64,000 nt of DNA from an uncultured Verrucomicrobiota bacterium (GTDB taxonomy: Bacteria > Verrucomicrobiota > Verrucomicrobiia > Limisphaerales > UBA9464). A model generated the notes under the pieces. The model was given only the letters and a program-made list of their open reading frames with translations. It was not told the origin of the DNA and did no database searches. Both the position numbers and the translations under genes were made by a program. Below are positions 1-64,000 of the stretch, piece after piece; within the stretch, counting starts at the first letter, position 1; every line of letters begins with the position of its first letter. The DNA lies in NCBI GenBank assembly GCA_903922605.1, contig CAIXUG010000056.1, forward strand, positions 1-64,000, in the 5' to 3' direction.

Positions 1-80
1 GCCACCGCCGCCTGGGTGGCCTCACCCTGGTCGTATGCCGCCAGAATCCGTTCCCGCAAATCCACCGACAGAGTGCGCAT
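1..80 (-). CDS. IS630-family transposase, N-terminal fragment (runs off the window)
   Basis: The minus strand from the ATG at 78-80 reads MRTLSVDLRERILAAYDQGE and then ATQAAVA up to the window edge. An LSVDLRER-type start followed by a helix-turn-helix is typical of the N-terminal DNA-binding part of IS630 transposases. Only about 26 codons are visible, so intactness cannot be judged. If this is an insertion sequence, its outer end should lie in the AT-rich stretch just upstream (about 105-136). The family call rests on a short segment and is an inference. Confidence 0.6.
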   Translation of the reverse strand, partial: MRTLSVDLRERILAAYDQGEATQAAV

Positions 81-383
81 GCCCAAACCCTGCCAGAACC
101 CCCACAAAATAGCTACAGTTTTATTTAAAACGCTCTAGGCCAAGGCAAGCGAGGGACGAGCGCTGCCTTGGGTTGGTAGGACCAAATCCGTCAGCCCCAA
201 CGGGGCGGTACATCCATCCTGACGCATGCGTTGTGCCGCCCCTTTGGGGCTTGGCCCGTCATTCACGCGATGAACCCAGGGCGGCGCGGACTCCGTCCGG
301 CTTGCCCTGGGCTGGCTTGTGGCCGGGCTTTTGGCCCTTCCGACAGCGGGACGGGGCGCTGCGCTACACCTTCTATAACTTCC
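81..383. repeat. Gene-free stretch: probable IS end plus palindromic repeat
   Basis: About 300 bases without a convincing gene. Positions 105-136 are AT-rich (tttatttaaaacgctcta) and may be the terminal region of the IS630-like element. From about 137 to 345 the DNA is made of G/C-rich inverted segments, for example cccagggc at 275-282 facing gccctggg at 304-311, and agccccaacgggg followed by cccctttggggct. The style resembles the larger palindromes at 10923-11152 and 23673-23900, but direct relatedness is uncertain. The short ORFs here look like artefacts of the repeat. Confidence 0.45.
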
Positions 384-2477
384 TCAGAATCTCGCCGTCA
401 GCGTCACCCTCGCAGCGAGCGGTTCCACGGGATGGAAGTGGATATCGTTTACCCCGTCGGCTGGCTCGCCGGGCAGGCGTGAGGCATAGAGATACTCGAT
501 GTCGCTATCCTTCCGGTTGAGCAGGTTGAACACATCCACCGCGAGCGACCAGGTGCGGTTAAAGCGGTAGCCCGCCTGGGCGTTGAGCAAGAGGGTCTGA
601 TTGCTGCGCACCGAATCATCCTCCACCAGCGGGCGCGGACCGAAGTAGCGCAGGCGCAGGCTGCCGAAAAACCCGTGCTCCGGATTGGGATCATGCAGGC
701 TGACACCGGCCGCCAGGACAGTCTCAATGCTACCGGGGATTTGTTGGCCGATGGGGCTCCCCGTGATCGGGTCGTAATTCTGCGTTCGGAAGCGCGCATG
801 CGACCAGCTGAAGTCGGCATCGAAGGTCAGCCATTTGTTCGGTGTGTAGTAATTGGCGAACTCAACGCCATAGCGCCGGCTGGGCCGGCTGGCCTCGGTG
901 TCGCCGCCATCCCCGGAGAAGACCAGTTCCGAATCCAGATCCAGCCACCAGATCGACACGGTGCTTTGCAGGTCGGGAAGAACCAGGGTGCGAACTCCCA
1001 CCTCCGCGCCATAGGTGCGCACCAGCGGGTCGACCGGACTGATGGCCGTGGTGGGATCATTGGGCAGGACGTGCGTGGTCGCGCCCCGGCCGTCGTTGCT
1101 GTGAAAGCCCAGACCGCCGCTCAGGTACAGTTCGGTTTTTGCCCAGGGCCCGAACACCAGGCTGCCCTTCGGGCTGACCAGCGTGCTGTCGCGCTCGCCG
1201 CTGTTGAGCGGCTGGTTGCTCGCCACGTCAAAATGATAGTAATCGGCCCGCAGGCCCAGCGTGCTGCGAAACCAGTCCGTCCACTTGGTCTTGTGCTCCG
1301 CATAGGGTGACACGCTGATCTGCCCCACGTTGTCCTCGCGGGTGGTGGACAGATAATTTCGGGCCTCGGTGTGGTTGAGCCCGTTGCTGATGTCATCGCC
1401 CCGCACCTGCACGCCCACGGTGCTTTCGGAATCCATCCCCAGCAGATCATAGTGCCACGTATGATGCGCCTTGAGGCCGCCGAAGCCCCGCTGGTCGTGC
1501 TGCTCGAACTGGTCGCCGTGGACCGGTTCGTCGAGGAAGTAGGTGAAGTTCGAAAACAGATCGAGGTCGTAGTACACCCCGTAAAGCTGGACTTCCGTGT
1601 GGCCGTTCTCCGTTTCCCGATGCCATTCGGCGCTCAGGCTGAAGCGGTGGGAATCGCCGCCATCGGTCGGATCAATCTCCCCGAAACGTCCGCCCGCCAG
1701 CGAAGGCACGGCGCGTTCGGCGATCTGGTCGGTCGAGTTCCAATTCCCGGCATAGGCCATGGCGGTGACATTGAAGCCGGTATCGCCCTGCTGCTGGCTA
1801 TAACGCAGCACACCGTTGATCTTCTGGTAATCCTCCGGCTGCTGCCAGGGACCGTCGTCGTGCGACAATTCCACCGCATAGAGCAGGTCGCCCGGACCGG
1901 CCTTCGACGAATTGGCGAACAGCGCGCGGGCGTAGCCAAAGCTGCCGGCTTCCAGCTGGGCCAGACCGCGATCCAGGGTGTTGGCGTAGCTCAGGTCCGC
2001 TGCGCCCGCCGAGCCGAAGTCACCCACATCCGCGTAATACGGCCCCTTGCGGTAGTGGACTGTCTCCACCAGTTCTGGGATGAGGAAGTTCAGGTCCGTG
2101 TAGCCCTGGCCGTGCGCATGCGAGGGCAGGTTCACGGGAACCCCATCCACGCTGGTGGCGAAGTCGGTGCCGTGATCGAGGTTGAAGCCGCGCAGGAAGT
2201 ACTGGTTCGCCTTCCCCGAGCCGCTGTGCTGCGTGACGATCACGCCGGGGATTGTTTCCAGCACCTCGCCGGGACGGAGGAACGGGCGGTATTCCAGATG
2301 ATCTTCCCCAACGTAGCCCTCGCTCGCGGCGTCAGCGACATTGAGCAGGGAGTCGGCGCGACCGGTGATGGTGGTCTTCTCCATCAGCTCCGGCTCATGG
2401 GCCTGTGCCAGGCCAGGGACAAGCAGGCCGGTGAGGCTGGCGGTGAGACCGAGGAAAACGGAGTGACGCGTGTACAT
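384..2477 (-). CDS. TonB-dependent outer-membrane receptor
   Basis: A protein of about 697 residues. From the ATG at 2477 it begins MYTRHSVFLGLTASLTGLL, a good signal peptide ending near AQA. An in-frame TTG at 2528 would add 17 basic residues. The plug domain follows (RPGEVLETIPGVIVTQHSGS, then FLRGFNLDHGTDFATSVDG), then a long beta-barrel rich in aromatic and alternating residues, ending in ...TLTARF with the terminal Phe typical of outer-membrane barrels. It would import a chelate or oligomer using TonB/ExbBD energy. The substrate cannot be told. No TonB partner genes are nearby. I looked for a cobalamin riboswitch in the upstream 200 bases and saw no B12 box. Confidence 0.9.
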   Translation of the reverse strand: MYTRHSVFLGLTASLTGLLVPGLAQAHEPELMEKTTITGRADSLLNVADAASEGYVGEDHLEYRPFLRPGEVLETIPGVIVTQHSGSGKANQYFLRGFNLDHGTDFATSVDGVPVNLPSHAHGQGYTDLNFLIPELVETVHYRKGPYYADVGDFGSAGAADLSYANTLDRGLAQLEAGSFGYARALFANSSKAGPGDLLYAVELSHDDGPWQQPEDYQKINGVLRYSQQQGDTGFNVTAMAYAGNWNSTDQIAERAVPSLAGGRFGEIDPTDGGDSHRFSLSAEWHRETENGHTEVQLYGVYYDLDLFSNFTYFLDEPVHGDQFEQHDQRGFGGLKAHHTWHYDLLGMDSESTVGVQVRGDDISNGLNHTEARNYLSTTREDNVGQISVSPYAEHKTKWTDWFRSTLGLRADYYHFDVASNQPLNSGERDSTLVSPKGSLVFGPWAKTELYLSGGLGFHSNDGRGATTHVLPNDPTTAISPVDPLVRTYGAEVGVRTLVLPDLQSTVSIWWLDLDSELVFSGDGGDTEASRPSRRYGVEFANYYTPNKWLTFDADFSWSHARFRTQNYDPITGSPIGQQIPGSIETVLAAGVSLHDPNPEHGFFGSLRLRYFGPRPLVEDDSVRSNQTLLLNAQAGYRFNRTWSLAVDVFNLLNRKDSDIEYLYASRLPGEPADGVNDIHFHPVEPLAARVTLTARF

Positions 2478-2744
2478 GGCTGCCCAAGCCGGTCGTTTCC
2501 ACGCGGACCGGCGACGCTGGTTTTTCAACGTGCGGGCAGCAAAAAGCCGCCCGTTCGACAGCTACGGAAGACTTCCCTCCGCCATTGCTGCCCCGGGTGG
2601 CTGAAAAACTCATGGCCCCAAACATCCGGCCGGGCAAGCAGCATCTCCAACGCTGCGGGAGACGCTTGTTAAACGTGTCCCACGGCCAGCCGGATGCAGC
2701 GATCGGTGATTGAAGGCCGTTGACCGTTTATGGGACGGCAGGCG

Positions 2745-3092
2745 TCAGCCCTTGGTCGCGGCCAATTCGCGGAAGGCCTCGTAGGCGAGGCTGCGAAGGC
2801 GGCTGCTGGAAACCCGCAGCCCCAGGGTGCCGCGCCAGAAGGGCTGTTCCGCGAGCAGACGGGTGTGGATGGTTTCGATGGCGTCCTCGAACTGGGAGTG
2901 ATTCCGGGCCTGCGCGACGAAGCGCAGCACTTCGCGGTCGGCGCGGAAGATTTCCGGCCGGCGACGGAGGAGCAGCCAGACCAAAGGCCATTTCCAGGGG
3001 CCAACCCCGCGGCAGAAGAGATACCGTTGGGCGGCCTCCTCGGAGAGGCCACGCTGGGAGGCGAGACACGAAAGGAGAGTCGGTTGGTTCAT
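2745..3092 (-). CDS. Conserved hypothetical protein, 115 aa
   Basis: A small soluble protein starting MNQPTLLSCLASQRGLSEEA and rich in Leu, Arg and Trp, with no signal peptide and no motif that I recognise. The ATG at 3092 is followed by an uninterrupted frame in which helices alternate with Arg-rich loops (LLLRRRPEIFRADREVLRFV). It lies between the TonB receptor and a divergently transcribed membrane protein. Function unknown. Confidence 0.55.
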   Translation of the reverse strand: MNQPTLLSCLASQRGLSEEAAQRYLFCRGVGPWKWPLVWLLLRRRPEIFRADREVLRFVAQARNHSQFEDAIETIHTRLLAEQPFWRGTLGLRVSSSRLRSLAYEAFRELAATKG

Positions 3093-3370
3093 GGGGTTAA
3101 GAACCGGAAACCATCTAGCTGTCCGCCCCGTAATTCCGTCAAGGGCCGTGCCAATCCCGAAAAAGATTTAGCCCAACTGGCACATGGTTGTTGCCGAGGA
3201 AGTTGTCAGGCCCGCTTCGGCGGCAGATGCGACGGACGCAATGCGGTTGGCGCGGACAATCATGGCTGAACAACAACGCACATTCGGACCGCACGGATGC
3301 AATAAAATCCTTGGCGAACTTCCGGACCGGCGCGACAACACTTCGCATGGAAGTCAGCCCTCCAAAGCAC

Positions 3371-4072
3371 ATGCCGCGTACGTGGTGGAACTCGACCGGC
3401 CGGTTCGTGGTGTTCCTGCTCGCCGCCTCGTCCATAGCGTGCCTGCTGCTGGATTTTTACAAGGTCTGCCCGATGCGGACTTTCACCTTTTTCCTGTTCC
3501 TGCCCGCGCTGGTCGTGCTGACGGTCCTCGCGATCGCGGACCGGCTGCGCGGCGATCGCCAGCTGTGGAATGCGGTGCTCATCGGTGTGCTGGGCGGCTT
3601 CATTGCGGCGGTCGCCTATGATGTTTTCCGGCTGCCGTTCGTCTTCGCGAAGGACTGGGGACTGATTGCCGTGGTGCCGCCGATGCCGCTCTTCAAGGTG
3701 TTCCCCCGTTTTGGCGCCATGATCCTGGGCGAACCCATCGAGCAGTCGTCCTACTCCCTCACCGCCCAACTGCTGGGCTGGGCGTATCACTTCAGCAACG
3801 GCTGCACTTTCGGCGTGATGTATCTCGCCATGGTCGGCAACGGCGCACGCCGTCACTGGGCCTGGGCCGTGGTCATGGCCGTCGGGCTGGAGCTGGGGAT
3901 GCTGTTCACGCCGTATCCGCAGACGTTCGGCATCAATGTCACCCCGCGTTTCGTGGTCGTGACCCTGGTTGCGCACCTGATCTTCGGCGTCGGCCTCGGG
4001 TTATCCGCGCGCTGGCTGGCCCGGCGGAAGGCTTTCGCGACGCCCGCTTGTCCGCAGCTGGTGCCGGCCTGA
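3371..4072 (+). CDS. Integral membrane protein of unknown function
   Basis: From the ATG at 3371 the product (233 aa) starts MPRTWWNSTGRFVVFLLAAS; an in-frame ATG at 3347 would add eight residues. About six hydrophobic helices are visible: residues ~11-29, the segment FTFFLFLPALVVLTVLAIA, then WNAVLIGVLGGFIAAVAYD, a middle pair around WAYHFSNGCTFGVMYLAMV, WAWAVVMAVGLELGMLF, and a last helix near VVVTLVAHLIFGVGLGLSA before a basic tail. No catalytic motif is recognised. It is followed 30 bases later by a secreted protein on the same strand, so the two may be co-transcribed. Confidence 0.7.
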   Translation: MPRTWWNSTGRFVVFLLAASSIACLLLDFYKVCPMRTFTFFLFLPALVVLTVLAIADRLRGDRQLWNAVLIGVLGGFIAAVAYDVFRLPFVFAKDWGLIAVVPPMPLFKVFPRFGAMILGEPIEQSSYSLTAQLLGWAYHFSNGCTFGVMYLAMVGNGARRHWAWAVVMAVGLELGMLFTPYPQTFGINVTPRFVVVTLVAHLIFGVGLGLSARWLARRKAFATPACPQLVPA

Positions 4073-4102
4073 AACCGGGATCGCCGCCCTGCTTGGTTTC
4101 CC

Positions 4103-5683
4103 ATGAGACAGCGACGGTCAGCGATTTGGGTGTGCGGCTTGCTCCTGCTGGTCGGCGCGCTCAGGGCGGCGGCTGCCAGCGAGGAAGCGGCGGCCAAGCG
4201 CGTGGCCCAGAACGCCCGTGAAGAGGCGAAGCGGACGGGTTTCAAGCTGGAATACGGGGAATTGCTGCCGGTGCTTACGCCGGAGGAGCAAAGCCGCGCG
4301 GCGGTGATCACCAATGCCGGCTTCGCGCTCCGACCGCTCCGCCTCACCCAGAGTCTCAAATGGATGGAGCCGATGGCGCGCGGCGCGGCGCGCTGTGGCT
4401 GGCAGAGCGAGGGGAAGTGGAACGAAGTCGCCGGTGAACTGGAAACGATCGCGGCGCCGCTCGACGCGGCGGCTGAGATTCTGCAGGCGGACCGCCCGCT
4501 CCGTTTCGTGGTAGGGCCCTCCTTGCTACTGCCTCATCTCGCCGGGCTGAAGTCGCTCGCCAATGCTTTCACGGCCCGGATGGCCCTGGCCCTGCGTGAC
4601 GGCAACACCGCCGAGGCCTGGACCAATCTGCTCGCCGTGACCGCGCTGGCGATCCGCTACGATCCGGAACCGGCCGAGGTTTCCCATCTGGTGCGGGCGG
4701 GACTGGTCCAACAGGCGTTCGTCGCGACCTGGGAGGCGTTGCAGACCAATGTCTGGACGGACACCCAGCTTGGGGACCTGAGCGGGCAATGGGCCCGTGT
4801 GGATGTGTTTCGTGGGGTGCCGGACACGGCCATGCTGCAGGCCGCCCAACTGCTGACCTATACCGCCGCGGTCCGCGGCGAATACCTGACCAACCACGTG
4901 GTGACGCCGGAGCTTTCCCGCCTGGGCCGCAGTAGTCTTACGGAGCCGGGCAGGGCCTGGAACGAATTCAGGGACCTGGTCCACTACGCGGCCAGCCAGA
5001 AAGATTATGCGCGGAAGGGCAGCTATCTCGACGAGGTTCTCATCATCCGGTTTTATCAGAAACGGGCCGGTGAACTCCGCCGGGCCATTGGACAGACCAA
5101 CTGGCTCGCGATGCGCCCCCTTCCCGGGGTGACCAACCATAATTTTCTCAGCCTGACGACGAACACCCCTTCACACCTCCAGTCGTTGGTGAACAGTCGG
5201 GAAATAATGATGGCCACTTCGCTCTATGCCAGTGGCGGCGGTGCGAATACCGCTCTCGGCCGGCTGGTGGAAACGGAAGCCCGGCGGCGGGTGCTGCTCA
5301 CGGCGCTGGCCGTCCAACGTGAACACTTGCGTCAGGGGCAGCCGCCCAAGTCACTGGCGGATGTGCCCGGCGCAGTGCGTGACTTCATCACCGGCGATCC
5401 CCTGCGCTATCGCGTGGAAACCAACGGCAGCGTGGTGCTTTATTCACCGGGCGTGGATACGGAGGACAATGGCGGTGAAATGTTGCCGACGAAGATTGGG
5501 GAAATCAGATCCGCTGCAAAAGCCGACCTCGTCTGGCCCCGGATGGCCACGGCCACGGATAGTATGAGACTGGGCCGTGACCGTGGATCAGCTCCGGACA
5601 TCGACCCCGTGTCCGGCAATTTCCGGCCGGCGGTGCAATCGACTCCCGAGCCGGATGACAACGACCCCGATGATCCGCCGTGA
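4103..5683 (+). CDS. Secreted protein of unknown function, partner of the adjacent sigma factor
   Basis: 526 residues starting MRQRRSAIWVCGLLLLVGAL, a signal peptide with cleavage near AAA. The body is helical. Near the C-terminus GDPLRYRVETNGSVVLYSPG followed by VDTEDNGG matches the D-P-..-LxYR...LYSxGxDxxDDGG pattern seen at the ends of type II secretion pseudopilin-like proteins. It ends in an acidic, Pro-rich tail. The gene converges on the sigma-factor fusion (stop codons 31 bases apart), a pairing I associate with Verrucomicrobiota. The reaction or role is unknown; an extracytoplasmic partner of the sigma factor is a guess. Confidence 0.75.
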   Translation: MRQRRSAIWVCGLLLLVGALRAAAASEEAAAKRVAQNAREEAKRTGFKLEYGELLPVLTPEEQSRAAVITNAGFALRPLRLTQSLKWMEPMARGAARCGWQSEGKWNEVAGELETIAAPLDAAAEILQADRPLRFVVGPSLLLPHLAGLKSLANAFTARMALALRDGNTAEAWTNLLAVTALAIRYDPEPAEVSHLVRAGLVQQAFVATWEALQTNVWTDTQLGDLSGQWARVDVFRGVPDTAMLQAAQLLTYTAAVRGEYLTNHVVTPELSRLGRSSLTEPGRAWNEFRDLVHYAASQKDYARKGSYLDEVLIIRFYQKRAGELRRAIGQTNWLAMRPLPGVTNHNFLSLTTNTPSHLQSLVNSREIMMATSLYASGGGANTALGRLVETEARRRVLLTALAVQREHLRQGQPPKSLADVPGAVRDFITGDPLRYRVETNGSVVLYSPGVDTEDNGGEMLPTKIGEIRSAAKADLVWPRMATATDSMRLGRDRGSAPDIDPVSGNFRPAVQSTPEPDDNDPDDPP

Positions 5684-5714
5684 GGCCCGGCGCTAACAGC
5701 GCCCGGCGGGTGGT

Positions 5715-7193
5715 TCAATTGCCGCCCGATCCGGTCGGGGTGCCTGTCTTGTGCTGGACCTGATGCTGTGCCTCCCAGGCGCTGAAGTCGCCGTCGTCGC
5801 TGCGATGCACCTCGCTGTGACCGTCGGCGAAGCCGTAGGTCCGCATCCAGCCGCCCTTGGGGTTCTGCCAGGCAGTGCGTTCGCGCAGGACGATGGCGGC
5901 GGAGGGATTGGCGATGTCGAGGAGCGAGCCCGAAAACAGGAGCTCGAAATCGTCCGTTTGCAGCGCCGACAACACTTCCGCCTGGTCGGCAAAATCCCGG
6001 TTGGTTTTGACCTGGGCCAGGGCGGTCTCCAATGAATCGGGAAACCGGTCGTGGTGGTCGTTGGCAAACAGGAGGAAGCCCAGGACAAGCAGCTTGGCCT
6101 CGGTCATCCGGCGGATCGCAAAGGTCTTGGGAATCTCCTCCTCCTCTTCAGCGGATTGGCCCGGAGCCGCCGCCGCTTTGCCCGTCGGCGAAGCCGCCCG
6201 ATTGGCAGTGCCGACCTGTTTTCGCAGCTGGGCGACCTCGCCCCGGAGGCGCAGCAGCTCCGTCTGCGGCTGGCGGAGGCGGGCCAGTTCCTCGGCATTC
6301 TGCGCCGCAATCCGGCGGGCGGCCTGTGCGTCCTCGGTCAGTTGGGCGATCTGCTGGCGCAGTGCGGTGTTTTCGGCGTGCTGCCGTTGCAGCGAGCGGT
6401 GCTGCAGGACAACCGCGGTTCCGGTGAGGGCGAGCAACAGCACGCCGGCGGTGAGTTTGAGCTTGGTGGCGGCCATAAACGTGAAGAGTCCAAACGTGGA
6501 AGTGGTGGTGACCGCCGCAGCCAAGGCGGCGGTGGTGACAGCGGATGTCAAAGCCGCGGGGGCCGCCGTGACGGCCTGCCCGGACAGCGCGACCGCGAGC
6601 GCGGCGGCGGTCGAGGTCACGCCGCGTTTCGCCAGTTTCGCGTGCAACTTGTCCAGCGCACGGTCCACGCGCATCCGGGCGGCATTTTCACTCAGGCCGA
6701 GCCGCGCGCCGACCTCGGCGAGCGGGCGCTGTTCGAAGTGGCGCAGCAGCACAGCCAGGCGGTCGGTTTCTCCGAGATCGTGCATCGCGGCATCGAGCAC
6801 CGGGCGGAGCCGCGTCCAGTCGGGTGGCGGTTCGGCCGCGGGTTCCTGAAGCAGTTCCTGCATGGCGTGCGCCTCCTGTTCGCGCCGCTGGCGGCGGGTT
6901 TCATTGCGGACGTTGCGGGCGGCCATCCGGTGGGTGGTGGTATAGAGCCAGCCGGCGAGGGCCGGGTGGCGCGCAAGCCGGTCGGCCTGCCGCGCCAGCT
7001 CGGTGAAAACGCCCTGCGTAACATCCACCGCTGAGGCGGTGTTGCCGCCGACCTGCCGGAGAGCGGCAGAATGAACGAGACCGATATGACGGCGCACGAG
7101 TTCCGCGAACGCTTCCTCGGCCCGCTCCCCGGCGTAGCGGCGGAGCAGCGTGGCATCATCGGTGGTGGTGGTGGCGGCCAGCGTCATGTTCAT
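5715..7193 (-). CDS. ECF-type sigma factor fused to a membrane-anchored pseudopilin-like domain
   Basis: 492 residues from the ATG at 7193 (MNMTLAATTTTDD); an in-frame extension reaches 7454 but is not coding-like. Residues ~13-100 are sigma region 2 (ATLLRRYAGERAEEAFAELV, DVTQGVFTELARQ), and ~135-190 region 4 (LAEVGARLGLSENAARMRVD). An Ala/Thr-rich linker leads to one membrane helix at ~246-265, a coiled coil at ~268-327, an acidic linker, and a C-terminal domain with LLFANDHHDRFPDS and YGFADGHSEVH. The latter resembles the FADGH signature of planctomycete/verrucomicrobial pseudopilins. This implies a sigma factor tethered to the membrane with an exported sensory domain. How it would be released is not visible. 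Confidence 0.85.
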   Translation of the reverse strand: MNMTLAATTTTDDATLLRRYAGERAEEAFAELVRRHIGLVHSAALRQVGGNTASAVDVTQGVFTELARQADRLARHPALAGWLYTTTHRMAARNVRNETRRQRREQEAHAMQELLQEPAAEPPPDWTRLRPVLDAAMHDLGETDRLAVLLRHFEQRPLAEVGARLGLSENAARMRVDRALDKLHAKLAKRGVTSTAAALAVALSGQAVTAAPAALTSAVTTAALAAAVTTTSTFGLFTFMAATKLKLTAGVLLLALTGTAVVLQHRSLQRQHAENTALRQQIAQLTEDAQAARRIAAQNAEELARLRQPQTELLRLRGEVAQLRKQVGTANRAASPTGKAAAAPGQSAEEEEEIPKTFAIRRMTEAKLLVLGFLLFANDHHDRFPDSLETALAQVKTNRDFADQAEVLSALQTDDFELLFSGSLLDIANPSAAIVLRERTAWQNPKGGWMRTYGFADGHSEVHRSDDGDFSAWEAQHQVQHKTGTPTGSGGN

Positions 7194-7238
7194 CAGGCAA
7201 TGCCCGGCGCGGGCAAAAGCGCACAGGAAAAATTGAGC

Positions 7239-7314
7239 GTTCTTAATCTTAATCTTCTTCGTAATCGTAATCGCGGGAAGCTCGGTGATTACGAAGAAGA
7301 TTAGGATTAAGAGC
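7239..7314. repeat. Hairpin built from hexamer repeats (GATTAA/GATTAC type)
   Basis: Arms 7242-7266 and 7287-7311 are inverted copies with a single difference over 25 bases, and pairing extends loosely to 7239/7314. Each arm is itself a degenerate hexamer repeat (cttaatcttaatcttcttcg). The loop is 20 bases. It begins just upstream of the DUF72 gene's stop codon on the minus strand and precedes the sigma gene. Two other hairpins of the same design are at 26226-26309 and 61638-61703, each after a stop codon. It may act as a terminator or mRNA stabiliser for the upstream gene. Confidence 0.8.
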
Positions 7315-7326
7315 TGCCCAGGCAGC

Positions 7327-8316
7327 TCAGTTTTCCGGCGGGCGGTCCGTCTGATCCAGTTCCGCGACGACGGCGGCCACCGACAGCGGCGAGCAGCCCT
7401 CAAACTTGTTGCCGAAATGGGCGAACAGCGGCACGCCGCGCCGACTGGCCTCACGAATCATCCGAACCGCCGCCGTCCGGGCCTCGGGGAATGGTTCACG
7501 TAAGCGGTCGAAGGGCACCATCTGCCGTTCACGTTCCTCATAATCGGTTCCGGGCCGCGTGAGCAGCCGTGCGCCGGCAAAAATGGTGGTCCAGCAGCCG
7601 GGCAGCTCCAGTTGCCGGTCCAGTGCGGTGCCATCCGACCACTGGTTGAAAAGATAGGCCACACCCCGCGCCGCGAGCCGGGCGAAGAATTCCGGGTGCA
7701 GCAGGTTCCGGTTGCGGACCTCGACGCCGTACCGCCAGCCCGGCGGCAGCTCGCCCAGGACGCGGTCCAGCGCGTCCACGAAATCCCTGCCGCGCGCGAA
7801 ATCCGGTGCGTGGAAGCGGGAGAACTCGAACATCACCAGCCCGACCTGCTCACGGATCGCCTCCAGAGGACGCAGGAATTCGCGGACGCACAGGTCGGCG
7901 ATGAGGAAATTGGGATTGGGCAGGCCACCACGCTCGGCATGGCGGGGCAGGGGCGGGAAGCGCTTCGCAGTGATCTCGTCCGTCACCTTGAACGAGAAAC
8001 GGAAATCCGCCGGCACCTGCGCGGCCAGCTCGCGGAGGGATTTTTCGGTGGGAAAGTGGTAATAGGTGGCGTCCACGCCGACGGCCTTGAACGTCTGCGC
8101 GTATTCCGTGAGGCAATGCTGCTGAAAGCGCGTTTCAGAAAACCGGCCCCGGAACTCATACCGCGACTGCGTGTAAAGGTGGCCGATCCAGCCCGGATAT
8201 TTCCACGACGAGGTGCCCAGATAGATGCCTTGCAAGGCCAGCGCGGCCAGCCGCTCGCGGAGGGGCTGAAGCGGGTCCTCTTCGGGCGGCAACAGGTTGC
8301 CAAAGTCATTTTCCAT
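7327..8316 (-). CDS. DUF72 (YecE-like) protein
   Basis: 329 residues from the ATG at 8316 (MENDFGNLLPPEED). The sequence shows the DUF72 hallmarks: GIYLGTSSWKYPGWIGHLYT near the N-terminus, FSETRFQQHCLTEYAQTFKA, VDATYYHFPTEKSLRELAAQ, FRFSFKVTDEIT, YGVEVRNRNLLHPEF, and a late PLFAHFGNKFEG. The family adopts a TIM-barrel fold; its biochemical role is not established. Its start overlaps the end of the upstream DUF3592 gene by 11 bases, suggesting translational coupling. Confidence 0.88.
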   Translation of the reverse strand: MENDFGNLLPPEEDPLQPLRERLAALALQGIYLGTSSWKYPGWIGHLYTQSRYEFRGRFSETRFQQHCLTEYAQTFKAVGVDATYYHFPTEKSLRELAAQVPADFRFSFKVTDEITAKRFPPLPRHAERGGLPNPNFLIADLCVREFLRPLEAIREQVGLVMFEFSRFHAPDFARGRDFVDALDRVLGELPPGWRYGVEVRNRNLLHPEFFARLAARGVAYLFNQWSDGTALDRQLELPGCWTTIFAGARLLTRPGTDYEERERQMVPFDRLREPFPEARTAAVRMIREASRRGVPLFAHFGNKFEGCSPLSVAAVVAELDQTDRPPEN

Positions 8317-8941
8317 CCGTGCGAGGCGAACCTCCCGATTGGATACGCTTGCGGCCAGCAGGAATCGGCGGGCGGGACGAGGAGAAAGCGGGAGGTTGTC
8401 GCCTGCACCATTCGCGCAACTGCCAGCCGAGGAAGACCATTCCAAGGCCGCTGAAGGAAAAAAGCGCCGAGGTATATACGACATGAGTCATGTTGGGACC
8501 GGCCTCGAGCACGGAATCGACCGGGCTCCCCGGCCGGTAATGAACCTCAACCGTTGAACCGGCGGGATATGTTCGGGGCACCGCTTCCACAGCGTAAGGC
8601 TCCATGACATTGCCGGCAGTCACATGGTCTCCCTCCCAGTTCGTCCCTTCGGCGATAAAGGCATAACGGATGCGCATCTGTAATCGGCTGCTTTTTCCCG
8701 TCCCTTCCCAGCCCGATTCGGAGCTCAGCACTCTGCCTTGGACGACAGGCCATTGGGCGGAGGACAGGGCTGTCCTGAAGCATCTCGCCTCTGGGACCCC
8801 AAAGCCCAGTGCGGCCAGCGTAAATCCGGCAGCCGCGATGACGATGAGTACGGGTTGCCTCGCATTTTGCGGCTGTGTCACGGCGCGGGTATATCGGGTG
8901 CAACATTCGTTACCGAAGGGAAAAGCGTACCGGAATTCCAT
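8306..8941 (-). CDS. DUF3592 domain membrane protein
   Basis: 211 residues. A first membrane helix (VLIVIAAAGFTLAALGFGV) is followed by an extracytoplasmic segment with the DUF3592 pattern (QWPVVQGRVLSSESG, MRIRYAFIAEGTNWEGD, YPAGSTVEVHYRPGSPVDSV). A second helix (YTSALFSFSGLGMVFLGWQL) and a basic tail follow. The function of DUF3592 proteins is unknown. The ATG at 8941 gives 30 residues before the first helix; a later start is possible. The 3' end overlaps the DUF72 gene. Confidence 0.75.
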   Translation of the reverse strand: MEFRYAFPFGNECCTRYTRAVTQPQNARQPVLIVIAAAGFTLAALGFGVPEARCFRTALSSAQWPVVQGRVLSSESGWEGTGKSSRLQMRIRYAFIAEGTNWEGDHVTAGNVMEPYAVEAVPRTYPAGSTVEVHYRPGSPVDSVLEAGPNMTHVVYTSALFSFSGLGMVFLGWQLREWCRRQPPAFSSSRPPIPAGRKRIQSGGSPRTDGK

Positions 8942-9144
8942 CCATGTCCTGTCCTTGACGTCCTATTCCCGAACCGCGCGCGCGTCTTCTGACTTTTCTC
9001 GTCAAAGCCGGACGGGTCACTTTTGCGGGAACGGGCGCATCGGAGAAACAATCAGAGGACGGGCGGGACGCGCCGTCCTACGACTGAGCATTGCCGCGCT
9101 CCTTTTGCGTGACGGCGGAGGAATGCTCTCGCAACGTCGCCGCC

Positions 9145-10866
9145 ATGTTCCTCCGGTTGCTCACTTGTCTGCTGGGGCTGGGTGTACTCGCGGCCCGCGC
9201 GGAATCGTTTCCCGTCGCCATCCGCGTCGATGCCGCCAAGCCACTCGGCGAACTGAAGCCGATCTGGCGCTTCTTCGGGGCGGACGAGCCCAACTACGCC
9301 ACGCAGCCCGACGGTCGGAAGCTGCTCGGCCAGCTCGGCCGGCTCGATCCCGGCACGCCCGTCTTTTTCCGCACGCACAACCTGTTCACCTCGGGCGACG
9401 GCACGGCGGCGCTCAAGTGGGGTTCTACCGGCGTGTATGGTGAGGATGGCCGCGGACGGGCGATCTTCGACTGGTCCACGCTGGATGTGATCTTCGACGC
9501 CTATCGGCAACAGGGGCTGCGGCCCTACGTGCAGCTCGGGTTCATGCCGGAGGCCATGTCGGTGCATCCGTATCCTTACCGGCACCATTGGAAGCCCGGT
9601 GACAACTACGGCGACATCTACACCGGCTGGGCGTACCCGCCGAAGGACTACGTGAAGTGGGAGGAGTTGAATTATCAGATGGCGCGCCGCTATCTCGGTC
9701 GCTACGGCAACGCGGAGATCGACCAGTGGTGGTGGGAGGTCTGGAATGAGCCGAACATTCCCTACTGGAAGGGCACGCCGGAGGAGTATTACCGGCTCTA
9801 CGACTACGCAGTCGCCGGCGTGCGGCGGGCCTTGCCGAACGCGCGGGTGGGCGGACCCGAATCAACCAGCCCGCGTGGCGCTGGCGCGGCGAAATTCCTC
9901 CGGGACTTCCTGGAGCACTGCCTGCGCGGGACCAACTACGCCACCGGCAAGGTCGGTTCACCGATCGACTTCATTGCTTTCCACGCCAAGGGCGCTCCGA
10001 CGGTGCAGGAAGGCCACGTGCGCATGGGGCTCTCCGCCCAATTGCAGGATTTTGACGCCGGCTTCGGGCTCGTCGCCAGTTTCCCAGAGCTGAAGTCGCT
10101 GCCCATCGTCATCGGCGAGTCCGATCCCGACGGCTGCGCGGCCTGTTCCTCGGAGGTGTACCCGCAGAACGCCTACCGCAACGGCGCGCTCTACGCCAGC
10201 TACACGGCAGCGAGTTTCGCCCGGGCGCATGACCTGGCCGCGAAGCACGGCGTCAATCTGGCCGGCGCGCTCACGTGGGCATTTGAGTTCGAGGGACAAC
10301 CTTGGTTCGCCGGCTTCCGCGCCCTCGCCAGCCGGGGCGTGGAGCTGCCCGTGCTGAACACCTTCCGCATGATGGCCAAGCTGCACGGTCAACGCCTGAC
10401 GGTCGAAAGCCCTTCGGCACTGGCGCTGCCCGACGTGGTGCAAAGCGGCGTGCGCGGCACACCGGATGTCTCGGCCCTCGCCGCCCGTGACGGCGATACC
10501 GTGTCCGCGCTGGTCTGGCATTATCACGATGACGATGTAGTGGGGCCGGAGGCGGAAGTGACCGTCTCCATTGCCGGGCTCACGCCCAACGGCCGCCTGA
10601 AACTCCGCCACTACCGCGTGGACGAAACGCACAGCAACGCCTTCACGGTCTGGCAGAAGCAGGGTTCGCCGCAGCAGCCCACGCCTCCGCAGCTTGCCGA
10701 GCTGATCAAGGCCGCCGCACTGGCGGAGCTGGAGAGTTCCTTGGTCACAGTTGCGGCGGATGGCACGGTGCCGGTCCATTTTCTCCTGCCGCGTCAGGGC
10801 CTTTCGCTGCTGGTGCTTCAGCCCGCACCGGAAGCGCCGGCCGGGGCGACCCCGAATCGGCCCTGA
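9145..10866 (+). CDS. Secreted GH39-type glycoside hydrolase (beta-xylosidase-like)
   Basis: 573 residues from the ATG at 9145, with a signal peptide (MFLRLLTCLLGLGVLAARAE). The GH39 signature is clear: LKPIWRFFGADEPNY at the barrel start, the acid/base motif WWWEVWNEPNIPYWKG, and a nucleophile candidate in LPIVIGESDPDG. A LAGALTWAFEFEGQPWFAGF segment and a beta-sandwich C-terminal domain follow. GH39 members cleave beta-xylosides or related glycosides; the exact substrate is not predictable. The longer frame from 9091 lacks a better start. The CE15 and SGNH esterase genes further along suggest a plant-polymer diet. Confidence 0.85.
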   Translation: MFLRLLTCLLGLGVLAARAESFPVAIRVDAAKPLGELKPIWRFFGADEPNYATQPDGRKLLGQLGRLDPGTPVFFRTHNLFTSGDGTAALKWGSTGVYGEDGRGRAIFDWSTLDVIFDAYRQQGLRPYVQLGFMPEAMSVHPYPYRHHWKPGDNYGDIYTGWAYPPKDYVKWEELNYQMARRYLGRYGNAEIDQWWWEVWNEPNIPYWKGTPEEYYRLYDYAVAGVRRALPNARVGGPESTSPRGAGAAKFLRDFLEHCLRGTNYATGKVGSPIDFIAFHAKGAPTVQEGHVRMGLSAQLQDFDAGFGLVASFPELKSLPIVIGESDPDGCAACSSEVYPQNAYRNGALYASYTAASFARAHDLAAKHGVNLAGALTWAFEFEGQPWFAGFRALASRGVELPVLNTFRMMAKLHGQRLTVESPSALALPDVVQSGVRGTPDVSALAARDGDTVSALVWHYHDDDVVGPEAEVTVSIAGLTPNGRLKLRHYRVDETHSNAFTVWQKQGSPQQPTPPQLAELIKAAALAELESSLVTVAADGTVPVHFLLPRQGLSLLVLQPAPEAPAGATPNRP

Positions 10867-10922
10867 TGGAGGAAAATAGGGCCAGCTATTCATCGGGAAT
10901 AGAGGGACAGCCACGATTGGTA

Positions 10923-11152
10923 GGGCTGAAAGCTCGTCCGAATGATGCCTGGGGTGGCGCGAGCCGCGCGAGCGCAGCCCCAGGTTAACCAGGCCAAAGC
11001 AGTCGAGCGCTGTAAGCGCGTCCGAGAGCAGTGGTGGCCTTCGGCTCAGGCCTTCAGCCCTCAGACCGGTCCAAAGGAGCTTGTCCCTGGGGCTCCGCTC
11101 ACGGTGTTCGCTCCACCCCAGGCATTACTCACATGCGCTTTCAGCGCTGGGC
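10923..11152. repeat. Large palindromic intergenic element (family A, copy 1)
   Basis: The 404-base gap 10867-11270 before valS holds no gene but a ~230-base imperfect palindrome. The left arm starts gggctgaaagctcgtccg and runs into atgcctggggtgg; the right arm reads ccaccccaggcat followed by gcgctttcagcgctg. Inside are smaller hairpins such as gagcgctgtaagcgcgtcc. The same parts occur at 23673-23900. Short ORFs reported here are explained by the repeat. Confidence 0.7.
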
Positions 11153-11270
11153 CCAGTAGACACTTGGGAGGTTCATGGGCAGGAGTGGGGTGAAAAGTGA
11201 GGGTTCTCGGGGTCCATACTCACGCCTGTTGCCCAAGCGCCCGTCCATCCGCTAGGCTCGCCGGACCGAG

Positions 11271-14200
11271 ATGAGCGAGATTCCGAAGGCCTACGAGCCG
11301 CAGTCCGTTGAGACGAAGTGGTATGACTTCTGGCTGGAGCACCAATGCTTCACGGCCGATCCCGCCCGTGTATCCGCCACGCGCCCGGCGTATTCCATCG
11401 TCATCCCGCCGCCCAACGTGACCGGCGTGCTCACGATGGGGCACGTGCTCAACAACACCATCCAGGACATCCTGGCCCGCAAGGCGCGCATGGAGGGCAA
11501 GGAAGTGCTCTGGCTGCCCGGCACCGACCACGCGGGCATCGCCACGCAGAATGTCGTCGAGAAGACGCTGAAGAAGGCCGGCGAGATCAAGCACCGCGAC
11601 GACCTCGGCCGCGAGGCGCTCGTGGCGAAGATCTGGGAATGGAAGGAGAAGTACGGCGGGATCATCCTCAAGCAGCTCCGCGCGCTCGGCGCGTCCTGCG
11701 ACTGGACCCGCACGCGCTTCACCATGGACCCGGAGTATTCCCGTTGCGTCCAGAAGGTGTTCGTCGATCTCTACAAGAAGGGCCTGATCTATCGCGGCAA
11801 GCGCATGGTCAACTGGTGCCCCGCCTCGCTCACCGCGCTTTCCGACGAAGAAGTGGTGATGAAGGAGCAGAAGGGGTTCATGTATCACTTCCGCGTGGAA
11901 GTGGTGGAGCTGCCCGGCACTTTCCTGACGATTGCCACGACCCGGCCGGAAACCATTCCGGCCGATACCGCCGTGGCCGTGAACCCCAACGACCCGCGGT
12001 ATCAGCATCTCGTGGGCAATCACGTGTATCGCGCGCTGCCGCTGGATGTGCCGAAGGAACAGCGGATCATCCCGATCATCGCGGATGAGCACGTCACGTT
12101 CGACTTCGGCACCGGCGTGCTGAAGGTCACGCCCGCTCATGACAAGGCGGATTATGAGATCGGTTTGCGCCACAAGCTGCCGGTGATCGATATCCTCACT
12201 CCTGACGGGAAGATGACCGCCGAAGCCGGCGTGGATCTGGCCGGCCTCGATCGCTTCGTGGCGCGGAAAAAGGCGCACGAAATCCTCGAAGCCGCCGGGA
12301 CTCTGGAGAAGGCCGAACCCTACGTGAACAACGTGGGCTTCAGCGAGCGTGCCGACGTGCCCATCGAGCCGCGCCTGAGCGAGCAGTGGTTCCTGAAGTA
12401 TCCGAGCGTGGAGGAATCGAAGGCATGTGTGGCACAGCCCGAGGAGCGGAGCGCCGGTCTCCGACCCGGCGCCGTGGGCGAGATGGATGATTCACGCCGG
12501 ATCGGAGATCGGCGCTCCGAGATGCGCTTCTATCCCGACCGCTGGGCCAAGGTTTATGACCACTGGATGACCGGCATTCAGGACTGGTGCATCAGCCGCC
12601 AGCTCTGGTGGGGGCATCGGATTCCGGTGTGGCAAAATTCGGGCGAGATGAGCCTTCGTGAAGTCTACCGCCATCTGCTGACGGCAGTTTTGGAGGCCGA
12701 TAACTATGGCATAGAAAACCAGGCCGAGTTCTCAATCCGTGTCGATGGTTCACTGATCGTGACCGATGCGAACGATTTTCTGGGGAAAATCGAATCGGAT
12801 GACAAAGCATTGGATGTGCGAGATTTCCATCAGGTCACGGTTTGCACGGCGCACGAAAATGCGGCCGCCTGTCTGGAGAATATTGGCTTCACCCAGGACC
12901 CCGACGTCCTCGACACCTGGTTCAGCTCCTGGCTCTGGCCGTTCGCCACGATGGGGTGGACGGACGACAAGGCCACCGATGCCAAGAACCCGACGCTGAA
13001 GGCGTTCTACCCCACGACGGACCTCGTCACCGGGCCGGACATCATCTTCTTCTGGGTGGCCCGCATGATCATGGCGGGTTACGAGTACATGGGCGACCTG
13101 CCGTTCCGGAATGTCTATTTCACGGGCATCATCCGCGACAAGCAGGGGCGCAAGATGTCGAAGTCGCTCGGCAACTCGCCCGACCCGCTGGACCTCATCG
13201 CCAAGTACGGCGCCGACGCCCTGCGCTTCGGCGTGATGCGCGCCGCGCCGCTCGGTCAGGACGTGCTCTTTGATGAGCAGTCCGTCGAGCTGGGCCGCAA
13301 CTTCTGCAACAAGCTGTGGAACGCCTGCCGCTTCCGCCAGATGGTGGGAACGGCCGACAGTGTCATCGAAGGTGAAATCAATCCGGCGCTGCTTACCTCG
13401 GACGACCAGTGGATCCTGCTACGGCTCGACCAGGCGATCCGTGAGGTCACGCAGGCCTTCACCGAATACAAGTTCAGCGACGCCACGGCCACGCTCTACC
13501 GCTGCTTCTGGGGCGAGTATTGCGACTGGTACGTGGAGGCGTCGAAGGCAGCCTTCCCCAACGCGGAGCGGGGAACGCGGAGCGCGGAGCAGGAGCGGCT
13601 CGCGGTGAACAAGCTCGCCGTGATGGACTTCGTGCTGGGGAACTTGCTGCGGCTGTTCCATCCGTTCCTGCCCTTCATCACCGAGGAGCTGTGGCACGGC
13701 ATGGGGTATGCACAGGACCTGCCTGATGATCGCGGCGGTAAGACGCTCATGTTCGCCACCTGGCCCAAGGCCTTCAGCGACGACGAGAAGGCGTACTTCG
13801 GCCTCGATGAGACCGCCGACCGGGTGGCTCAGGCGAAGTATGATCTTGTATCCCTCGGCCGCACCTTGCGCCGCGAGCTGAAGCTCGATCCGGCGAAGAA
13901 GCTGAAGTTCATCCTCAAGCCCGCCGGCGAACTGCCCCCGGCCGAGGTCGAGGTGCTCAAACTGCTGCTCAACGCGGAAGCCGTGGAGCTGGTCGCCCCG
14001 GACTGGACCCCCGCCAAGGGCACGCCGAGCGCGGGTAACCTGCTGGGTGAACTCTACCTGCCCACGACCGGCCTGATCGATTTCGGTGCCGAGCGGGCGC
14101 GCCTCACGAAGGAGCTGGAAACCATCCGCGCCGAAATCGCGAAAGTGGAAACGAAGCTGGCGAACCCGGCCTTTGCCCAAAAAGTCCCGGCCAAGGTGCT

Positions 14201-14282
14201 CGAAGAGCACCGCCAGCGTCTGGTCGACTGGCAGGCGAAGGAGAAGCAGGCGCAGACGGGTTTGGAAAACCTGCCTACCTAA
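11271..14282 (+). CDS. valS: Valyl-tRNA synthetase with in-frame repeat insertions
   Basis: 1003 residues; bacterial ValRS is usually about 880-950. It charges tRNA-Val with valine in the cytoplasm. HIGH motif TMGH at ~55-58 in PPNVTGVLTMGHVLN; the editing domain contains TIATTRPETIPADTAVAVNP; then WCISRQLWWGHRIPVW, DPDVLDTWFSSWLWPF, and KMSKS at ~627 (GRKMSKSLGNS). The anticodon domain and the C-terminal coiled coil (LTKELETIRAEIAKVETKL) are present. Three oddities: residues ~393-417 are encoded by a palindromic repeat (see 12447-12519). Residues ~764-775 (NAERGTRSAEQE) come from a GGAGCGC-type repeat. The segment between RIPVW and QDPDVL lacks the usual Cys-rich module. The frame remains open, so the enzyme is probably functional. 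Confidence 0.95.
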   Translation: MSEIPKAYEPQSVETKWYDFWLEHQCFTADPARVSATRPAYSIVIPPPNVTGVLTMGHVLNNTIQDILARKARMEGKEVLWLPGTDHAGIATQNVVEKTLKKAGEIKHRDDLGREALVAKIWEWKEKYGGIILKQLRALGASCDWTRTRFTMDPEYSRCVQKVFVDLYKKGLIYRGKRMVNWCPASLTALSDEEVVMKEQKGFMYHFRVEVVELPGTFLTIATTRPETIPADTAVAVNPNDPRYQHLVGNHVYRALPLDVPKEQRIIPIIADEHVTFDFGTGVLKVTPAHDKADYEIGLRHKLPVIDILTPDGKMTAEAGVDLAGLDRFVARKKAHEILEAAGTLEKAEPYVNNVGFSERADVPIEPRLSEQWFLKYPSVEESKACVAQPEERSAGLRPGAVGEMDDSRRIGDRRSEMRFYPDRWAKVYDHWMTGIQDWCISRQLWWGHRIPVWQNSGEMSLREVYRHLLTAVLEADNYGIENQAEFSIRVDGSLIVTDANDFLGKIESDDKALDVRDFHQVTVCTAHENAAACLENIGFTQDPDVLDTWFSSWLWPFATMGWTDDKATDAKNPTLKAFYPTTDLVTGPDIIFFWVARMIMAGYEYMGDLPFRNVYFTGIIRDKQGRKMSKSLGNSPDPLDLIAKYGADALRFGVMRAAPLGQDVLFDEQSVELGRNFCNKLWNACRFRQMVGTADSVIEGEINPALLTSDDQWILLRLDQAIREVTQAFTEYKFSDATATLYRCFWGEYCDWYVEASKAAFPNAERGTRSAEQERLAVNKLAVMDFVLGNLLRLFHPFLPFITEELWHGMGYAQDLPDDRGGKTLMFATWPKAFSDDEKAYFGLDETADRVAQAKYDLVSLGRTLRRELKLDPAKKLKFILKPAGELPPAEVEVLKLLLNAEAVELVAPDWTPAKGTPSAGNLLGELYLPTTGLIDFGAERARLTKELETIRAEIAKVETKLANPAFAQKVPAKVLEEHRQRLVDWQAKEKQAQTGLENLPT
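12447..12519. repeat. Palindromic repeat inside valS (family E)
   Basis: The left arm begins at 12447 (cggagcgccggtctccga) and the right arm spans 12493-12519 (ending gatcggcgctccg). They are inverted copies over about 24-27 bases with two differences. The same arm occurs as a perfect 27-base inverted repeat in intergenic DNA at 50161-50187/50250-50276. Here the element is read in frame as ERSAGLRPGAVGEMDDSRRI plus GDRRSE, between FLKYPSVEES and FYPDRW of ValRS. Confidence 0.85.
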
Positions 14283-14770
14283 GCCGGAACGCTGGAGTTG
14301 AAAAGGAGCGCGGACGGTCACGTCCGCGTGAACTGGGCCTAAACGACCCGATGTTCTGTTCGGCTGAGGGACTCACTCAACCGGGAAACGTCGGGGTGAA
14401 GCTTCCGAGGTTGCGCGAGCCCGCGGGCCCGACTGGCGGACCAGACGGTCCGCGCTTGTAGCTGCATTGTTCCGGTTAAGGGCCTGCTAAGAAGATCAGG
14501 CAGGCAGGAATGGCGGTGGCGAATCCCATTGCCCTCGGTAAATTAGAGTGTCCTCATGTTGACGCCCCCCTACAGAAGCTTTTGAAGAGGCTGCCATGAG
14601 GCGGCTTTATAAAAAAAATGCGCAGTCTGGTCACGAGACTCTGCCCTATCCAGTGGCTTAGGCGCGGCTCAGTGACTTAAGGGCAGCCGGTGTCGATGGC
14701 CTCACCAACACCGACCACGCCGCCGGCTACTTCGTTTAAAACAGGTTTGCCTCCTCCATTCTCACGCTTT

Positions 14771-14810
14771 GCAGGTCGGATACCTGCGATACGGCAGATT
14801 GACAATCTGC
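14771..14810. repeat. Partial palindromic element related to 48921-49056
   Basis: gcaggtcggatacctgc (14771-14787) and gcagattgacaatctgc (14794-14810) are two short hairpins joined by gatacg. The right half of the element at 48921-49056 has the same order: an aggtt/aacct hairpin, gatac, then a gcagag/ctctgc hairpin followed by gct. This is probably a truncated or diverged copy. Confidence 0.55.
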
Positions 14811-15053
14811 GCTGCCTCCGGGGACTCCGGCGGCTGGATGTTCATCCGGCAGCGCCTCCGTCGAGTCGTGGCGTTCGATACGCTTCGTCCGCCCGCAGCC
14901 ACAAGGAAAAATGCGCCCGAGACGAAATCTCGGCCTCTAGCCGTGGCATCACCGGGCATTCTGAGATAAAATGTCTTGCCTAAACGGCCGCTTATTGCCG
15001 GCGGGTCGGTATGGATCGGCGGTGCTCAGGGTGGCATCATTATTTTTGTCCTC

Positions 15054-15081
15054 TTGTGACTGATATTTTCCCCGCTATATT
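15054..15081 (+). promoter_or_regulatory. Candidate sigma-70 promoter placing the transcript start at the ATG
   Basis: ttgtga (15054-15059) and tatatt (15076-15081) are separated by 16 bases. The expected transcription start, about seven bases downstream, falls at or next to the ATG at 15090, so the mRNA could be leaderless. No Shine-Dalgarno sequence precedes this ATG. Confidence 0.45.
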
Positions 15082-15089
15082 TCGCGCGC

Positions 15090-15458
15090 ATGAAGAACGA
15101 TCCACTGAAAGCTTTTGTTAACCTCCGTGACAGTCTGTTGAAGCGCAAGGGCGAGCTGGAAGCCGAACTGGCCCAGATTGACCGGGTCCTGTCCCTGTCC
15201 CCCAAGGGTTCGGTTGCCTCGGCCCCGAAAGCCGTCACCAGCACCGGCCGGGCGAAGCGGGCCAAGAACGAGCTGTCCCTCAAGGAAGCCGTCCTCTCGG
15301 TTACCAAGGGCAAGACCCTTTCCAAGCCCGACATCCTCGACGCCATCGCCAAGATCGGCTACAAGTTCACCGCCAAGAGCCCCATGAATTCGCTGAACAC
15401 GCTGCTCTACAGCGACAAGGCGTTCAAGAACAGCGACGGCAAGTTCGGTCCGGCTTGA
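15090..15458 (+). CDS. Small coiled-coil plus winged-helix-like protein
   Basis: 122 residues starting MKNDPLKAFVNLRDSLLKRK. Residues 1-35 form a predicted coiled coil (LLKRKGELEAELAQIDRVLS), followed by a Ser/Ala/Lys-rich linker. The C-terminal ~60 residues (LKEAVLSVTKGKTLSKPDIL, DAIAKIGYKF, MNSLNTLLYSDKAFKNSDGK) look like a HARE-HTH or winged-helix module. A nucleoid or transcription-associated role is plausible but unproven. It is followed by a strong terminator and then hisF. Confidence 0.7.
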   Translation: MKNDPLKAFVNLRDSLLKRKGELEAELAQIDRVLSLSPKGSVASAPKAVTSTGRAKRAKNELSLKEAVLSVTKGKTLSKPDILDAIAKIGYKFTAKSPMNSLNTLLYSDKAFKNSDGKFGPA

Positions 15459-15487
15459 CCCTTTAACAGTATCCTGAAAGTTTTTGA

Positions 15488-15513
15488 GCCCGCCGCCATC
15501 GGCGGGCTTTTTT
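15488..15513 (+). terminator. Rho-independent terminator after the small HTH-like gene
   Basis: gcccgcc (15488-15494), a six-base loop, ggcgggc (15501-15507) and six Ts. It lies 30 bases after the stop codon at 15456-15458 and 28 bases before the hisF ATG. I looked for a histidine-rich leader peptide that would make it a his attenuator and saw none. Confidence 0.85.
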
Positions 15514-15540
15514 GTCCCCATCGTTCAGCCATTTTTTCGC

Positions 15541-16317
15541 ATGTTAGCGCGCCGGGTCATTCCTTGTCTGGATGTGCATGACGGTAAGGTCACGCGTGGT
15601 GTCAGCTTTGGCCGGGCCGAGGCGGGCGAACTGAAAAACGTGGGCGATCCCGTCGAACTGGCGGTGCGCTACAATGACCAGGGGGCGGATGAGATGGTGT
15701 TCTTCGACATCACCGCCAGCGCCCACGGTCGCGCCAGCATGGTGGAGGTCATTGAGCGCGCGGCGGATCGCTGCTTCATGCCGCTGACGGTTGGCGGCGG
15801 CATCCGCGCGGTCGAGGACATGAGTACCATGCTCAAGGCCGGCGCGGACAAGGTGAGCATCAACTCCAGCGCCCTGGCCAATCCCGACCTGATCCGGGCC
15901 GGCGCGGAGAAGTTCGGCAGCCAGTGCATCGTGGTGTCGATCGACGCGAAGAAAGTCGCCCCGGACCGTTGGGAAGTGTTCGCGCAGGGCGGTCGCAAGC
16001 CGACCGGCCTGGAGGCTGTGGCCTGGGCGCAGCGGGCGGTGGAGCTGGGCGCGGGCGAGATCGTGCTGAACTCGATCGACGCCGACGGCACCAAGGCGGG
16101 GTTTGACCTGGTGATTACCCGGCGCATCAGCGAGTCCGTGGGCGTACCCGTGGTGGCCAGTGGCGGCGCGGGCACGTTGGAACACATGGCGGAAGTGCTG
16201 CTGGAAGGCCGCGCGGATGCCGTGCTCGCGGCGAGCATCTTCCACTTCGGCACGTTCACTGTCGGCCAAGTGAAGGATTACCTGGTCGCGCGGGGCCTCC
16301 CGATCCGCCGCATCTGA
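15541..16317 (+). CDS. hisF: Imidazole glycerol phosphate synthase subunit HisF
   Basis: 258 residues from the ATG at 15541. HisF is the cyclase subunit of IGP synthase: with HisH it converts PRFAR to IGP and AICAR in histidine biosynthesis. Hallmarks are [20 protein letters not shown] (catalytic Asp in CLDV), [55 protein letters not shown] (second catalytic Asp) and [13 protein letters not shown]. Length and start match the family. hisI is two genes downstream on the same strand; hisH is not in the window. Confidence 0.97.
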
Positions 16318-16326
16318 TTTTTCCCC

Positions 16327-16686
16327 ATGGAACGAATTGCCCAAACCGTCTGGTTTCCGTTCGTCGCGCTGTTCGTGAGCAACGTCTTCATGACGTTTGC
16401 GTGGTACCGCCACCTGAAGTTCAAGGAGCACCAGCCCCTCTGGATCGCCATCTTGGCGAGCTGGGGCATCGCGTTCTTCGAGTATCTGGTGATGGTGCCG
16501 GCCAACCGCTACGGTTCAGCCCGTTTCTCGCTGTTCCAGCTCAAGCTGAGCCAGGAGGTCATCACGCTGGTGGTCTTCACCGGGTTCGCGTTCTTCTACT
16601 TTGGCACGAAGCCGCAGTGGAACCACGTGGCCGCCTTTGTCTGCATCCTCGCCGCCGTGGGGTTCGCTTTCCTGCCCGGAAAGTGA
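16327..16686 (+). CDS. DMT-family (DUF486) membrane protein
   Basis: 119 residues with four predicted membrane helices: [40 protein letters not shown], a third around [17 protein letters not shown], and a last in [20 protein letters not shown]. The [13 protein letters not shown] loop and PANRYG motif fit DUF486. It sits between hisF and hisI with gaps of 9 and 41 bases, so it is probably co-transcribed, but a role in histidine synthesis is unlikely. Confidence 0.85.
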
Positions 16687-16727
16687 ATCTTGCCGCCGCC
16701 GCCCGCCAAACCGAGATTCGCCAAAAC

Positions 16728-17117
16728 ATGTCGTTCTACGATCAGCTGAAATTTAACGCCGATGGCCTGATCCCGGCCATCATTCAGGAACAGAAGACCG
16801 GCCGGGTGCTCATGATGGCCTGGATGAACCGGACCTCGCTGGAGAAGACGGTGGAGACCCGGCGGACCTTCTTTTGGAGCCGCTCCCGGCAGAAGTTCTG
16901 GATGAAGGGCGAATCCAGCGGCCACGTGCAGGTCGTGAAGGACATCGCCTTTGACTGTGATGGCGACACGTTGCTGATCCAGGTCGAGCAGATCGGGGCC
17001 GCCTGTCACGAAGGCTACCAGTCGTGCTTCTTCCGCAGCCTCGAGGGCGACGGCGCCACGTTCAAGGTCACCGAGGCGCAGCTCGAGACCCCGGAGCAAA
17101 TCTACGGGAAAAAGTGA
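16728..17117 (+). CDS. hisI: Phosphoribosyl-AMP cyclohydrolase
   Basis: 129 residues from the ATG at 16728. It hydrolyses the purine ring of PR-AMP, the third step of histidine synthesis. Motifs: [40 protein letters not shown], the metal-binding [20 protein letters not shown] and GYQSCFFR. There is no HisE pyrophosphohydrolase domain, so this is the single-domain form and HisE must be encoded elsewhere. The longer frame beginning at 16401 overlaps the DUF486 gene and is not real. Confidence 0.96.
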
Positions 17118-17121
17118 TCCC

Positions 17122-17646
17122 GTGGTCCGGCTCGATGATTTTGTGGCGTTTGGCAGCCGTCCCTGGCTGTTGCTGACCGGGCTGATTCTCTTTGGGCGGA
17201 GCTGCGACCTGGTCTCCACCCGGATCGCGACGCCGAACCTGGTGCTGGAGGGCAATCCGGTGGCGCGGCGGCTCGGCTGGAAGTACGGTGTGCCGCTCAA
17301 CCTCGCGATCGGCCTGGCGATCGGCTGCTGGCCGTTGCCGGCGGTGGCGGTCACGACCACGAGCCTGCTGGTGGCCGCCCGTAACCTGCAATCCGCCTGG
17401 CTGATGCGCACCATGGGTGAGAACCATTACCGCGCGTGGATGGCGGACCGCCTGGTGGAAAGCCCACGCGGGCTCGCCTGGGCCTGCTTTCTCGGCGAGG
17501 CCGCGCTTTTTTCCGTCGTGGGCGTGGCGCTGATGTGGTTCACCCGTTGGGAGCTCGTGCCCTTCGGCGTGGGGCTGGGCATGACCGCCTACGGGTTTGC
17601 CGTGGCGGTCTTCACCAGTCTCAGCCTGTGGCGGCTGCGCCGCTGA
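17122..17646 (+). CDS. Membrane protein of unknown function
   Basis: 174 residues from a GTG at 17122, four bases after the hisI stop, so probably the last gene of that operon. About four hydrophobic helices (LLLTGLILFGRSCDLVSTRI; VPLNLAIGLAIGCWPLPAVA; GLAWACFLGEAALFSVVGVA; VPFGVGLGMTAYGFAVAVFT). The segment DLVSTRIATPNLVLEGNPVA resembles small membrane proteins with a D.xSTx..T...EGNP motif. Function unknown. Confidence 0.7.
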   Translation: MVRLDDFVAFGSRPWLLLTGLILFGRSCDLVSTRIATPNLVLEGNPVARRLGWKYGVPLNLAIGLAIGCWPLPAVAVTTTSLLVAARNLQSAWLMRTMGENHYRAWMADRLVESPRGLAWACFLGEAALFSVVGVALMWFTRWELVPFGVGLGMTAYGFAVAVFTSLSLWRLRR

Positions 17647-17657
17647 GCGAGCTGCGG

Positions 17658-19223
17658 TCAGTGCTTCAGCAACGCGTACTCCATCGAGTCCACCAGCGCC
17701 TGTAGCGACGCGGTGATGATGTTCTCGCTGACGCCGACGGTGCCCCATTCGCGCTTGCCGTCGGTGGACTGGATCAGCACGCGCGTTTTGGCGGCGGTGC
17801 CGGCCACCCCATCGAGGATGCGGACCTTGTAGTCGGTTAGCGCGATCTTCTTCAGTGACGGAAACGACTTGGCAAGCGCGGCGCGCAGCGCTCCATCGAG
17901 CGCGTTCACCGGGCCGTCGCCTTCCGCGACCGTGTGATGCACCTGCTTGCCGACGCGAACCTTGACTGTGGCCTCGCAGACGGAGCTGGTGCCATTGCCC
18001 CGCATGGAAACGTGATAGGAATCCACCGTGAACAGCAGTTCCGGGTTCTGATCCAGCACGCCGCGGATGAGCAGCGCGAGCGAAGCCTCAGCGGCCTCGT
18101 ATTCGTAGCCGGCCGATTCTAGCTCCTTGACCCGGGTGGTGATGGCACGTGCTTCCGGCGCGTCGGGCGTGAGCTTGAAACCCAGTTCGGCGGCCTTGAG
18201 CAGGATGTTCGTCCGGCCCGACATGTCGCTTACGAGCACCCGGCGATGGTTGCCGACGGATTCGGGCACGATGTGCTCGTAACTCCGGGCCACCCGCTCG
18301 ATGGCGTGGACATGGATGCCACCCTTGTGGGCAAAGGCCGTCTGGCCAACCCACGGCTGGCGCGTGTCGTGACGGACGTTGGCGATCTCGTCCACGAACT
18401 CCGAAAGCTCCTTCAGCTTCGGCAGCGATTTCACCGGCACCCCAACGCGGCCCATCTTGAAATGGACGGTGGGGATGACGCTGGTGAGGTTGCAGTTGCC
18501 GGTGCGCTCGCCATAGCCATTGATCGTGCCCTGGATGTGGTCGGCCCCGGCCTCCAGCGCCGCGATGCCATTCGCCACGCCGAAACCGCAGTCGTTATGG
18601 GTGTGGATGCCGATCCGGGCGTTCAGTTTGCCCCGGGCAAAGGTGACGATGCGGCTGACCTCGCTGGGCAGCGCGCCGCCGTTCGTTTCGCAGAGACAGA
18701 TGACGTCGGCTCCGGCCTTTTCGGCGGCCTGCCAGGTGGCGAGGGCGTATTCGGGCTCGTCCTTGAAGCCGTCAAAGCTGTGCTCGGCGTCATAGACCAC
18801 GATTTTCCCCTGGTCCTTCAGGTAACGGATGGTGTCGCCGATCATGCCCAGGTTTTCCTCGGGTTTGACGCGCAGCACTTCGGTGACGTGCAGCAGCCAC
18901 GTCTTGCCGACGATGGTCACGACCGGCGTCTTGGCGTCGAGGAGCATGCGGACCTGCGGATCATCCTCCACGGGAACACCCTTTTTCCGGGTGAAGCCGA
19001 AACTGGCGATCTGGGCATGTTTCCACCGGCGTTTGGCGGCCTGCTGGAAGAATTCCATGTCCTTGGGGTTGGAGCCCGGCCAGCCGCCCTCGATGTAATG
19101 CACGCCAAACTGGTCGAGCCGCTCGGCGATGCGGAGCTTGTCGGCCAGGGAAAAGTTGATCCCCTCGGCCTGGGCGCCGTCGCGGAGGGTGGTGTCGTAT
19201 ATTTCTACTTTGCTCGGCTTCAT
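17658..19223 (-). CDS. cimA: (R)-citramalate synthase
   Basis: 521 residues. CimA condenses pyruvate with acetyl-CoA to citramalate, the first step of the threonine-independent isoleucine route. The DRE-TIM barrel motifs are VEIYDTTLRDGAQAEGINFS, VHYIEGGWPGSNPKD, DAEHSFDGFKDEPEYALAT, ICLCETNGGALPSEV and the metal site IGIHTHNDCGFGVANG. The C-terminal LeuA-type allosteric domain is present (VKVRVGKQVHHTVAEGDGPV; ALTDYKVRILD). The length of about 520 and the AEHSFDG motif favour citramalate synthase over LeuA. It is preceded by an isoleucine-rich leader peptide and a terminator, consistent with control by isoleucine supply. Confidence 0.95.
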   Translation of the reverse strand: MKPSKVEIYDTTLRDGAQAEGINFSLADKLRIAERLDQFGVHYIEGGWPGSNPKDMEFFQQAAKRRWKHAQIASFGFTRKKGVPVEDDPQVRMLLDAKTPVVTIVGKTWLLHVTEVLRVKPEENLGMIGDTIRYLKDQGKIVVYDAEHSFDGFKDEPEYALATWQAAEKAGADVICLCETNGGALPSEVSRIVTFARGKLNARIGIHTHNDCGFGVANGIAALEAGADHIQGTINGYGERTGNCNLTSVIPTVHFKMGRVGVPVKSLPKLKELSEFVDEIANVRHDTRQPWVGQTAFAHKGGIHVHAIERVARSYEHIVPESVGNHRRVLVSDMSGRTNILLKAAELGFKLTPDAPEARAITTRVKELESAGYEYEAAEASLALLIRGVLDQNPELLFTVDSYHVSMRGNGTSSVCEATVKVRVGKQVHHTVAEGDGPVNALDGALRAALAKSFPSLKKIALTDYKVRILDGVAGTAAKTRVLIQSTDGKREWGTVGVSENIITASLQALVDSMEYALLKH

Positions 19224-19253
19224 GGGTGGATGGTGTCGGAGTGCGTTGTGGAT

Positions 19254-19293
19254 TGGAAAAAAGAAAAACCCCGCTCTGCATCGCAGAACGGGG
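19254..19293 (-). terminator. Intrinsic terminator in the cimA leader (attenuator)
   Basis: Read on the minus strand, the 5' arm ccccgttctgc (19293-19283), a gat loop and the 3' arm gcagagcgggg (19279-19269) form an 11-bp stem (one U-G pair), extendable by three A-U pairs. Next comes tttttcttttttcc down to 19254. It lies about 30 bases upstream of the cimA ATG, inside the untranslated leader, so it would stop transcription before the gene. Positions 19290-19278 can instead pair with 19325-19313. Confidence 0.85.
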
Positions 19294-19325
19294 TTTGGGG
19301 AAAAGGGAAACTCGTTCAGCGATGC
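19278..19325 (-). promoter_or_regulatory. Antiterminator competing with the cimA leader terminator
   Basis: On the minus strand gcatcgctgaacg (19325-19313) is complementary to cgttctgcgatgc (19290-19278): twelve base pairs and one U-U mismatch, with a 22-base loop. The second segment contains most of the terminator's 5' arm plus its loop, so the two structures exclude each other. The first segment overlaps the last codons and stop (TGA, 19318-19316) of the leader peptide. A ribosome that finishes the peptide would mask it and favour termination; one stalled at the Ile codons would leave it free. Confidence 0.7.
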
Positions 19326-19429
19326 TGTGGGGGCCGAATAATCGGGCTAATGGGGCAAATCGAGATGACCGGTCCGGCTTCCGAAGAACGGAAGAAGCCA
19401 GTTGACGAACTCGTTGTGCCAAGCACCAT
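19316..19429 (-). CDS. Isoleucine-rich leader peptide of cimA
   Basis: A 37-codon frame from the ATG at 19429 to TGA at 19316. Residues 21-34 read VISICPISPIIRPP: five Ile codons (22, 24, 27, 30, 31; ATC then four ATT) in ten positions. It sits directly upstream of the antiterminator and terminator. In known leader-peptide attenuation (trp, ilv, his operons) ribosome stalling at such codons prevents termination. Weakness: I see no Shine-Dalgarno sequence before this ATG. The in-frame GTG at codon 2 or a start further upstream is possible. Confidence 0.65.
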   Translation of the reverse strand: MVLGTTSSSTGFFRSSEAGPVISICPISPIIRPPQHR

Positions 19430-19530
19430 GGCCGTGAGGCTAGCGTGCAGATTTGCGGGGGCAACTCCGAATTTTTGCAAGGTCTTGAATCTCACGGCCC
19501 GGCGGGAACCAAATGAAGGGGAAATTGGCG

Positions 19531-19558
19531 TTGACTTTCCGGGTCCAATATCTAATTT
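19531..19558 (+). promoter_or_regulatory. Candidate sigma-70 promoter for the FecR-like gene
   Basis: ttgact (19531-19536) and taattt (19553-19558) are separated by 16 bases, 38 bases before the ATG at 19596. The predicted leader is about 30 bases and contains caaagg about seven bases before the ATG as a weak ribosome binding site. Confidence 0.5.
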
Positions 19559-19595
19559 GACGGCGTTCGAAAAATCAAATCTCAAAGGCTTTACC

Positions 19596-20270
19596 ATGAA
19601 CATGTTTGGCAGCTTTACTCGGTCGGTCAGTCTGTTGGCTGCATCCACGCTCGTTTCGGGCGCGTTGATGGCAGCGGCAAAAACCGGTCAGGCGGAATTC
19701 AAGAAGGTTGAAGGCTCTGTCTGGCTGGACTCTGCGGCCGCCAAGGTGGGCGATATCGCCACGCCCGGTGCCACCGTCAAGACGGAGGCTGCTTCCAAGG
19801 CATCCCTTTACCTCGGCATCAACGGGCCCTACGTCAACCTCAAGGAGTCGAGCGCGCTGACGATCACCGACCTGACGTACGATGACGGCGGGGCTGAACA
19901 GGTTTCCCATACTGCGCTGACTCTGAAGTCGGGCGGCATGGAAGGTGACGTGGTGAAGAAGTCTTCGCAGTCCACCTATGTCGTGACCACGCCGACCGCA
20001 ACGGCAGCGATCCGCGGCACGAAGTTCGCGGTGACGCCGAAGGGTCAGATTGTCGTTTTCGAGGGCTGCGTGGACGTCTCGTACAAGGGCAAGGACTTCA
20101 ACGTCTGCAAGGGCCAGTACTTTGATCCCACCGTCGGTGACGCCGGCGGAGTGGCCGACTTTACTGCCGGCCAGTTCGAGGAACCTGACTTCACCAACTT
20201 GGGTGACGATACCGGCTTCGACAACCAGCCGACCGGCCCCGAAGTCTTCGTTTCTCCGAAGCGGAACTGA
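19596..20270 (+). CDS. Secreted FecR-domain protein
   Basis: 224 residues from MNMFGSFTRSVSLLAASTLV, a signal peptide ending near AAA. The FecR-like core is visible: KKVEGSVWLDSAAAKVGDIA, TPGATVKTEAASKASLYLG, VKKSSQSTYVVTTPTATAAI and RGTKFAVTPKGQIVVFEGCV, then an acidic tail. The GTxFxV pattern is the usual FecR signature. In this setting it is not a transmembrane sigma regulator but an exported beta-rich protein. A gene for a CHASE2 adenylate cyclase follows, a recurrent pairing in bacteria; the FecR protein may be a periplasmic partner of CHASE2. Confidence 0.85.
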   Translation: MNMFGSFTRSVSLLAASTLVSGALMAAAKTGQAEFKKVEGSVWLDSAAAKVGDIATPGATVKTEAASKASLYLGINGPYVNLKESSALTITDLTYDDGGAEQVSHTALTLKSGGMEGDVVKKSSQSTYVVTTPTATAAIRGTKFAVTPKGQIVVFEGCVDVSYKGKDFNVCKGQYFDPTVGDAGGVADFTAGQFEEPDFTNLGDDTGFDNQPTGPEVFVSPKRN

Positions 20271-20288
20271 TTTCAGCCTATAATTTCA

Positions 20289-20321
20289 GCCCAGAGCGAC
20301 TATCGTTGCTCTGGGCTTTTT
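20289..20321 (+). terminator. Terminator between the FecR-like gene and the cyclase
   Basis: gcccagagc (20289-20297), a ten-base loop and gctctgggc (20308-20316) form a perfect 9-bp stem followed by ttttt. The GTG start of the cyclase is only seven bases after the T-run, so read-through transcripts carry this hairpin across the ribosome-binding region. Confidence 0.85.
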
Positions 20322-20328
20322 CGTTTCT

Positions 20329-22665
20329 GTGAACCTGCTGGCCAAACTGTTTCAACGCCGGGCGACGCTCTGGGTGTCGTTGTCGGCAGCATTGGTCGGC
20401 GGGCTGATGTTTGGCGCTTCGGCCTGGCTGGAAAGGGAGTTCCTGCGCTCACGCACCCTTGGCCGGGCGGAAACGCTTTGGGCCAAGACCCTGGAGTCGG
20501 CCAGCAAATACGACCTCTTTCACAGCCTGGAACTGACCCTGTTCGACTGGCGGGTTCGCCAGGCAGCCCGAACGGCTCCGCCGCTGGCTCCGCAACTTGG
20601 GCTGATTGTTGCCCAAGATACCACGGTGGAAAACTTGGCGCTGGGTTATCCGCTGGGAGAGGATATGGGGCTGCTGTTCCCCCGCAAGGTCTACGGCCGC
20701 GTGGTGCGGGAACTGACCGCCCAAGGGAGCAAGGCGATCGCCTTTGACGTGCTGCTGGGGGATCTGCGCCCGGATCAGCCGCCCATGCCGTTGGCGGGCA
20801 CGACCAACGTGATCAAATCGGACACCTTTTTCGCGCAGCAGTTGGAGGAAAATGGCAGGGTCATTCTGGCCTCCCTGCCCGATCAACCGCCGGCCACCCC
20901 ATTTCGCCGGGCCGCTTTCAGTCTGGGGGAAGTAGATTCGCCGCGCGATGTAGATGGTTCGGCCCGCCGCATCCGGGCCTTCAATGACTGCCGCTTCCTT
21001 GGCAGCGACCTGGTCGGCTTCGTCACCACCAAGCTGAAACAGATCGTCGAGTTCGGCACCAACAACACCATTCGCGTGCGGGATCCCCGCAAGGGCGAAT
21101 CGCGCCTCCTGCCAATCGATGCCGATGGCAATGTGGAGCTGGATGTCGGGAAGCTGAGCTATACCATGGCCGCCTACGAGGAACGCCGGGTCTGGCATAT
21201 GGGCATTGTGATGGCGGCGGTGGAACTGGGCCTGGACCTTGATCATGCCGAGATCAGTCCGCACCAGATTGTGCTGCACAGCACGAACGACCTGAGCATC
21301 CGGCGGGTGCTGCCGATCGAGGCCGGTCGCATGCTGCCGGTGGACTGGAGCGTCTCCATGGACGGGCTGAACCAGTTGAAGCGCGTGCAGCTGATGGAGC
21401 ACGTGTTGGAAGAGGATGTCGAACGCCAGGCGAATCCTCAGGCGGCGCGCACGAATCATTTCTGGAAGGACAAGCTCGTGCTCATCGGTTCCAGCGCCAA
21501 GGGCAACAACCTCTCCGATTTGGGGCCCACGCCGCTAGCGACGCAGGACTTCCTGGTCACGACGTACATCAACGTGGCCAACGGCATCCTGCAGGACCGT
21601 TTTGTTCACCGGCTGCCGTTCCCGGTGGAGCTGGCCATCCAGCTGGTGCTTTCGCTGGCGGGCGGCCTGCTCACCTGGCGGCTGCGGACCAGCCTGGCCG
21701 GGATCAGCGTGGCCGCCATCGCGCTGGGATACGGCGGGATCGCCTCGCTGGCGTACGTGGAAAGCCGGCTGTGGTTGCCCATCGTGCATCCGCTCCTCAC
21801 CGGATTGCTGCTGAACCACGCCGTCATGATCACATGGCGCGTGCTCTTCGAGCAGAAGGAGCGGCAACGGGTGCGTTCGGTGTTCGCCAAGATCGTCTCT
21901 CCGGACGTCGTGCAGGAACTGCTCAAAGCCGAAAAAGTTGGCCTCGGCGGCGCCCGGCGCAAGCTCACCGTGTTCTTTGCGGACGTGCGCGGTTTCACCG
22001 AGATGACCGACCGTTATCAGGTGGCCGCCGAGGAATACGTGCGGACGCATCAGCTTTCTGAAACCGAAGCCGAGGTGTACTTCGAACAGCAGGCGGGCGA
22101 GGTGCTGGCAACGGTGAATCTCTACCTCGCCACCATCGCCGATGTCGTCAAGTCACACGGTGGCACCCTCGACAAATACATCGGCGACTGCGTGATGGCG
22201 TTCTGGGGTGCGCCGACCCTTGACCCCAAGCACGCGGTCAACTGCGTGCTTGCCGCCATCGACGCGCAACGCGCCATCGAGCGGCTCAACGGGGTGCGGG
22301 GCGTGGAAAACGCCCGGCGTGAGGAGGAAAACAAGGCCCGCACCGCCGCCGGACAGCCATTGCTGCCCCTGCTCACGCAGCTTGAGCTCGGCACCGGCAT
22401 CAATTCCGGCACCATGACCGTCGGCCTGATGGGCAGCGATGCCCACATCCTCAATTACACCGTCTTTGGCCGTGAGGTGAACCTGGCCTCCCGGCTCGAA
22501 AGCGTTTCCGGCCGCAGCCGCATCATCATCGGCCAGGAAACGTATGCGGAACTGACCAAGCATACTCCAGATCTCGCCAGTTCCTGCGTGGAGCAAGAGC
22601 CACGAACCGTGAAAGGCTTCCGCCAGGAAGTACGGAACTACGAGGTGCCCTGGCGGCAGGCCTGA
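20329..22665 (+). CDS. Adenylate/guanylate cyclase with CHASE2 sensor
   Basis: 778 residues from a GTG at 20329. An N-terminal membrane helix (ATLWVSLSAALVGGLMFGAS) leads to an extracytoplasmic CHASE2 domain (LELTLFDWRVRQAARTAPPL ... VVRELTAQGSKAIAFDVLLG ... KDKLVLIGSSAKGNNLSDLG). Two or three more helices follow (AIQLVLSLAGGLLTW; GISVAAIALGYGGIASLAYV; LPIVHPLLTGLLLNHAVMI), then a class III cyclase domain. The metal-binding Asp residues are in FFADVRGFTEMTD (~551) and KYIGDCVMAFWGAP (~620). FGREVNLASRLESVSGRSRI carries the transition-state Asn/Arg. There is an ~25-residue insertion after FTEMTD. It should convert ATP or GTP to a cyclic nucleotide in response to an external signal. Confidence 0.92.
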   Translation: MNLLAKLFQRRATLWVSLSAALVGGLMFGASAWLEREFLRSRTLGRAETLWAKTLESASKYDLFHSLELTLFDWRVRQAARTAPPLAPQLGLIVAQDTTVENLALGYPLGEDMGLLFPRKVYGRVVRELTAQGSKAIAFDVLLGDLRPDQPPMPLAGTTNVIKSDTFFAQQLEENGRVILASLPDQPPATPFRRAAFSLGEVDSPRDVDGSARRIRAFNDCRFLGSDLVGFVTTKLKQIVEFGTNNTIRVRDPRKGESRLLPIDADGNVELDVGKLSYTMAAYEERRVWHMGIVMAAVELGLDLDHAEISPHQIVLHSTNDLSIRRVLPIEAGRMLPVDWSVSMDGLNQLKRVQLMEHVLEEDVERQANPQAARTNHFWKDKLVLIGSSAKGNNLSDLGPTPLATQDFLVTTYINVANGILQDRFVHRLPFPVELAIQLVLSLAGGLLTWRLRTSLAGISVAAIALGYGGIASLAYVESRLWLPIVHPLLTGLLLNHAVMITWRVLFEQKERQRVRSVFAKIVSPDVVQELLKAEKVGLGGARRKLTVFFADVRGFTEMTDRYQVAAEEYVRTHQLSETEAEVYFEQQAGEVLATVNLYLATIADVVKSHGGTLDKYIGDCVMAFWGAPTLDPKHAVNCVLAAIDAQRAIERLNGVRGVENARREEENKARTAAGQPLLPLLTQLELGTGINSGTMTVGLMGSDAHILNYTVFGREVNLASRLESVSGRSRIIIGQETYAELTKHTPDLASSCVEQEPRTVKGFRQEVRNYEVPWRQA

Positions 22666-22677
22666 TCGGCGGCTGCC

Positions 22678-23484
22678 TCATCGGCCGCGGTTGTCGCCAT
22701 CAAGCAGGTTCCCCAGCCCGCCGAGGATTGAACCCTCTTCGCGCCCGCCTTTGCCGGTGATACGCGACGCCTGCACGATGCGGTCGGCCATGCGGCTGAA
22801 CGGCAGCGATTGCAGCCAGACCCGGCCCGGACCGCGCAGGGTGGCGAAGAACAGGCCTTCGCCACCGAACACCGCCGTCTTGATGCCGCCGACGAACTGG
22901 ATGTCGAAATCCACGCCCGGCGTGAAGCCGACGATGCAGCCCGTATCCACCCGCAGCACCTCGCCTGGCGCGAGATCCCGGCACATCATGGTGCCGCCCG
23001 CGTGGATGAACGCCCAGCCGTCGCCGGTGAGCCGTTCCATGATGAAACCTTCGCCGCCGAACAGGCCGGCGCCGATGCGCTTGTTGAAGGCGATGCCCAC
23101 GCTCACGCCCTTGGCCGCGCACAGGAACGCGTCCTTTTGCGCGATCAGTTCGCCGCCGATCTCGCTCAGGCGCACGGGAATGATCTTGCCGGGATACGGT
23201 GCGCCAAACGCCACCTTGGATTTGGCCATGCTCCGGTTCTGGAACACGGTCATGAACAGCGATTCACCGACAAGCAGGCGCTTCCCCGCGCCCAGCAGCG
23301 AACCGAGAAAGCCGCTGTTCTGCTGCGAGCCGTCGCCGAAGATCGTCTCCATGGCGATGCCGTTCTCCATGTACATCATGCCGCCGGCCTCGGCGACGAC
23401 GGCCTCCTGCGGGTCCAGCTCGACTTCGACAAACTGCATGTCGTCGCCGTAAATCTTGTAATCAATCTCGTGCATCGTGGGCAT
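22678..23484 (-). CDS. AIM24 / TIGR00266 family protein
   Basis: 268 residues starting [20 protein letters not shown]. Features of the AIM24 family: [80 protein letters not shown] and a C-terminal [20 protein letters not shown]. The family folds as a beta-helix-like barrel; no enzymatic role is established. It converges on the cyclase gene. The C-terminus is Gly/Asp/Arg-rich. Confidence 0.9.
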
Positions 23485-23672
23485 GGTCAGGGTCTCCGGG
23501 TGGTGTGTGTTTCTGTTATGGGATATACCCGCCAGCGCGGGTTTGGTTTCAGCAACCGATGACTAGAAACCACAAAATCCGTCCGCGCGGCAAGTGGACG
23601 AATGCGGTCTTGGTTCCAATGGGGAGTGTTTGGTCGCGCACGGACGGTGATGACCGTTCTACCGCCAGCCAC
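23485..23672. other. Intergenic sequence before a palindromic element
   Basis: This is the first part of the 431-base gene-free gap 23485-23915. It should contain the promoter of the AIM24 gene on the minus strand, but no clear -35/-10 pair was seen. The rest of the gap is the palindromic element at 23673-23900. Confidence 0.4.
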
Positions 23673-23900
23673 AGCGCTGAAAGCGTGTCCGAGGAATGCT
23701 TGGGGTGGAGCGAACGCAGTGAGAGCAGCCCCAGGTACCGGCTTTCCCACTCGACCTGAGGGCTGAAGGCCCGACCCCCACGGGCTGCCGACCTTTTGGG
23801 ACGCGCTTACAGCGCTCGATTTCCTTTGCGTAGCTAACCTGGGGCTACGCTCGCATGGCTCGCTGCACCCCAAGCATTCCTTGGACGGGCTTTCAGCCCT
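23673..23900. repeat. Large palindromic intergenic element (family A, copy 2)
   Basis: About 228 bases. The left arm reads cgctgaaagcgtgtccgagg, then aatgcttggggtggagcgaa and gcagccccaggta. The right arm is the inverse: taacctggggctacgctcg, gcaccccaagcattcc, ttggacgggctttcagccct. Internal hairpins include gcgcttacagcgctcg, shared in inverted form with the element at 10923-11152. No gene is present. Confidence 0.75.
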
Positions 23901-23915
23901 GCCGATGCACCCCAC

Positions 23916-24554
23916 TCAGGGAATCTTCGTGACCTTCAGATCATCAAAGCGAATCGGCGTGCCGGCAAAAGGCATGCCCCAGGCCCCGGCCTTGCCCGCC
24001 GGGACAGCCTGTGGCTCGGTGAGGGTGATCGTGGGCTCCTTGGGCTCCTCGCTGCCGGTGTTCCAGGCCTTGCCTTCCACCTTGAACTCATCGTCCTTCA
24101 CCTTGCGGATCTGGAGGCGCAGTTGAGTCCATTCACCGCTCTTCCAGTCAAAGGGCGCGTTCGTCACCACGGTTTCGCCCTTGAAGAGCTCGATCGACTT
24201 CTTGGCCGGGGACACCTGCAACCGATAGCCACTCGCACCGCACAGGCCGACGCCGAAGGTGGGGAATTTGCGGCCCTGTTTGGTGCTGAAGATCCGCGCC
24301 GAAGCCTGCACATCGCTCGCTGCGCTCGGGCCGAACAGGAAGCCGTAGCTTTCCAGCGGCGCGCCGGGCAGCTCGAAGAACCGGTTGCCATCGGCCTCCT
24401 GCACCGCGAACTGCCCGTCCAGGATCAGCAGCTCGTCCGGCTGCGAACCGACGTCAGCCTTGGTGAAATCCTGCTGATAGACCGCCTCCGCGCGGGCGAC
24501 CGGCAGGCAGGCGAGCATGAAAACGGTGGCGAAGGACGGCAGGAATCGGTTCAT
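23916..24554 (-). CDS. Secreted protein, LamG/3-keto-disaccharide-hydrolase-like fold
   Basis: 212 residues from the ATG at 24554 with a signal peptide (MNRFLPSFATVFMLACLPVA). The mature part (VYQQDFTKADVGSQPDELLI ... SYGFLFGPSAASDVQASARI ... WTQLRLQIRKVKDDEFKVEG ... GTPIRFDDLKVTKIP) follows the strand order of jelly-roll domains related to DUF1080 and LamG. Such domains bind or cleave carbohydrates; no catalytic residue can be assigned. The longer frame to 25190 runs through ubiX on the other strand and is not real. Confidence 0.75.
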   Translation of the reverse strand: MNRFLPSFATVFMLACLPVARAEAVYQQDFTKADVGSQPDELLILDGQFAVQEADGNRFFELPGAPLESYGFLFGPSAASDVQASARIFSTKQGRKFPTFGVGLCGASGYRLQVSPAKKSIELFKGETVVTNAPFDWKSGEWTQLRLQIRKVKDDEFKVEGKAWNTGSEEPKEPTITLTEPQAVPAGKAGAWGMPFAGTPIRFDDLKVTKIP

Positions 24555-24668
24555 GGCGACGAAGTTAAGCGGCGGATCGACGCGTCGCAATGGCGTCGCA
24601 TTCGGGACGAATTGTGAGGGAGAACGGTGGTGGCTGGTGTTTGCCGGCGGCCCCGCCATAGTTTGGCC

Positions 24669-25226
24669 ATGCGTTTTCTCGTCGCCATCACCGGCGCCAG
24701 CGGCTCGCTCTATGCGCAGCGGCTGCTCGACCGGCTGGATCCGGCGGAACACGAGGTCCACGTCATCCTCAGCCAGTACGCGGCGCAGGTCATCGCCACC
24801 GAGCTGCCCGGCGGGCTGCGCCTGAGCGAGGGTGTGCAGCAGCATTCGCTGCGCTCGATGAACCTGCCGTTTGCCAGCGGCTCCAACCCGCCGGATGCGA
24901 TGGTGGTCATCCCGTGCAGCATGGGCACGGTCGGCCGTATCGCCCACGGGCTCAGTTCCGATTCGCTGCTGCGCTGCGCCGACGTGATGCTGAAGGAGCG
25001 GAAGAAGCTCATCCTCGTGCCGCGCGAAACGCCGCTGTCGCTCGTCCATGTGAAGAATCTCGAACTGCTGATCCTGGCGGGCGCGCAGATCCTGCCGGCC
25101 AACCCATCGTTTTACACGCTGCCGCAGACCGTGGAGCAGGTGGTCGACACGGTGGTGGCCCGGGTGCTCGATCATCTCGGCGTGAAGCATGACCTTGTTG
25201 CCCGGTGGCAGGAGGAGCCAGAATAG
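24669..25226 (+). CDS. ubiX: UbiX-type flavin prenyltransferase
   Basis: 185 residues from the ATG at 24669. UbiX attaches a dimethylallyl group to FMN to make the prenyl-FMN cofactor of UbiD-type decarboxylases. Motifs: FLVAITGASGSLYAQRLLDR, VHVILSQYAA, MVVIPCSMGTVGRIAHGLSS, the phosphate-binding RKKLILVPRETPLSLVHVKN and the Pro-rich PANPSFYTLPQTVEQVVDTV. The ubiA homologue starts six bases downstream. With mqnE at 33051 this fits the futalosine menaquinone pathway (MqnL/MqnM are UbiD/UbiX-like). Confidence 0.95.
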   Translation: MRFLVAITGASGSLYAQRLLDRLDPAEHEVHVILSQYAAQVIATELPGGLRLSEGVQQHSLRSMNLPFASGSNPPDAMVVIPCSMGTVGRIAHGLSSDSLLRCADVMLKERKKLILVPRETPLSLVHVKNLELLILAGAQILPANPSFYTLPQTVEQVVDTVVARVLDHLGVKHDLVARWQEEPE

Positions 25227-25231
25227 ACGCG

Positions 25232-26170
25232 ATGTTTGGTACGCTCTCCAAGTGGGCCTCGTTTGTTAAGGTCAGCCACACGATTTTTGCGCTGCCATTC
25301 GCCCTGGCCTCCATGGTGGTGGCGGCGCGGGAGACCCGGGGCTGGCCAGGCTGGCGGGTGTTCGGGCTGATCTTGCTCGCCATGGTCTGCGCACGTACCT
25401 GCGCAATGGCCTTCAACCGCATCGTGGATCGCCGGTTCGACGCGGCCAACCCGCGTACGGCCAAACGGCACCTCGTCACCGGGGAAATCTCGCTCACGAG
25501 CGCCATCGCCCTTTGCCTGCTCAGCGGGGCGGGGCTGATCGTGGCGGCGGGCCTATTGAATCCGCTGTGCCTGTGGCTCTCGCCGGTGGCGCTGTTCTTC
25601 GTCTGCTTCTATTCGCTGACCAAGCGGTTCACCGACTTCACCCACATCTGGCTGGGCATCGCGCTGGCGATCGCGCCGATTGGCGCGTGGCTGGCGGTCG
25701 TGGGCCGGGTCTCCTTTTTGCCCGCAGTGGAGGGAAGCGGGGGGCTGGAGGCGCTGAAATTTGGCGCGACTGTCCCGCTCGTGCTCGCGCTGGCGGTCGT
25801 GCTCTGGCTGGTTGGCTTCGACATCATTTACGCGACGCAGGACTATGAGTTCGACCGCAGTTTCGGGCTGCATTCGCTGGTGGTCCGCTGGGGGCTGAAG
25901 AATTCGCTCGGAGTGGCCTTCCTCGCGCACATCTTCATGTGGGGGCTGCTGGTGGTGTTTGGCGTGCTGAACGGCTTCCGGTTCGCCTACTGGATCGGGC
26001 TGGTGCTCATCCTCGGCCTGCTGGTGTTCGAGCACGTCATCGCGCGCAAGCGCAGCCTGAGCTGGATCAACCTGGCGTTTTTCAAGCTGAACGCGGTCAT
26101 CAGCATGATTTTCGTGTCAGTCACCACGGTGGAGGTGGTGTTTCCGTGGTTTCGGATGCACTGGTACTGA
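25232..26170 (+). CDS. UbiA-family prenyltransferase, probable MqnP
   Basis: 312 residues from the ATG at 25232; a GTG at 25205 would overlap ubiX. It prenylates an aromatic acid with a polyprenyl diphosphate in the membrane. The two Asp-rich motifs are AFNRIVDRRFDAANPRTAKR (NRxxDxxxD) and GFDIIYATQDYEFDRSFG (YAxxDxxxD). Eight or nine membrane helices are apparent. Placed next to ubiX and in a genome with mqnE, the substrate is likely the naphthoate of menaquinone synthesis rather than 4-hydroxybenzoate; this is inference. Confidence 0.9.
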   Translation: MFGTLSKWASFVKVSHTIFALPFALASMVVAARETRGWPGWRVFGLILLAMVCARTCAMAFNRIVDRRFDAANPRTAKRHLVTGEISLTSAIALCLLSGAGLIVAAGLLNPLCLWLSPVALFFVCFYSLTKRFTDFTHIWLGIALAIAPIGAWLAVVGRVSFLPAVEGSGGLEALKFGATVPLVLALAVVLWLVGFDIIYATQDYEFDRSFGLHSLVVRWGLKNSLGVAFLAHIFMWGLLVVFGVLNGFRFAYWIGLVLILGLLVFEHVIARKRSLSWINLAFFKLNAVISMIFVSVTTVEVVFPWFRMHWY

Positions 26171-26225
26171 GCGGGTCCCCGAGCATTGCTGAGTCCGGCC
26201 AAGGACGTTTCCCTTCTGCCATTCC

Positions 26226-26309
26226 TGCTCTTGCTCATACTCTTGCTCTTGCTTACTTCGACAGTCCGAAGGATCGAAAGGGAAAGGAGCAAGAGCACGA
26301 GCAAGAGCA
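26226..26309. repeat. Hairpin built from hexamer repeats (GAGCAA/GAGCAC type)
   Basis: Arms 26226-26248 (tgctcttgctcatactcttg...) and 26287-26309 (gagcaagagcacgagcaaga...) are inverted copies over 23 bases with two differences. Each arm is a degenerate hexamer repeat. It begins 55 bases after the ubiA stop and lies before the DUF4337 gene. Same design as 7239-7314 and 61638-61703. Confidence 0.8.
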
Positions 26310-26394
26310 CGATGGGACGGTCAACCCGCACTTGCGTTTCTGGGGCCGGCACGGCATTCCCGCATTCCCTTTTATGGAAGATCAGGAAGTTCCG

Positions 26395-26928
26395 ATGGAG
26401 CAGGTTGACGAAGACATCCACCGCCACCGCCATGGCCACGGCCATGGCGAAGGGCGGCCGGACTGGACCTTGGGCGTGGCGCTGACGACCGCGCTGCTGG
26501 CGGTGCTGGCTGCCATTGGTGCCCTGGCCTCGGGTCACTATGCGAACGAAGGCATGCTGGAGCAGATGGAGGCCGCCAACCAGTGGAGTTACTACCAGGC
26601 GAAGAGCTTGAAAGAGAACGTCCTGCGCTCGAAACTCGACCTGCTGGAGGCCTTCGGCAAACCCACGGCGGACAAGGACCGCGAAAAGTTGACGCAGTAC
26701 AAGCAGGAGCAGGAGGAGATCCGGACCGAGGCCGACAAGCTCGTCAAGACCTCCGCCCATCACATGCACCTGCACACCCGCCTGGCCCGGAGCGTCACGC
26801 TGTTCCAGGTGGCCATCGGCGTCTCCGCCATCGCCGTGCTGACCAAGCGACGGCTGTTCTGGTACGCCGGCATCGCTTCCGGCATCGCCGGTCTGGTGCT
26901 GCTCGCCGTGGCTTTTATCGGGGCGTAA
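26395..26928 (+). CDS. DUF4337 domain protein
   Basis: 177 residues. The ATG at 26395 is preferred over the one at 26374 because aggaag sits five bases upstream. The N-terminus is His-rich (HRHRHGHGHGEG), followed by a membrane helix (LTTALLAVLAAIGALASGHY), a helical loop (SYYQAKSLKENVLRSKLDLL ... KYKQEQEEIRTEADKL-like), and two further helices (VTLFQVAIGVSAIAVLTKRR; LFWYAGIASGIAGLVLLAVA). This matches DUF4337, whose function is unknown. The His-rich N-terminus could bind metal. Confidence 0.85.
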   Translation: MEQVDEDIHRHRHGHGHGEGRPDWTLGVALTTALLAVLAAIGALASGHYANEGMLEQMEAANQWSYYQAKSLKENVLRSKLDLLEAFGKPTADKDREKLTQYKQEQEEIRTEADKLVKTSAHHMHLHTRLARSVTLFQVAIGVSAIAVLTKRRLFWYAGIASGIAGLVLLAVAFIGA

Positions 26929-27410
26929 GCAGCCGGCGCAAATGGCTGGGCTGGAAAACCATAGGGGCGGTGCCTTGCGGCACCGCCCCGTTCAGGTTCA
27001 GCTTGGTTGGCCGCCAGCGAAGGTGCCAGCGGGAAATTGGTTTGCGTCTTGGAAATTGGAAAACCCGGCGGCCTGTGGAACAAGCCGCCGGGCCAGGTTC
27101 ATGAGGTCTCACGGCCAGCCTGTTCGCCAGCCGCGTTTGGAGTGGAAGGAAGGAAGGGTGTCCCAGCCGTGATAGCCAGGACGGAGGGTAACACTCTCAT
27201 TCGCATTGCGTTTGTTAGTGCTCTTTCCACGGATTGACGTCCTGCATTAGGGATGCCAACTCGGTATTCTTGTTCATAATTGTGGTTAAGGTGACTAATT
27301 ATCAACAAAGCCGACGGAGCTGCGTGTTTTTGGCCATTTCGATGCGCAATTCGGCACGAACTTCAAATCCCTCTCGCCGTTTCGAAGGCCTCCGTTAGCT
27401 TTGTCCCGAC
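26929..27410. other. Intergenic region with palindromes, no gene seen
   Basis: 482 bases. A perfect hairpin ggggcggtgcc/ggcaccgcccc (26964-26974 and 26979-26989) follows the DUF4337 gene but lacks a T-run. cccggcgg/ccgccggg (near 27064 and 27086) is a second palindrome. Positions 27255-27305 are AT-rich and may hold the promoter for the UreF-like gene, but no convincing -35/-10 pair was found. Short ORFs here do not look coding. Confidence 0.5.
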
Positions 27411-28046
27411 ATGACGAACACGTCTTCCACCGTCCAGATCTCCGAAGTGCTCGGGGATGTGCGGTCCCTTGCCGAACAGGTGGGCCGCGCCGACGAGCGG
27501 GCGGTCGTGCCAGCGACCAGCAGTTGGGCGACGTGCCGGACGGTTCTGGCTTTGCAGGCCACATTGACCGCTCACAGCCGGGAAGTGCTGTCCGCACAAG
27601 AATGGCCCGTGATCGTGCGCGCCTTCGAACTGGCACGGGCCGGCCAGGCCCGTGAACTGATCGCCCTCGACCGCGAATGGGGCACGAGCGCCGCCCAGAG
27701 GAGTTTTTCCGAGGCCAGTTTCCGCGTCGGCCAGCGCCAGTTGAACCGCCTGCGTCCGCTCCGCGACCAGCGCGTGGTGCAGAAGTATCTCGCTGCGATC
27801 GACGCCGGGGAGGCGAACGGATGGCATCCGCTGGTCTATGGGGTGGTGCTGGCCATATTTAACCTGCCGCTCCGGCAGGGCTTGATGAACTTTGCGACGC
27901 AGACGCTCGGGGGCTTCGTGGACGGGGCCATCCAGGAACATGGCCTGCCGGAAGCGGAGTGCATACGGCTGCTGGACGAAGTTTGCGCCGGCCTCCCGGC
28001 CAGCCTGCCGCCTCTGCCGAACGCCGCCCTGTTTGCCGCCGCGTGA
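27411..28046 (+). CDS. UreF-like protein
   Basis: 211 residues, helical. The central ARELIALDREWGTSAAQRSF, SEASFRVGQRQLNRL and C-terminal WHPLVYGVVLAIFNLPLRQG, LMNFATQTLGGFVDGAIQ follow the pattern of UreF, the urease metallochaperone partner, especially the HPL..G.......P...AL......L...V..A segment. No urease or other ure gene is present in the window. The stop overlaps the GTG of the downstream symporter (GTGA), so the two are probably coupled. The UreF assignment is from pattern recognition and is moderate. Confidence 0.65.
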   Translation: MTNTSSTVQISEVLGDVRSLAEQVGRADERAVVPATSSWATCRTVLALQATLTAHSREVLSAQEWPVIVRAFELARAGQARELIALDREWGTSAAQRSFSEASFRVGQRQLNRLRPLRDQRVVQKYLAAIDAGEANGWHPLVYGVVLAIFNLPLRQGLMNFATQTLGGFVDGAIQEHGLPEAECIRLLDEVCAGLPASLPPLPNAALFAAA

Positions 28047-29512
28047 GCCCGCTTCTCATCCTCGGCTGTGTCGCGCTCTACTTTGCGCTGCTGCTCAGCG
28101 TCGCCTGGATCACCGGCCGGCGTGCCGACGCGGCGGGTTACTATCTCGGCAATAAAAACTCGCCGTGGCTGGTGGTCGCATTCGGCCTGATCGGTGATTC
28201 GCTTTCGGGAGTCACCTACATCTCCGTGCCGGGGCAGGTGGGAACCGCGAAGTTCGCCTATCTCCAGGTCGTGCTCGGTTATGTGCTGGGCTACGTGATC
28301 ATCGCCGAGGTCCTGCTGCCGCTCTACTACCGGCTGAACCTCACGAGCATTTACTCCTACCTCGGCCAGCGCTTCGGTCTCGCGGCGCAGCGCACCGGCT
28401 CGGCGTTCTTTCTGCTCTCCCGGCTGCTGGGGGCGGCGGCGCGGCTCTACCTCGCGGCGAATGTGTTTCAGACCTTTGTGTTCGACCGGATGGGCGTGCC
28501 CTTTGCGGTCACGGTCGCGGTCATCATCGGGCTGATCCTGGTTTACACGCTGCGCGGCGGCATCAAGACGCTCGTGTGGACCGACAGCCTGCAAAGCGGC
28601 TTCCTCGTGCTGGGCGTCCTGCTCTCCATCGCCGCCGTCGGGGCCGATCTGCACCTCGGGCTGGGCGGCCTGTGGGCGGCGGTGAAAGCCAGCCCGCTGA
28701 CGCAGACCTTCTTCTTCGATGACTGGCGGGCGCCGGAATACTTCTGGAAGCAGTTCTTCTCTGGCGCGGCCATCGCCGTCGTGATGACCGGGCTCGACCA
28801 GAATGCGATGCAGAAGAACCTGAGCTGCCGTTCCCTGGGAGACGCGAAGAAGAATCTCTACGCCTTCACCGTGGTGATGGTGCTGGTGAACGCCGCCTTT
28901 CTCGCGCTGGGCGCGCTGCTGTTCCACTACGCCGAGGCCAAGGGCATCGCCATTCCGGCACAGACCGACCAGCTCTTCCCATTGCTGGCGCTGCAGCACC
29001 TCGGCGCGTTTGCCGCGCTGGTCTTCGTGATCGGCCTCACCGCCGCGACCTTCAACAGCGCCGACTCGGTGCTCACGACGCTCACGACGAGCTTCTGCAT
29101 CGACTTCCTCGGCTTCGGCACGCGCCGCGACCTCGACGAAACCACGCAGACGAAATGGCGACGGCTCATCCACCTCGGCTTCGCGGTCGTGCTGCTCGGG
29201 GCGATCCTGGCGTTCAAGGCGCGCAACAACGGCGCGGTCATCAAGCTCGTGCTGGATCTCGCGGGCTACACCTACGGGCCGCTGCTCGGCCTGTTTACCC
29301 TGGGCCTGTTCACCAAGGTGCGCGCGGGCGGATGGATGGTGCCGGTGGTGTGCGTCATTTCCCCGTTGCTCTGCTGTGTGCTCAGCCATTACTCGATGGC
29401 TTGGTTTGGCGGCTACCGGTTCGGCTTCGAGCTGCTGCTGCTGAACGGCCTGCTTACGGCGCTTGGTGTAGTTGCATTTGCTCGTCCGGCGATTGCGAAA
29501 GCGACAGCTTAG
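28043..29512 (+). CDS. Sodium:solute symporter (SSS family)
   Basis: 489 residues from the GTG at 28043, overlapping the UreF-like stop. About 13 membrane helices. Family features: ADAAGYYLGNKNSPWLVVAF, GLIGDSLSGVTYISVPGQVG near the N-terminus, YLGQRFGLAAQRTGSAFFLL, VYTLRGGIKTLVWTDSLQSG, AVVMTGLDQNAMQKNLSCRS (the SSS signature region) and AATFNSADSVLTTLTTSF. The substrate (sugar, amino acid, urea or another solute) is not determined. Coupling to a UreF-like gene raises, but does not show, a urea link. Confidence 0.9.
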   Translation: MSPLLILGCVALYFALLLSVAWITGRRADAAGYYLGNKNSPWLVVAFGLIGDSLSGVTYISVPGQVGTAKFAYLQVVLGYVLGYVIIAEVLLPLYYRLNLTSIYSYLGQRFGLAAQRTGSAFFLLSRLLGAAARLYLAANVFQTFVFDRMGVPFAVTVAVIIGLILVYTLRGGIKTLVWTDSLQSGFLVLGVLLSIAAVGADLHLGLGGLWAAVKASPLTQTFFFDDWRAPEYFWKQFFSGAAIAVVMTGLDQNAMQKNLSCRSLGDAKKNLYAFTVVMVLVNAAFLALGALLFHYAEAKGIAIPAQTDQLFPLLALQHLGAFAALVFVIGLTAATFNSADSVLTTLTTSFCIDFLGFGTRRDLDETTQTKWRRLIHLGFAVVLLGAILAFKARNNGAVIKLVLDLAGYTYGPLLGLFTLGLFTKVRAGGWMVPVVCVISPLLCCVLSHYSMAWFGGYRFGFELLLLNGLLTALGVVAFARPAIAKATA

Positions 29513-29563
29513 GCGCTCCCTGACTCATCGGCTTACTGATTCACTGTTTACTGTTTCACCGAC

Positions 29564-31042
29564 TTACTTCGCCATGGCGCCACCGGGTGGCGTGTGGTCG
29601 ATGAGTTTGTCAGCCCAGCGGAGGAAATGCTTCATGTTCGACCGGTCTTCGTGGCCGCCATTGTGCTGGCGCCAGGCGAGCTCACCGTCGAGCAGGTCCG
29701 TCTGCATCGGAGGCATCATCGCGGTGCGATAATCTTCCTTCACGCCGAGATCGTGTGCACCCAACAGACGAAAGACCGGGCCGGCGGCGACCGTGGCCAT
29801 GTAGCTGCCCTGCTGGTCGAGCCAGTTGGCATCGCCCCGAGCCGGAATGCCGTAGCTGATGAACGTGGGCCGGGGCGCACACAGGGCGATCAGCTCATGG
29901 GCATCCACCGGGAGGTCATTGGCATTCATGCTGCCGAAGGTCGCGTCGGAAGCGCCGTATTTGATGAAGTTGCCGGCCATCCAATGATACTCGCCAGAGC
30001 CAGTGAGGCTCTCCACCGCCTCGCCGAAATTGCGGCGGTGCAGCTTGGCGCCACCTTCGCCGGAGGAACCGACCAGCGCGAAGGCGAAGTGCGGCTCAAA
30101 GGCGAGCGTGACCAGCGCTGCCTTGCCGTATCGGGACACGCCCTCGATGCCGACGTGCTTGGCGTCCACCGTGTGCTCGGTTGCCAGGTAGTCGAGCCCG
30201 CGCGCTGCGCCCCAGGCCCACGCGCGGAGCGAACCCCAATCGTCGGGCTTGCGCGGCTGGCCGTGGTTGACGAGGCCGATGATGCCCTTGGTCAGGCCGG
30301 CCCCATTGTCCGCCTGCACGCTGCCGGGATTGATGATGGCGTAGCCCCAGCCATCGGGGATGAGCTGCTCAGTCGAGGGCGGATCGGCATAAGGCCCGCC
30401 GAATTCCGGCATTTTGTTGGTTGAGACGTAACCTGCCGGCTTCGGCATTCCGTCCCCGCCGAAGAAGCCACCGAACATCATCAGCACGGGCACGCGCCCC
30501 TTGGCATTCGCCGGGGTGACGAGCGTCATGGCGATGTCCACCTTGATGGATGGGCACGCCGAGTTGTCCACGTGGCCCACCAGCTTCTTGGCGAAGACGG
30601 GCATGGTGCCGACGACGCCATCCGTCATCTGCGTGACCACGGTCCAGGTCACCTTGGGTACGTGCAGGGGCACGCGTCCGATCACCTCACGTTCGAAATC
30701 CTCGACGATCTCCGGGCGTCGCTGCTTCCACCACATCGTGGCGGAGGTGACCTTCTGACCATTCTTCAGCGTGAGCACGTCGGGCAGGTTCGGGTACGGA
30801 TTGGCTTTTGCCGGGTCGTAATTTGCCTCGTTCGTCGCACCCGGTTTGCCGCTCGGGCCCGGACGGAGCGCCCGGATGCCGAGCTGCTCCATCATGTTCT
30901 TGTGATCCTGCTGGGCGGTCCAATTCATTGGCTCCGCTGCGGGAGCGGTCTCGCCACGAAGAACGCCCGAGGTGAGCAGCAGAGTGGTGCCGAGGGTGAG
31001 CAGACTGGAGACAAGGTTCCGCCGACAATGGGTGCTTGGCAT
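29564..31042 (-). CDS. Secreted CE15-like (glucuronoyl esterase family) hydrolase
   Basis: 492 residues from the ATG at 31042, with a signal peptide (MPSTHCRRNLVSSLLTLGTT LLLTSG). The alpha/beta-hydrolase carries the CE15 nucleophile motif VGIEGVSRYGKAALVTLAFE (catalytic Ser in GVSRYGK), preceded by WGSLRAWAWGAARGLDYLAT and the GGFFGGDG oxyanion region. Late His candidates are in QHNGGHEDRSN. CE15 enzymes cleave the ester between lignin alcohols and glucuronic acid of xylan. The family call is firm; the exact substrate is not. Confidence 0.85.
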   Translation of the reverse strand: MPSTHCRRNLVSSLLTLGTTLLLTSGVLRGETAPAAEPMNWTAQQDHKNMMEQLGIRALRPGPSGKPGATNEANYDPAKANPYPNLPDVLTLKNGQKVTSATMWWKQRRPEIVEDFEREVIGRVPLHVPKVTWTVVTQMTDGVVGTMPVFAKKLVGHVDNSACPSIKVDIAMTLVTPANAKGRVPVLMMFGGFFGGDGMPKPAGYVSTNKMPEFGGPYADPPSTEQLIPDGWGYAIINPGSVQADNGAGLTKGIIGLVNHGQPRKPDDWGSLRAWAWGAARGLDYLATEHTVDAKHVGIEGVSRYGKAALVTLAFEPHFAFALVGSSGEGGAKLHRRNFGEAVESLTGSGEYHWMAGNFIKYGASDATFGSMNANDLPVDAHELIALCAPRPTFISYGIPARGDANWLDQQGSYMATVAAGPVFRLLGAHDLGVKEDYRTAMMPPMQTDLLDGELAWRQHNGGHEDRSNMKHFLRWADKLIDHTPPGGAMAK

Positions 31043-31219
31043 AGGCTTAGAGCTGGGCACGCGAAAGGCCAATGGCGTGACGCGTCCCGCAGCAATGGAG
31101 TGAATGACGCGACCTTGGCGGAACAGCCGCACGCCGTCCAGCGTCAGTCCGCGACCGGAGCCTCGGTCGATCCGGTAAATTGACTGGCGCGACGGCATGA
31201 TCCGCAGTGAGGTAAACCC

Positions 31220-32065
31220 ATGTCCCGTTTCTCCCGCGATTGCTCCCGGATCGTCGCCGGCGGCTTCCTAGCCAACGCCTGGCTGGCTTCGGCCCTGGTG
31301 GCGGCGGAAGTCAGCCCGATGGCGATCCAACCGGTGCCGCGCACGGATGCCAATTCACAGGCCGCGCACGTGCAATTGCTGGAAAAGGCACGCAAGGGCG
31401 GCATCGATGTCTATTTCGAGGGCGATTCCATCACGCGCCGCTGGGGAACGAGCGATACGCAGTACCGCGACTTCCTGGCCAACTGGACGCAGAATTTCTA
31501 TGGCTGGAATGCGGCGGACTTCGGCTGGGGCGGTGACACGGTCCAGAACATCCTCTGGCGGCTGCAGAATGGCGAGTTGGACGGGGTTAACCCCAAGGTG
31601 ATCGTCCTGCTGGCCGGCACCAACAATCTGGGCGGCAAGCCTGCGCCGGATGGATCGGCGGCCAAGGTGGAGGAAGTGGTGGGAGGCATCCGCGCGATCT
31701 TGGATGTGATGCGTCAGAAGGCCCCGCAGGCCGCGATCATCCTCCTGGGCATTACCCCGCGGAACGGGGAGGGCATGGCCCCAATCATTCGCCAGATTAA
31801 CGTTCGCCTGGCTGGACTGGCCGATGGCAAAATCATCCGTTACCTCGACCTGAACGACCGCCTGGCGAGCCCTGAAGGAAGTCCGATCGAGGGTGTGACG
31901 GTGGACGGCCTGCACCTCTCGCTGAAAGGCTACCAAATCTGGGCCGACGCGCTGAAACCGGTACTCACGGAACTTCTCGGCCCGCCGGCGAAGACCGACC
32001 ACGCGCCACCGCCCACCGGCGACCCGAAAGCGGTGAAACCGGCCGCCAGCACGGTGGGCAAATGA
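31220..32065 (+). CDS. Secreted SGNH/GDSL esterase
   Basis: 281 residues. A signal-peptide-like N-terminus (IVAGGFLANAWLASALVAAE) is followed by the SGNH blocks: I, VYFEGDSITRRWG (Ser nucleophile in GDS); II, FGWGGDTVQNILWRL (Gly); III, VLLAGTNNLGG (Asn); V, VDGLHLSLKGYQIW (Asp/His). This resembles PAF-acetylhydrolase-like and carbohydrate esterase GDSL proteins. The C-terminus is Pro/Lys-rich. It is divergent from the CE15 gene, whose start is 178 bases away, so the two may share a control region. Confidence 0.88.
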   Translation: MSRFSRDCSRIVAGGFLANAWLASALVAAEVSPMAIQPVPRTDANSQAAHVQLLEKARKGGIDVYFEGDSITRRWGTSDTQYRDFLANWTQNFYGWNAADFGWGGDTVQNILWRLQNGELDGVNPKVIVLLAGTNNLGGKPAPDGSAAKVEEVVGGIRAILDVMRQKAPQAAIILLGITPRNGEGMAPIIRQINVRLAGLADGKIIRYLDLNDRLASPEGSPIEGVTVDGLHLSLKGYQIWADALKPVLTELLGPPAKTDHAPPPTGDPKAVKPAASTVGK

Positions 32066-32207
32066 AACGATTCCTCCGTTGTTCGATGCAAACCGACTTC
32101 GGTCCTTCAGTCCGGAAAACCATTTCATTTATTTCGGTTGGACACAGCAGAAGGTTGGGCGTGAAGTTTCGTTGGCAGTGCCAAGCCCAATTCACCCTCT
32201 CGAATCT

Positions 32208-32963
32208 ATGAAACGCGTATCGAATCATTTCGGACTTTTTGCCGGCCTTGGCGCGGCAATTCTGTTCACGGCGGGTTGCCAAAGTTCGGGGCCTGCATCT
32301 TCGATGCCGGCGCAGGCTTCCGTTGCCGGCGCAACCGCCTCACCCTCCACGAAGGAATCGCAGGCGGCCATGACGCCGTCGCAGGCGCTGGCGGAATTGC
32401 GGGCGGGCAACGCGCGTTTCGTCTCGTCCCAGCCGCGAGTCCGCCAGCCGGCAGCGGATGTAAAAGCGACCGCCCCCGGCCAATATCCTTTTGCCGTGGT
32501 CCTGAGCTGCCTGGATTCCCGCCAGCCCATCGAACTGGTTTTGGATCAGGGTATCGGTGACATTTTCAGCGCCCGCGTCGCCGGCAACGTGCTGAACGAC
32601 GACATTCTCGGAAGCATGGAGTTCGCCTGCAAAGTCTCGGGCGCAAAACTGATCGCGGTGATCGGCCACTCCAACTGCGGTGCGATCAAAGGCGCGGCGG
32701 ACCATGTCGAGTTGGGCAATCTCACCGGCTTGCTCGCCCGGGTTAAGCCCGCCATTGACCAGGTTCCTGATGATGGTCAGCCGCGGAACGCGAAAAACTA
32801 CGCGTTTGTCGCCAAAGTGGCCGAAGCAAATGTCCGGCTGGCCCTGCAACAGATTCGCGAACGCAGCCCGATTTTGCGGGAGATGCTCGATCAGGGGAAA
32901 ATCGGGCTGGTCGGTGGCATGTATGACCTTTCTACCGGCGAGATTCATTTCTACGACAAATAG
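32208..32963 (+). CDS. Beta-carbonic anhydrase, predicted lipoprotein
   Basis: 251 residues from the ATG at 32208. The N-terminus GLGAAILFTAGCQSS has a lipobox-like TAGC, so the protein is probably an exported lipoprotein, unusual for a class that is mostly cytoplasmic. Zinc ligands and the catalytic dyad are visible: VVLSCLDSRQPIEL (CxDxR) and AVIGHSNCGAIKGA (HxxC). FSARVAGNVLNDDILGSMEF and a C-terminal GLVGGMYDLSTGEIHFYD complete the fold. It interconverts CO2 and bicarbonate, here likely in the periplasm. Confidence 0.92.
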   Translation: MKRVSNHFGLFAGLGAAILFTAGCQSSGPASSMPAQASVAGATASPSTKESQAAMTPSQALAELRAGNARFVSSQPRVRQPAADVKATAPGQYPFAVVLSCLDSRQPIELVLDQGIGDIFSARVAGNVLNDDILGSMEFACKVSGAKLIAVIGHSNCGAIKGAADHVELGNLTGLLARVKPAIDQVPDDGQPRNAKNYAFVAKVAEANVRLALQQIRERSPILREMLDQGKIGLVGGMYDLSTGEIHFYDK

Positions 32964-33050
32964 GTCCGGTGAAATGGGCAGGTGATCCTTCGCCGCTTCT
33001 GGCCCGCGCCATTTCTGTGCAGGAGCCGGTTTTGGCGTTAGTTTCCTCCC

Positions 33051-34232
33051 GTGCAGTTCATCGTGAGACATAGCGGGCTCGCCGATCTGGCCGCCAAGGT
33101 CGAAGCGGGCGAACGCCTGACCGAGGCCGATGCGGAGCGTCTGTTTGCCACCAAGGACCTCAACGCCCTCGGGGCATTGGCGGATTTGGCCAATCAGCGC
33201 CGCAACGGCAAGCGCGCCAGCTACATCGTCAACCGCTACATCAATTACTCGAACTACTGCATCCTCAGCTGCCAGTTCTGCGCCTTCTCCAAGAAGAAGC
33301 GCGATGCGGACGGTTTTCAGCTCACCGCCGAGCAGATGGTCGCCAAGGCGCGCGAGGCGCTTGCGCTCGGCATCACCGAGCTGCACATTGTTGGCGGGCT
33401 GCACCCGTCGCTGCCGTTCGACTACTACACCGGCTTCCTGCGCGAGCTGAAAGCGTTGGATTCGCGGTTGCAACTGAAGTGCTTCACCGCCATCGAGATT
33501 CTTCATCTCGCGTGGCTCGCCAAGAAGTCGGTGCGCGACACGCTGCTGGAGCTGAAGGCGGCCGGCCTGGAATCACTCACCGGTGGTGGCGCGGAAATCT
33601 TCCGCAAGGAGGTCCGCAGCGCCATCGCCAAGGGCAAGGAGAGCGCCGCCGAATATCTCGACGTCCACCGCACCTGGCACCAGCTCGGCGGACGCAGTAC
33701 CTGCACGATGCTTTTCGGACACGTCGAGAGCCTGGCCGACCGCGTGGACCATCTGCGGCAGCTCCGTGCGCTGCAGGATGAGACCCACGGTTTCACCGGC
33801 TTCATTCCGCTGCCCTACCAGCCGGACAACAACGGCATTCCCGTGGAGCATCCACCGACCGGCTTCGACCTGCTCCGTACCGTCGCGGTCGCGCGGCTCT
33901 ACCTCGACAACTTCCCGCACATCACCGCCTACTGGGTCGGCATGGGGATGAAGATGGCGCAGGTCGCCCTCAGCTACGGCGCGGACGACATTCACGGCAC
34001 CATCGTCGAGGAACACATTTTCCACATGGCCGGCGCAAAATCGCCACAGCTCCAGACGGAAAAGGAGTTGGTGAAGGCGATCCGCGAGGCCGGCCGCACG
34101 CCGGTCCAGCGGAATACGTTCTACGAGCCGATCAAGGTGTGGGAGGAGACGCAGGCGGCGGCGGTGGCAAAGGCCGAAGTGGGTGGGGATGCGAACGAGG
34201 CGCGCACGCTTGAGACAAACTTGGCGATATGA
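33051..34232 (+). CDS. mqnE: Aminofutalosine synthase
   Basis: 393 residues from a GTG at 33051. MqnE is a radical-SAM enzyme that adds SAM-derived adenosyl radical to 3-(1-carboxyvinyloxy)benzoate, giving aminofutalosine in menaquinone synthesis. The cluster motif is YCILSCQFCAFSKKK (CxxxCxxC), preceded by SYIVNRYINYSN. ELHIVGGLHPSLPFDYYTGF, ESLTGGGAEIF and MLFGHVESLADRVDHLRQLR fit MqnE rather than MqnC. Its stop codon overlaps the start of the calpain-like gene (ATGA). mqnA, C and D are not in the window. Confidence 0.93.
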   Translation: MQFIVRHSGLADLAAKVEAGERLTEADAERLFATKDLNALGALADLANQRRNGKRASYIVNRYINYSNYCILSCQFCAFSKKKRDADGFQLTAEQMVAKAREALALGITELHIVGGLHPSLPFDYYTGFLRELKALDSRLQLKCFTAIEILHLAWLAKKSVRDTLLELKAAGLESLTGGGAEIFRKEVRSAIAKGKESAAEYLDVHRTWHQLGGRSTCTMLFGHVESLADRVDHLRQLRALQDETHGFTGFIPLPYQPDNNGIPVEHPPTGFDLLRTVAVARLYLDNFPHITAYWVGMGMKMAQVALSYGADDIHGTIVEEHIFHMAGAKSPQLQTEKELVKAIREAGRTPVQRNTFYEPIKVWEETQAAAVAKAEVGGDANEARTLETNLAI

Positions 34233-35452
34233 ATGTCTTTGTTGCACATTTTGTACGTTATCGCCTGACGTTTATCGTAGTCGCGATCTTCGCGGCGCGC
34301 GTCGAATCCTGCGCCCAACAGAGTGAGCCAGTCATGGACGCGGCATCCGCTTCAGCAGCGCCCTCGTCGTTCGCCAGCGTCATTAAGCAAAACTTCACCC
34401 GGTGGGACCGCGATGGCGATGGCACGCTCTCGAGGGAGGAGATTGAAGCCGCAGTGGCGAGTCCCAAGTTTCGTGACGAAGCCGCTGCCGCGATAGCCGC
34501 GATCGAGAAGGTTGTGCGCAATCCCAAGTACAGTCTTCCGCCCATTACAAAGGACTACCTTGCCTCCAGCCCACTGCGCGAGCCGGCCGCCGTTGATGAG
34601 CAGGAAGATTCGACGGATGATGTTTCCAAACCGGGAAAACTCGACCGTCCGCCTTCGTTTCAGAAGCGCTACCTTAGCGCCATCCGGAAGCTGCGCGGCA
34701 CCTCACGCGAACTCTTTCCGCAGTCTTTGCCATTGTTTGAGGCTGTCCATCAAGGGGCTCTGGGCGATTGTCCTTTCGTCTCAACCGTAGGCGCGATGGT
34801 TTATCGCGACCCTGCCGCTGTTAAGGCGATGTTCTCGCAAGCTGCCAATGGCTCAACCACCGTTTCTTTCGGCAATGGACAAAGTCTCAGGATCAGCCGT
34901 CTCACGGATGCGGACATTGCAATCTGGTCGAGTGCCGGCACCAACGGATTGTGGTTAACGATACTGGAGAAAGCTTATCGAAGAGCCCTTGTTGCGACCG
35001 AAGGGCTTGGTGCGAAACCCCCGGCCAGCATTTACGAGAAATTCGGCAGCACCCGTACCATTGAAATCCTTGGAGGACATCAAACCCGCAGGGTCCTTCT
35101 CCGAGAGATTCAGCCCGGCAGTCCGCGGTTCTCCGACTTGCGTCGGGAGCTGGATGCTGGCCGGCGTGAACATCGGTTGATGAAAACCGGAACGCCTTCT
35201 GGCACCAAGAAACTGGCTCCCGGAATCACGGGCGACCATGCCTATGCGATCCTCGGCTACAACGATGCCACCGGGCTGGTGCGGGTCTGGAATCCTCACG
35301 GCAACGACTTCACACCCAAGGGACCTGACGGATTGCAAAATGGATATGCCACGAGAGGCGGCGAATTTGAGATTCCATTGAAAGACATGCTCCAGCTTTT
35401 CACCGACATAGTCTTCGAAACCCGAAATCCTTACAGACCACCCTCGAAGTGA
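34229..35452 (+). CDS. Calpain-like cysteine protease with an EF-hand
   Basis: 407 residues. A hydrophobic N-terminus (FIVVAIFAARVESCAQQ) suggests export. An EF-hand calcium loop DRDGDGTLSREE occupies residues 60-71. The C2-family catalytic core follows: QGALGDCPF with Cys181, GITGDHAYAILGY with His337, and VRVWNPHGND with Asn355. Calpains usually have GDCWF; here Pro replaces Trp. Acidic and linker sequence separates the EF-hand from the protease domain. A calcium-responsive exported protease is the reasonable reading. The gene start overlaps mqnE by four bases; a functional link is doubtful. Confidence 0.85.
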   Translation: MNVFVAHFVRYRLTFIVVAIFAARVESCAQQSEPVMDAASASAAPSSFASVIKQNFTRWDRDGDGTLSREEIEAAVASPKFRDEAAAAIAAIEKVVRNPKYSLPPITKDYLASSPLREPAAVDEQEDSTDDVSKPGKLDRPPSFQKRYLSAIRKLRGTSRELFPQSLPLFEAVHQGALGDCPFVSTVGAMVYRDPAAVKAMFSQAANGSTTVSFGNGQSLRISRLTDADIAIWSSAGTNGLWLTILEKAYRRALVATEGLGAKPPASIYEKFGSTRTIEILGGHQTRRVLLREIQPGSPRFSDLRRELDAGRREHRLMKTGTPSGTKKLAPGITGDHAYAILGYNDATGLVRVWNPHGNDFTPKGPDGLQNGYATRGGEFEIPLKDMLQLFTDIVFETRNPYRPPSK

Positions 35453-35610
35453 TCTCAGACTGGAGCTGCGTTGGGTCTTATGCGCCAAGTCTTCGGTGCC
35501 GGCTCAGCATAAGGAGCCCAGTGCTTCCCAACCTCGGCAGGCATTTCCTGGAATCGCTGCTACTAGAAGCAAATCTCGCCAACCCCCGAAAACGGGTTAG
35601 AATTACCAGC

Positions 35611-35859
35611 ATGAGCAGCCTCGTCAGTCCTTTGCAGCGAACCATCAAGGCAGTTGTCCGTTCGGGCAACGAGTCTGGTTACGTCGCCGAGTGCGTTGAG
35701 ATTGCGGTCGTGACGCAGGGCGTAACGCTTGATGAAGTCACGGCCAATCTGCGCGAGGCGGTGAGCCTGCATCTTGAGGGCGAGGATCTGGCCGCGCTGG
35801 GGCTGGCCCCGAATCCAACGCTGGTCGTCACGATGGAGCTTGAACCGGCATATGCCTAA
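35611..35859 (+). CDS. hicB: HicB-type antitoxin
   Basis: 82 residues from the ATG at 35611. The partial RNase-H-like fold of HicB is visible: TIKAVVRSGNESGYVAECVE, VVTQGVTLDEVTANLREAVS and LHLEGEDLA. It lacks an extra C-terminal DNA-binding domain, as in the short HicB type. It neutralises the HicA RNase; hicA starts eight bases inside its 3' end. Confidence 0.85.
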   Translation: MSSLVSPLQRTIKAVVRSGNESGYVAECVEIAVVTQGVTLDEVTANLREAVSLHLEGEDLAALGLAPNPTLVVTMELEPAYA

Positions 35860-36097
35860 GCTCCGCCGTCTCTCCGGCCCGGAGGTGGTGAGGATTCTGG
35901 GACTGTTCGGTTTTGCGCCGCACTCGCAACGCGGCAGCCATGTGAAGCTCAAACGCCGTTCAGGGGCCGGCGAAAGCCAGACACTGACCGTGCCGAACCA
36001 TCGCGAACTCGATACCGGAACCTGCCACGGAATCTTCAGGCAGGCGACCCGCTATATCGCGTCCGATGACCTTCGTCCTCATTTCTTCACCGACTGA
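35852..36097 (+). CDS. hicA: HicA-type mRNA interferase toxin
   Basis: 81 residues from the ATG at 35852, overlapping hicB. The dsRBD-like HicA fold shows LRRLSGPEVVRILGLFGFAP and the catalytic His in SQRGSHVKLKR, then TLTVPNHRELDTGTCHGIFR. Toxin-antitoxin pairs of this order (antitoxin first) are usually autoregulated; no operator could be recognised. Confidence 0.87.
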   Translation: MPKLRRLSGPEVVRILGLFGFAPHSQRGSHVKLKRRSGAGESQTLTVPNHRELDTGTCHGIFRQATRYIASDDLRPHFFTD

Positions 36098-36137
36098 CGT
36101 CGCGCTCTACCGCTGTCAGAAAGTCGGAAATCAACTC

Positions 36138-36524
36138 ATGGAAGCCTCCCTCTACGACCGCCTCGGCGGGCGCCCCGCGCTCGACCGGTTGGTATCCATC
36201 TTCTACGGCGACGCGCAGAATGACCCCGTGCTTGGCCCGGTGTTCGCCACTCAGGTGCATGACTGGCCGTCGCATCTGGTGACGGTGGCCGATTTCTGGA
36301 GCACGCAGACCGGCGGGCCCAGGCTCTATCGCGGCGGCATGGGCAAGCACATCCGGCTGGGCCTGCAGCCGGAGCATTTCAACCGCTGGCTGGCGCTATG
36401 GGAGCAGACGGCGCGAAGGTTGTTCGGCGACGATCTGGCGGCGGAGCTGATGGCTATCGCGCGCCTCGTAGCGGAACGATTACAGGAGATGGCCACCGGC
36501 TTTTCCGGACTGCGGATCGGTTAG
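36138..36524 (+). CDS. Truncated haemoglobin, group III-like
   Basis: 128 residues from the ATG at 36138 (MEASLYDRLGGRPALDRLVS). FYGDAQNDPVLGPVFATQVH, DWPSHLVTVADFWSTQTGG, YRGGMGKHIRLGLQPEHFNR and WLALWEQTARRLFG match the group III pattern; the His in GKHIRLGL is the likely proximal haem ligand. These proteins bind O2 or NO and take part in detoxification or redox sensing. An upstream in-frame extension overlaps hicA and is not used. Confidence 0.85.
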   Translation: MEASLYDRLGGRPALDRLVSIFYGDAQNDPVLGPVFATQVHDWPSHLVTVADFWSTQTGGPRLYRGGMGKHIRLGLQPEHFNRWLALWEQTARRLFGDDLAAELMAIARLVAERLQEMATGFSGLRIG

Positions 36525-36558
36525 GTGTTCGTCCTCCGTTAGCGGAGGCAGATCTCCG

Positions 36559-37623
36559 TCACTTCGCGACGGGCTCGGGGGCGGCCAGCTTGGGAGCGGC
36601 GGCCGTCAGTTCCAGGCCGGCTTCCTTGCGCAGGCGCTCGGCGTAGGCCGGCAACTGCTGCTGGACGGCCTTGTCGATGAGTTCCTCGCGGATACGCGGG
36701 GCCACCTCCTCGAGTGGCGGACTCAACGACGCGGTCTTTTCGAGCAGCTTGATCAGGTGATAGCCGTACTGCGTGGTGACGATGTCACTCATCTGCCCGG
36801 GCTTCATGCTGAAGGTGGCCGCTTCAAACTCGATCACCATCTGCCCGCGCTGGAACAGGTATTCGCCCCCCCGGCTTTTGGAGGTGGAGTCCTCGCTGTA
36901 CTGCTTGATGAGCGTCACAAAATCCTCGCCTTTAAGGATGCGGTCGCGGAGTCCCTGGATGATCTTGAGCTTTTCCTTCCTGGCCTCCTCCGGCAGTTCC
37001 GCACCGCCGACCGGCTCGCGGGTGGAGATGAGCAGGTGGTTGACCCGCGCGGTTTCCGGCCGGATCCAGCGCTCGGGATGTTCCTCGTAGGCCTTTTTGA
37101 CCTCCTCGTCGGAGACGGTGACCTTTGATTTTATCTCCCGGTCCACGACGACGGCGGTGAGCGCCTCCAGGAACTTGTCCTTGAGGAAGCGCTCCTCGGT
37201 GTAGCCGGCGCGGAGGAGCTGGCGCTGATAGGCCTCATCGCTCGCGGCGCTGTCGCGCAGGCCGCGGGTGAAGGCGTCGGCCTCGAATTTGGCGCGGACG
37301 CGATCCTTGTCGGTGGCGCGGGCCTCGCACAGTTTCAGGAAGATGATCTGGTTGAGCACCTGCGCCTGGATCTGGTCACGGCGGTCCGCCGGCATCAGCT
37401 GGCCGACGTTCATCAGGCTGGTCTGGAGGCGGAGGTAAGGCTCTTCGAGGTCGCGCCGGCGGATGACGATGTTGGTGCCGCGGGCAAGGATTTCCTCCGG
37501 GTCGGCGGAGACCAGTTCGGCGGCCGTTGGCGCGGGTACGGTCTGGGCGTGCAGGGCCGGGCCCGGCAGCAGGGCCAGGGCGGCCGCGCAGACGAGTTGC
37601 AGTTGGCGAAGGGTGACTCGCAT
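36559..37623 (-). CDS. Exported PpiC/SurA-type peptidyl-prolyl isomerase
   Basis: 354 residues from the ATG at 37623 with a signal peptide (LVCAAALALLPGPALHAQ). An N-terminal SurA-like chaperone segment (RDLEEPYLRLQTSLMNVGQL; DQIQAQVLNQIIFLKLCEAR) is followed by one parvulin domain: RVNHLLISTREPVG, KGEDFVTLIKQYSEDSTSKS, RGGEYLFQRGQMVIEFEAAT and MKPGQMSDIVTTQYGYHLIK. It would assist folding of envelope or outer-membrane proteins. The gene is divergent from the small gene before mnmE. Confidence 0.9.
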   Translation of the reverse strand: MRVTLRQLQLVCAAALALLPGPALHAQTVPAPTAAELVSADPEEILARGTNIVIRRRDLEEPYLRLQTSLMNVGQLMPADRRDQIQAQVLNQIIFLKLCEARATDKDRVRAKFEADAFTRGLRDSAASDEAYQRQLLRAGYTEERFLKDKFLEALTAVVVDREIKSKVTVSDEEVKKAYEEHPERWIRPETARVNHLLISTREPVGGAELPEEARKEKLKIIQGLRDRILKGEDFVTLIKQYSEDSTSKSRGGEYLFQRGQMVIEFEAATFSMKPGQMSDIVTTQYGYHLIKLLEKTASLSPPLEEVAPRIREELIDKAVQQQLPAYAERLRKEAGLELTAAAPKLAAPEPVAK

Positions 37624-37703
37624 GTAGCGAAAATGTAGCGCGGGCACGGGGTACAAAGCAACGCCGCCTTGGTTTCGGGACACAGGCGCGCTACCAGTGC
37701 GGG

Positions 37704-37958
37704 ATGAAACCAATGGAAGAGTCCATCCTCGGCGCGCTGCGGGACCTGGAGGCGGCGGTCACCTCGCTGCGCACGGTGAAACCGGCGCCCGATCTGCGTC
37801 CGCACCTCGCCCGCTTGCAGGAGCTGACGCGCCAGCTTCCCCGCGATGCCGATCCCACGCTGCTGCACTACCTGCACAAGCAGAGCTGGGAAAAAGCGCG
37901 CCTGTTTTTGGAAGGCAACGACGCGGCCAACGCGGCGGGCAACTGCGGCCACGTCTGA
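37704..37958 (+). CDS. Small conserved hypothetical protein upstream of mnmE
   Basis: 84 residues, MKPMEESILGALRDLEAAVT and so on: a helical, acidic/basic mixed protein with no cysteine cluster (a single Cys near the end) and no signal peptide. It ends three bases before the mnmE ATG, so the two are probably one operon. Function unknown. Confidence 0.65.
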   Translation: MKPMEESILGALRDLEAAVTSLRTVKPAPDLRPHLARLQELTRQLPRDADPTLLHYLHKQSWEKARLFLEGNDAANAAGNCGHV

Positions 37959-37961
37959 CCC

Positions 37962-39326
37962 ATGCTGACCGATACCATCGCCGCCATCGCGACGCCGCTG
38001 GGGGAAGGCGGGCTGGCCGTCGTGCGCATCTCCGGGCGGGATGCGCTGGGGGTGGCCGACCGTGTCTTCGTGCCGGTGGGCAAGGCGGCGGTGAAACCTT
38101 CCGAGGCGGCCAGCCACACCGTCCAGTACGGGCATGTCGTGCGCGAAGGCCGCCGGATTGACGAGGTGCTGCTCACCGTGCTGTGTGCCCCACGCACCTT
38201 TACGCGGGAGGATACCGCCGAGATTTCCTGTCACGGCGGATTGCTGGTCACGCGGCTGGTGCTGGAGGCGGTGTTGGCGGCCGGGGCGCGGGCGGCGGAG
38301 CCGGGCGAGTTCACCCAGCGTGCCTTTCTGAATGGCCGGCTGGATCTGGCCCAGGCCGAGGCCGTGGCCGACCTGATTCACGCCCGTACGGAGCTGGCCC
38401 TGGGAGCGGCGGGTGAGCAGCTCGCCGGGAAGCTGTCGGCGCGCATCCACGAGCTTCGGGATGAGCTGATGCGCACGCTGGCCCACGTCGAGGCGCACAT
38501 TGATTTTCCGGACGAGGACATTTCGCCCGACACGCGCGGAGCACTCCTGGAACGCCTGCACCGGGGCATCGCCTTCATGGACGGGCTGCTGCGGACGGCC
38601 CACGAGGGGCAGATTCTGCGGCGCGGCGTCCGGGCGGCGATCGTGGGCCGGCCCAACGCGGGCAAATCCTCCCTGCTGAACCAGCTGCTCGGTCACGAGC
38701 GGGCCATCGTGTCGCCGGTGGCCGGCACCACGCGTGACACGGTAGAGGAGACGGCCAACGTGCGCGGCATCCCGGTGGTGTTCATCGACACGGCGGGTCT
38801 GCGCGACACGGAAAATGCGGTCGAAGCCGAGGGCGTGCGCCGGAGCCGCTCCGCCCTGGAGCGGGCGGAACTGCTGCTGCATGTGTTCGACGTCTCGGAG
38901 CCGTGGAGGCCGGAAGACGCGCAACTGCTGGAAGAAATGGCCGGTCGGCCACGCGTGTTGGTCCTGAACAAGGCCGATCTGCCGCACCGCCTGGAACTGC
39001 TGCCGCCTCACGCCGGGCTGGCGGTCTGCTGCACGACGGGCGAGGGCATCGAGGCGCTGAAAGATGAGATCGAGCGAGTGGTGTGGTCCGGGCGCGTGAG
39101 CGGCGAACCGCTGCAGGTCACCGTAAACGCCCGGCACGCGGAGGCCTTGCGGCGCGCACGCGAGGCCACCGAACGGGCGGCCAATGGCCTGAGCGCGAAT
39201 GAATCGCTGGAGCTGACCGCGCTGGAGCTGCGTATTGCCGCACAGGCGGTGGGCGAAGTGGTCGGCAAGACCACCACCGATGATCTGCTGGATGCGATCT
39301 TCTCGCAGTTCTGCCTCGGCAAGTGA
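37962..39326 (+). CDS. mnmE: tRNA modification GTPase MnmE
   Basis: 454 residues, typical length. With MnmG it installs the 5-(carboxymethyl)aminomethyl group on U34 of several tRNAs. The N-terminal tetrahydrofolate-binding domain (TIAAIATPLGEGGLAVVRIS), the helical domain and the inserted G domain are present: G1 GRPNAGKSSLLNQLLGHERA (~229), G2/G3 TTRDTVEE and FIDTAGLRDT, G4 LNKADL. It ends in IFSQFCLGK, the conserved C-terminal Cys motif (FCIGK in most species). Confidence 0.97.
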   Translation: MLTDTIAAIATPLGEGGLAVVRISGRDALGVADRVFVPVGKAAVKPSEAASHTVQYGHVVREGRRIDEVLLTVLCAPRTFTREDTAEISCHGGLLVTRLVLEAVLAAGARAAEPGEFTQRAFLNGRLDLAQAEAVADLIHARTELALGAAGEQLAGKLSARIHELRDELMRTLAHVEAHIDFPDEDISPDTRGALLERLHRGIAFMDGLLRTAHEGQILRRGVRAAIVGRPNAGKSSLLNQLLGHERAIVSPVAGTTRDTVEETANVRGIPVVFIDTAGLRDTENAVEAEGVRRSRSALERAELLLHVFDVSEPWRPEDAQLLEEMAGRPRVLVLNKADLPHRLELLPPHAGLAVCCTTGEGIEALKDEIERVVWSGRVSGEPLQVTVNARHAEALRRAREATERAANGLSANESLELTALELRIAAQAVGEVVGKTTTDDLLDAIFSQFCLGK

Positions 39327-39451
39327 AGGTAGAACCACGGATTGCACCGATGGCACGGATTTTTGCGGAACGCCAAACGTAGCCGCCTGGTAATGTATCC
39401 TTTTTCGAAACAACGAGGGGCTGCGCGCGCCGGGCGGAGCGTCCACAAGCA
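39327..39451. other. Start of a gene-free gap after mnmE
   Basis: This is the first part of the 372-base gap 39327-39698. No gene or terminator with a T-run follows mnmE here. The rest of the gap holds the repeat at 39452-39523, a perfect 8-bp palindrome at 39620-39643 (ggcctggc/gccaggcc) and the ferredoxin terminator. Confidence 0.4.
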
Positions 39452-39523
39452 GGTTGGGCCGCTGGCCCGACACCGTACGGCGGGCTGCCCGCCCGCCGCA
39501 CCTGTCAGGCTGGCAGCCTGACC
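39452..39523. repeat. Nested-hairpin repeat (family C, copy 1)
   Basis: Three hairpins in series: gggccgctggccc, cggcgggctgcccgcccgcc, and gtcaggctggcagcctgac. The same string of hairpins, with small changes, forms the core of the element at 45538-45789. Here the long outer inverted arms of that copy are not seen. Confidence 0.75.
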
Positions 39524-39651
39524 TACCGCGGCAGGGACGATCCCCGGCATGCTGTTCCTACCAACCGGGAATTCCAGCAAACGGATACACTGCCAGCCGC
39601 CCGGGTTTAATCCCAAAATGGCCTGGCCATCCTGAGCCAGGCCAGAAACGG

Positions 39652-39678
39652 AAAAAGCCCGCCGTTGTCACGGCGGGC
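39652..39678 (-). terminator. Terminator after the ferredoxin gene
   Basis: On the minus strand gcccgccg (39678-39671), a six-base loop, cggcgggc (39664-39657) and then ttttt, 20 bases after the ferredoxin stop. Confidence 0.85.
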
Positions 39679-39698
39679 TGGTTGCGGAAAAGAGAGAA

Positions 39699-39932
39699 TC
39701 AGGGACCGAAGTCGCCGATGGCTTCCACGGGGCAGCCTTCCTTGGCTTCCTTGCACGCGGCTTCTTCCTCGGGGGAGGTCGGCTGCTTCTTCACGTAGCT
39801 GTAACCGCCGTCGTCGTAGCGGGTGAAATTTTGGGGGGCGGTTTCGCGGCAGAGGTCGCAGTCAATGCACTGATTGTCCACGAAGTACTTGCCGGCGACA
39901 TTCTGTTCGTAGCGGTTTGCTAGGTCGGCCAT
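39699..39932 (-). CDS. [4Fe-4S] ferredoxin
   Basis: 77 residues from the ATG at 39932. CIDCDLC (CxxCxxC) near residue 22 and a distal CPVEAI supply four ligands for one [4Fe-4S] cluster; the third intermediate Cys group of two-cluster ferredoxins is missing. A Cys in AACKEA is extra. It serves as a low-potential electron carrier; partners are unknown. A strong terminator follows. Confidence 0.92.
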   Translation of the reverse strand: MADLANRYEQNVAGKYFVDNQCIDCDLCRETAPQNFTRYDDGGYSYVKKQPTSPEEEAACKEAKEGCPVEAIGDFGP

Positions 39933-40020
39933 AGTTCAGTTCTGGTTTTCGTTAAAAATTTGCGGGCGGATATATGGTGCCCGTTGCCCGTGCCCGCAAG
40001 CGGGTTTTTACTGTCCCGAC

Positions 40021-41154
40021 TCAATCCAACGGGTTGAGCTCCACAATCTCGCCGGGAAAAGCCTTAAAGCCGGGAGGCAGGCTGACCACAATTGGCAGGC
40101 CATATTCCACCGCGCCATTGACCGTCTTGGCGGGCAGCAGCTCGGGGAGGATCACCTCCATCTGTCCGCCGACAGAGAGGATACGGCCCTGGCCCGAGTT
40201 ACGCCGATTCGAGCGGGATCGGATTTCCACAGGCTGGTCGATCCGCGGCTCGACATTGAGCGGTTGGCGCAGGTAGGCGATGATGCGGTCGGATTTTACG
40301 GAGCTGAGCACGATGATGGGTTCGCCGGCGATGACGTTTTCCCCCTCGCGGTGCGTGATGGAGGAGACGAAGCCGTCCATGGGCGCGGTGAAGATGACCG
40401 GGGCGAGTTGCATTTCCAGCAGATGGAGCTCCTGTTCCTGCACCGCGATGGCGGTCCGGATGGCGCTGGGAATTTCTTCGGCGAGCTTGGCCTCATCGGG
40501 GCTCATCTGCGTCATGCTCAGCTCGATGTCCTCGATCAGCTTGGTGCGTTCGGTGATCTGGGCCTCGGCCTGGGCCAGTGCCCCCTGGGCGGACTGAAAA
40601 GCGGCAAAACTGCCGTAGCCGAGGGAGTTCGTATCGGTCAGGCTGCCAATCTGGTTCGTGCCCAGACCAAGATAGCTGCGGCGGGTGCGGTCCAGCTCGC
40701 CCGCCAGGTAGTTGGTGCGGGCCTGGGTGGCGGCCAGCTCGATCTTCTGGCTGAGCCAGTCCAGGCGGAGCTTCGCGTAGCCGATCCGGTTGTTTTGCTG
40801 GCGGACTTTGTAATCGATGCCGTCACGCAGGAAGGAGATGCGCGTCCGGCTCAGGGAGAGCTGGGCGGCGATCATCTTGAGATCCGCCGGGAGCACCTGC
40901 AGGAGCGGGTCGCCCGCCTTCACATGTTGCAGCAGGGTGACTTTCATCTGCGTCACCCGGCCGGGCTGGGCGCTCGCCACGATGGAACGCACGGTCTCCA
41001 CCTCGCCCACAACCGTCGAGGGGCCGACATAGGTGCGCCACAGGATGATCGTCAGTATTAGGACGATCACGAAGGCGACGATGGGCACGGCGGTGACGCG
41101 GAACTCGCGCCAGACGGTGCCGGAAGGGCTGGGAATACGGGGTAATTTGTCCAT
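40021..41154 (-). CDS. HlyD-family membrane fusion protein
   Basis: 377 residues. One N-terminal membrane helix (AVPIVAFVIVLILTIILWRT), then a biotinyl-lipoyl-like half (ASAQPGRVTQMKVTLLQHVK, AGDPLLQVLP), a long coiled coil (~95-235) and the second lipoyl half (APVIFTAPMDGFVSSITHRE, GENVIAGEPIIVLSS). HlyD proteins couple inner-membrane transporters to the outer membrane. Here it is the third gene of an operon with a VTC polymerase and a DUF4956 protein (gap of four bases), with no transporter ATPase nearby, so its partner is unknown. Confidence 0.9.
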   Translation of the reverse strand: MDKLPRIPSPSGTVWREFRVTAVPIVAFVIVLILTIILWRTYVGPSTVVGEVETVRSIVASAQPGRVTQMKVTLLQHVKAGDPLLQVLPADLKMIAAQLSLSRTRISFLRDGIDYKVRQQNNRIGYAKLRLDWLSQKIELAATQARTNYLAGELDRTRRSYLGLGTNQIGSLTDTNSLGYGSFAAFQSAQGALAQAEAQITERTKLIEDIELSMTQMSPDEAKLAEEIPSAIRTAIAVQEQELHLLEMQLAPVIFTAPMDGFVSSITHREGENVIAGEPIIVLSSVKSDRIIAYLRQPLNVEPRIDQPVEIRSRSNRRNSGQGRILSVGGQMEVILPELLPAKTVNGAVEYGLPIVVSLPPGFKAFPGEIVELNPLD

Positions 41155-41158
41155 CGGA

Positions 41159-41845
41159 TCAGACTTCGGATTCGTCCTCCGCCTTGAGGCTGGTCACACG
41201 CGACACCCCGGGGAATGACTTCAGTTCGGTCACCAGTTCTTCCACCCGCCCGGAATCACGAAGCAGGAGGCGGTAGCTGATGTCGGTGCCCTCGTAGCCC
41301 ACGTTGCTGCGCTGGCTGGCGACCTGGAGGCGGCGGGCATGGCGGTCCAGCAGTTCGGACAGCTCGGGCACCTCGCCCAAGGGCCGGGCCCAGTGCAGGT
41401 TCAGGATGAGATCATAGCGGTGGCGGGCGCCAAACTGCGTCCAGTGCAGGTACAGCATCAGCGCCGCAAACATGCAGGTGGCGATGGCGGCGGTGGAAAA
41501 CTTCTTGGTGCCACAGGCCATGCCGACCGAGATCGAGGCCAGGATGTAGGTCGTGTCCAGCGTGTCGCGCAGCACGTTGCGGAAGCGCACGATGGCAAAC
41601 ACCGCCATCAGCCCGAAGGCGATGAGGATGTTGTTGGCCATCACGAACATCACCACCGAGACGATGATGCAGAGCACGATCAGCGCGTTGACGAACGAGC
41701 GCGAGTAGCTCAGGCCGTTGTGGCAGGCCATGTACACCCACGCGATGAGGTGCCCGCACAGGAAGGCGAGCATCAGCCCGAGAAACATCCCGCTCAAATC
41801 GTCGGGGGCGGTGCCGTAATCACCGCGAAGAAGCCAGTTAGACAT
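41159..41845 (-). CDS. DUF4956 membrane protein
   Basis: 228 residues. Four membrane helices: FLGLMLAFLCGHLIAWVYMA, LIVLCIIVSVVMFVMANNIL, the conserved AFGLMAVFAIVRFRNVLRDT, and CGTKKFSTAAIATCMFAALM; then a cytoplasmic domain of about 90 residues. AIVRFRN and DTTYILASISVGMACG are typical of DUF4956, a family regularly encoded beside VTC-domain proteins. Its role is unknown; involvement in polyphosphate polymer synthesis or translocation is inferred from the pairing. Confidence 0.9.
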   Translation of the reverse strand: MSNWLLRGDYGTAPDDLSGMFLGLMLAFLCGHLIAWVYMACHNGLSYSRSFVNALIVLCIIVSVVMFVMANNILIAFGLMAVFAIVRFRNVLRDTLDTTYILASISVGMACGTKKFSTAAIATCMFAALMLYLHWTQFGARHRYDLILNLHWARPLGEVPELSELLDRHARRLQVASQRSNVGYEGTDISYRLLLRDSGRVEELVTELKSFPGVSRVTSLKAEDESEV

Positions 41846-41860
41846 TTAGGAGATCCGTGT

Positions 41861-42703
41861 TTATGCGGCCTGGGCGAGGAGGTTGTCGAGTCTGGCGAGG
41901 CGTGCCCGGCGGTTGGCCACCGAGTCCGGGTCCGCGTCGCGCCAGGCGGTGACGCCGTGCGGATAGAAAAAATGCTCGCCCTTGAGCGCGATTCCGTCGG
42001 CATATTTCGAGGCGGCCTCCTGCTTCAGGTTGAAGATCCGCACCAGTTCCTTGAACCAGTCGGGGAAGCGACCGGTGAACTTGAGCTCCAATACAACCAG
42101 CGGGCCGAAAACGCAGGTGGGATCATCCATCTGCGAGGTAAAGCGGGGGGTGAATTCCGGTGAGATCAGGACCCTGCGGTCCATGGTCACGCGTACCGAG
42201 TTGTCGGTCGGGCTGATCCAGGCCTCGCGCTCATAGCGCACGTGAGCCACCGGCACCGCGCAATGATTGGTGGCAAGCTCGACAAAGCGTTGCACCGCCA
42301 CCAGTTGGCGTGCATCGCCGGAAATCAGGTCCGCGGCCGAGGGCAGCTGCCCGCCCAGCACGCTGTCCACGGCCCCGCGTTTCACGCCGCCGCGCTGCTT
42401 GAGGATGGCGTCGTTCATCCGCCGCTTGATCTCGAAAAAGACCGGCGCGGACGGGTTATCCTCGTAGAAGCGCAGGCGCAGCTTGTAGCGGTTCTTGCTT
42501 CCGTTGATCGTGCCCCAGTAGATGGCCAGGTCGCCCGAATCGAGGTACAGGTTGTGGATCGTGTAGCTCAGGTCGTCCCGTTTCGCCCCGTATTCGTCCA
42601 GCTCAAGGTACGACCGTACGAACTCGCGCACTGCCAGCGCGAGCTCCTCAGGGATGATGTACTTCAGCTCCCACCGCTGGAGCTGCATCTTATCTTCGGT
42701 CAT
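41861..42703 (-). CDS. VTC-domain polyphosphate polymerase
   Basis: 280 residues. The tunnel-fold motifs of the VTC catalytic domain are clear: QLQRWELKYIIPEELA, SYTIHNLYLDSGDLAIYWGT, NRYKLRLRFYED, PVFFEIKRRMND, AHVRYEREAWISP, VRVTMDRRV, PLVVLELKFTGRFPDWFKEL and KYADG. In yeast Vtc4 the equivalent Lys/Arg/Glu residues line the ATP-to-polyphosphate site. The bacterial protein has no SPX or membrane domain; the neighbouring DUF4956 protein may supply the membrane part. First gene of a three-gene operon. Confidence 0.92.
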   Translation of the reverse strand: MTEDKMQLQRWELKYIIPEELALAVREFVRSYLELDEYGAKRDDLSYTIHNLYLDSGDLAIYWGTINGSKNRYKLRLRFYEDNPSAPVFFEIKRRMNDAILKQRGGVKRGAVDSVLGGQLPSAADLISGDARQLVAVQRFVELATNHCAVPVAHVRYEREAWISPTDNSVRVTMDRRVLISPEFTPRFTSQMDDPTCVFGPLVVLELKFTGRFPDWFKELVRIFNLKQEAASKYADGIALKGEHFFYPHGVTAWRDADPDSVANRRARLARLDNLLAQAA

Positions 42704-42957
42704 GTATCAGGCGGCGTGGGCGTTTCCGGGGTCCAGCCGGGCAAACGTCACGCTAAGTTAACCGGATTGTCAAAAACTGACTCCCGCAAATCTGCCGGCT
42801 GCCGCAGTGATCGGGTTCGGGGCTTCCAAAGCAACCGCAATGCCGAAAATGGGCCAGAGGACAATTATTGTTGGCCCAAGGCCGGCACACGATCGGATGA
42901 ATGTTTTGACCCCGCCGGCGTCTTCCGACAGCTTTGCCTGTCATTTTATTTAATCGC

Positions 42958-43359
42958 ATGAAACTCAACCACCTTATTGTCCCGTCAGTGCTGTTCGTGG
43001 CCACGGCGTCCCTGCTGGCCGCCGATGTGGATGTCAGCAAGCTTCCGCCCGCCGCCAAGCAGGCGGGAGTGACTTACGACAAGGACATCAAGCCGGTGTT
43101 CGAAAAGTCCTGTTTCAAGTGCCACGGTCCCGAGAAGCAGAAGGGCAAGCTGCGGCTGGATTCGCTGTTGGCCGCCATCAAGGGCGGCGAAAACGCCCCG
43201 GACATCGTCGTCAAGGACAGCGCCAAGAGCCCGCTCATCTGGTCCGTGGCCCGCATCGGCGACGAGGACGATGCCATGCCGCCCAAGGGCAAGGGCGAAC
43301 CGCTGACGAGCGAGCAGGTTGCCCTGATCCGGGCATGGATCGACCAGGGAGCGAAGTAA
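42958..43359 (+). CDS. Exported mono-haem c-type cytochrome domain protein
   Basis: 133 residues from the ATG at 42958. Signal peptide (LIVPSVLFVATASLLA), then the planctomycete-type cytochrome module: VTYDKDIKPVFEKSCFKCHG (CxxCH haem site), PEKQKGKLRLDSLLAAIKGG, SPLIWSVARIGDEDDAMPPK (axial Met candidate in AMPPKGKG) and SEQVALIRAWIDQGAK. Such domains occur alone or N-terminal to PSD1 proteins. It is a periplasmic electron carrier. Confidence 0.9.
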   Translation: MKLNHLIVPSVLFVATASLLAADVDVSKLPPAAKQAGVTYDKDIKPVFEKSCFKCHGPEKQKGKLRLDSLLAAIKGGENAPDIVVKDSAKSPLIWSVARIGDEDDAMPPKGKGEPLTSEQVALIRAWIDQGAK

Positions 43360-43438
43360 TTCCTTCTCGTGCAGGGTTAACGTCGCCAAGTCAGGCGTGT
43401 TTTCCCTGCGGTGGGAAACACGCCTTTTGCCTGCCCGG

Positions 43439-44353
43439 TCAAGTGGGCTGTTCGCTCTCGGGCGGCAGGGCAAGCGCGGGGAATTCCTCGGTGGCCGGCG
43501 CGTCCGCAGTCACCACTTCGGGCGCTTCCGAAGTGGCCGGGGCCGCCGTTTCGGCAAGGGTGGCAACGGGTTCCGGGCCGCCTTCCTTCGCCAGCGCGAC
43601 CAGGATGCGGCGCACGGGCTGCCCCTGGTAGGTGTAGCCGCAGGCGATCGTGGCGGCGATCACGGAGCCGGCCGCCGGCTCCTGCCCGTCGGGAGTCTGA
43701 TGCGCGCGCAGGTCGAACATTTCGCCCGGACGGGCCTCGTGCGGAATGATCCCGAGCCGGCGGACGGTATCGAGGCAGGCCGACCGGAACTGGCCAATCT
43801 GGTGGGTCAGTTGCGGTTGTCCTGAGCGGATGCTGGCCTGAAACAGGGCATAAACGTGATCGAGCAGGTGGACGAGGATCTGCAAGAATTCGGCCTCATT
43901 CCGCCGCAGCTTCTCCAGCTCCAGCCGGGAGGCGGCCTTTTCCTGCGAGTCGGCGCGCTGGAAGAATTCGGTCAGCCCCTTGGCTTCGGCGGCGATGCGC
44001 CGGCCGGTTTCGTCGGCAATGCCGGCGGTTTTGGCGGCGGTTTCCTGCACGGACTGCCAGTGGGTGGTCGCGGCGGAAATCTGGTTGGCAATGGTGACCA
44101 GCTGGTCGAGCTGCTGGGCGGCCTCGGCCAGGTTGGTCTGCTCCCACAGTTTTACCGCGGCGCTGTGTTCCCGGAGGAAGGGCAGGATGGCCACGACCGC
44201 ACCGAAGGCGACCAGCCCGCACGTCAGCGCGGTGTCGGCGAAGGTCCAATGCCCGGTCTCTTTCCAGATCAACGTCCCCACGGACGCCAGGACCAGGGCA
44301 TCGCCCAGCAGGAACGGCCATTTTGCTAATTTGGGAGCTTCCGCAATCGGCAT
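43439..44353 (-). CDS. Membrane-anchored GrpE-like protein
   Basis: 304 residues. Two N-terminal membrane helices (~13-30 and 37-60) precede a long coiled coil (~63-160). Residues ~195-255 (VRRLGIIPHEARPGEMFDLR, AHQT, SVIAATIACGYTYQGQPVRR, ILVALA) match the beta-domain of GrpE (LGV..I...G..FDP..H.A.......G.V......GY...G...RPA.V.V). GrpE is normally soluble and releases ADP from DnaK. A membrane-fixed copy could recruit DnaK to the membrane. The C-terminal ~50 residues are Ala/Pro/Glu-rich. This is pattern-based; a second, standard grpE would be expected elsewhere. Confidence 0.65.
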   Translation of the reverse strand: MPIAEAPKLAKWPFLLGDALVLASVGTLIWKETGHWTFADTALTCGLVAFGAVVAILPFLREHSAAVKLWEQTNLAEAAQQLDQLVTIANQISAATTHWQSVQETAAKTAGIADETGRRIAAEAKGLTEFFQRADSQEKAASRLELEKLRRNEAEFLQILVHLLDHVYALFQASIRSGQPQLTHQIGQFRSACLDTVRRLGIIPHEARPGEMFDLRAHQTPDGQEPAAGSVIAATIACGYTYQGQPVRRILVALAKEGGPEPVATLAETAAPATSEAPEVVTADAPATEEFPALALPPESEQPT

Positions 44354-44472
44354 GGCGGCAGACTGCGGAAAACCGGCGCGGGTTGGGAAGGGTTTTTCCG
44401 GCTACCCTGCTCGGGGGCTTTTTATCATGATGATGGCCTGGAAACGATGAGGTGCGGGCTGGGACTGCGGCC

Positions 44473-44547
44473 GGTGGACGAGCGTCCTCGCGAGCCGCGG
44501 CAGCCTGTTGGGCTGGGGCGGCGGCTCGCGAGGACGCTCGCCCCACC
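44473..44547. repeat. Palindromic repeat (family D, copy 1)
   Basis: cgagcgtcctcgcgagccgc (44479-44498) and its exact reverse complement (44521-44540) form a 20-bp stem, extended by ggtgg/ccacc at the ends; the loop is 22 bases. The same arms recur at 59456-59531. It lies between the GrpE-like gene and the first ABC-2 permease. Confidence 0.85.
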
Positions 44548-44623
44548 AAGTTTTCCAAAGGCCCGGCAGGCTCTCGGAGAAGCCAAGCGACCGCCTTCAA
44601 ACGCCATCTCCGGCAGGGAGGCT

Positions 44624-45427
44624 TCAGGAACTGGCGCTCGTATAATGGCGCAGCGACCAGCGCCAGAGCAGTTCGCTGGCGACAAAGCAGCCCAGGCCCA
44701 TGCCGGCCAGCAGGACCAGCTCCCACGGCGAGTCGAGCTTGTGGGCGAGCGTTTTCACGGGGACGTTCGACACCAGCAGCATCGGCAGGCCAAAGGTGAA
44801 GAACGCCTTGAACGCCCCGCGCGGAAAGGCGGCATCCGGCAGGCGCGCGATATTGAAGAGGTTGTAGTAGCCGTAGGTGATCCCCTGCGCCCGCACCGTC
44901 CAGAACGCGACCGTGGACAGCAGGAACATCAGCGAATAGTGCACCAGCAGTCCCGCCAGCGCCATCAGGGCGAAGCCCGCGAACTGCAGCCAGGACGGGC
45001 TGAGGTGCAGCCGGTGCCCGGCGTAGGCCATCACCACGAGGGCGCACGCCGAGTTGATGTAGGCGCCGAGGTCCACCTTGCGGAGGGACACCAGGAAGCG
45101 GGTGTTCACCGGCAGCAGCAGCATGAAGTCGAGCTTGCCGGTGCGGATGTGCTCCGAGATCTCGGTCAGGTTGGTCAGGAAGAACGCGGTGAACAGCTGC
45201 TGGATGAAATTGGAGCTGCCGACCAGCAGCACCACCTCCCATTTGGTCCAGCCCGCGATGCTGTCCGTGTGCGAATAGAGCACCGACATGAACGTGAGCT
45301 GCAGGCCGAACCACAGCAGTTCCACGATGATCCAGAGGAGGAAGTTGGCCTTGAACGACATTTCCCGCGTGACGCTGTTGCGCCACAGCGCGCCATAGAG
45401 TGAGAGATAGCGGCGGAAAGTGGTCAT
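44624..45427 (-). CDS. ABC-2 type permease subunit
   Basis: 267 residues from the ATG at 45427, which has ggag nine bases upstream; the frame extends to a TTG at 45442. Six membrane helices (FLLWIIVELLWFGLQLTFMS, FIQQLFTAFFLTNLTEIS, SACALVVMAYAGH, FAGFALMALAGLLVHYSLMF and others). EHIRTGKLDFMLLLPVNTRF and the AAFPRGAFKAFFTFGLPMLL segment are typical of the paired ABC-2 permeases formerly DUF990 (COG3694/COG4587). The second subunit is at 45851; no ATPase gene is adjacent. Confidence 0.88.
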   Translation of the reverse strand: MTTFRRYLSLYGALWRNSVTREMSFKANFLLWIIVELLWFGLQLTFMSVLYSHTDSIAGWTKWEVVLLVGSSNFIQQLFTAFFLTNLTEISEHIRTGKLDFMLLLPVNTRFLVSLRKVDLGAYINSACALVVMAYAGHRLHLSPSWLQFAGFALMALAGLLVHYSLMFLLSTVAFWTVRAQGITYGYYNLFNIARLPDAAFPRGAFKAFFTFGLPMLLVSNVPVKTLAHKLDSPWELVLLAGMGLGCFVASELLWRWSLRHYTSASS

Positions 45428-45537
45428 TTCCGGAAACTCCAAGGAGCAAACTCCAAGCCCCAGAGAACCCCCAAAGGTTCAATGGCCAGTCCATCCGTTG
45501 CGCAACTTTTGACGCTGCTCACGGCCCACTTATCACA
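45428..45537. other. Intergenic sequence between the two ABC-2 permease genes
   Basis: First part of the 423-base gap 45428-45850, whose remainder is the palindromic element at 45538-45789. Apart from the ggag motif before the 45427 start no feature is visible. Confidence 0.4.
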
Positions 45538-45789
45538 CTGGGTAGGGACGGTGCGCCGCGCCGTCCCCGTCGCCGAGCGAAGCGTCAGGCGACGGAACGA
45601 TCGCCCATGATTAAGGCACAATTCTGCCGGTGGGTTTGCGGCGTATAGTAGGTCGGGCCGCTGGCCCGACATCGTACGACGGGCTGCCAGCCCGTCGAAG
45701 GCTTTGCGGCGGGCTGGCAGCCCGCCGTACTTGTCAGGCTGGCAGCCTGACCTGCTGCGGGGACGGCGCAGCGCACCGTCCCTACCCAG
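45538..45789. repeat. 252-bp element with 31-bp terminal inverted repeats and nested hairpins (family C, copy 2)
   Basis: Outer arms 45538-45568 (ctgggtagggacggtgcgcc...) and 45759-45789 are inverted copies with one difference in 31 bases. The interior 45651-45752 carries the hairpin series gggccgctggccc, acgggctgccagcccgt, gcgggctggcagcccgc and gtcaggctggcagcctgac, also found at 39452-39523. No coding capacity. The structure resembles a MITE or a complex REP-type palindrome. It separates two genes that normally form one operon. Confidence 0.85.
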
Positions 45790-45850
45790 TCTTTCAGCGC
45801 CTGATGTTTCTCTGGAGCTTTGAGCTTTGAACTTTGAGCTTCTCATCAGA

Positions 45851-46657
45851 TCAGCCCCCCACCGCCGAGTACTTCTTAATTCCCCGGCTCCAGACGAGGC
45901 GTGCGAGCCCGTAGCCCAGCACAACCCACAGGATCTGCATGGCCAGCCCCTGCCAGAGTTCCGGGCCGGTCGCGCGCCCGAGATAGACCGAGATGGGGAA
46001 GTAGCAGAGGTAGGGATACGGCGTGAGCTTGAGCAGTTGCGCGAGCCAGCCCGGCAGGATGTCGAGCGGGAAGAGGTGGCCGCTGGCGAGGTATTCAAAC
46101 GCGAACTGGATGAAGATGAACGTGCTCACATCCAGCACCCAGAACGCGAGCAGGGCCATCACATAGGCAAGGAAGAACTGGAGCAGTCCCGCGAGCACCA
46201 CCGAGAGGGCGAAGATGCCGGCGGTCATCGGATCGCTCGGCAGCGTGAAATCCGCCCGCAGCCAGAAGGTGAACAGCGCCACGGGCACGATCGCGAAGAC
46301 GGTGTAGATGGCCCGGCCCGAAACGTAGAGACACATCCGGTAGGCGAGGTAATCCAGCGGTTTGAGGAGGAACTGGCTGATGTTGCCGTCCTTGATGTCG
46401 GCGGCGATCTGCCAGTCGTCCTCGGCGACGGCGGTGAGCGCGTCCACGAAATTGACGAGCAGGTAATAGCTCACCATCCCGCTCAGCGTATAGGCACCGA
46501 TGTTCGCGCCGGCCGGTTTGTCGGCGTAGATGGCGCGCCAGACGAAGAGCGTGCCGGCCAGCGGAATGAGACCAAACGCGGCCCGGAAGAAGAAGTTCAC
46601 GCGGTAAACCAGCGTGTTCTGGATACCGATGGCGAAAACGTGCAGGTACTTCCGCAT
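45851..46657 (-). CDS. ABC-2 type permease subunit
   Basis: 268 residues (MRKYLHVFAIGIQNTLVYRV). Six membrane helices and family motifs RVNFFFRAAFGLIPLAGTLF, MVSYYLLVNFVDALTAVAED, DWQIAADIKDGNISQFLLKP, DYLAYRM and GHLFPLDILPGWLAQLLKLT PYPYLCYFPI. Partner of the permease at 44624-45427, probably an exporter of lipid, peptide or polysaccharide. The ATP-binding subunit usually precedes the permeases but is not found upstream here. Confidence 0.9.
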   Translation of the reverse strand: MRKYLHVFAIGIQNTLVYRVNFFFRAAFGLIPLAGTLFVWRAIYADKPAGANIGAYTLSGMVSYYLLVNFVDALTAVAEDDWQIAADIKDGNISQFLLKPLDYLAYRMCLYVSGRAIYTVFAIVPVALFTFWLRADFTLPSDPMTAGIFALSVVLAGLLQFFLAYVMALLAFWVLDVSTFIFIQFAFEYLASGHLFPLDILPGWLAQLLKLTPYPYLCYFPISVYLGRATGPELWQGLAMQILWVVLGYGLARLVWSRGIKKYSAVGG

Positions 46658-46666
46658 GGGCGGGGC

Positions 46667-46879
46667 TCAGGCGGGACGACGACCGGGGCTGAGCAGCCGG
46701 GCCGGCAGATAAAGCACTGCCTTGAGGAGGGCGAAAACCGCCCCGACCACAATGCCCGCGAGCCGGAAGGGCAGGGCAATGAGCCACACCAGGGGAAACA
46801 GCACCAGCGCCAGCAGCGCGAGCGGCCAGCACACGACCAGCAGCAGGCACCAGGCGATGAGGCAGAGGAACAGTTTCAT
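46667..46879 (-). CDS. Small hydrophobic membrane protein
   Basis: 70 residues, MKLFLCLIAWCLLLVVCWPL and so on, with two or three closely spaced hydrophobic helices and a basic C-terminus (ARLLSPGRRPA). It ends nine bases before the ABC-2 permease ATG, consistent with one operon. Function unknown. Confidence 0.65.
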   Translation of the reverse strand: MKLFLCLIAWCLLLVVCWPLALLALVLFPLVWLIALPFRLAGIVVGAVFALLKAVLYLPARLLSPGRRPA

Positions 46880-46909
46880 GGCGGCAGGAGGGTTGGGACG
46901 GCAACGAGG

Positions 46910-47281
46910 TCAGGTTTTTGGCGGTGTGACGGCGGGCGGATTGGCGGGGGCTTCCGGCTGGCCGGTCGCCTGTGCCTCGATGACCTCCACAAAGGCCATG
47001 CGGGTGAAGTTCAGTGAATGGGTGAGCAGGCGGGTTTCCTCGGCGGAGAGATTGCCCTTGGTCTTGGCCTCCAGCATTTCGAGCTGGTCGATGAACATTT
47101 TGGCCGCCTCGGCGTTGACTTCGTCCGGCTTGCCGGTCTGAGGATTCGGCAAGCGGCCCAGAAACGTCAGCGTCATCTGGGCGTGGCCGGTCACCAGCTG
47201 TTCAAACAGGGCGGAATGGATTTCCGCCGGGCTGGCGTCCTTCAGCGCGTCTTCGTCCAAGGGAGGGGTTGATGCGGTCAT
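46910..47281 (-). CDS. DUF1844 domain protein
   Basis: 123 residues. HSALFEQLVTGHAQMTLTFL, GRLPNPQTGKPDEVNAEAAK, MFIDQLEMLEAKTKGNLSAE and ETRLLTHSLNFTRMAFVEVI match DUF1844, a small helical family common in Planctomycetes and Verrucomicrobia with no known function. The ATG overlaps the stop of the LON-domain gene (ATGA), so the two are translationally coupled. Confidence 0.9.
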   Translation of the reverse strand: MTASTPPLDEDALKDASPAEIHSALFEQLVTGHAQMTLTFLGRLPNPQTGKPDEVNAEAAKMFIDQLEMLEAKTKGNLSAEETRLLTHSLNFTRMAFVEVIEAQATGQPEAPANPPAVTPPKT

Positions 47282-47949
47282 GGCTGGGAACTCTTTTCGG
47301 CCCGGGCGATTTCGCCCAGCATGAAGTGCACGAGATGTTTGAGTCGCTCCTCGATGTCCACGCTCTGCAGGATCACCTGCCGGGCGAGCCCATCGGTGAG
47401 CAGCATGGTCGCGACGAAATCGGCCAGCGCGCCAGGATCCTCGATGCTGCGCAAAGTCTTGAGGCAGGCGGCGACATCCAGCTTGTCCTTCGTCACTCCG
47501 CCGGCGAGCTGCTGCAGCAGGGCCAACGGCAGCCGCGTGCCGAGCTGCAGGCGGGCCTCGACGAGATCGAGCACGCGCGCCACCAGCGCATCCACCACAA
47601 GGCTGTCCGGCGCTTCGGATTCCAGCGGCTCAATCAGATGCTTGCGGTAGGGTTTGTATTGCACGGCCTTGCCCAGCCGCACGCGGATCAGCCCCTGCAA
47701 GACCAGATTGGAGGTGCCGTTCTCGTTCAGCACGGAGGCGCGGACGAGGCCGAGACCGGCGACCTGACAGGGTGTCTCCCGGGAAACCCCCGGCTTCTGC
47801 ATCGCCAGGCAGAACATCCGGTCCGTATGGAGCGCCTCGGCCAGCATGGTCCGATAGCGCGGTTCGAAGATGAACAGCGGGAACAGGGACTGGGGAAACA
47901 GGTTGCAGCCGCCGAGGATCATCACCCCCGTGCGGTCGGGAATTTCCAT
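47278..47949 (-). CDS. LON substrate-binding domain protein
   Basis: 223 residues. GGCNLFPQSLFPLFIFEPRY RTMLAEALH, GLGLVRASVLNENGTSNLVL and QGLIRVRLGKAVQYKPYRKH LIEP match the N-terminal PUA-like/LON substrate-binding domain. There is no ATPase or protease domain, so it is a stand-alone adaptor-like protein. The C-terminal half is helical. Upstream of and coupled to the DUF1844 gene. Confidence 0.9.
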   Translation of the reverse strand: MEIPDRTGVMILGGCNLFPQSLFPLFIFEPRYRTMLAEALHTDRMFCLAMQKPGVSRETPCQVAGLGLVRASVLNENGTSNLVLQGLIRVRLGKAVQYKPYRKHLIEPLESEAPDSLVVDALVARVLDLVEARLQLGTRLPLALLQQLAGGVTKDKLDVAACLKTLRSIEDPGALADFVATMLLTDGLARQVILQSVDIEERLKHLVHFMLGEIARAEKSSQP

Positions 47950-48115
47950 GAATGCAGGCTAGCTTTTGTGGGTCCGACCGCAAGCCGGCAGGACATCAGA
48001 ACGGCGGTGTTCGGCAAAACCATGGTCAGCAAAACCAATGAGGCCGGCCAAGTTGCAGAGATGTTGAAGCCGCCCTTGCCAAGGGCGGAGGACGGAAGCA
48101 GTGTTACCCTGACTT

Positions 48116-48898
48116 ATGAATGCTAAAACATTCGGCATTGTGTTGTTGCTCGTCGCGCTCGGACTGGGCGTGGGCTGGTTCATGACGAGCAAGCAGGCCG
48201 CGGAGGACCGGACCGTCGCCGCGAACACCATCGGTTCCATCTCGAACAAGCTGGTCAGCACGGAGTCGTTTCTCGCCGAGCAGAAGACGGTGAACGTCAA
48301 GCTCAGCACGAACATCGTCGAGCGCGAGAGCGAGCTGCTCCAGTTCTCGAACAAGTGGACCTCCGTCACCGCTGACCTCGCCAAAACGGAGGCCGATGCC
48401 AAGGCCGCCGCCGAAAAGGCCAAGGCCGACATCGAGGAGCGCAACGCCAAGATCACCGAGCTGGAAGGCCAGAAGGACGACCTGACCAAGAAGATGGACG
48501 GGCTCAACACGCAGATCGGCAGCCTCGGCGACCTGATCAAGGAGACCGAACGCAAGCTCGCCGCCAGCGAGGGCGACCGCGAACTGTTGCAGAAGGAGCT
48601 CAAACGGCTCCTCGCCGAGAAGGCCGACCTGGAACGCAAGTTCAACGACCTCGCGGTGCTGCGGGATCAGGTCCGTAAGCTCAAGGAGGAGCTGAGCATT
48701 GCCAACCGCCTCGACTTCATCCGCCGCGGCCTCTATGGCTTCGACAAGAAAGGCGCGCAGGTCCTGAACGAGGGCATCCATTCGCCCGGTCCCCGCACGA
48801 CCAACGCCGTGGGCGCGCAGATCAACGCCGAGATCGGCAACGACGGCTCCACCAAGGTCAACGCCACGACCAACGCGCCCGCCGCGCCGCCGAAGTGA
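48116..48898 (+). CDS. Membrane-anchored coiled-coil protein
   Basis: 260 residues. A single N-terminal membrane helix (TFGIVLLLVALGLGVGWFMT) is followed by an almost continuous coiled coil from about residue 45 to 200 (ADAKAAAEKAKADIEERNAK, ITELEGQKDDLTKKMDGLNT, QKELKRLLAEKADLERKFND) and a disordered Asn/Ala/Pro tail. No enzymatic domain. A structural or scaffolding role in the envelope is possible. Function unknown. Confidence 0.75.
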   Translation: MNAKTFGIVLLLVALGLGVGWFMTSKQAAEDRTVAANTIGSISNKLVSTESFLAEQKTVNVKLSTNIVERESELLQFSNKWTSVTADLAKTEADAKAAAEKAKADIEERNAKITELEGQKDDLTKKMDGLNTQIGSLGDLIKETERKLAASEGDRELLQKELKRLLAEKADLERKFNDLAVLRDQVRKLKEELSIANRLDFIRRGLYGFDKKGAQVLNEGIHSPGPRTTNAVGAQINAEIGNDGSTKVNATTNAPAAPPK

Positions 48899-48920
48899 GT
48901 CCGGAGAGGCTTGGTGCGGG

Positions 48921-49056
48921 GGTAGCGCAGAGTTGTACTCTGCTGTATCGCCGACTTGCAGTCGGCAGGGCGTCACCTGTTTCGGAACTTCCGGGAAATC
49001 CCCACCCCGCGCAGGTTGAAAACCTGCGATACAGCAGAGTGCAACTCTGCGCTACC
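48921..49056. repeat. Cross-shaped palindrome with 31-bp arms in front of moaA
   Basis: Arms 48921-48951 (ggtagcgcagagttgtactc...) and 49026-49056 are inverted copies with one difference (a possible G-U pair) in 31 bases. Inside lie ccgacttgcagtcgg and gcaggttgaaaacctgc. The right arm ends 14 bases before the moaA ATG, so in the transcript the structure abuts the ribosome-binding site (ggag at 49063-49066). Related half-copy at 14771-14810. Confidence 0.88.
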
Positions 49057-49070
49057 TTGCGCGGAGATAC

Positions 49071-50144
49071 ATGACAGCGGCGCTGTTGCAGGATTCCCAC
49101 GGCCGGGTGATGCGTGACCTCCGGGTCAGCATCACCGACCGCTGCAATTTCCGCTGCCTCTACTGCCTCCCGGAGACCGAGGAGGCGGCCAATTTCTACC
49201 GCAGCCGCCACGACGCCCTGCGGAATCCGCAGCCGGTCGCGCTCACGCCGATCCGCTACGAATGGAAGCCCAAGGCGCACCTGCTGAGCTTCGAGGAGAT
49301 CGAGCGTCTGGTGCGCATCGCTGTCGGGTTGGGCGTGGAAAAGATCCGGGTCACCGGTGGCGAACCGCTGCTGCGCCGGGATGTGCCGCAACTGATCGCG
49401 AAGCTCGCGGTGATCCCGGGCGTGCGTGACCTGGCCATGACGACGAACGGTTTCCTTTTCGCCCGCCATGCCGAGGCGCTGCGGACCGCCGGCCTGCGGC
49501 GCGTGAGCTTCAGCATGGATTCGCTCGATCCGGTGAACTTCCGCAAGATGACCGGTCGCGACGGGCTGGCGGAGGTGCTGGCCGGCATCGCGCAGGCACA
49601 GGCGCTGGGCTTCGCCCCGGTGAAGGTCAATGCCGTGGTCATCCGCGGGCTCAACGACCACGAACTGGTCCCGCTGGCCGCGTTCGCGCGCGAACGCGAC
49701 CTGAGCCTGCGGTTCATCGAGTTCATGCCGCTGGATTCCGGCCATGCGTGGAAGCGCGACCTCGTCGTGCCCGGGCGGGAAATTCTGGCGCGGCTGAGCG
49801 AGAGCTTTGAGCTGCTCCCGGTCGATCAGTCAGGCAATCCCGCTGAGACCGCGCGCCGCTGGAAATTTGCCGGCGGTCGCGGCGAGGTGGGCATCATCGC
49901 GCCGGTCACGGAACCTTTCTGCGGCCATTGCAACCGGCTCCGGGTCACCGCCGATGGCAAGCTCCGCACCTGCCTCTTCAGCGTCGGTGAGCACGACCTC
50001 AAGCCGCTGCTGCGGGGCGGGGCCGATGACGCGGCGATCGCGCAGCGCCTGGGCGGGCTGGTCGCGGACAAGGAGGCCGGCCATCGCATCGGGCAGCCGG
50101 ACTTTGTGCAGCCCGCACGCACCATGAGCTGCATCGGGGGGTAA
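49071..50144 (+). CDS. moaA: GTP 3',8-cyclase MoaA
   Basis: 357 residues from the ATG at 49071. This radical-SAM enzyme makes 3',8-cyclo-GTP, the first step of molybdenum cofactor synthesis. N-terminal cluster ligands Cys25, Cys29 and Cys32 (DRCNFRCLYC); GGEP motif in KIRVTGGEPLLRRDV; the second cluster in EPFCGHCNRLRVTADGKLRT CLF; C-terminal Gly-Gly. A ~30-residue insertion follows CLPETEEAANFYRSRHDALR relative to most MoaA. Other moa genes are not in the window. Confidence 0.96.
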   Translation: MTAALLQDSHGRVMRDLRVSITDRCNFRCLYCLPETEEAANFYRSRHDALRNPQPVALTPIRYEWKPKAHLLSFEEIERLVRIAVGLGVEKIRVTGGEPLLRRDVPQLIAKLAVIPGVRDLAMTTNGFLFARHAEALRTAGLRRVSFSMDSLDPVNFRKMTGRDGLAEVLAGIAQAQALGFAPVKVNAVVIRGLNDHELVPLAAFARERDLSLRFIEFMPLDSGHAWKRDLVVPGREILARLSESFELLPVDQSGNPAETARRWKFAGGRGEVGIIAPVTEPFCGHCNRLRVTADGKLRTCLFSVGEHDLKPLLRGGADDAAIAQRLGGLVADKEAGHRIGQPDFVQPARTMSCIGG

Positions 50145-50160
50145 GCTTCCGCTTTCGGGC

Positions 50161-50276
50161 CGGAGCGCCGGTCTCCGACCCGGCGCGTCGCTCCGCGTTC
50201 CTCGCACAGCCGTTGCGTCCCAACAAACGATCCGCCTTGCGAATCAGCACGCGCCGGGTCGGAGACCGGCGCTCCG
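50161..50276. repeat. Perfect 27-bp inverted repeat element (family E)
   Basis: 50161-50187 (cggagcgccggtctccgacc...) and 50250-50276 are exact reverse complements. The 62-base interior contains gctccgcgttcctcg. Beyond the right arm, 50285-50303 reads tcgctccgcgctccgcgct, a small tandem repeat also echoed inside valS at ~13562-13595. The same arms form the in-frame insertion in valS at 12447-12519. It lies between the convergent moaA and kinase genes. Confidence 0.9.
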
Positions 50277-50302
50277 CAGGCTTGTCGCTCCGCGCTCCGC
50301 GC

Positions 50303-52009
50303 TCAAGTGGCTGGGGATCTGGGGTTCACCAGCACCAGCGTGGGTTCGGCCGCGTAATCGTGCTCGGCGGTGGCGCTCAGCAGCTCGGCGGTGAGGATGT
50401 GCCCCTCCGGTCGGGGCAGCCCCAGGGAGACCAGTTCGGCGGCCAGCTCATCGGCGCACTGCGGACGTTCGTCCGGATTCTTCGCCAACAGCCAGTGGAC
50501 GAGCGCACACAGACGGGGCGGCAGCGGCACGGGACTCACGGACTGGAGGCGGCGCGGCTCCTCCTCCTGCTGCGCCTGCATCGTCTCGTGGACATCGGTG
50601 GTCGCGAAGACATGCTCGCCCGTCAGCAGAAACCAGGCGACACAGCCGAGTGCATAGAGGTCGGCGCGACCGTCGATATCCTCGTCGCCGCGGGCCTGTT
50701 CGGGGGCCATGAAGTGCGGCGAGCCGGTGATGGTGCCGGAATCCGCCAGACTGGAAGGCGACGGGCCGTGCCGGCGGCGGGTAAGGGCGAGACCGAAATC
50801 CAGCAGCTTCACGATTTCCTGATGCGCGCCCTGGTGGCAGAGGAAGATGTTCGCCGGCTTCAGGTCCCGGTGGACGAGCCCGAGCGAATGCGCCTCCGAC
50901 AGGGAATCGCAGAGCTGCTTCAGCCAGTGGACCACGCGTTCGGGCGGCAGCGGCCCCCGTGTCTTCACCACGCGCGCGAGATCGGCCCCTTGCAGCAGTT
51001 CCATCACGTAATAGAGCTGGCCGTCCTCGGCGCGCCCGTAGTCATACACCTGCACGGTGTGGGAGGAGGTGAGCCGCGCCGTGACCTTGGCCTCCTGGAG
51101 GAAGCGCCCGAGGTAACGTTCGACATCCGCCGGGTTGGCAGCCTGTTCGAGCAGGAACTTCGAGCTGATGAGCTTGATCGCCGCCGGTCGCGCCAGGATG
51201 CGGTGTGTGGCCTGCCAGACCTCGCCCATGCCGCCCACGCCAAGCCGGCGTTCGAGCGCGTAGGCGCCCAGTTCCTTGAGCTTGCCGCGCGCGGAGTGGA
51301 GCTGCTCGGCGAGCACGCGCCAGCGGCGGCGCTCGCGGTCGCGGTGCAGCGCGATGGCCGCGCCGACAATGATGCAGATCCACGTCGGCAGCAGGGAGAC
51401 AACCATGCGCTGGATGAGGACTGCCGGGGGGTGCGGATGTGGAAAGTCGGCGGTCTTGCCCAGCAGCAGCCACACGGTGGTCGAGCACGGGGTGACCAGG
51501 GCCATGAAGGCCAGCAGCCCGAAGTGGTAGATGAGCGGGCCGGGCACCAGCAGCACGAACACGAGCAGCACGATGGCGCTCCAGGAGGGCCGCAGGACCA
51601 CCGCCGCATCGCCGGCCAGGTAGGCGACGTGATACTGCGCGAACACGAAACCGAGCAGCACATAGAGCCCGGCGGCGGCCACCAGGCTTTCGGTGGACTG
51701 CCGGCGGAACGCGGCGTGCGCGGCGACCCCGAGGCACAGGAACACCAGCGCCTCCGTGTAGAGCCCGTTGCCGGCCAGTCCGAGCTGCGCGTCGATCAGC
51801 TCGCCCAGCCAGAACCGGTGGATGGCAACGCCCAGTGCGGTCAGGCCCAGAATGCTGGCGGCGATGACCGCGAACCGGATGACCCCGCTGACCGCGTCAT
51901 CGGCGCGCGAGGCGTGCGTGAGCTGGCCCAGCGTGGAATCAAACAGGACCGCGTCCGACGAGGGGTCGTCGGCCTGGCTGCCAGCAGACGGTGTGACGGG
52001 CGAACTCAT
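50303..52009 (-). CDS. Ser/Thr protein kinase with N-terminal multi-pass membrane domain
   Basis: 568 residues. Residues ~42-222 contain about six membrane helices. The C-terminal kinase domain is complete: glycine loop LGVGGMGEVW (256-265), Lys278 in PAAIKLIS, HRDLKPAN (380-387), DFG (404-406) and GSPHFMAPEQARG. This is the reverse of the usual bacterial order (kinase first, sensor after the membrane). It would phosphorylate Ser/Thr residues in response to a membrane signal; targets are unknown. A HEAT-repeat protein gene lies upstream on the same strand. Confidence 0.93.
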   Translation of the reverse strand: MSSPVTPSAGSQADDPSSDAVLFDSTLGQLTHASRADDAVSGVIRFAVIAASILGLTALGVAIHRFWLGELIDAQLGLAGNGLYTEALVFLCLGVAAHAAFRRQSTESLVAAAGLYVLLGFVFAQYHVAYLAGDAAVVLRPSWSAIVLLVFVLLVPGPLIYHFGLLAFMALVTPCSTTVWLLLGKTADFPHPHPPAVLIQRMVVSLLPTWICIIVGAAIALHRDRERRRWRVLAEQLHSARGKLKELGAYALERRLGVGGMGEVWQATHRILARPAAIKLISSKFLLEQAANPADVERYLGRFLQEAKVTARLTSSHTVQVYDYGRAEDGQLYYVMELLQGADLARVVKTRGPLPPERVVHWLKQLCDSLSEAHSLGLVHRDLKPANIFLCHQGAHQEIVKLLDFGLALTRRRHGPSPSSLADSGTITGSPHFMAPEQARGDEDIDGRADLYALGCVAWFLLTGEHVFATTDVHETMQAQQEEEPRRLQSVSPVPLPPRLCALVHWLLAKNPDERPQCADELAAELVSLGLPRPEGHILTAELLSATAEHDYAAEPTLVLVNPRSPAT

Positions 52010-52054
52010 GCTGAGGGCGCCAGCATGGCCGATTCGGCCGGAGATTCCTGCAAA

Positions 52055-53482
52055 TTAATGCCCATCCTGATGGATTTTCGTGAGGGCCAAGTTCACCAGC
52101 CGGCGCGTCTCCAGATCGGCTGTCCGGATTGCTCGCAGCTCGGGCTCGGCGGCCGCAGCGGGAGGCCCAATTTCGATCAGAGCACAAATCGCCAGTTCTC
52201 GGACCGGAGGGTCCGGTACCCGCAGGACAGCCCGCAAAACAGGAAGCACCTTTTCGGCCTGGTGAGCGATCCGCCAATGCCCCCAGGCCGCCAGAACTCT
52301 CAGCTGCTCATGCTCATCGTCAAAGCAGGCTTCCAGAGAGGGCAGAACCGGTGCTGCGGACGGGCCCATTTCGCCGGCAAACCAGCACGCCATCCCCCGC
52401 GAGCCAAGGGGATAAACGACGTGGTCGTCTAATAGGGGAAAGCTAATGTCGTAAGGAGTGCCGAAGGATCGGTGCGCTTCCAAGGCCCGTTGGAAACTGG
52501 GCAGAACGGCGGTAGGTTCACCGCGCAGACTGGCGATGGTGGCTTCGGCCAGCAGGCGGGTCACCGGATTGGTCGCGGTCAGGTAAGGCTCAACGCGCGG
52601 CAAAGTAATGGCGGCTCCCGGACCGATGCGGCGCAGGCCATCCAAAATCCGCAGATCCATGCTTTCCGTGCCCCCCAGCAACGCTGCCAGTTCCTCGGCG
52701 GCCGGTGCCGCTGGCGGCCCCATGGCGAGCATGACAGAAAGGGCATTTCCTTTTCCGGCGTGGAACAGCGTTCGCACGGTTGGCAGCGCGTTGGAAGCAG
52801 CCGCTCCGTATTGGGTCAAAGCCAGCAGCTCATTGTCGGTCCCGCCCGGGTCGGCGATGAGCTTTCGGAGCAGGATCGGTGGCGCTTCCGGATAGGTGCA
52901 GTGCGCCTCCTGAAAGTAGTAGGAGGCAAGGAGCGAGTTCGAGCTCAGCCAGGCCAGTTCCAGCGCACGAACTTCCGGATCGTGCGGTGCAATCTTCAAC
53001 AGGGCGATCCGGGCGTGCTGTCCGGTACCCATGAAATCAACCCGGGCCAGACGTAGGAGTGTAGGCACGGCATTGGAAGCCTCGGGGCCGAGGTTGCCGA
53101 GCAACAGCATCACCTTGGCCGATCGGTTGGGGTCAGCCGTGATCCAGCGGCCGGTCGCCTTTCGAAGGGCAGGGGGCAGATGGTTTTGCCAGTTTTGCCA
53201 GAGCTGGAAAAAGCGAAGTTCAAGCGGTGACAGACCCTGTTCAGCTACCCGCACCAAAACGGGCACTGCGCTCCCGCCCGCGCGAGCCAGCGTCGCTTGG
53301 GCCGCCGTATCCGGCTCCAAGTAGGGGTTATCCAACAGCCAACGGCTGAGCGATTCCGAGCCGACACGGGGTTCGCCCAGTTCGCGTTGCGCCACATGTG
53401 AACGCCATAACCGATCGCATAACCCAGCCAGCAGGGCCAGGATGACGACAAATACAAACAGCTGGCCAACTAATCTGCGCAT
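52055..53482 (-). CDS. HEAT-repeat protein with an N-terminal membrane anchor
   Basis: 475 residues. One N-terminal helix (LFVFVVILALLAGLCDRLW) is followed by helical HEAT-like repeats: AVPVLVRVAEQGLSPLELRF, LLLGNLGPEASNAVPTLLRL, ALTQYGAAASNALPTVRTLF, GLRRIGPGAAITLPRVEPYL, FAGEMGPSAAPVLPSLEACF and ICALIEIGPPAAAAEPELRA. The recurrent G.....A.P.L pattern is typical of Verrucomicrobiota HEAT proteins. It is probably a protein-interaction scaffold. It lies 45 bases upstream of the kinase gene, so co-expression is likely. Confidence 0.8.
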   Translation of the reverse strand: MRRLVGQLFVFVVILALLAGLCDRLWRSHVAQRELGEPRVGSESLSRWLLDNPYLEPDTAAQATLARAGGSAVPVLVRVAEQGLSPLELRFFQLWQNWQNHLPPALRKATGRWITADPNRSAKVMLLLGNLGPEASNAVPTLLRLARVDFMGTGQHARIALLKIAPHDPEVRALELAWLSSNSLLASYYFQEAHCTYPEAPPILLRKLIADPGGTDNELLALTQYGAAASNALPTVRTLFHAGKGNALSVMLAMGPPAAPAAEELAALLGGTESMDLRILDGLRRIGPGAAITLPRVEPYLTATNPVTRLLAEATIASLRGEPTAVLPSFQRALEAHRSFGTPYDISFPLLDDHVVYPLGSRGMACWFAGEMGPSAAPVLPSLEACFDDEHEQLRVLAAWGHWRIAHQAEKVLPVLRAVLRVPDPPVRELAICALIEIGPPAAAAEPELRAIRTADLETRRLVNLALTKIHQDGH

Positions 53483-53488
53483 GCGGAC

Positions 53489-55273
53489 TTACGGCACCTT
53501 CGCACCCTCCACGAGGGTCTTGCGGCGGTATACCTTGTCGCTGCTGCACACGTAGAGGTAGCTGCGGCCGGGGCCGGCGAAGGCGCAGCTCACGGTGCCC
53601 TTTTCCTGCGGGCGCGACACGATGCCGCCCATGCGACCGTTGGCGTCGAACATCTGGATGCCCAGGTTGCTGGTGATCCAGGCGCGGCCCTGGGCGTCGG
53701 TGGTGAGGCCGTCGCCGCCGCTCTCGGTCTTTCCGACCTGGGCGCGCAGTTCCATGTTCTTCTCGCCGCCGCGCAGGGAGCCGTTGTCCGCGATCAGGAA
53801 GGTCCATGCGTTGGTGCCGCCGTACTCGCTGACGACAAGCTGGCGCTGGTCGGGCGTGAGGCCGATGCCGTTGGGCTTGTTGATGCCGCCCGCGACGGGG
53901 TGCGGACGGTTCAGGTTGCGCGCGCTCGTGGGCAAGCCGACGACTTCCCCTGCGCCCGTATCGGTAAAGTAGATCCAGCCGCCCTTGGAGACGATGAGGT
54001 CGTTCGGCTGCACATCCGTGGCGACGGTCTCGATCTGCTTCGTGGCAGGATCAATGACGATGATGCGCTTCACGTTGTTGGTGCCCGTGCCCTGCACGCA
54101 GGCGTACATCTTGCCGTCCGGACCGAACTTGAGGCCGCTGATTTTCGGCCCGCCTTCGAGCCAGACGGTGGGCTTGGTCTCATTGGCACCCACGCGGTAG
54201 AGCAATGATTTGCCGAGATCGCTGAAGTAGAAGTTGCCCTCGGCGTCACCGCACGCCGCATCCGTGAAGCCATAGCCCTCGCCGACGAGTTCCCAGTCGC
54301 CGGGTTTGCCGCCATCGGCGAGCACCTTGGAGAGGGCCTCGTCGCCGCCGAGGTTGTCCTTCGTCAGGGGCTTGGGCAGTTCGGCCAGCGCGGGCCGCCA
54401 GAGCCAGCGGAGCGTGTCGGGCAGGATCACGCCGCCGTGCGTGCCGCTATGGCTGCCGGTGCCGAGCACGAACTGGTAGTCGTAGCCCATGAAGCCGAGC
54501 GCGCTGGCCATCTCCTGGTTCGCGAGCGGCCAGTTGCCATGGAGGTTGTTGAGGTCATTCGAACCATCCTGCAGGAACACGCGGATGGGCTTGCGTTCCG
54601 TCTTGCGGATCCACGAGGGATAGACGTTGCCGCCCCGGATGTTGGTGAAACTGCCGATCTGCGAGAGCACCTTGCGGAACTGGTCGGGCCGCTCCCACGC
54701 GACCGTGAAGGCGCAGATCGCGCCGCTGCTCATGCCGCAGGTGGCGCGCAGCTCGGGATCGTCGGTGATTTTCACACCGTACTTCTGCGTGACGTAGGGC
54801 AGGAACTCGCTGATGAGAAACTTCGCATAAGCACCGCCGAGCGAGTCGTACTCGAAGCTGCGGTTGCTCCGGTTGTTCGCCCCGGCCGCGGAAGAATCGG
54901 GCGCGGTGCGCACGCCCGGGTCGATGAAGACACCGATGGTCACCGGCATCTCGCCCTTGGCGATCAGGTTGTCGAAGACGATGGGCACGCGCTGGCCGCC
55001 CGTCTCGCTCACGTAACCGCCACCATCCTGAAAGACCATGAGCGCGGCGGGCTTGAAGCCGTCGTACTGCGCGGGGATGTAGATCCAGCAGTTGCGCGTC
55101 GTGTCGGGAAAGACCTTCGACTCCGTGTACTGGAACTTCTCGACGCGGCCCTTGGGCACGCCGGGGGCGCGCTCGGTGGATTCGGGGCCGAGCTTGTATT
55201 CTTCGGCGTTCAAGGCGCCGGCGGTGAGGACGGAAAGGAAGATGAAGGCGAGGCGAAGCGGCGCTGTGTTCAT
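53489..55273 (-). CDS. Secreted esterase fused to an SMP-30/gluconolactonase-type propeller
   Basis: 594 residues from the ATG at 55273 with a signal peptide (APLRLAFIFLSVLTAGALNA). Residues ~25-300 form a CE1-like alpha/beta-hydrolase: CWIYIPAQYDGFKPAALMVF QDGG, CGMSSGAICAFTVAWERPDQ (nucleophile Ser in GMSSG) and GTGSHSGTHGG (His). Residues ~325-590 are an SMP-30-like beta-propeller (GYGFTDAACGDAEGNFYFSD, GGPKISGLKFGPDGKMYACV, INKPNGIGLTPDQRQLVVSE, GDGLTTDAQGRAWITSNLGI). Esterase and lactonase activities would suit stepwise deacylation of plant polysaccharide fragments. Confidence 0.85.
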   Translation of the reverse strand: MNTAPLRLAFIFLSVLTAGALNAEEYKLGPESTERAPGVPKGRVEKFQYTESKVFPDTTRNCWIYIPAQYDGFKPAALMVFQDGGGYVSETGGQRVPIVFDNLIAKGEMPVTIGVFIDPGVRTAPDSSAAGANNRSNRSFEYDSLGGAYAKFLISEFLPYVTQKYGVKITDDPELRATCGMSSGAICAFTVAWERPDQFRKVLSQIGSFTNIRGGNVYPSWIRKTERKPIRVFLQDGSNDLNNLHGNWPLANQEMASALGFMGYDYQFVLGTGSHSGTHGGVILPDTLRWLWRPALAELPKPLTKDNLGGDEALSKVLADGGKPGDWELVGEGYGFTDAACGDAEGNFYFSDLGKSLLYRVGANETKPTVWLEGGPKISGLKFGPDGKMYACVQGTGTNNVKRIIVIDPATKQIETVATDVQPNDLIVSKGGWIYFTDTGAGEVVGLPTSARNLNRPHPVAGGINKPNGIGLTPDQRQLVVSEYGGTNAWTFLIADNGSLRGGEKNMELRAQVGKTESGGDGLTTDAQGRAWITSNLGIQMFDANGRMGGIVSRPQEKGTVSCAFAGPGRSYLYVCSSDKVYRRKTLVEGAKVP

Positions 55274-55328
55274 AATTCGAGGGACAAAGGAGAACGTGTT
55301 TCGCCGACGCGGCAAACGCGACTCAAAT

Positions 55329-56798
55329 TCAACGCGCGGAATCCGGAGCCGACACCGGTTCGACCACCCAGTGGGGCAGGGTACGCTGCTCGCGGGTGAA
55401 TTTCAGTCCGAGCTGATCTTCCGTCGCCTTCATGAGCTTGGCCGGGTCCGGGGCAAAACGTTGCGCGACGGGCTTGAGCAATTCGGCGCGCGCCACGGCC
55501 GCCTGTTCGCGCTCCGCTGGCGAAAGCAAGGCAGCCTCGGTTTCCGACAGCGTTCCGTGCACGAAATCCACAAACCGCCGCGCTTCCGGGTTCATTTTCG
55601 CAGCCTGTTCAGGTGGCAGATCGCCGGTGAGGGACATCAGGGCCCGACGATCACACTCGACCACCAACCGCTCCGCCGCCGACAGCTCCCATTTCAGCCG
55701 GATGTCGAAGCGGTTGGTCAGGCCTGTCTCATCCAGCACGGGCATATGAACCCGGTCGGCGAGAAAGGCGGCGACCGACTTCACCTCGCTCCGGTGATAG
55801 TTCAATTCCCCCCACCCATCGCTCCCGGTACCGGGGGCTGAGGGATTCACGTCGGCCAAACCGGGACCGGTGGGGCCGGGGCTCCGGAGGACCAGAACCT
55901 CCTGCTCGAGGTTGGTGCGGGTGACGGTCAGGCCAAAAGTGGATCGCAGCAGTTCGGTGAAGGCCGCTTCCAGCCGGGCGGCATGGCCGGGTGGAGCGCG
56001 AAAAACGAAGTCATACTCGCCCTTCGGCATCGCGCCATGCACCAGCAGGCGCTGGGCCGGGATGCCGAAGACCCGGTTGATGGCCGTCTCGACACTGGCC
56101 CATCGGCCGATCAGGTCACAGCGATCGTCCGAGAGTTGCCACGCATTGAAACCCCTTCCGGGCGGAAGGGGGCCCGAACGGCGGACGGAGACTTCGAAGA
56201 GCGCCGGCGCATCGGTGAGCGGAAGCGTCTGGGCCACGGCGGACGCGGGCGGTATCGAAGGGGGCGGAGGCAGCGAGCATTTCCCCGAGGTGAGCACCTC
56301 TTCGATATGCTCCGCCTGCAATCCTCCGGGATGCGTGATCGCCGCGATCATGCCCTCGCGGCTGATCAGAAAGAGGGTGGGGATACCGGTGACACCATAG
56401 CTATCGCGCACGGACTGGCCCACGCCATCCAGCCCGATCCACGTGTGGGCTGGTCGGCGTTTGAGAAAGGCGCGGACGACCTGCTCGTTTTCATCCGTGA
56501 GCGCGAGGAACTTCACCGGCCGGTCGCGAAACTGGTCGGCCAGTTCGTTGAGGTGGGGAATGGACTCGACGCAGGGGCCGCACCAAGTGGCCCAAAATTC
56601 AAGGACGAGCACCGAGCCGTGGAAATCCGCCAGCCGGGTGGGCGCATTCGTGGGCGCTTGGAGCAGCTTTTCCAATTGGAACGGCGGGGCCGGTTCGCCG
56701 AGGGAGGGGAGGGCCGCTTTGGCCGGCAAGACCAACGACAGGCAGAGAGCTGACCACGCCAGCCTCCGGAGCAGACCTTGGCGCCCGGGGAATTTCAT
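55329..56798 (-). CDS. TlpA-type thioredoxin fused to a TIGR03435 domain
   Basis: 489 residues from the ATG at 56798 with a signal peptide (LAWSALCLSLVLPAKAA). A thioredoxin-like domain carries VLEFWATWCGPCVESIPHLN (CxxC redox site), FLALTDENEQVVRAFLKRRP and VTGIPTLFLISREG (cis-Pro). The C-terminal half matches the TIGR03435 family known from soil Acidobacteria and Verrucomicrobia: PALFEVSVRRSGPLPPGRGF, LRSTFGLTVTRTNLEQEVLV and FLADRVHMPVLDETGLTNRF DIRLKWE. It may be an exported disulfide reductase with an added domain of unknown role. The open frame continues to 57914 antisense to the MFS gene but has no support there. Confidence 0.88.
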   Translation of the reverse strand: MKFPGRQGLLRRLAWSALCLSLVLPAKAALPSLGEPAPPFQLEKLLQAPTNAPTRLADFHGSVLVLEFWATWCGPCVESIPHLNELADQFRDRPVKFLALTDENEQVVRAFLKRRPAHTWIGLDGVGQSVRDSYGVTGIPTLFLISREGMIAAITHPGGLQAEHIEEVLTSGKCSLPPPPSIPPASAVAQTLPLTDAPALFEVSVRRSGPLPPGRGFNAWQLSDDRCDLIGRWASVETAINRVFGIPAQRLLVHGAMPKGEYDFVFRAPPGHAARLEAAFTELLRSTFGLTVTRTNLEQEVLVLRSPGPTGPGLADVNPSAPGTGSDGWGELNYHRSEVKSVAAFLADRVHMPVLDETGLTNRFDIRLKWELSAAERLVVECDRRALMSLTGDLPPEQAAKMNPEARRFVDFVHGTLSETEAALLSPAEREQAAVARAELLKPVAQRFAPDPAKLMKATEDQLGLKFTREQRTLPHWVVEPVSAPDSAR

Positions 56799-56827
56799 GC
56801 CTCCAAACCAACATGGGCCGAGGCAAA

Positions 56828-56852
56828 TGAAAAGGCCGGAAACATTCCGGCC
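56828..56852 (-). terminator. Terminator after the MFS transporter gene
   Basis: On the minus strand ggccgga (56852-56846), a five-base loop, tccggcc (56840-56834), then ttttcattt. It lies six bases after the MFS stop and 30 bases before the TlpA fusion start. Confidence 0.8.
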
Positions 56853-56857
56853 GGACT

Positions 56858-58096
56858 TCAACCCACCGCCGGTGCCGGAGTCACCGGCACGGCATGGTCC
56901 TGAAACGAACGGACCGCCAGCACCAGGGCAACGACCGTCACTACCGACGAGAGGATAAAGGCTACGCCGGGCAGATGGGCCGGGGCGCTGGGCCCGATGA
57001 ACCAGCCGAAGAGGTTCGTGGACACGAGCGGGGCGATGATCTGCGCCAGGCTGGAGAGGCTGGTCAACGCGCCTTGGACCGCGCCCTGTTCGTTCGCGGG
57101 CACGTTGCGAGAGATGAGCCCCTGTGTGGCCGGTCCGCCGATGCCCGCAAGGCAGCCGAAGGCGAGCACGATGTAGATGACCCAGCCATACGGCGCGAAC
57201 GCATAGCCGAGGTAGCACACCGATGAGATGCTGAAACCGATCAGAATTGCCCGGCGTTCGCCCAGTTTGGGCATGATCCGACGGGTGAGCCCGCCCTGCA
57301 CCAGCGCGGTCATCAGGCCGACGAAGGCGAGCGAAAGCCCGACCTGTTTGGGCGACCAGCTGTAGCGGTAGGCGGTGTAGAGCGCCCAGGTACTGTGCAG
57401 CATGAATTGGGCGATGTTGATCAGGAAGAGGGACACCGCGAGCCGCAGCACGAGCGGATAGTGACCGAGCGCGGTCAGCGAACCGACCGGGTTGGCCCGC
57501 TTCCAGGAAAACGCGCGGCGGTTTTCCGGCGCGAGCGATTCGGGCAGCACGAAGTAGCCGTAGAGCCAGTTGGCAAAGGTCAGCCCGGCCGCCACGAAGA
57601 ACGGCAGACGCAGGTTGTACTCGCCCAGCCAGCCGCCCAGCGCCGGCCCAAGGATGAAGCCCACGCCAAACGCCGCCCCGATGATCCCAAAGTTGGCCGC
57701 CCGCTTTTCCGGCGGGCTGATATCGGCGATGTAGGCCGTGGCGGTGGTGATGTTGGCGCCGCTGATCCCGTTGATGACGCGGCCGATGAAGAACCACGGC
57801 ACGTTCGGCGCGAGCGCCATGAACAGGAAGTCCACCGCCGAGCCGAACAGCGACACCAGGATGACCGGCCGGCGGCCGAAGCGGTCCGACAGGCTCCCGA
57901 GCACCGAGGCGCACAGGAACTGCATCAGCGCATACACGCCGGTGAGCGCGCCGTACAGGTGCGCGGCCGAGGAGGTGTTGCCGCCCTGCAACTGCTCGAT
58001 GAGCTTCGGGAGGATCGGGATGACCAGCCCGAAGCCGAGGATGTCGAGCAGCAGCGTGATGAAGATGAAGCCGAGGGCGGGTTTGCGGGTCTGCAT
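56858..58096 (-). CDS. MFS transporter, TetA-like (TCR/Tet family)
   Basis: 412 residues, twelve membrane helices. Signatures: [20 protein letters not shown], the motif A loop [20 protein letters not shown], motif C-like [20 protein letters not shown], and [37 protein letters not shown]. This resembles tetracycline/H+ antiporters and related multidrug exporters. The actual substrate is unknown; resistance should not be assumed. Confidence 0.92.
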
Positions 58097-58186
58097 CCTG
58101 GGGAAATTTGATTTCGGGAACTGAAATTTTAAAAGCGCCCCGGTTTTTTAATTCGGCACGCGGAAATTAAAATTGTTTTTAATCAC

Positions 58187-58219
58187 AAAAAACGGCGGCC
58201 CGTGACCGGACCGCCGTTT
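58187..58219 (-). terminator. Terminator after gapA
   Basis: On the minus strand aaacggcgg (58219-58211) pairs with ccgccgttt (58198-58190), followed by a T-run continuing to 58187. The stop codon of gapA is 22 bases upstream. Confidence 0.85.
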
Positions 58220-58241
58220 GCATCAGATTGTCACCGGTGGC

Positions 58242-59327
<1,086 letters not shown>

Positions 59328-59455
59328 TTACCAAATCAATTCGCAATAAACGCGCGGAGCCTAATGGCGGCAGTCGGGGGGTCAACGGATGATTTTAACC
59401 CGGCCGGAAGCCGGGCCCATCTTTCCAGGGTGGTTGGCCTGTGGACCGAGGGCTT

Positions 59456-59531
59456 GGTAGGGCGAGCGTCCTCGCGAGCCGTGCCGCCTCAAACCTGGGT
59501 GGCCCCGGCTCGCGAGGACGCTCGTCCCACC
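59456..59531. repeat. Palindromic repeat (family D, copy 2)
   Basis: Arms 59456-59480 (ggtagggcgagcgtcctcgc...) and 59507-59531 are inverted copies with two differences in 25 bases. The core cgagcgtcctcgcgagcc is identical to that of the element at 44473-44547. It lies between gapA and the small protein gene at 59567. Confidence 0.85.
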
Positions 59532-59566
59532 GGGATTTTTGGTCTGCCAACGGTTTGGTCCGGCCC

Positions 59567-59992
59567 TCAGAACGACCGGGAGAACTTCAGCCCGCCGGAA
59601 ACTGCGAACGAAGCCGGGCGACGCACCGAGTCGCGGAAGGAGTCCAGGGTGTTGGGACTGTAAAAGCGCAGACCATCGGACTTGCTGAAGAGCGGGTCCA
59701 CGACGCCGGTAAGCAGCGAAATCCAAGGGGAGGTGATCCAGCGCGACTGGTCACAGTTATTCCAGTCGGCGAGCAGCCGGTTGCTGCGGACGGAGGCAGG
59801 GGTGGAATCAAAGCCGGTATTTTCCACCGTCAGCGGGGAGGGCGCGGAAACCTCCGCCACATCGTGGACCGTAACCGACAAGGAGAGGGCGGGCTTCGTT
59901 TCGGGCGCGTTGGTTGCCGATTGCGAGGCATAATCAAGCGCCAGCCAGCTCAGGCCGACGATCCCCAACAGCGCCACCCAACGCCTCATCAT
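59567..59992 (-). CDS. Hypothetical protein with signal anchor
   Basis: About 141 residues from the Met codons at 59992/59989 (MMRRWVALLGIVGLSWLALD); the frame is open to an ATG at 60049. The hydrophobic N-terminus is a signal peptide or anchor, followed by a Ser/Thr-rich segment and a C-terminus ending ASFAVSGGLKFSRSF. The final aromatic-rich strand ending in Phe resembles an outer-membrane sorting signal, though the protein is too short for a full barrel. It may be related to the broken frame just upstream (60062-60583). Confidence 0.5.
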   Translation of the reverse strand: MMRRWVALLGIVGLSWLALDYASQSATNAPETKPALSLSVTVHDVAEVSAPSPLTVENTGFDSTPASVRSNRLLADWNNCDQSRWITSPWISLLTGVVDPLFSKSDGLRFYSPNTLDSFRDSVRRPASFAVSGGLKFSRSF

Positions 59993-60061
59993 TCTGTGCT
60001 TTGCCAACATGATGCCGTCATAGACGACTATCCGGGGGCACATGTTCAAGATGAAGCAGCT

Positions 60062-60583
60062 TTAAAAGCTCCAGAGGAAGAAAAACTGATCGAGCAGGCA
60101 GAACGGGTTCCGTTGGTTGATGGCGTTGATAAGGCCGCCGCCGACCTTGGTATGGCCCAACGGGTACGATTGGGCCTCCGGGAAGACAAAATACATGGCG
60201 CGATTGACGGGTATCTCCTCGAGGTGCGCGCGTTCCAGCCGGGCCGCATCCTGGGCCGTCCAGTCGGCCCGGATTTTCTCCATCTGTTTCTCCATGAGCA
60301 CTGAGCCGGAGTAGGAGGACGAGTGGGTGCCGGTGGATAATTCGGTTCCCAACGAGACGCCCGCCGGTTCCAGGGACAGGCGGGGTGGAGGGTGGTTTGC
60401 CGTCAGCTCCGTGAGGTAGATCGCCGTCTCCGGTTCTGCCGCCGTGACGGCGGCGGTGACTGGGTGCGCCTACAGGATGGGAGTTCGGAAATCCTCCAGG
60501 CGACTGCGCGACGATTCGTCGGCAAGAAGCGGTGCGGTGGTCAGAATCAGCAGGCAGACCGGGCCGGTAAGTTTGCGTTTCAT
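60062..60583 (-). pseudogene. Secreted protein gene interrupted by an in-frame TAG
   Basis: From the ATG at 60583 the frame reads a clear signal peptide (MKRKLTGPVCLLILTTAPLL ADES), continues to ...EDFRTPIL, then meets TAG at 60472-60470. The same frame continues without another stop for 135 codons (AHPVTAAVTAAEPETAIYLT ... KVGGGLINAINQRNPFCLLD ...) to TAA at 60064-60062, ending in ...FFLWSF. A coding-like frame on both sides suggests a recent nonsense mutation or read-through. Product unknown. A separate short gene starting at the TTG at 60352 is the alternative. Confidence 0.55.
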
Positions 60584-60643
60584 GGTTAATTCGCCTCCAT
60601 GAACGAGCCCACTTAAGCCGGCCCGGCTCCGCCTGTCACGGCT

Positions 60644-61513
60644 TCAATGCGTCGCCGCCCAGCCGCGGACGAAGCCGACGCACTGCGCGATGTCGGGCAC
60701 CGAGTTGTCCCAGTTGTACTCGTACTCGACGCTGATGTTGCCGACGAAGTTCTGGCGCTTCAGCTCCGCCAGCACGCCGGCCATGTCCGAGCCACCCGCG
60801 CCAAACGGCACGTCATGCTGGCCGGGGCCGAGGGCCGGGCGTTCCTTGCCGTGCATCGAGATGATGTGGCCTTCGAGGATCTTGAGGCAGTCCACCGGCT
60901 TCAGGCCGCTGGTCTGCCAGTGGCCGATGTCGGCGCAGGAGCCGACGCGCGGGTCGCGATCCTTCACGAGCGCGAGGATGTAGTTCGGGTCCCAGACCTT
61001 GTAGTTCGGGTTGTTCGCCTGGCGCGGGTGGTTGTGGTAGCCGACGCGGATGTCATACTCCTTCACCAGCTTGTCGATGATGTCGATGGACTCCGTGGAT
61101 TCGGTCGTGATGCCGTAGAGCTCCATCTTCTTGGCGAACTCGAAAACCTTCCGGGCGCCCGCCTCGTCACTGGGGATGCCCACGACGCCGTAGTTCACGC
61201 CACGGATGCCGTGCTTCGCGAGCTTGGCCTTCACCTGCGCGATCACCTCGTCGCTGGCGTTGTGGTCCCACTTGATGGTGCGCTGGTCGGGGCTGAGGGC
61301 CTGGCCGGGGAAGAACTCAATGACCTTGCTGCCGGTCTGCTCGGTCTTTTCGATGGCCTCGAAGAGGGTGAACCGGTTGAAGCTGTAGGCCTGGCAGCCG
61401 ATGGCGATGCCGCCGATGCGGTTCTCCGCCGGGATGGGGGCGGCGCTGAGGGCAAGGGTGGCCAAGGTCGCCGCGGCGACCATGAGGGTACGGAATGACG
61501 GGAGGTATTTCAT
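60644..61513 (-). CDS. Exported sugar phosphate isomerase/epimerase-like (xylose isomerase-like TIM barrel) protein
   Basis: 289 residues with a signal peptide (LMVAAATLATLALSAAPIP). AP-endonuclease-2/xylose isomerase-like TIM barrel: IAIGCQAYSFNRFTLFEAIE, GSKVIEFFPGQALSP, GIRGVNYGVVGIPSDEAGAR, the metal-site segment VGYHNHPRQ, VGSCADIGHWQTSGLKPVDC, IISMHGKERP and NISVEYEYNWDNSVPDI. The His, Asp and Glu residues of the divalent metal site are present. Secreted members are common in Planctomycetes and Verrucomicrobia; the substrate is unknown but likely a sugar derivative. Confidence 0.9.
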   Translation of the reverse strand: MKYLPSFRTLMVAAATLATLALSAAPIPAENRIGGIAIGCQAYSFNRFTLFEAIEKTEQTGSKVIEFFPGQALSPDQRTIKWDHNASDEVIAQVKAKLAKHGIRGVNYGVVGIPSDEAGARKVFEFAKKMELYGITTESTESIDIIDKLVKEYDIRVGYHNHPRQANNPNYKVWDPNYILALVKDRDPRVGSCADIGHWQTSGLKPVDCLKILEGHIISMHGKERPALGPGQHDVPFGAGGSDMAGVLAELKRQNFVGNISVEYEYNWDNSVPDIAQCVGFVRGWAATH

Positions 61514-61637
61514 GCAATGTCGGAAGTGCGCGGGAACCGACGCGACTCGGCAAGGCGGAATTCAGCGGCCCTGAGGCAGGAGGGCGATTTCATCGGGCCA
61601 TCCCAGTACCCTGGCTGCGGACGGTCAGTGTCTTAAT

Positions 61638-61703
61638 CCTGCTCATGCTCCTGCTCCTGCTCCTGCTCTGTTTCGCGCGAGCAAGAGCAAGAGCATGAGC
61701 AGG
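61638..61703. repeat. Hairpin built from hexamer repeats (GAGCAA/GAGCAT type)
   Basis: Arms 61638-61662 (cctgctcatgctcctgctcc...) and 61679-61703 (gagcaagagcaagagcatga...) pair over 25 bases with two G-U-type differences; 16-base loop. It begins 32 bases after the ABC transporter stop codon on the minus strand and ends well before the isomerase start. Confidence 0.8.
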
Positions 61704-61734
61704 CAAGTGTCGCGAAGGCACCACCTGCCCCTGG

Positions 61735-63561
61735 CTAACTTGCCGGGGTCTGGAACGAGAGGTCGTGCAGCTTGCGGTAAACGCCGTTGCGCGCCAGCAG
61801 TTCGGCGTGGCGGCCGGTCTCGACGATGCGTCCCTGATCCATGACGACGATCACATCCGCGTGCTGGATGGTGGACAGGCGGTGGGCGATGCACAGCGTG
61901 GTGCGTCCCTGCATGAGCTGGTCGAACTGCCCCTGCACGGCCCGCTCCGACTCGTTGTCGAGCGCGCTGGTGGCCTCGTCCAGCACCAGGATCGGCGCAT
62001 TGCGCAGGATGGCGCGGGCGATGGCGATGCGCTGCCGCTGGCCGCCGGAAAGGGTGACGCCTTTTTCGCCGACGACGAAGTCATAGCCTTCCTGGTTTTC
62101 CAGGATGAACTCGTGGGCGTGCGCCTGCCGGGCCGCCTGTTCGATCTCGGCCGCCGTGGCACCCGCGCGCCCATAGCCGATGTTCTGCCGGATGCTCTCG
62201 TTGAAGAGCACCACCTCCTGCGAGACGACCGCGACCTGCGAGCGCAGATCATGCTGTGCGACCTCCCGCAGATCGACTCCGCCAATGCGGACGGAGCCCT
62301 TCGCCGGATCCATGAACCGCAGGAGCAGGTTGGTGACCGTCGTCTTGCCGGAACCGCTCTGGCCCACCAACGCGACGACCTGGCCGGCCTTGATCGTGAG
62401 GTTGAACTCCGTGAGCGCCGCCTTCTCGCCGTAGCTGAAGCTCACGTGGTCAAACACGATGTCTGCGCCTGCTGCTTTCAGCGGTTTCGGTGTGGCGGGG
62501 TCCGCGACCGTGGGCCGGGTGTTCAGCAGCGCGAAAATGCGGTCACCGGCCGACCGGGCGCGCTGCAGGTCGCCCTGGAGGCGGGAAAGCAGCTTGATCG
62601 GCTGGTACAGCAGGAAGAGCGACCCGACAAAGGAGATGAAGTCGCCGGCCTTCATGGGCGCCTTCGTTTCGCGGGCGATGATCAGGAACACAATCGCCAC
62701 GCCGATGGCCCCGAAGGTTTCGATGATGGGGCCGGGCAGTTCGGCCGCCCGGATCGCGCGCATCCAGAAACCGAAATAGCGGCCGGCGACCCGGCGGAAC
62801 CGCGATCCCACCTCCGCCTCCATGTTGTAGGCCTTGACCACGCGGTTGGCCGTGAAGGCTTCCTGCATGACGTTCGAGAGCTGCGCCATCTCGTCGCTGA
62901 TGCCCTCGGCGCTCCGCCGGATTTTCCGGCTGTAAATGGTCATCGGCACGATGCAGAGCGGCAGCACCGTCATGGAAATGAGGGTGAGCCGGGGCTGCTG
63001 GCTGACGAGGAAGATGACCAGCGAGATGATCTCGATGGGCTTGGTGATGATGATTCCCAGCGAGGTGCTGAGCACCATGCTCATTTGGAGGGTGTCGTTG
63101 GAGATGCGCGACACCAGCTCGCCGGTGCTGGAGCGGTTGAAGAAGTCGAACGACAGCGTGTGGAGGTGGTCGAACAGGCGCGTCCGCAGGTCATTGATGG
63201 CCCGGATGGCCGCCCAGTTGAGCAGGTAGGCGTTGAGGTAGTTGGCCGCGCCGCGCACCAGCATCACCAGCGGGATGAGCGTGATGGCGAGCGCCACCAG
63301 GCCGGGATCAGGCCGGTGCTCCGCGTGGGGCATCAGCGAATCCAACCAGGCCATCAAAGGCTGGAGAAAGCCCGGCAGCCGGACGCCCATGCCGGAAACC
63401 GGCGCCGCCTCGGACGGGAAGAGCAGGTTGAAGCACAGCCGGACCGTCATCATCAGCGCCGGGCTCATCAGGCCCGCAACCACGCCAAAAAACACTCCGA
63501 GGATGAGCCGCCGGCGGTACGGGGCCCCCAGTCGGAGCAGGCGCAAGAGGAAGTCCGTCAT
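61735..63561 (-). CDS. MsbA-type ABC exporter (fused permease and ATPase)
   Basis: 608 residues from the ATG at 63561; the frame is open upstream to 63705 without a better start. Six membrane helices in the N-terminal half (RRLILGVFFGVVAGLMSPAL, ALAITLIPLVMLVRGAANYL and others), with DFFNRSSTGELVSRISNDT typical of exporter coupling regions. ATPase: Walker A GQSGSGKTTV, Q-loop VSQEVVLFNESIRQNI, signature LSGGQRQRIAIARA, Walker B ILVLDEATSALD, switch IAHRLSTI. It is likely a lipid A or lipid-linked glycan flippase. Upstream lies a polysaccharide deacetylase gene, which supports an envelope role. Confidence 0.95.
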   Translation of the reverse strand: MTDFLLRLLRLGAPYRRRLILGVFFGVVAGLMSPALMMTVRLCFNLLFPSEAAPVSGMGVRLPGFLQPLMAWLDSLMPHAEHRPDPGLVALAITLIPLVMLVRGAANYLNAYLLNWAAIRAINDLRTRLFDHLHTLSFDFFNRSSTGELVSRISNDTLQMSMVLSTSLGIIITKPIEIISLVIFLVSQQPRLTLISMTVLPLCIVPMTIYSRKIRRSAEGISDEMAQLSNVMQEAFTANRVVKAYNMEAEVGSRFRRVAGRYFGFWMRAIRAAELPGPIIETFGAIGVAIVFLIIARETKAPMKAGDFISFVGSLFLLYQPIKLLSRLQGDLQRARSAGDRIFALLNTRPTVADPATPKPLKAAGADIVFDHVSFSYGEKAALTEFNLTIKAGQVVALVGQSGSGKTTVTNLLLRFMDPAKGSVRIGGVDLREVAQHDLRSQVAVVSQEVVLFNESIRQNIGYGRAGATAAEIEQAARQAHAHEFILENQEGYDFVVGEKGVTLSGGQRQRIAIARAILRNAPILVLDEATSALDNESERAVQGQFDQLMQGRTTLCIAHRLSTIQHADVIVVMDQGRIVETGRHAELLARNGVYRKLHDLSFQTPAS

Positions 63562-63646
63562 GTGTGCGCTACGATTCCACGCGGGCAAAGCAACCCGCCA
63601 GCCCAATTCGTCGGCGACGTATTGGACACGCTCTGTCGGGTTCCGT

Positions 63647-64000
63647 TCAGCGGGCGAACTGGCGCCGCACCATTGCCCAGAGGTTTTTCCAGTTCCGCGA
63701 GGCATAGCGCACCGTGAAGCGTTTCAGGGCCAGGCGGTCGGTGCCGGGTTCGTTTATCCCCGCTTGCGTGATCACCGCAGTCTCGTAGCCGGCCCCGGCG
63801 ACGAGTTCGCGCACGGCCGGATTCCAGTCGCCGTAGGGGTAGCAGAAGTGCAGCACCGGCACGCCGAAGATGTCTTCCAGCTTTTTCCGACTCGCGGTGA
63901 TTTCCTCCCGGGCCTGGTCCAGCGGAATCTGCGTGAGCTGCGGGTGGGTGCAGGTATGGGCACCGATGTCGTGACCGGCCTGCATCCACTCGCGCACCTG
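63647..64000 (-). CDS. Polysaccharide deacetylase (NodB-like), C-terminal part
   Basis: The frame enters at the window end (VREWMQAGHDIGAHTCTHPQ) and stops at 63647; about 118 residues are visible. GHDIGAHTCTHPQLTQIPL contains the metal-binding HxxxH of NodB-type deacetylases (CE4), followed by EEITASRKKLEDIFG and VLHFCYPYGDWNPAVREL. The N-terminal catalytic Asp motif lies outside. It would remove N- or O-acetyl groups from a glycan. Upstream of the ABC exporter on the same strand. Confidence 0.9.
   Translation of the reverse strand, partial: QVREWMQAGHDIGAHTCTHPQLTQIPLDQAREEITASRKKLEDIFGVPVLHFCYPYGDWNPAVRELVAGAGYETAVITQAGINEPGTDRLALKRFTVRYASRNWKNLWAMVRRQFAR

Follow-up and report, generated by a model that had tools for sequence, protein, structure and literature searches.

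Upstream of cimA in the window (the whole stretch of DNA that was analysed, 64,000 nucleotides long), a short reading frame rich in isoleucine codons is followed by a hairpin and a U tract. The question raised by this locus is whether these parts make up a device that adjusts transcription of cimA to the supply of isoleucine. The preliminary description read the region as a case of classical attenuation, a reading that held in every comparative test that was run, and we conclude, on comparative grounds, that the cimA leader is very probably a ribosome-mediated, isoleucine-specific transcription attenuator.

The cimA leader in the window

The controlled gene, cimA (17658-19223, minus strand), encodes a 521 aa (R)-citramalate synthase; its product scores 690.4 bits to the NCBIfam equivalog TIGR00977 (cut-off 450), which confirms the identity initially proposed. 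The intergenic region is divergent, with a plus-strand gene beginning at 19599, and the gene downstream of cimA lies on the opposite strand, so that the leader can only serve cimA, and a terminator on the minus strand would act only on the cimA leader or on an antisense RNA.

The leader frame occupies 37 codons on the minus strand (19429-19316), as first described, translates as MVLGTTSSSTGFFRSSEAGPVISICPISPIIRPPQHR with a UGA stop at 19318-19316, and yields a peptide whose C-terminal end is ...VISICPISPIIRPPQHR-stop. Its assignment is supported by the frame-specific enrichment of Ile codons across 38 loci, the start codon being the presumed part. The five Ile codons in ten residues that had drawn attention to it are ATC, ATT, ATT, ATT and ATT (19366-19337, minus strand); they begin at 19366, 19360, 19351, 19342 and 19339, which corresponds to positions -16, -14, -11, -8 and -7 from the stop, and a regulatory role for these codons within the last 16 of the frame is suggested by their positional conservation and the preference for ATT. 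Such a concentration is rare: at least five Ile codons occur in four of the 127,940 ten-codon stretches in all frames of the window. No consensus sigma-70 promoter was found upstream of the leader and no Shine-Dalgarno sequence upstream of the ATG at 19429, and the leader start and the promoter are therefore uncertain. Just 5' of this ATG lies the sequence TTGCCC-N16-TAGCCT (19464-19437, minus strand), which as a promoter is only a guess and too weak to claim; if it were one, the mRNA for the leader peptide would be nearly leaderless.

Downstream of the frame is a predicted terminator hairpin (19296-19266, minus strand) with a 5' arm, strand 3, of sequence AAACCCCGUUCUGC (19283-19296), a 3-nt loop (19282-19280) and a 3' arm, strand 4, of sequence GCAGAGCGGGGUUU (19279-19266), followed by UUCUUUUUU, with the U tract at 19265-19257. 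The hairpin and U tract noted originally are thus real features of the sequence, and the 11 bp then assigned to the hairpin represent the GC-rich core of a stem that has 14 bp when the flanking A-U pairs are counted. The putative antiterminator strand, strand 2 (GCAUCGCUGAACG plus AGUUUC; 19307-19325, minus strand), overlaps the last leader codons and, as had been recognized, the UGA stop. Its core GAACG (19317-19313) can pair with CGUUC (19290-19286) in strand 3, which can alternatively pair with strand 4. Over a longer stretch, 19325-19313 (GCATCGCTGAACG) matches 19290-19278 (CGTTCTGCGATGC) in 12 of 13 positions, exactly as described, with a single U-U mismatch, and the chance expectation for a 12/13 match to the antiterminator strand is 0.0075 per 60 nt. 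The close spacing between the last Ile codon and the antiterminator arm also stands, although it amounts to 11 nt and not to the 12 given before. The leader up to near the cimA ATG folds below shuffled sequences in energy (z -3.7). For the 1:2 pause (anti-antiterminator) hairpin, the predicted fold of the window has a weak 4-bp CAGC/GCUG stem, and no consensus emerges from the 38-sequence cimA alignment, the left edge of which may cut it off; such a hairpin is predicted in the consensus of the ilvB and leuA leaders considered below.

Conservation and geometry of related leaders

A protein search recovered cimA in 43 of 50 genomes of the window's family (f1), and the element was present in every complete cimA upstream region of that family that was inspected. 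The comparison proposed at the outset, an alignment of related cimA upstream regions, was made with 38 distinct regions that carry the element, some of them from family f6. The leader frame was set from the conserved UGA stop without regard to Ile content, and the last 20 codons were counted. Ile codons make up 143 of 760 (18.8%) in the leader frame vs 12 of 722 (1.7%) and 17 of 722 (2.4%) in the other two, a difference for which the binomial p of about 1e-90 assumes independent loci and, as the loci are related, is to be read as an order of magnitude. The rest of the peptide diverges, isoleucine being the sole residue kept at -6 to -16, and four of the 38 leaders (L005, L027, L116, L121) have a single Ile codon within the last 20. 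This pattern points to selection for Ile codons in the cimA leader. The choice of codon is also unusual: the leaders use ATT 94 times, ATC 49 times and ATA never (94/143 ATT), vs 144 ATT, 886 ATC and 21 ATA in the cimA genes themselves (886/1051 ATC), and the preference of the leaders for ATT is stronger than the bias of their other NNY codons. Ile codons that are otherwise avoided would raise the likelihood of a stall.

Both structures are conserved as well. In the terminator, 96.8% of the cells are paired across the 38 sequences, with compensatory change at four pairs. In all 38 the stop is a UGA within the antiterminator, and the GAACG/CGUUC pairing shows little or no variation. Of the antiterminator cells 84.9% are paired vs 79.8% in shuffles, 42 are doubly changed vs 19.4, and the covariation is 0.182 vs 0.113; none of 500 shuffles reached any of these values, a statistic that is inflated by the relatedness of the 38 leaders. 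Slid versions of the pairing all score far lower. The most informative part is the extension of the antiterminator into the terminator loop, because the terminator leaves the loop positions unconstrained: the run of pairs with a leader's own loop is 4.0 vs 2.9 with swapped partners (0 of 5000 swaps were as good), and this advantage persists with 25 thinned representatives. Column pair 22:64 occurs as three Watson-Crick types (C-G, U-A, A-U), and at columns 19-21 there are between four and six standard pair types. Hardly any variation is seen across the 38 sequences in the core triple GAACG / CGUUC / GAACG, as expected if one segment must pair with two others. When the strand-2 side of each leader is shuffled for comparison, the antiterminator segment reaches a z of -2.9 on average; in about a quarter of the 38 leaders, taken singly, it is no better than at least 10% of the shuffles.

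The arrangement of the Ile codons relative to these structures follows the same logic. Counts are highest at -8 (24) and -7 (18) and drop to four at -6 and one at -5. Ile codons are almost absent over the last codons (-5 to the stop), the part in which a ribosome that stalls would come to cover the antiterminator strand. The folding was also predicted with an imposed ribosome footprint that extends 12 nt from the A site. With the ribosome halted at the final Ile codon and strand 4 not yet made, 33 of 38 leaders are predicted to form the antiterminator core; with the ribosome moved on to the stop, all 38 are predicted to form the terminator. Three leaders have their last Ile codon at -3, where a stall would block the antiterminator; earlier Ile codons remain in these.

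The model suggested by these data is one in which RNA polymerase would transcribe the cimA leader with a ribosome behind it. When Ile-tRNA is ample, the ribosome would reach the UGA stop and cover the antiterminator strand, so that strand 3 would pair with strand 4, the terminator would form and transcription would end ahead of cimA. Under a shortage of Ile-tRNA, the ribosome would stall on an AUU or AUC codon 7-16 codons ahead of the stop, with its leading edge immediately 5' of strand 2; strand 2 would then pair with strand 3 before strand 4 exists, no terminator would form and cimA would be transcribed. These steps in the cell, and the control of cimA by isoleucine itself, are proposed by analogy with proteobacterial attenuators and with mutational work on the ilvBNC leader of Corynebacterium glutamicum. 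In the sequences compared, the leader sequence, its frame, the two predicted structures and their spacing are seen to be maintained in all the respects that an attenuation mechanism would require, and in the alignment (n=38) the Ile codons, the two pairings and the placement of the stop codon proved conserved and covarying.

Alternative explanations

Riboswitches and T-boxes, too, use a premature terminator and an alternative pairing as their expression platform, and the same parts could in principle belong to a terminator-controlled element that binds isoleucine or uncharged tRNA-Ile, with the leader frame being incidental. Rfam 15, however, gave no match for the cimA, ilvB or leuA leader (the best was rnk_pseudo, with 21.3 bits against a cut-off of 55), and thus no T-box among the known families. 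Outside the Ile codons, conservation starts only near the stop codon, which leaves no conserved aptamer, and the Ile codons are kept in a single frame while the remaining peptide diverges; we consider an element of this kind highly improbable. A similarly slight probability is assigned to a leader peptide that acts via nascent-chain arrest, for example at its Pro-rich end IRPPQHR, or via a general slow-down of translation, instead of through the supply of Ile-tRNA. Polyproline stalling is established, and the peptide of the window does contain PP and PIIRPP near the stop, but the Pro residues are not conserved, only Ile being kept at -6 to -16 in diverged peptides, and the sister leaders are rich in Leu or Val, each fitting its pathway.

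Finally, the hairpin could be an ordinary terminator, of an antisense RNA or a small RNA, next to an Ile-rich frame that arose by chance. Terminators after rpsI and other genes do score weakly with the cimA model. Against this, there is no minus-strand gene upstream to terminate, the competing pairing over the stop codon is conserved and covarying, and each genome holds a single copy of the element, which always lies at cimA. Across the whole family this explanation is refuted by the frame enrichment of Ile codons together with the covariation of the antiterminator, and we attach next to no probability to it.

Sister leaders, known attenuators and history

In proteobacterial attenuators (leu, ilvGMEDA, ilvBN, thr, his, trp), a leader peptide with many residues of the regulated amino acid is combined with a terminator and a competing antiterminator, and the stop is placed to cover strand 2. 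The cimA element resembles them in all of these parts, and on the features tested it belongs to the classical leader-peptide attenuators. It differs from them in the gene, cimA, which serves the pyruvate route to isoleucine (Escherichia coli uses ilvA), in its Ile-only codons and in its phylum, and it is not related in sequence to any of the leader families in Rfam. In C. glutamicum, the ilvBNC attenuator has the leader peptide MTIIRLVVVTARRLP with BCAA codons, and its terminator, antiterminator and anti-antiterminator are backed by mutation (PMC11857589, PMC10272879). That leader controls AHAS and holds Ile, Val and Leu codons together, whereas in the window's order the three are found at three genes, Ile at cimA, Val at ilvB and Leu at leuA. 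Among candidate attenuators of Actinobacteria (trp, leuS, ilvB), complementary antiterminator/terminator triples of the type gGCC-rGCy-GGCC are absolutely conserved, and the frozen triple of the cimA element (GAACG-CGUUC-GAACG) is of a similar nature, although that set is without a cimA case (PMC1262725). A survey from 2010 listed leader-peptide systems from no phyla other than Proteobacteria and Actinobacteria until it added a case from Firmicutes (PMC2965389). We found no report of cimA or ilvB attenuation in Verrucomicrobia in a full-text literature search, which mostly did not extend to subscription papers, so that a prior report is possible; this result is consistent with the preliminary description, whose author knew of no Ile leader for cimA in the phylum. 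The novel aspects are the gene, the phylum and the existence of three separate BCAA sensors as a set.

The other two members of this set lie elsewhere in the window's genome. Upstream of leuA on contig C64 (minus strand, locus L192) lie (V)IRILSLRLIALALLLSRATVGA-stop and a terminator, and GCGACGGUUGGGGC, the strand that overlaps the last codons, matches GCCCCGCUGUCGC. Upstream of ilvB, at C25:2330-2462 (minus strand, locus L189), are MQFGAQLVVVLVAGGDAAAGTVGA-stop and a terminator, and at this locus and the f1 loci L224-L253 the leader peptide follows a Val-rich pattern, ...LVVVLVAGG.AAAGT.RA-stop. Leu codons account for 22.8% in frame vs 4.6% and 7.6% in the other frames of the leuA leaders (20 f1 loci among L194-L223), and Val codons for 17.3% vs 2.7% and 9.3% in the ilvB leaders (30 f1 loci), percentages that are somewhat flattered because, where several stops were possible, the one with the most Leu or Val was taken. 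The leuA terminator is missing in several genomes of the family. Both leaders share with the cimA element the architecture, the genomes and an antiterminator strand placed over the last codons. To judge from these comparisons, the cimA leader is one of three BCAA attenuators in its genome, which the preliminary description had not noticed. The separate Val and Leu attenuators would complement that of cimA, each branch-point enzyme reading an end product of its own branch; a single genome could thus sense Ile, Val and Leu individually, each at a different one of three branch-point genes, with the cimA leader as a rare Ile-only attenuator. A full BCAA attenuator set is thereby placed, with strong comparative support, in another phylum.

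Covariance models indicate how far the three leaders extend. The ilvB model (R2) matches 264 and the leuA model (R3) 223 of 320 genomes of the window's order, and for the ilvB model a draw of 388 genomes from the phylum gave no match outside this order. When 18 matches outside the window's family were opened, all eight ilvB ones preceded ilvB and seven leuA ones preceded the same kind of leuA; the other three, found with the leuA model, precede distant LeuA-type proteins (31-33% identity), and a simple leader pick failed there. The model of the cimA element (R1), run on the same 320 genomes, has strong matches only in f1, f6 and one f9 genome, at cimA, and no match in the rest of the phylum. 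In the window's genome there is no true R1 match besides cimA, the remaining matches being ordinary terminators, and weak matches sampled elsewhere in the order were rejected as terminators after rpsI and similar genes. The cimA element is thus limited to three families, in contrast to the ilvB and leuA leaders, which are order-wide and of separate sequence; as the Leu and Val models match most genomes of the order, the cimA switch is a lineage-restricted member of an order-wide attenuator set. This difference in range would make the birth and transfer of attenuators traceable.

The CimA tree adds a further aspect to this history. Within the window's family, genus g8 falls into a different, well-supported clade from the other CimA proteins, and a grouping of all CimA proteins of the family is rejected (p-AU 1e-4; with f6, 3e-5). 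The g8 loci (L179-L185) nevertheless have the same Ile leader with the same core as L001-L032, and two inventions of the leader are unlikely because that of g8 is nearly identical. Most simply, this would mean that the leader was kept while the coding sequence behind it was replaced, or that lineages have exchanged leader and gene. A more comprehensive view, for which we see about as much in favor as against, is that all BCAA synthesis in the order may be controlled by amino-acid-specific leader-peptide attenuators, each branch having its own sensor (Val at ilvB, Leu at leuA, Ile at cimA), and that the cimA switch may be a later addition that outlived its gene when a distant homologue took the place of the cimA coding sequence in one genus.

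Among 52 cimA loci without the attenuator, 38 (e.g. L069-L073, L079-L086) display a different conserved architecture in the last 95 nt before the ATG. It consists of TTTTGGGATTTGCCA and, after about 17-22 nt, TAGAAA or GATAAT, a promoter-like arrangement of which 0.7 are expected in shuffles, and the boxes are followed, just before the start codon, by a short hairpin such as CCGTTTTTACGG.
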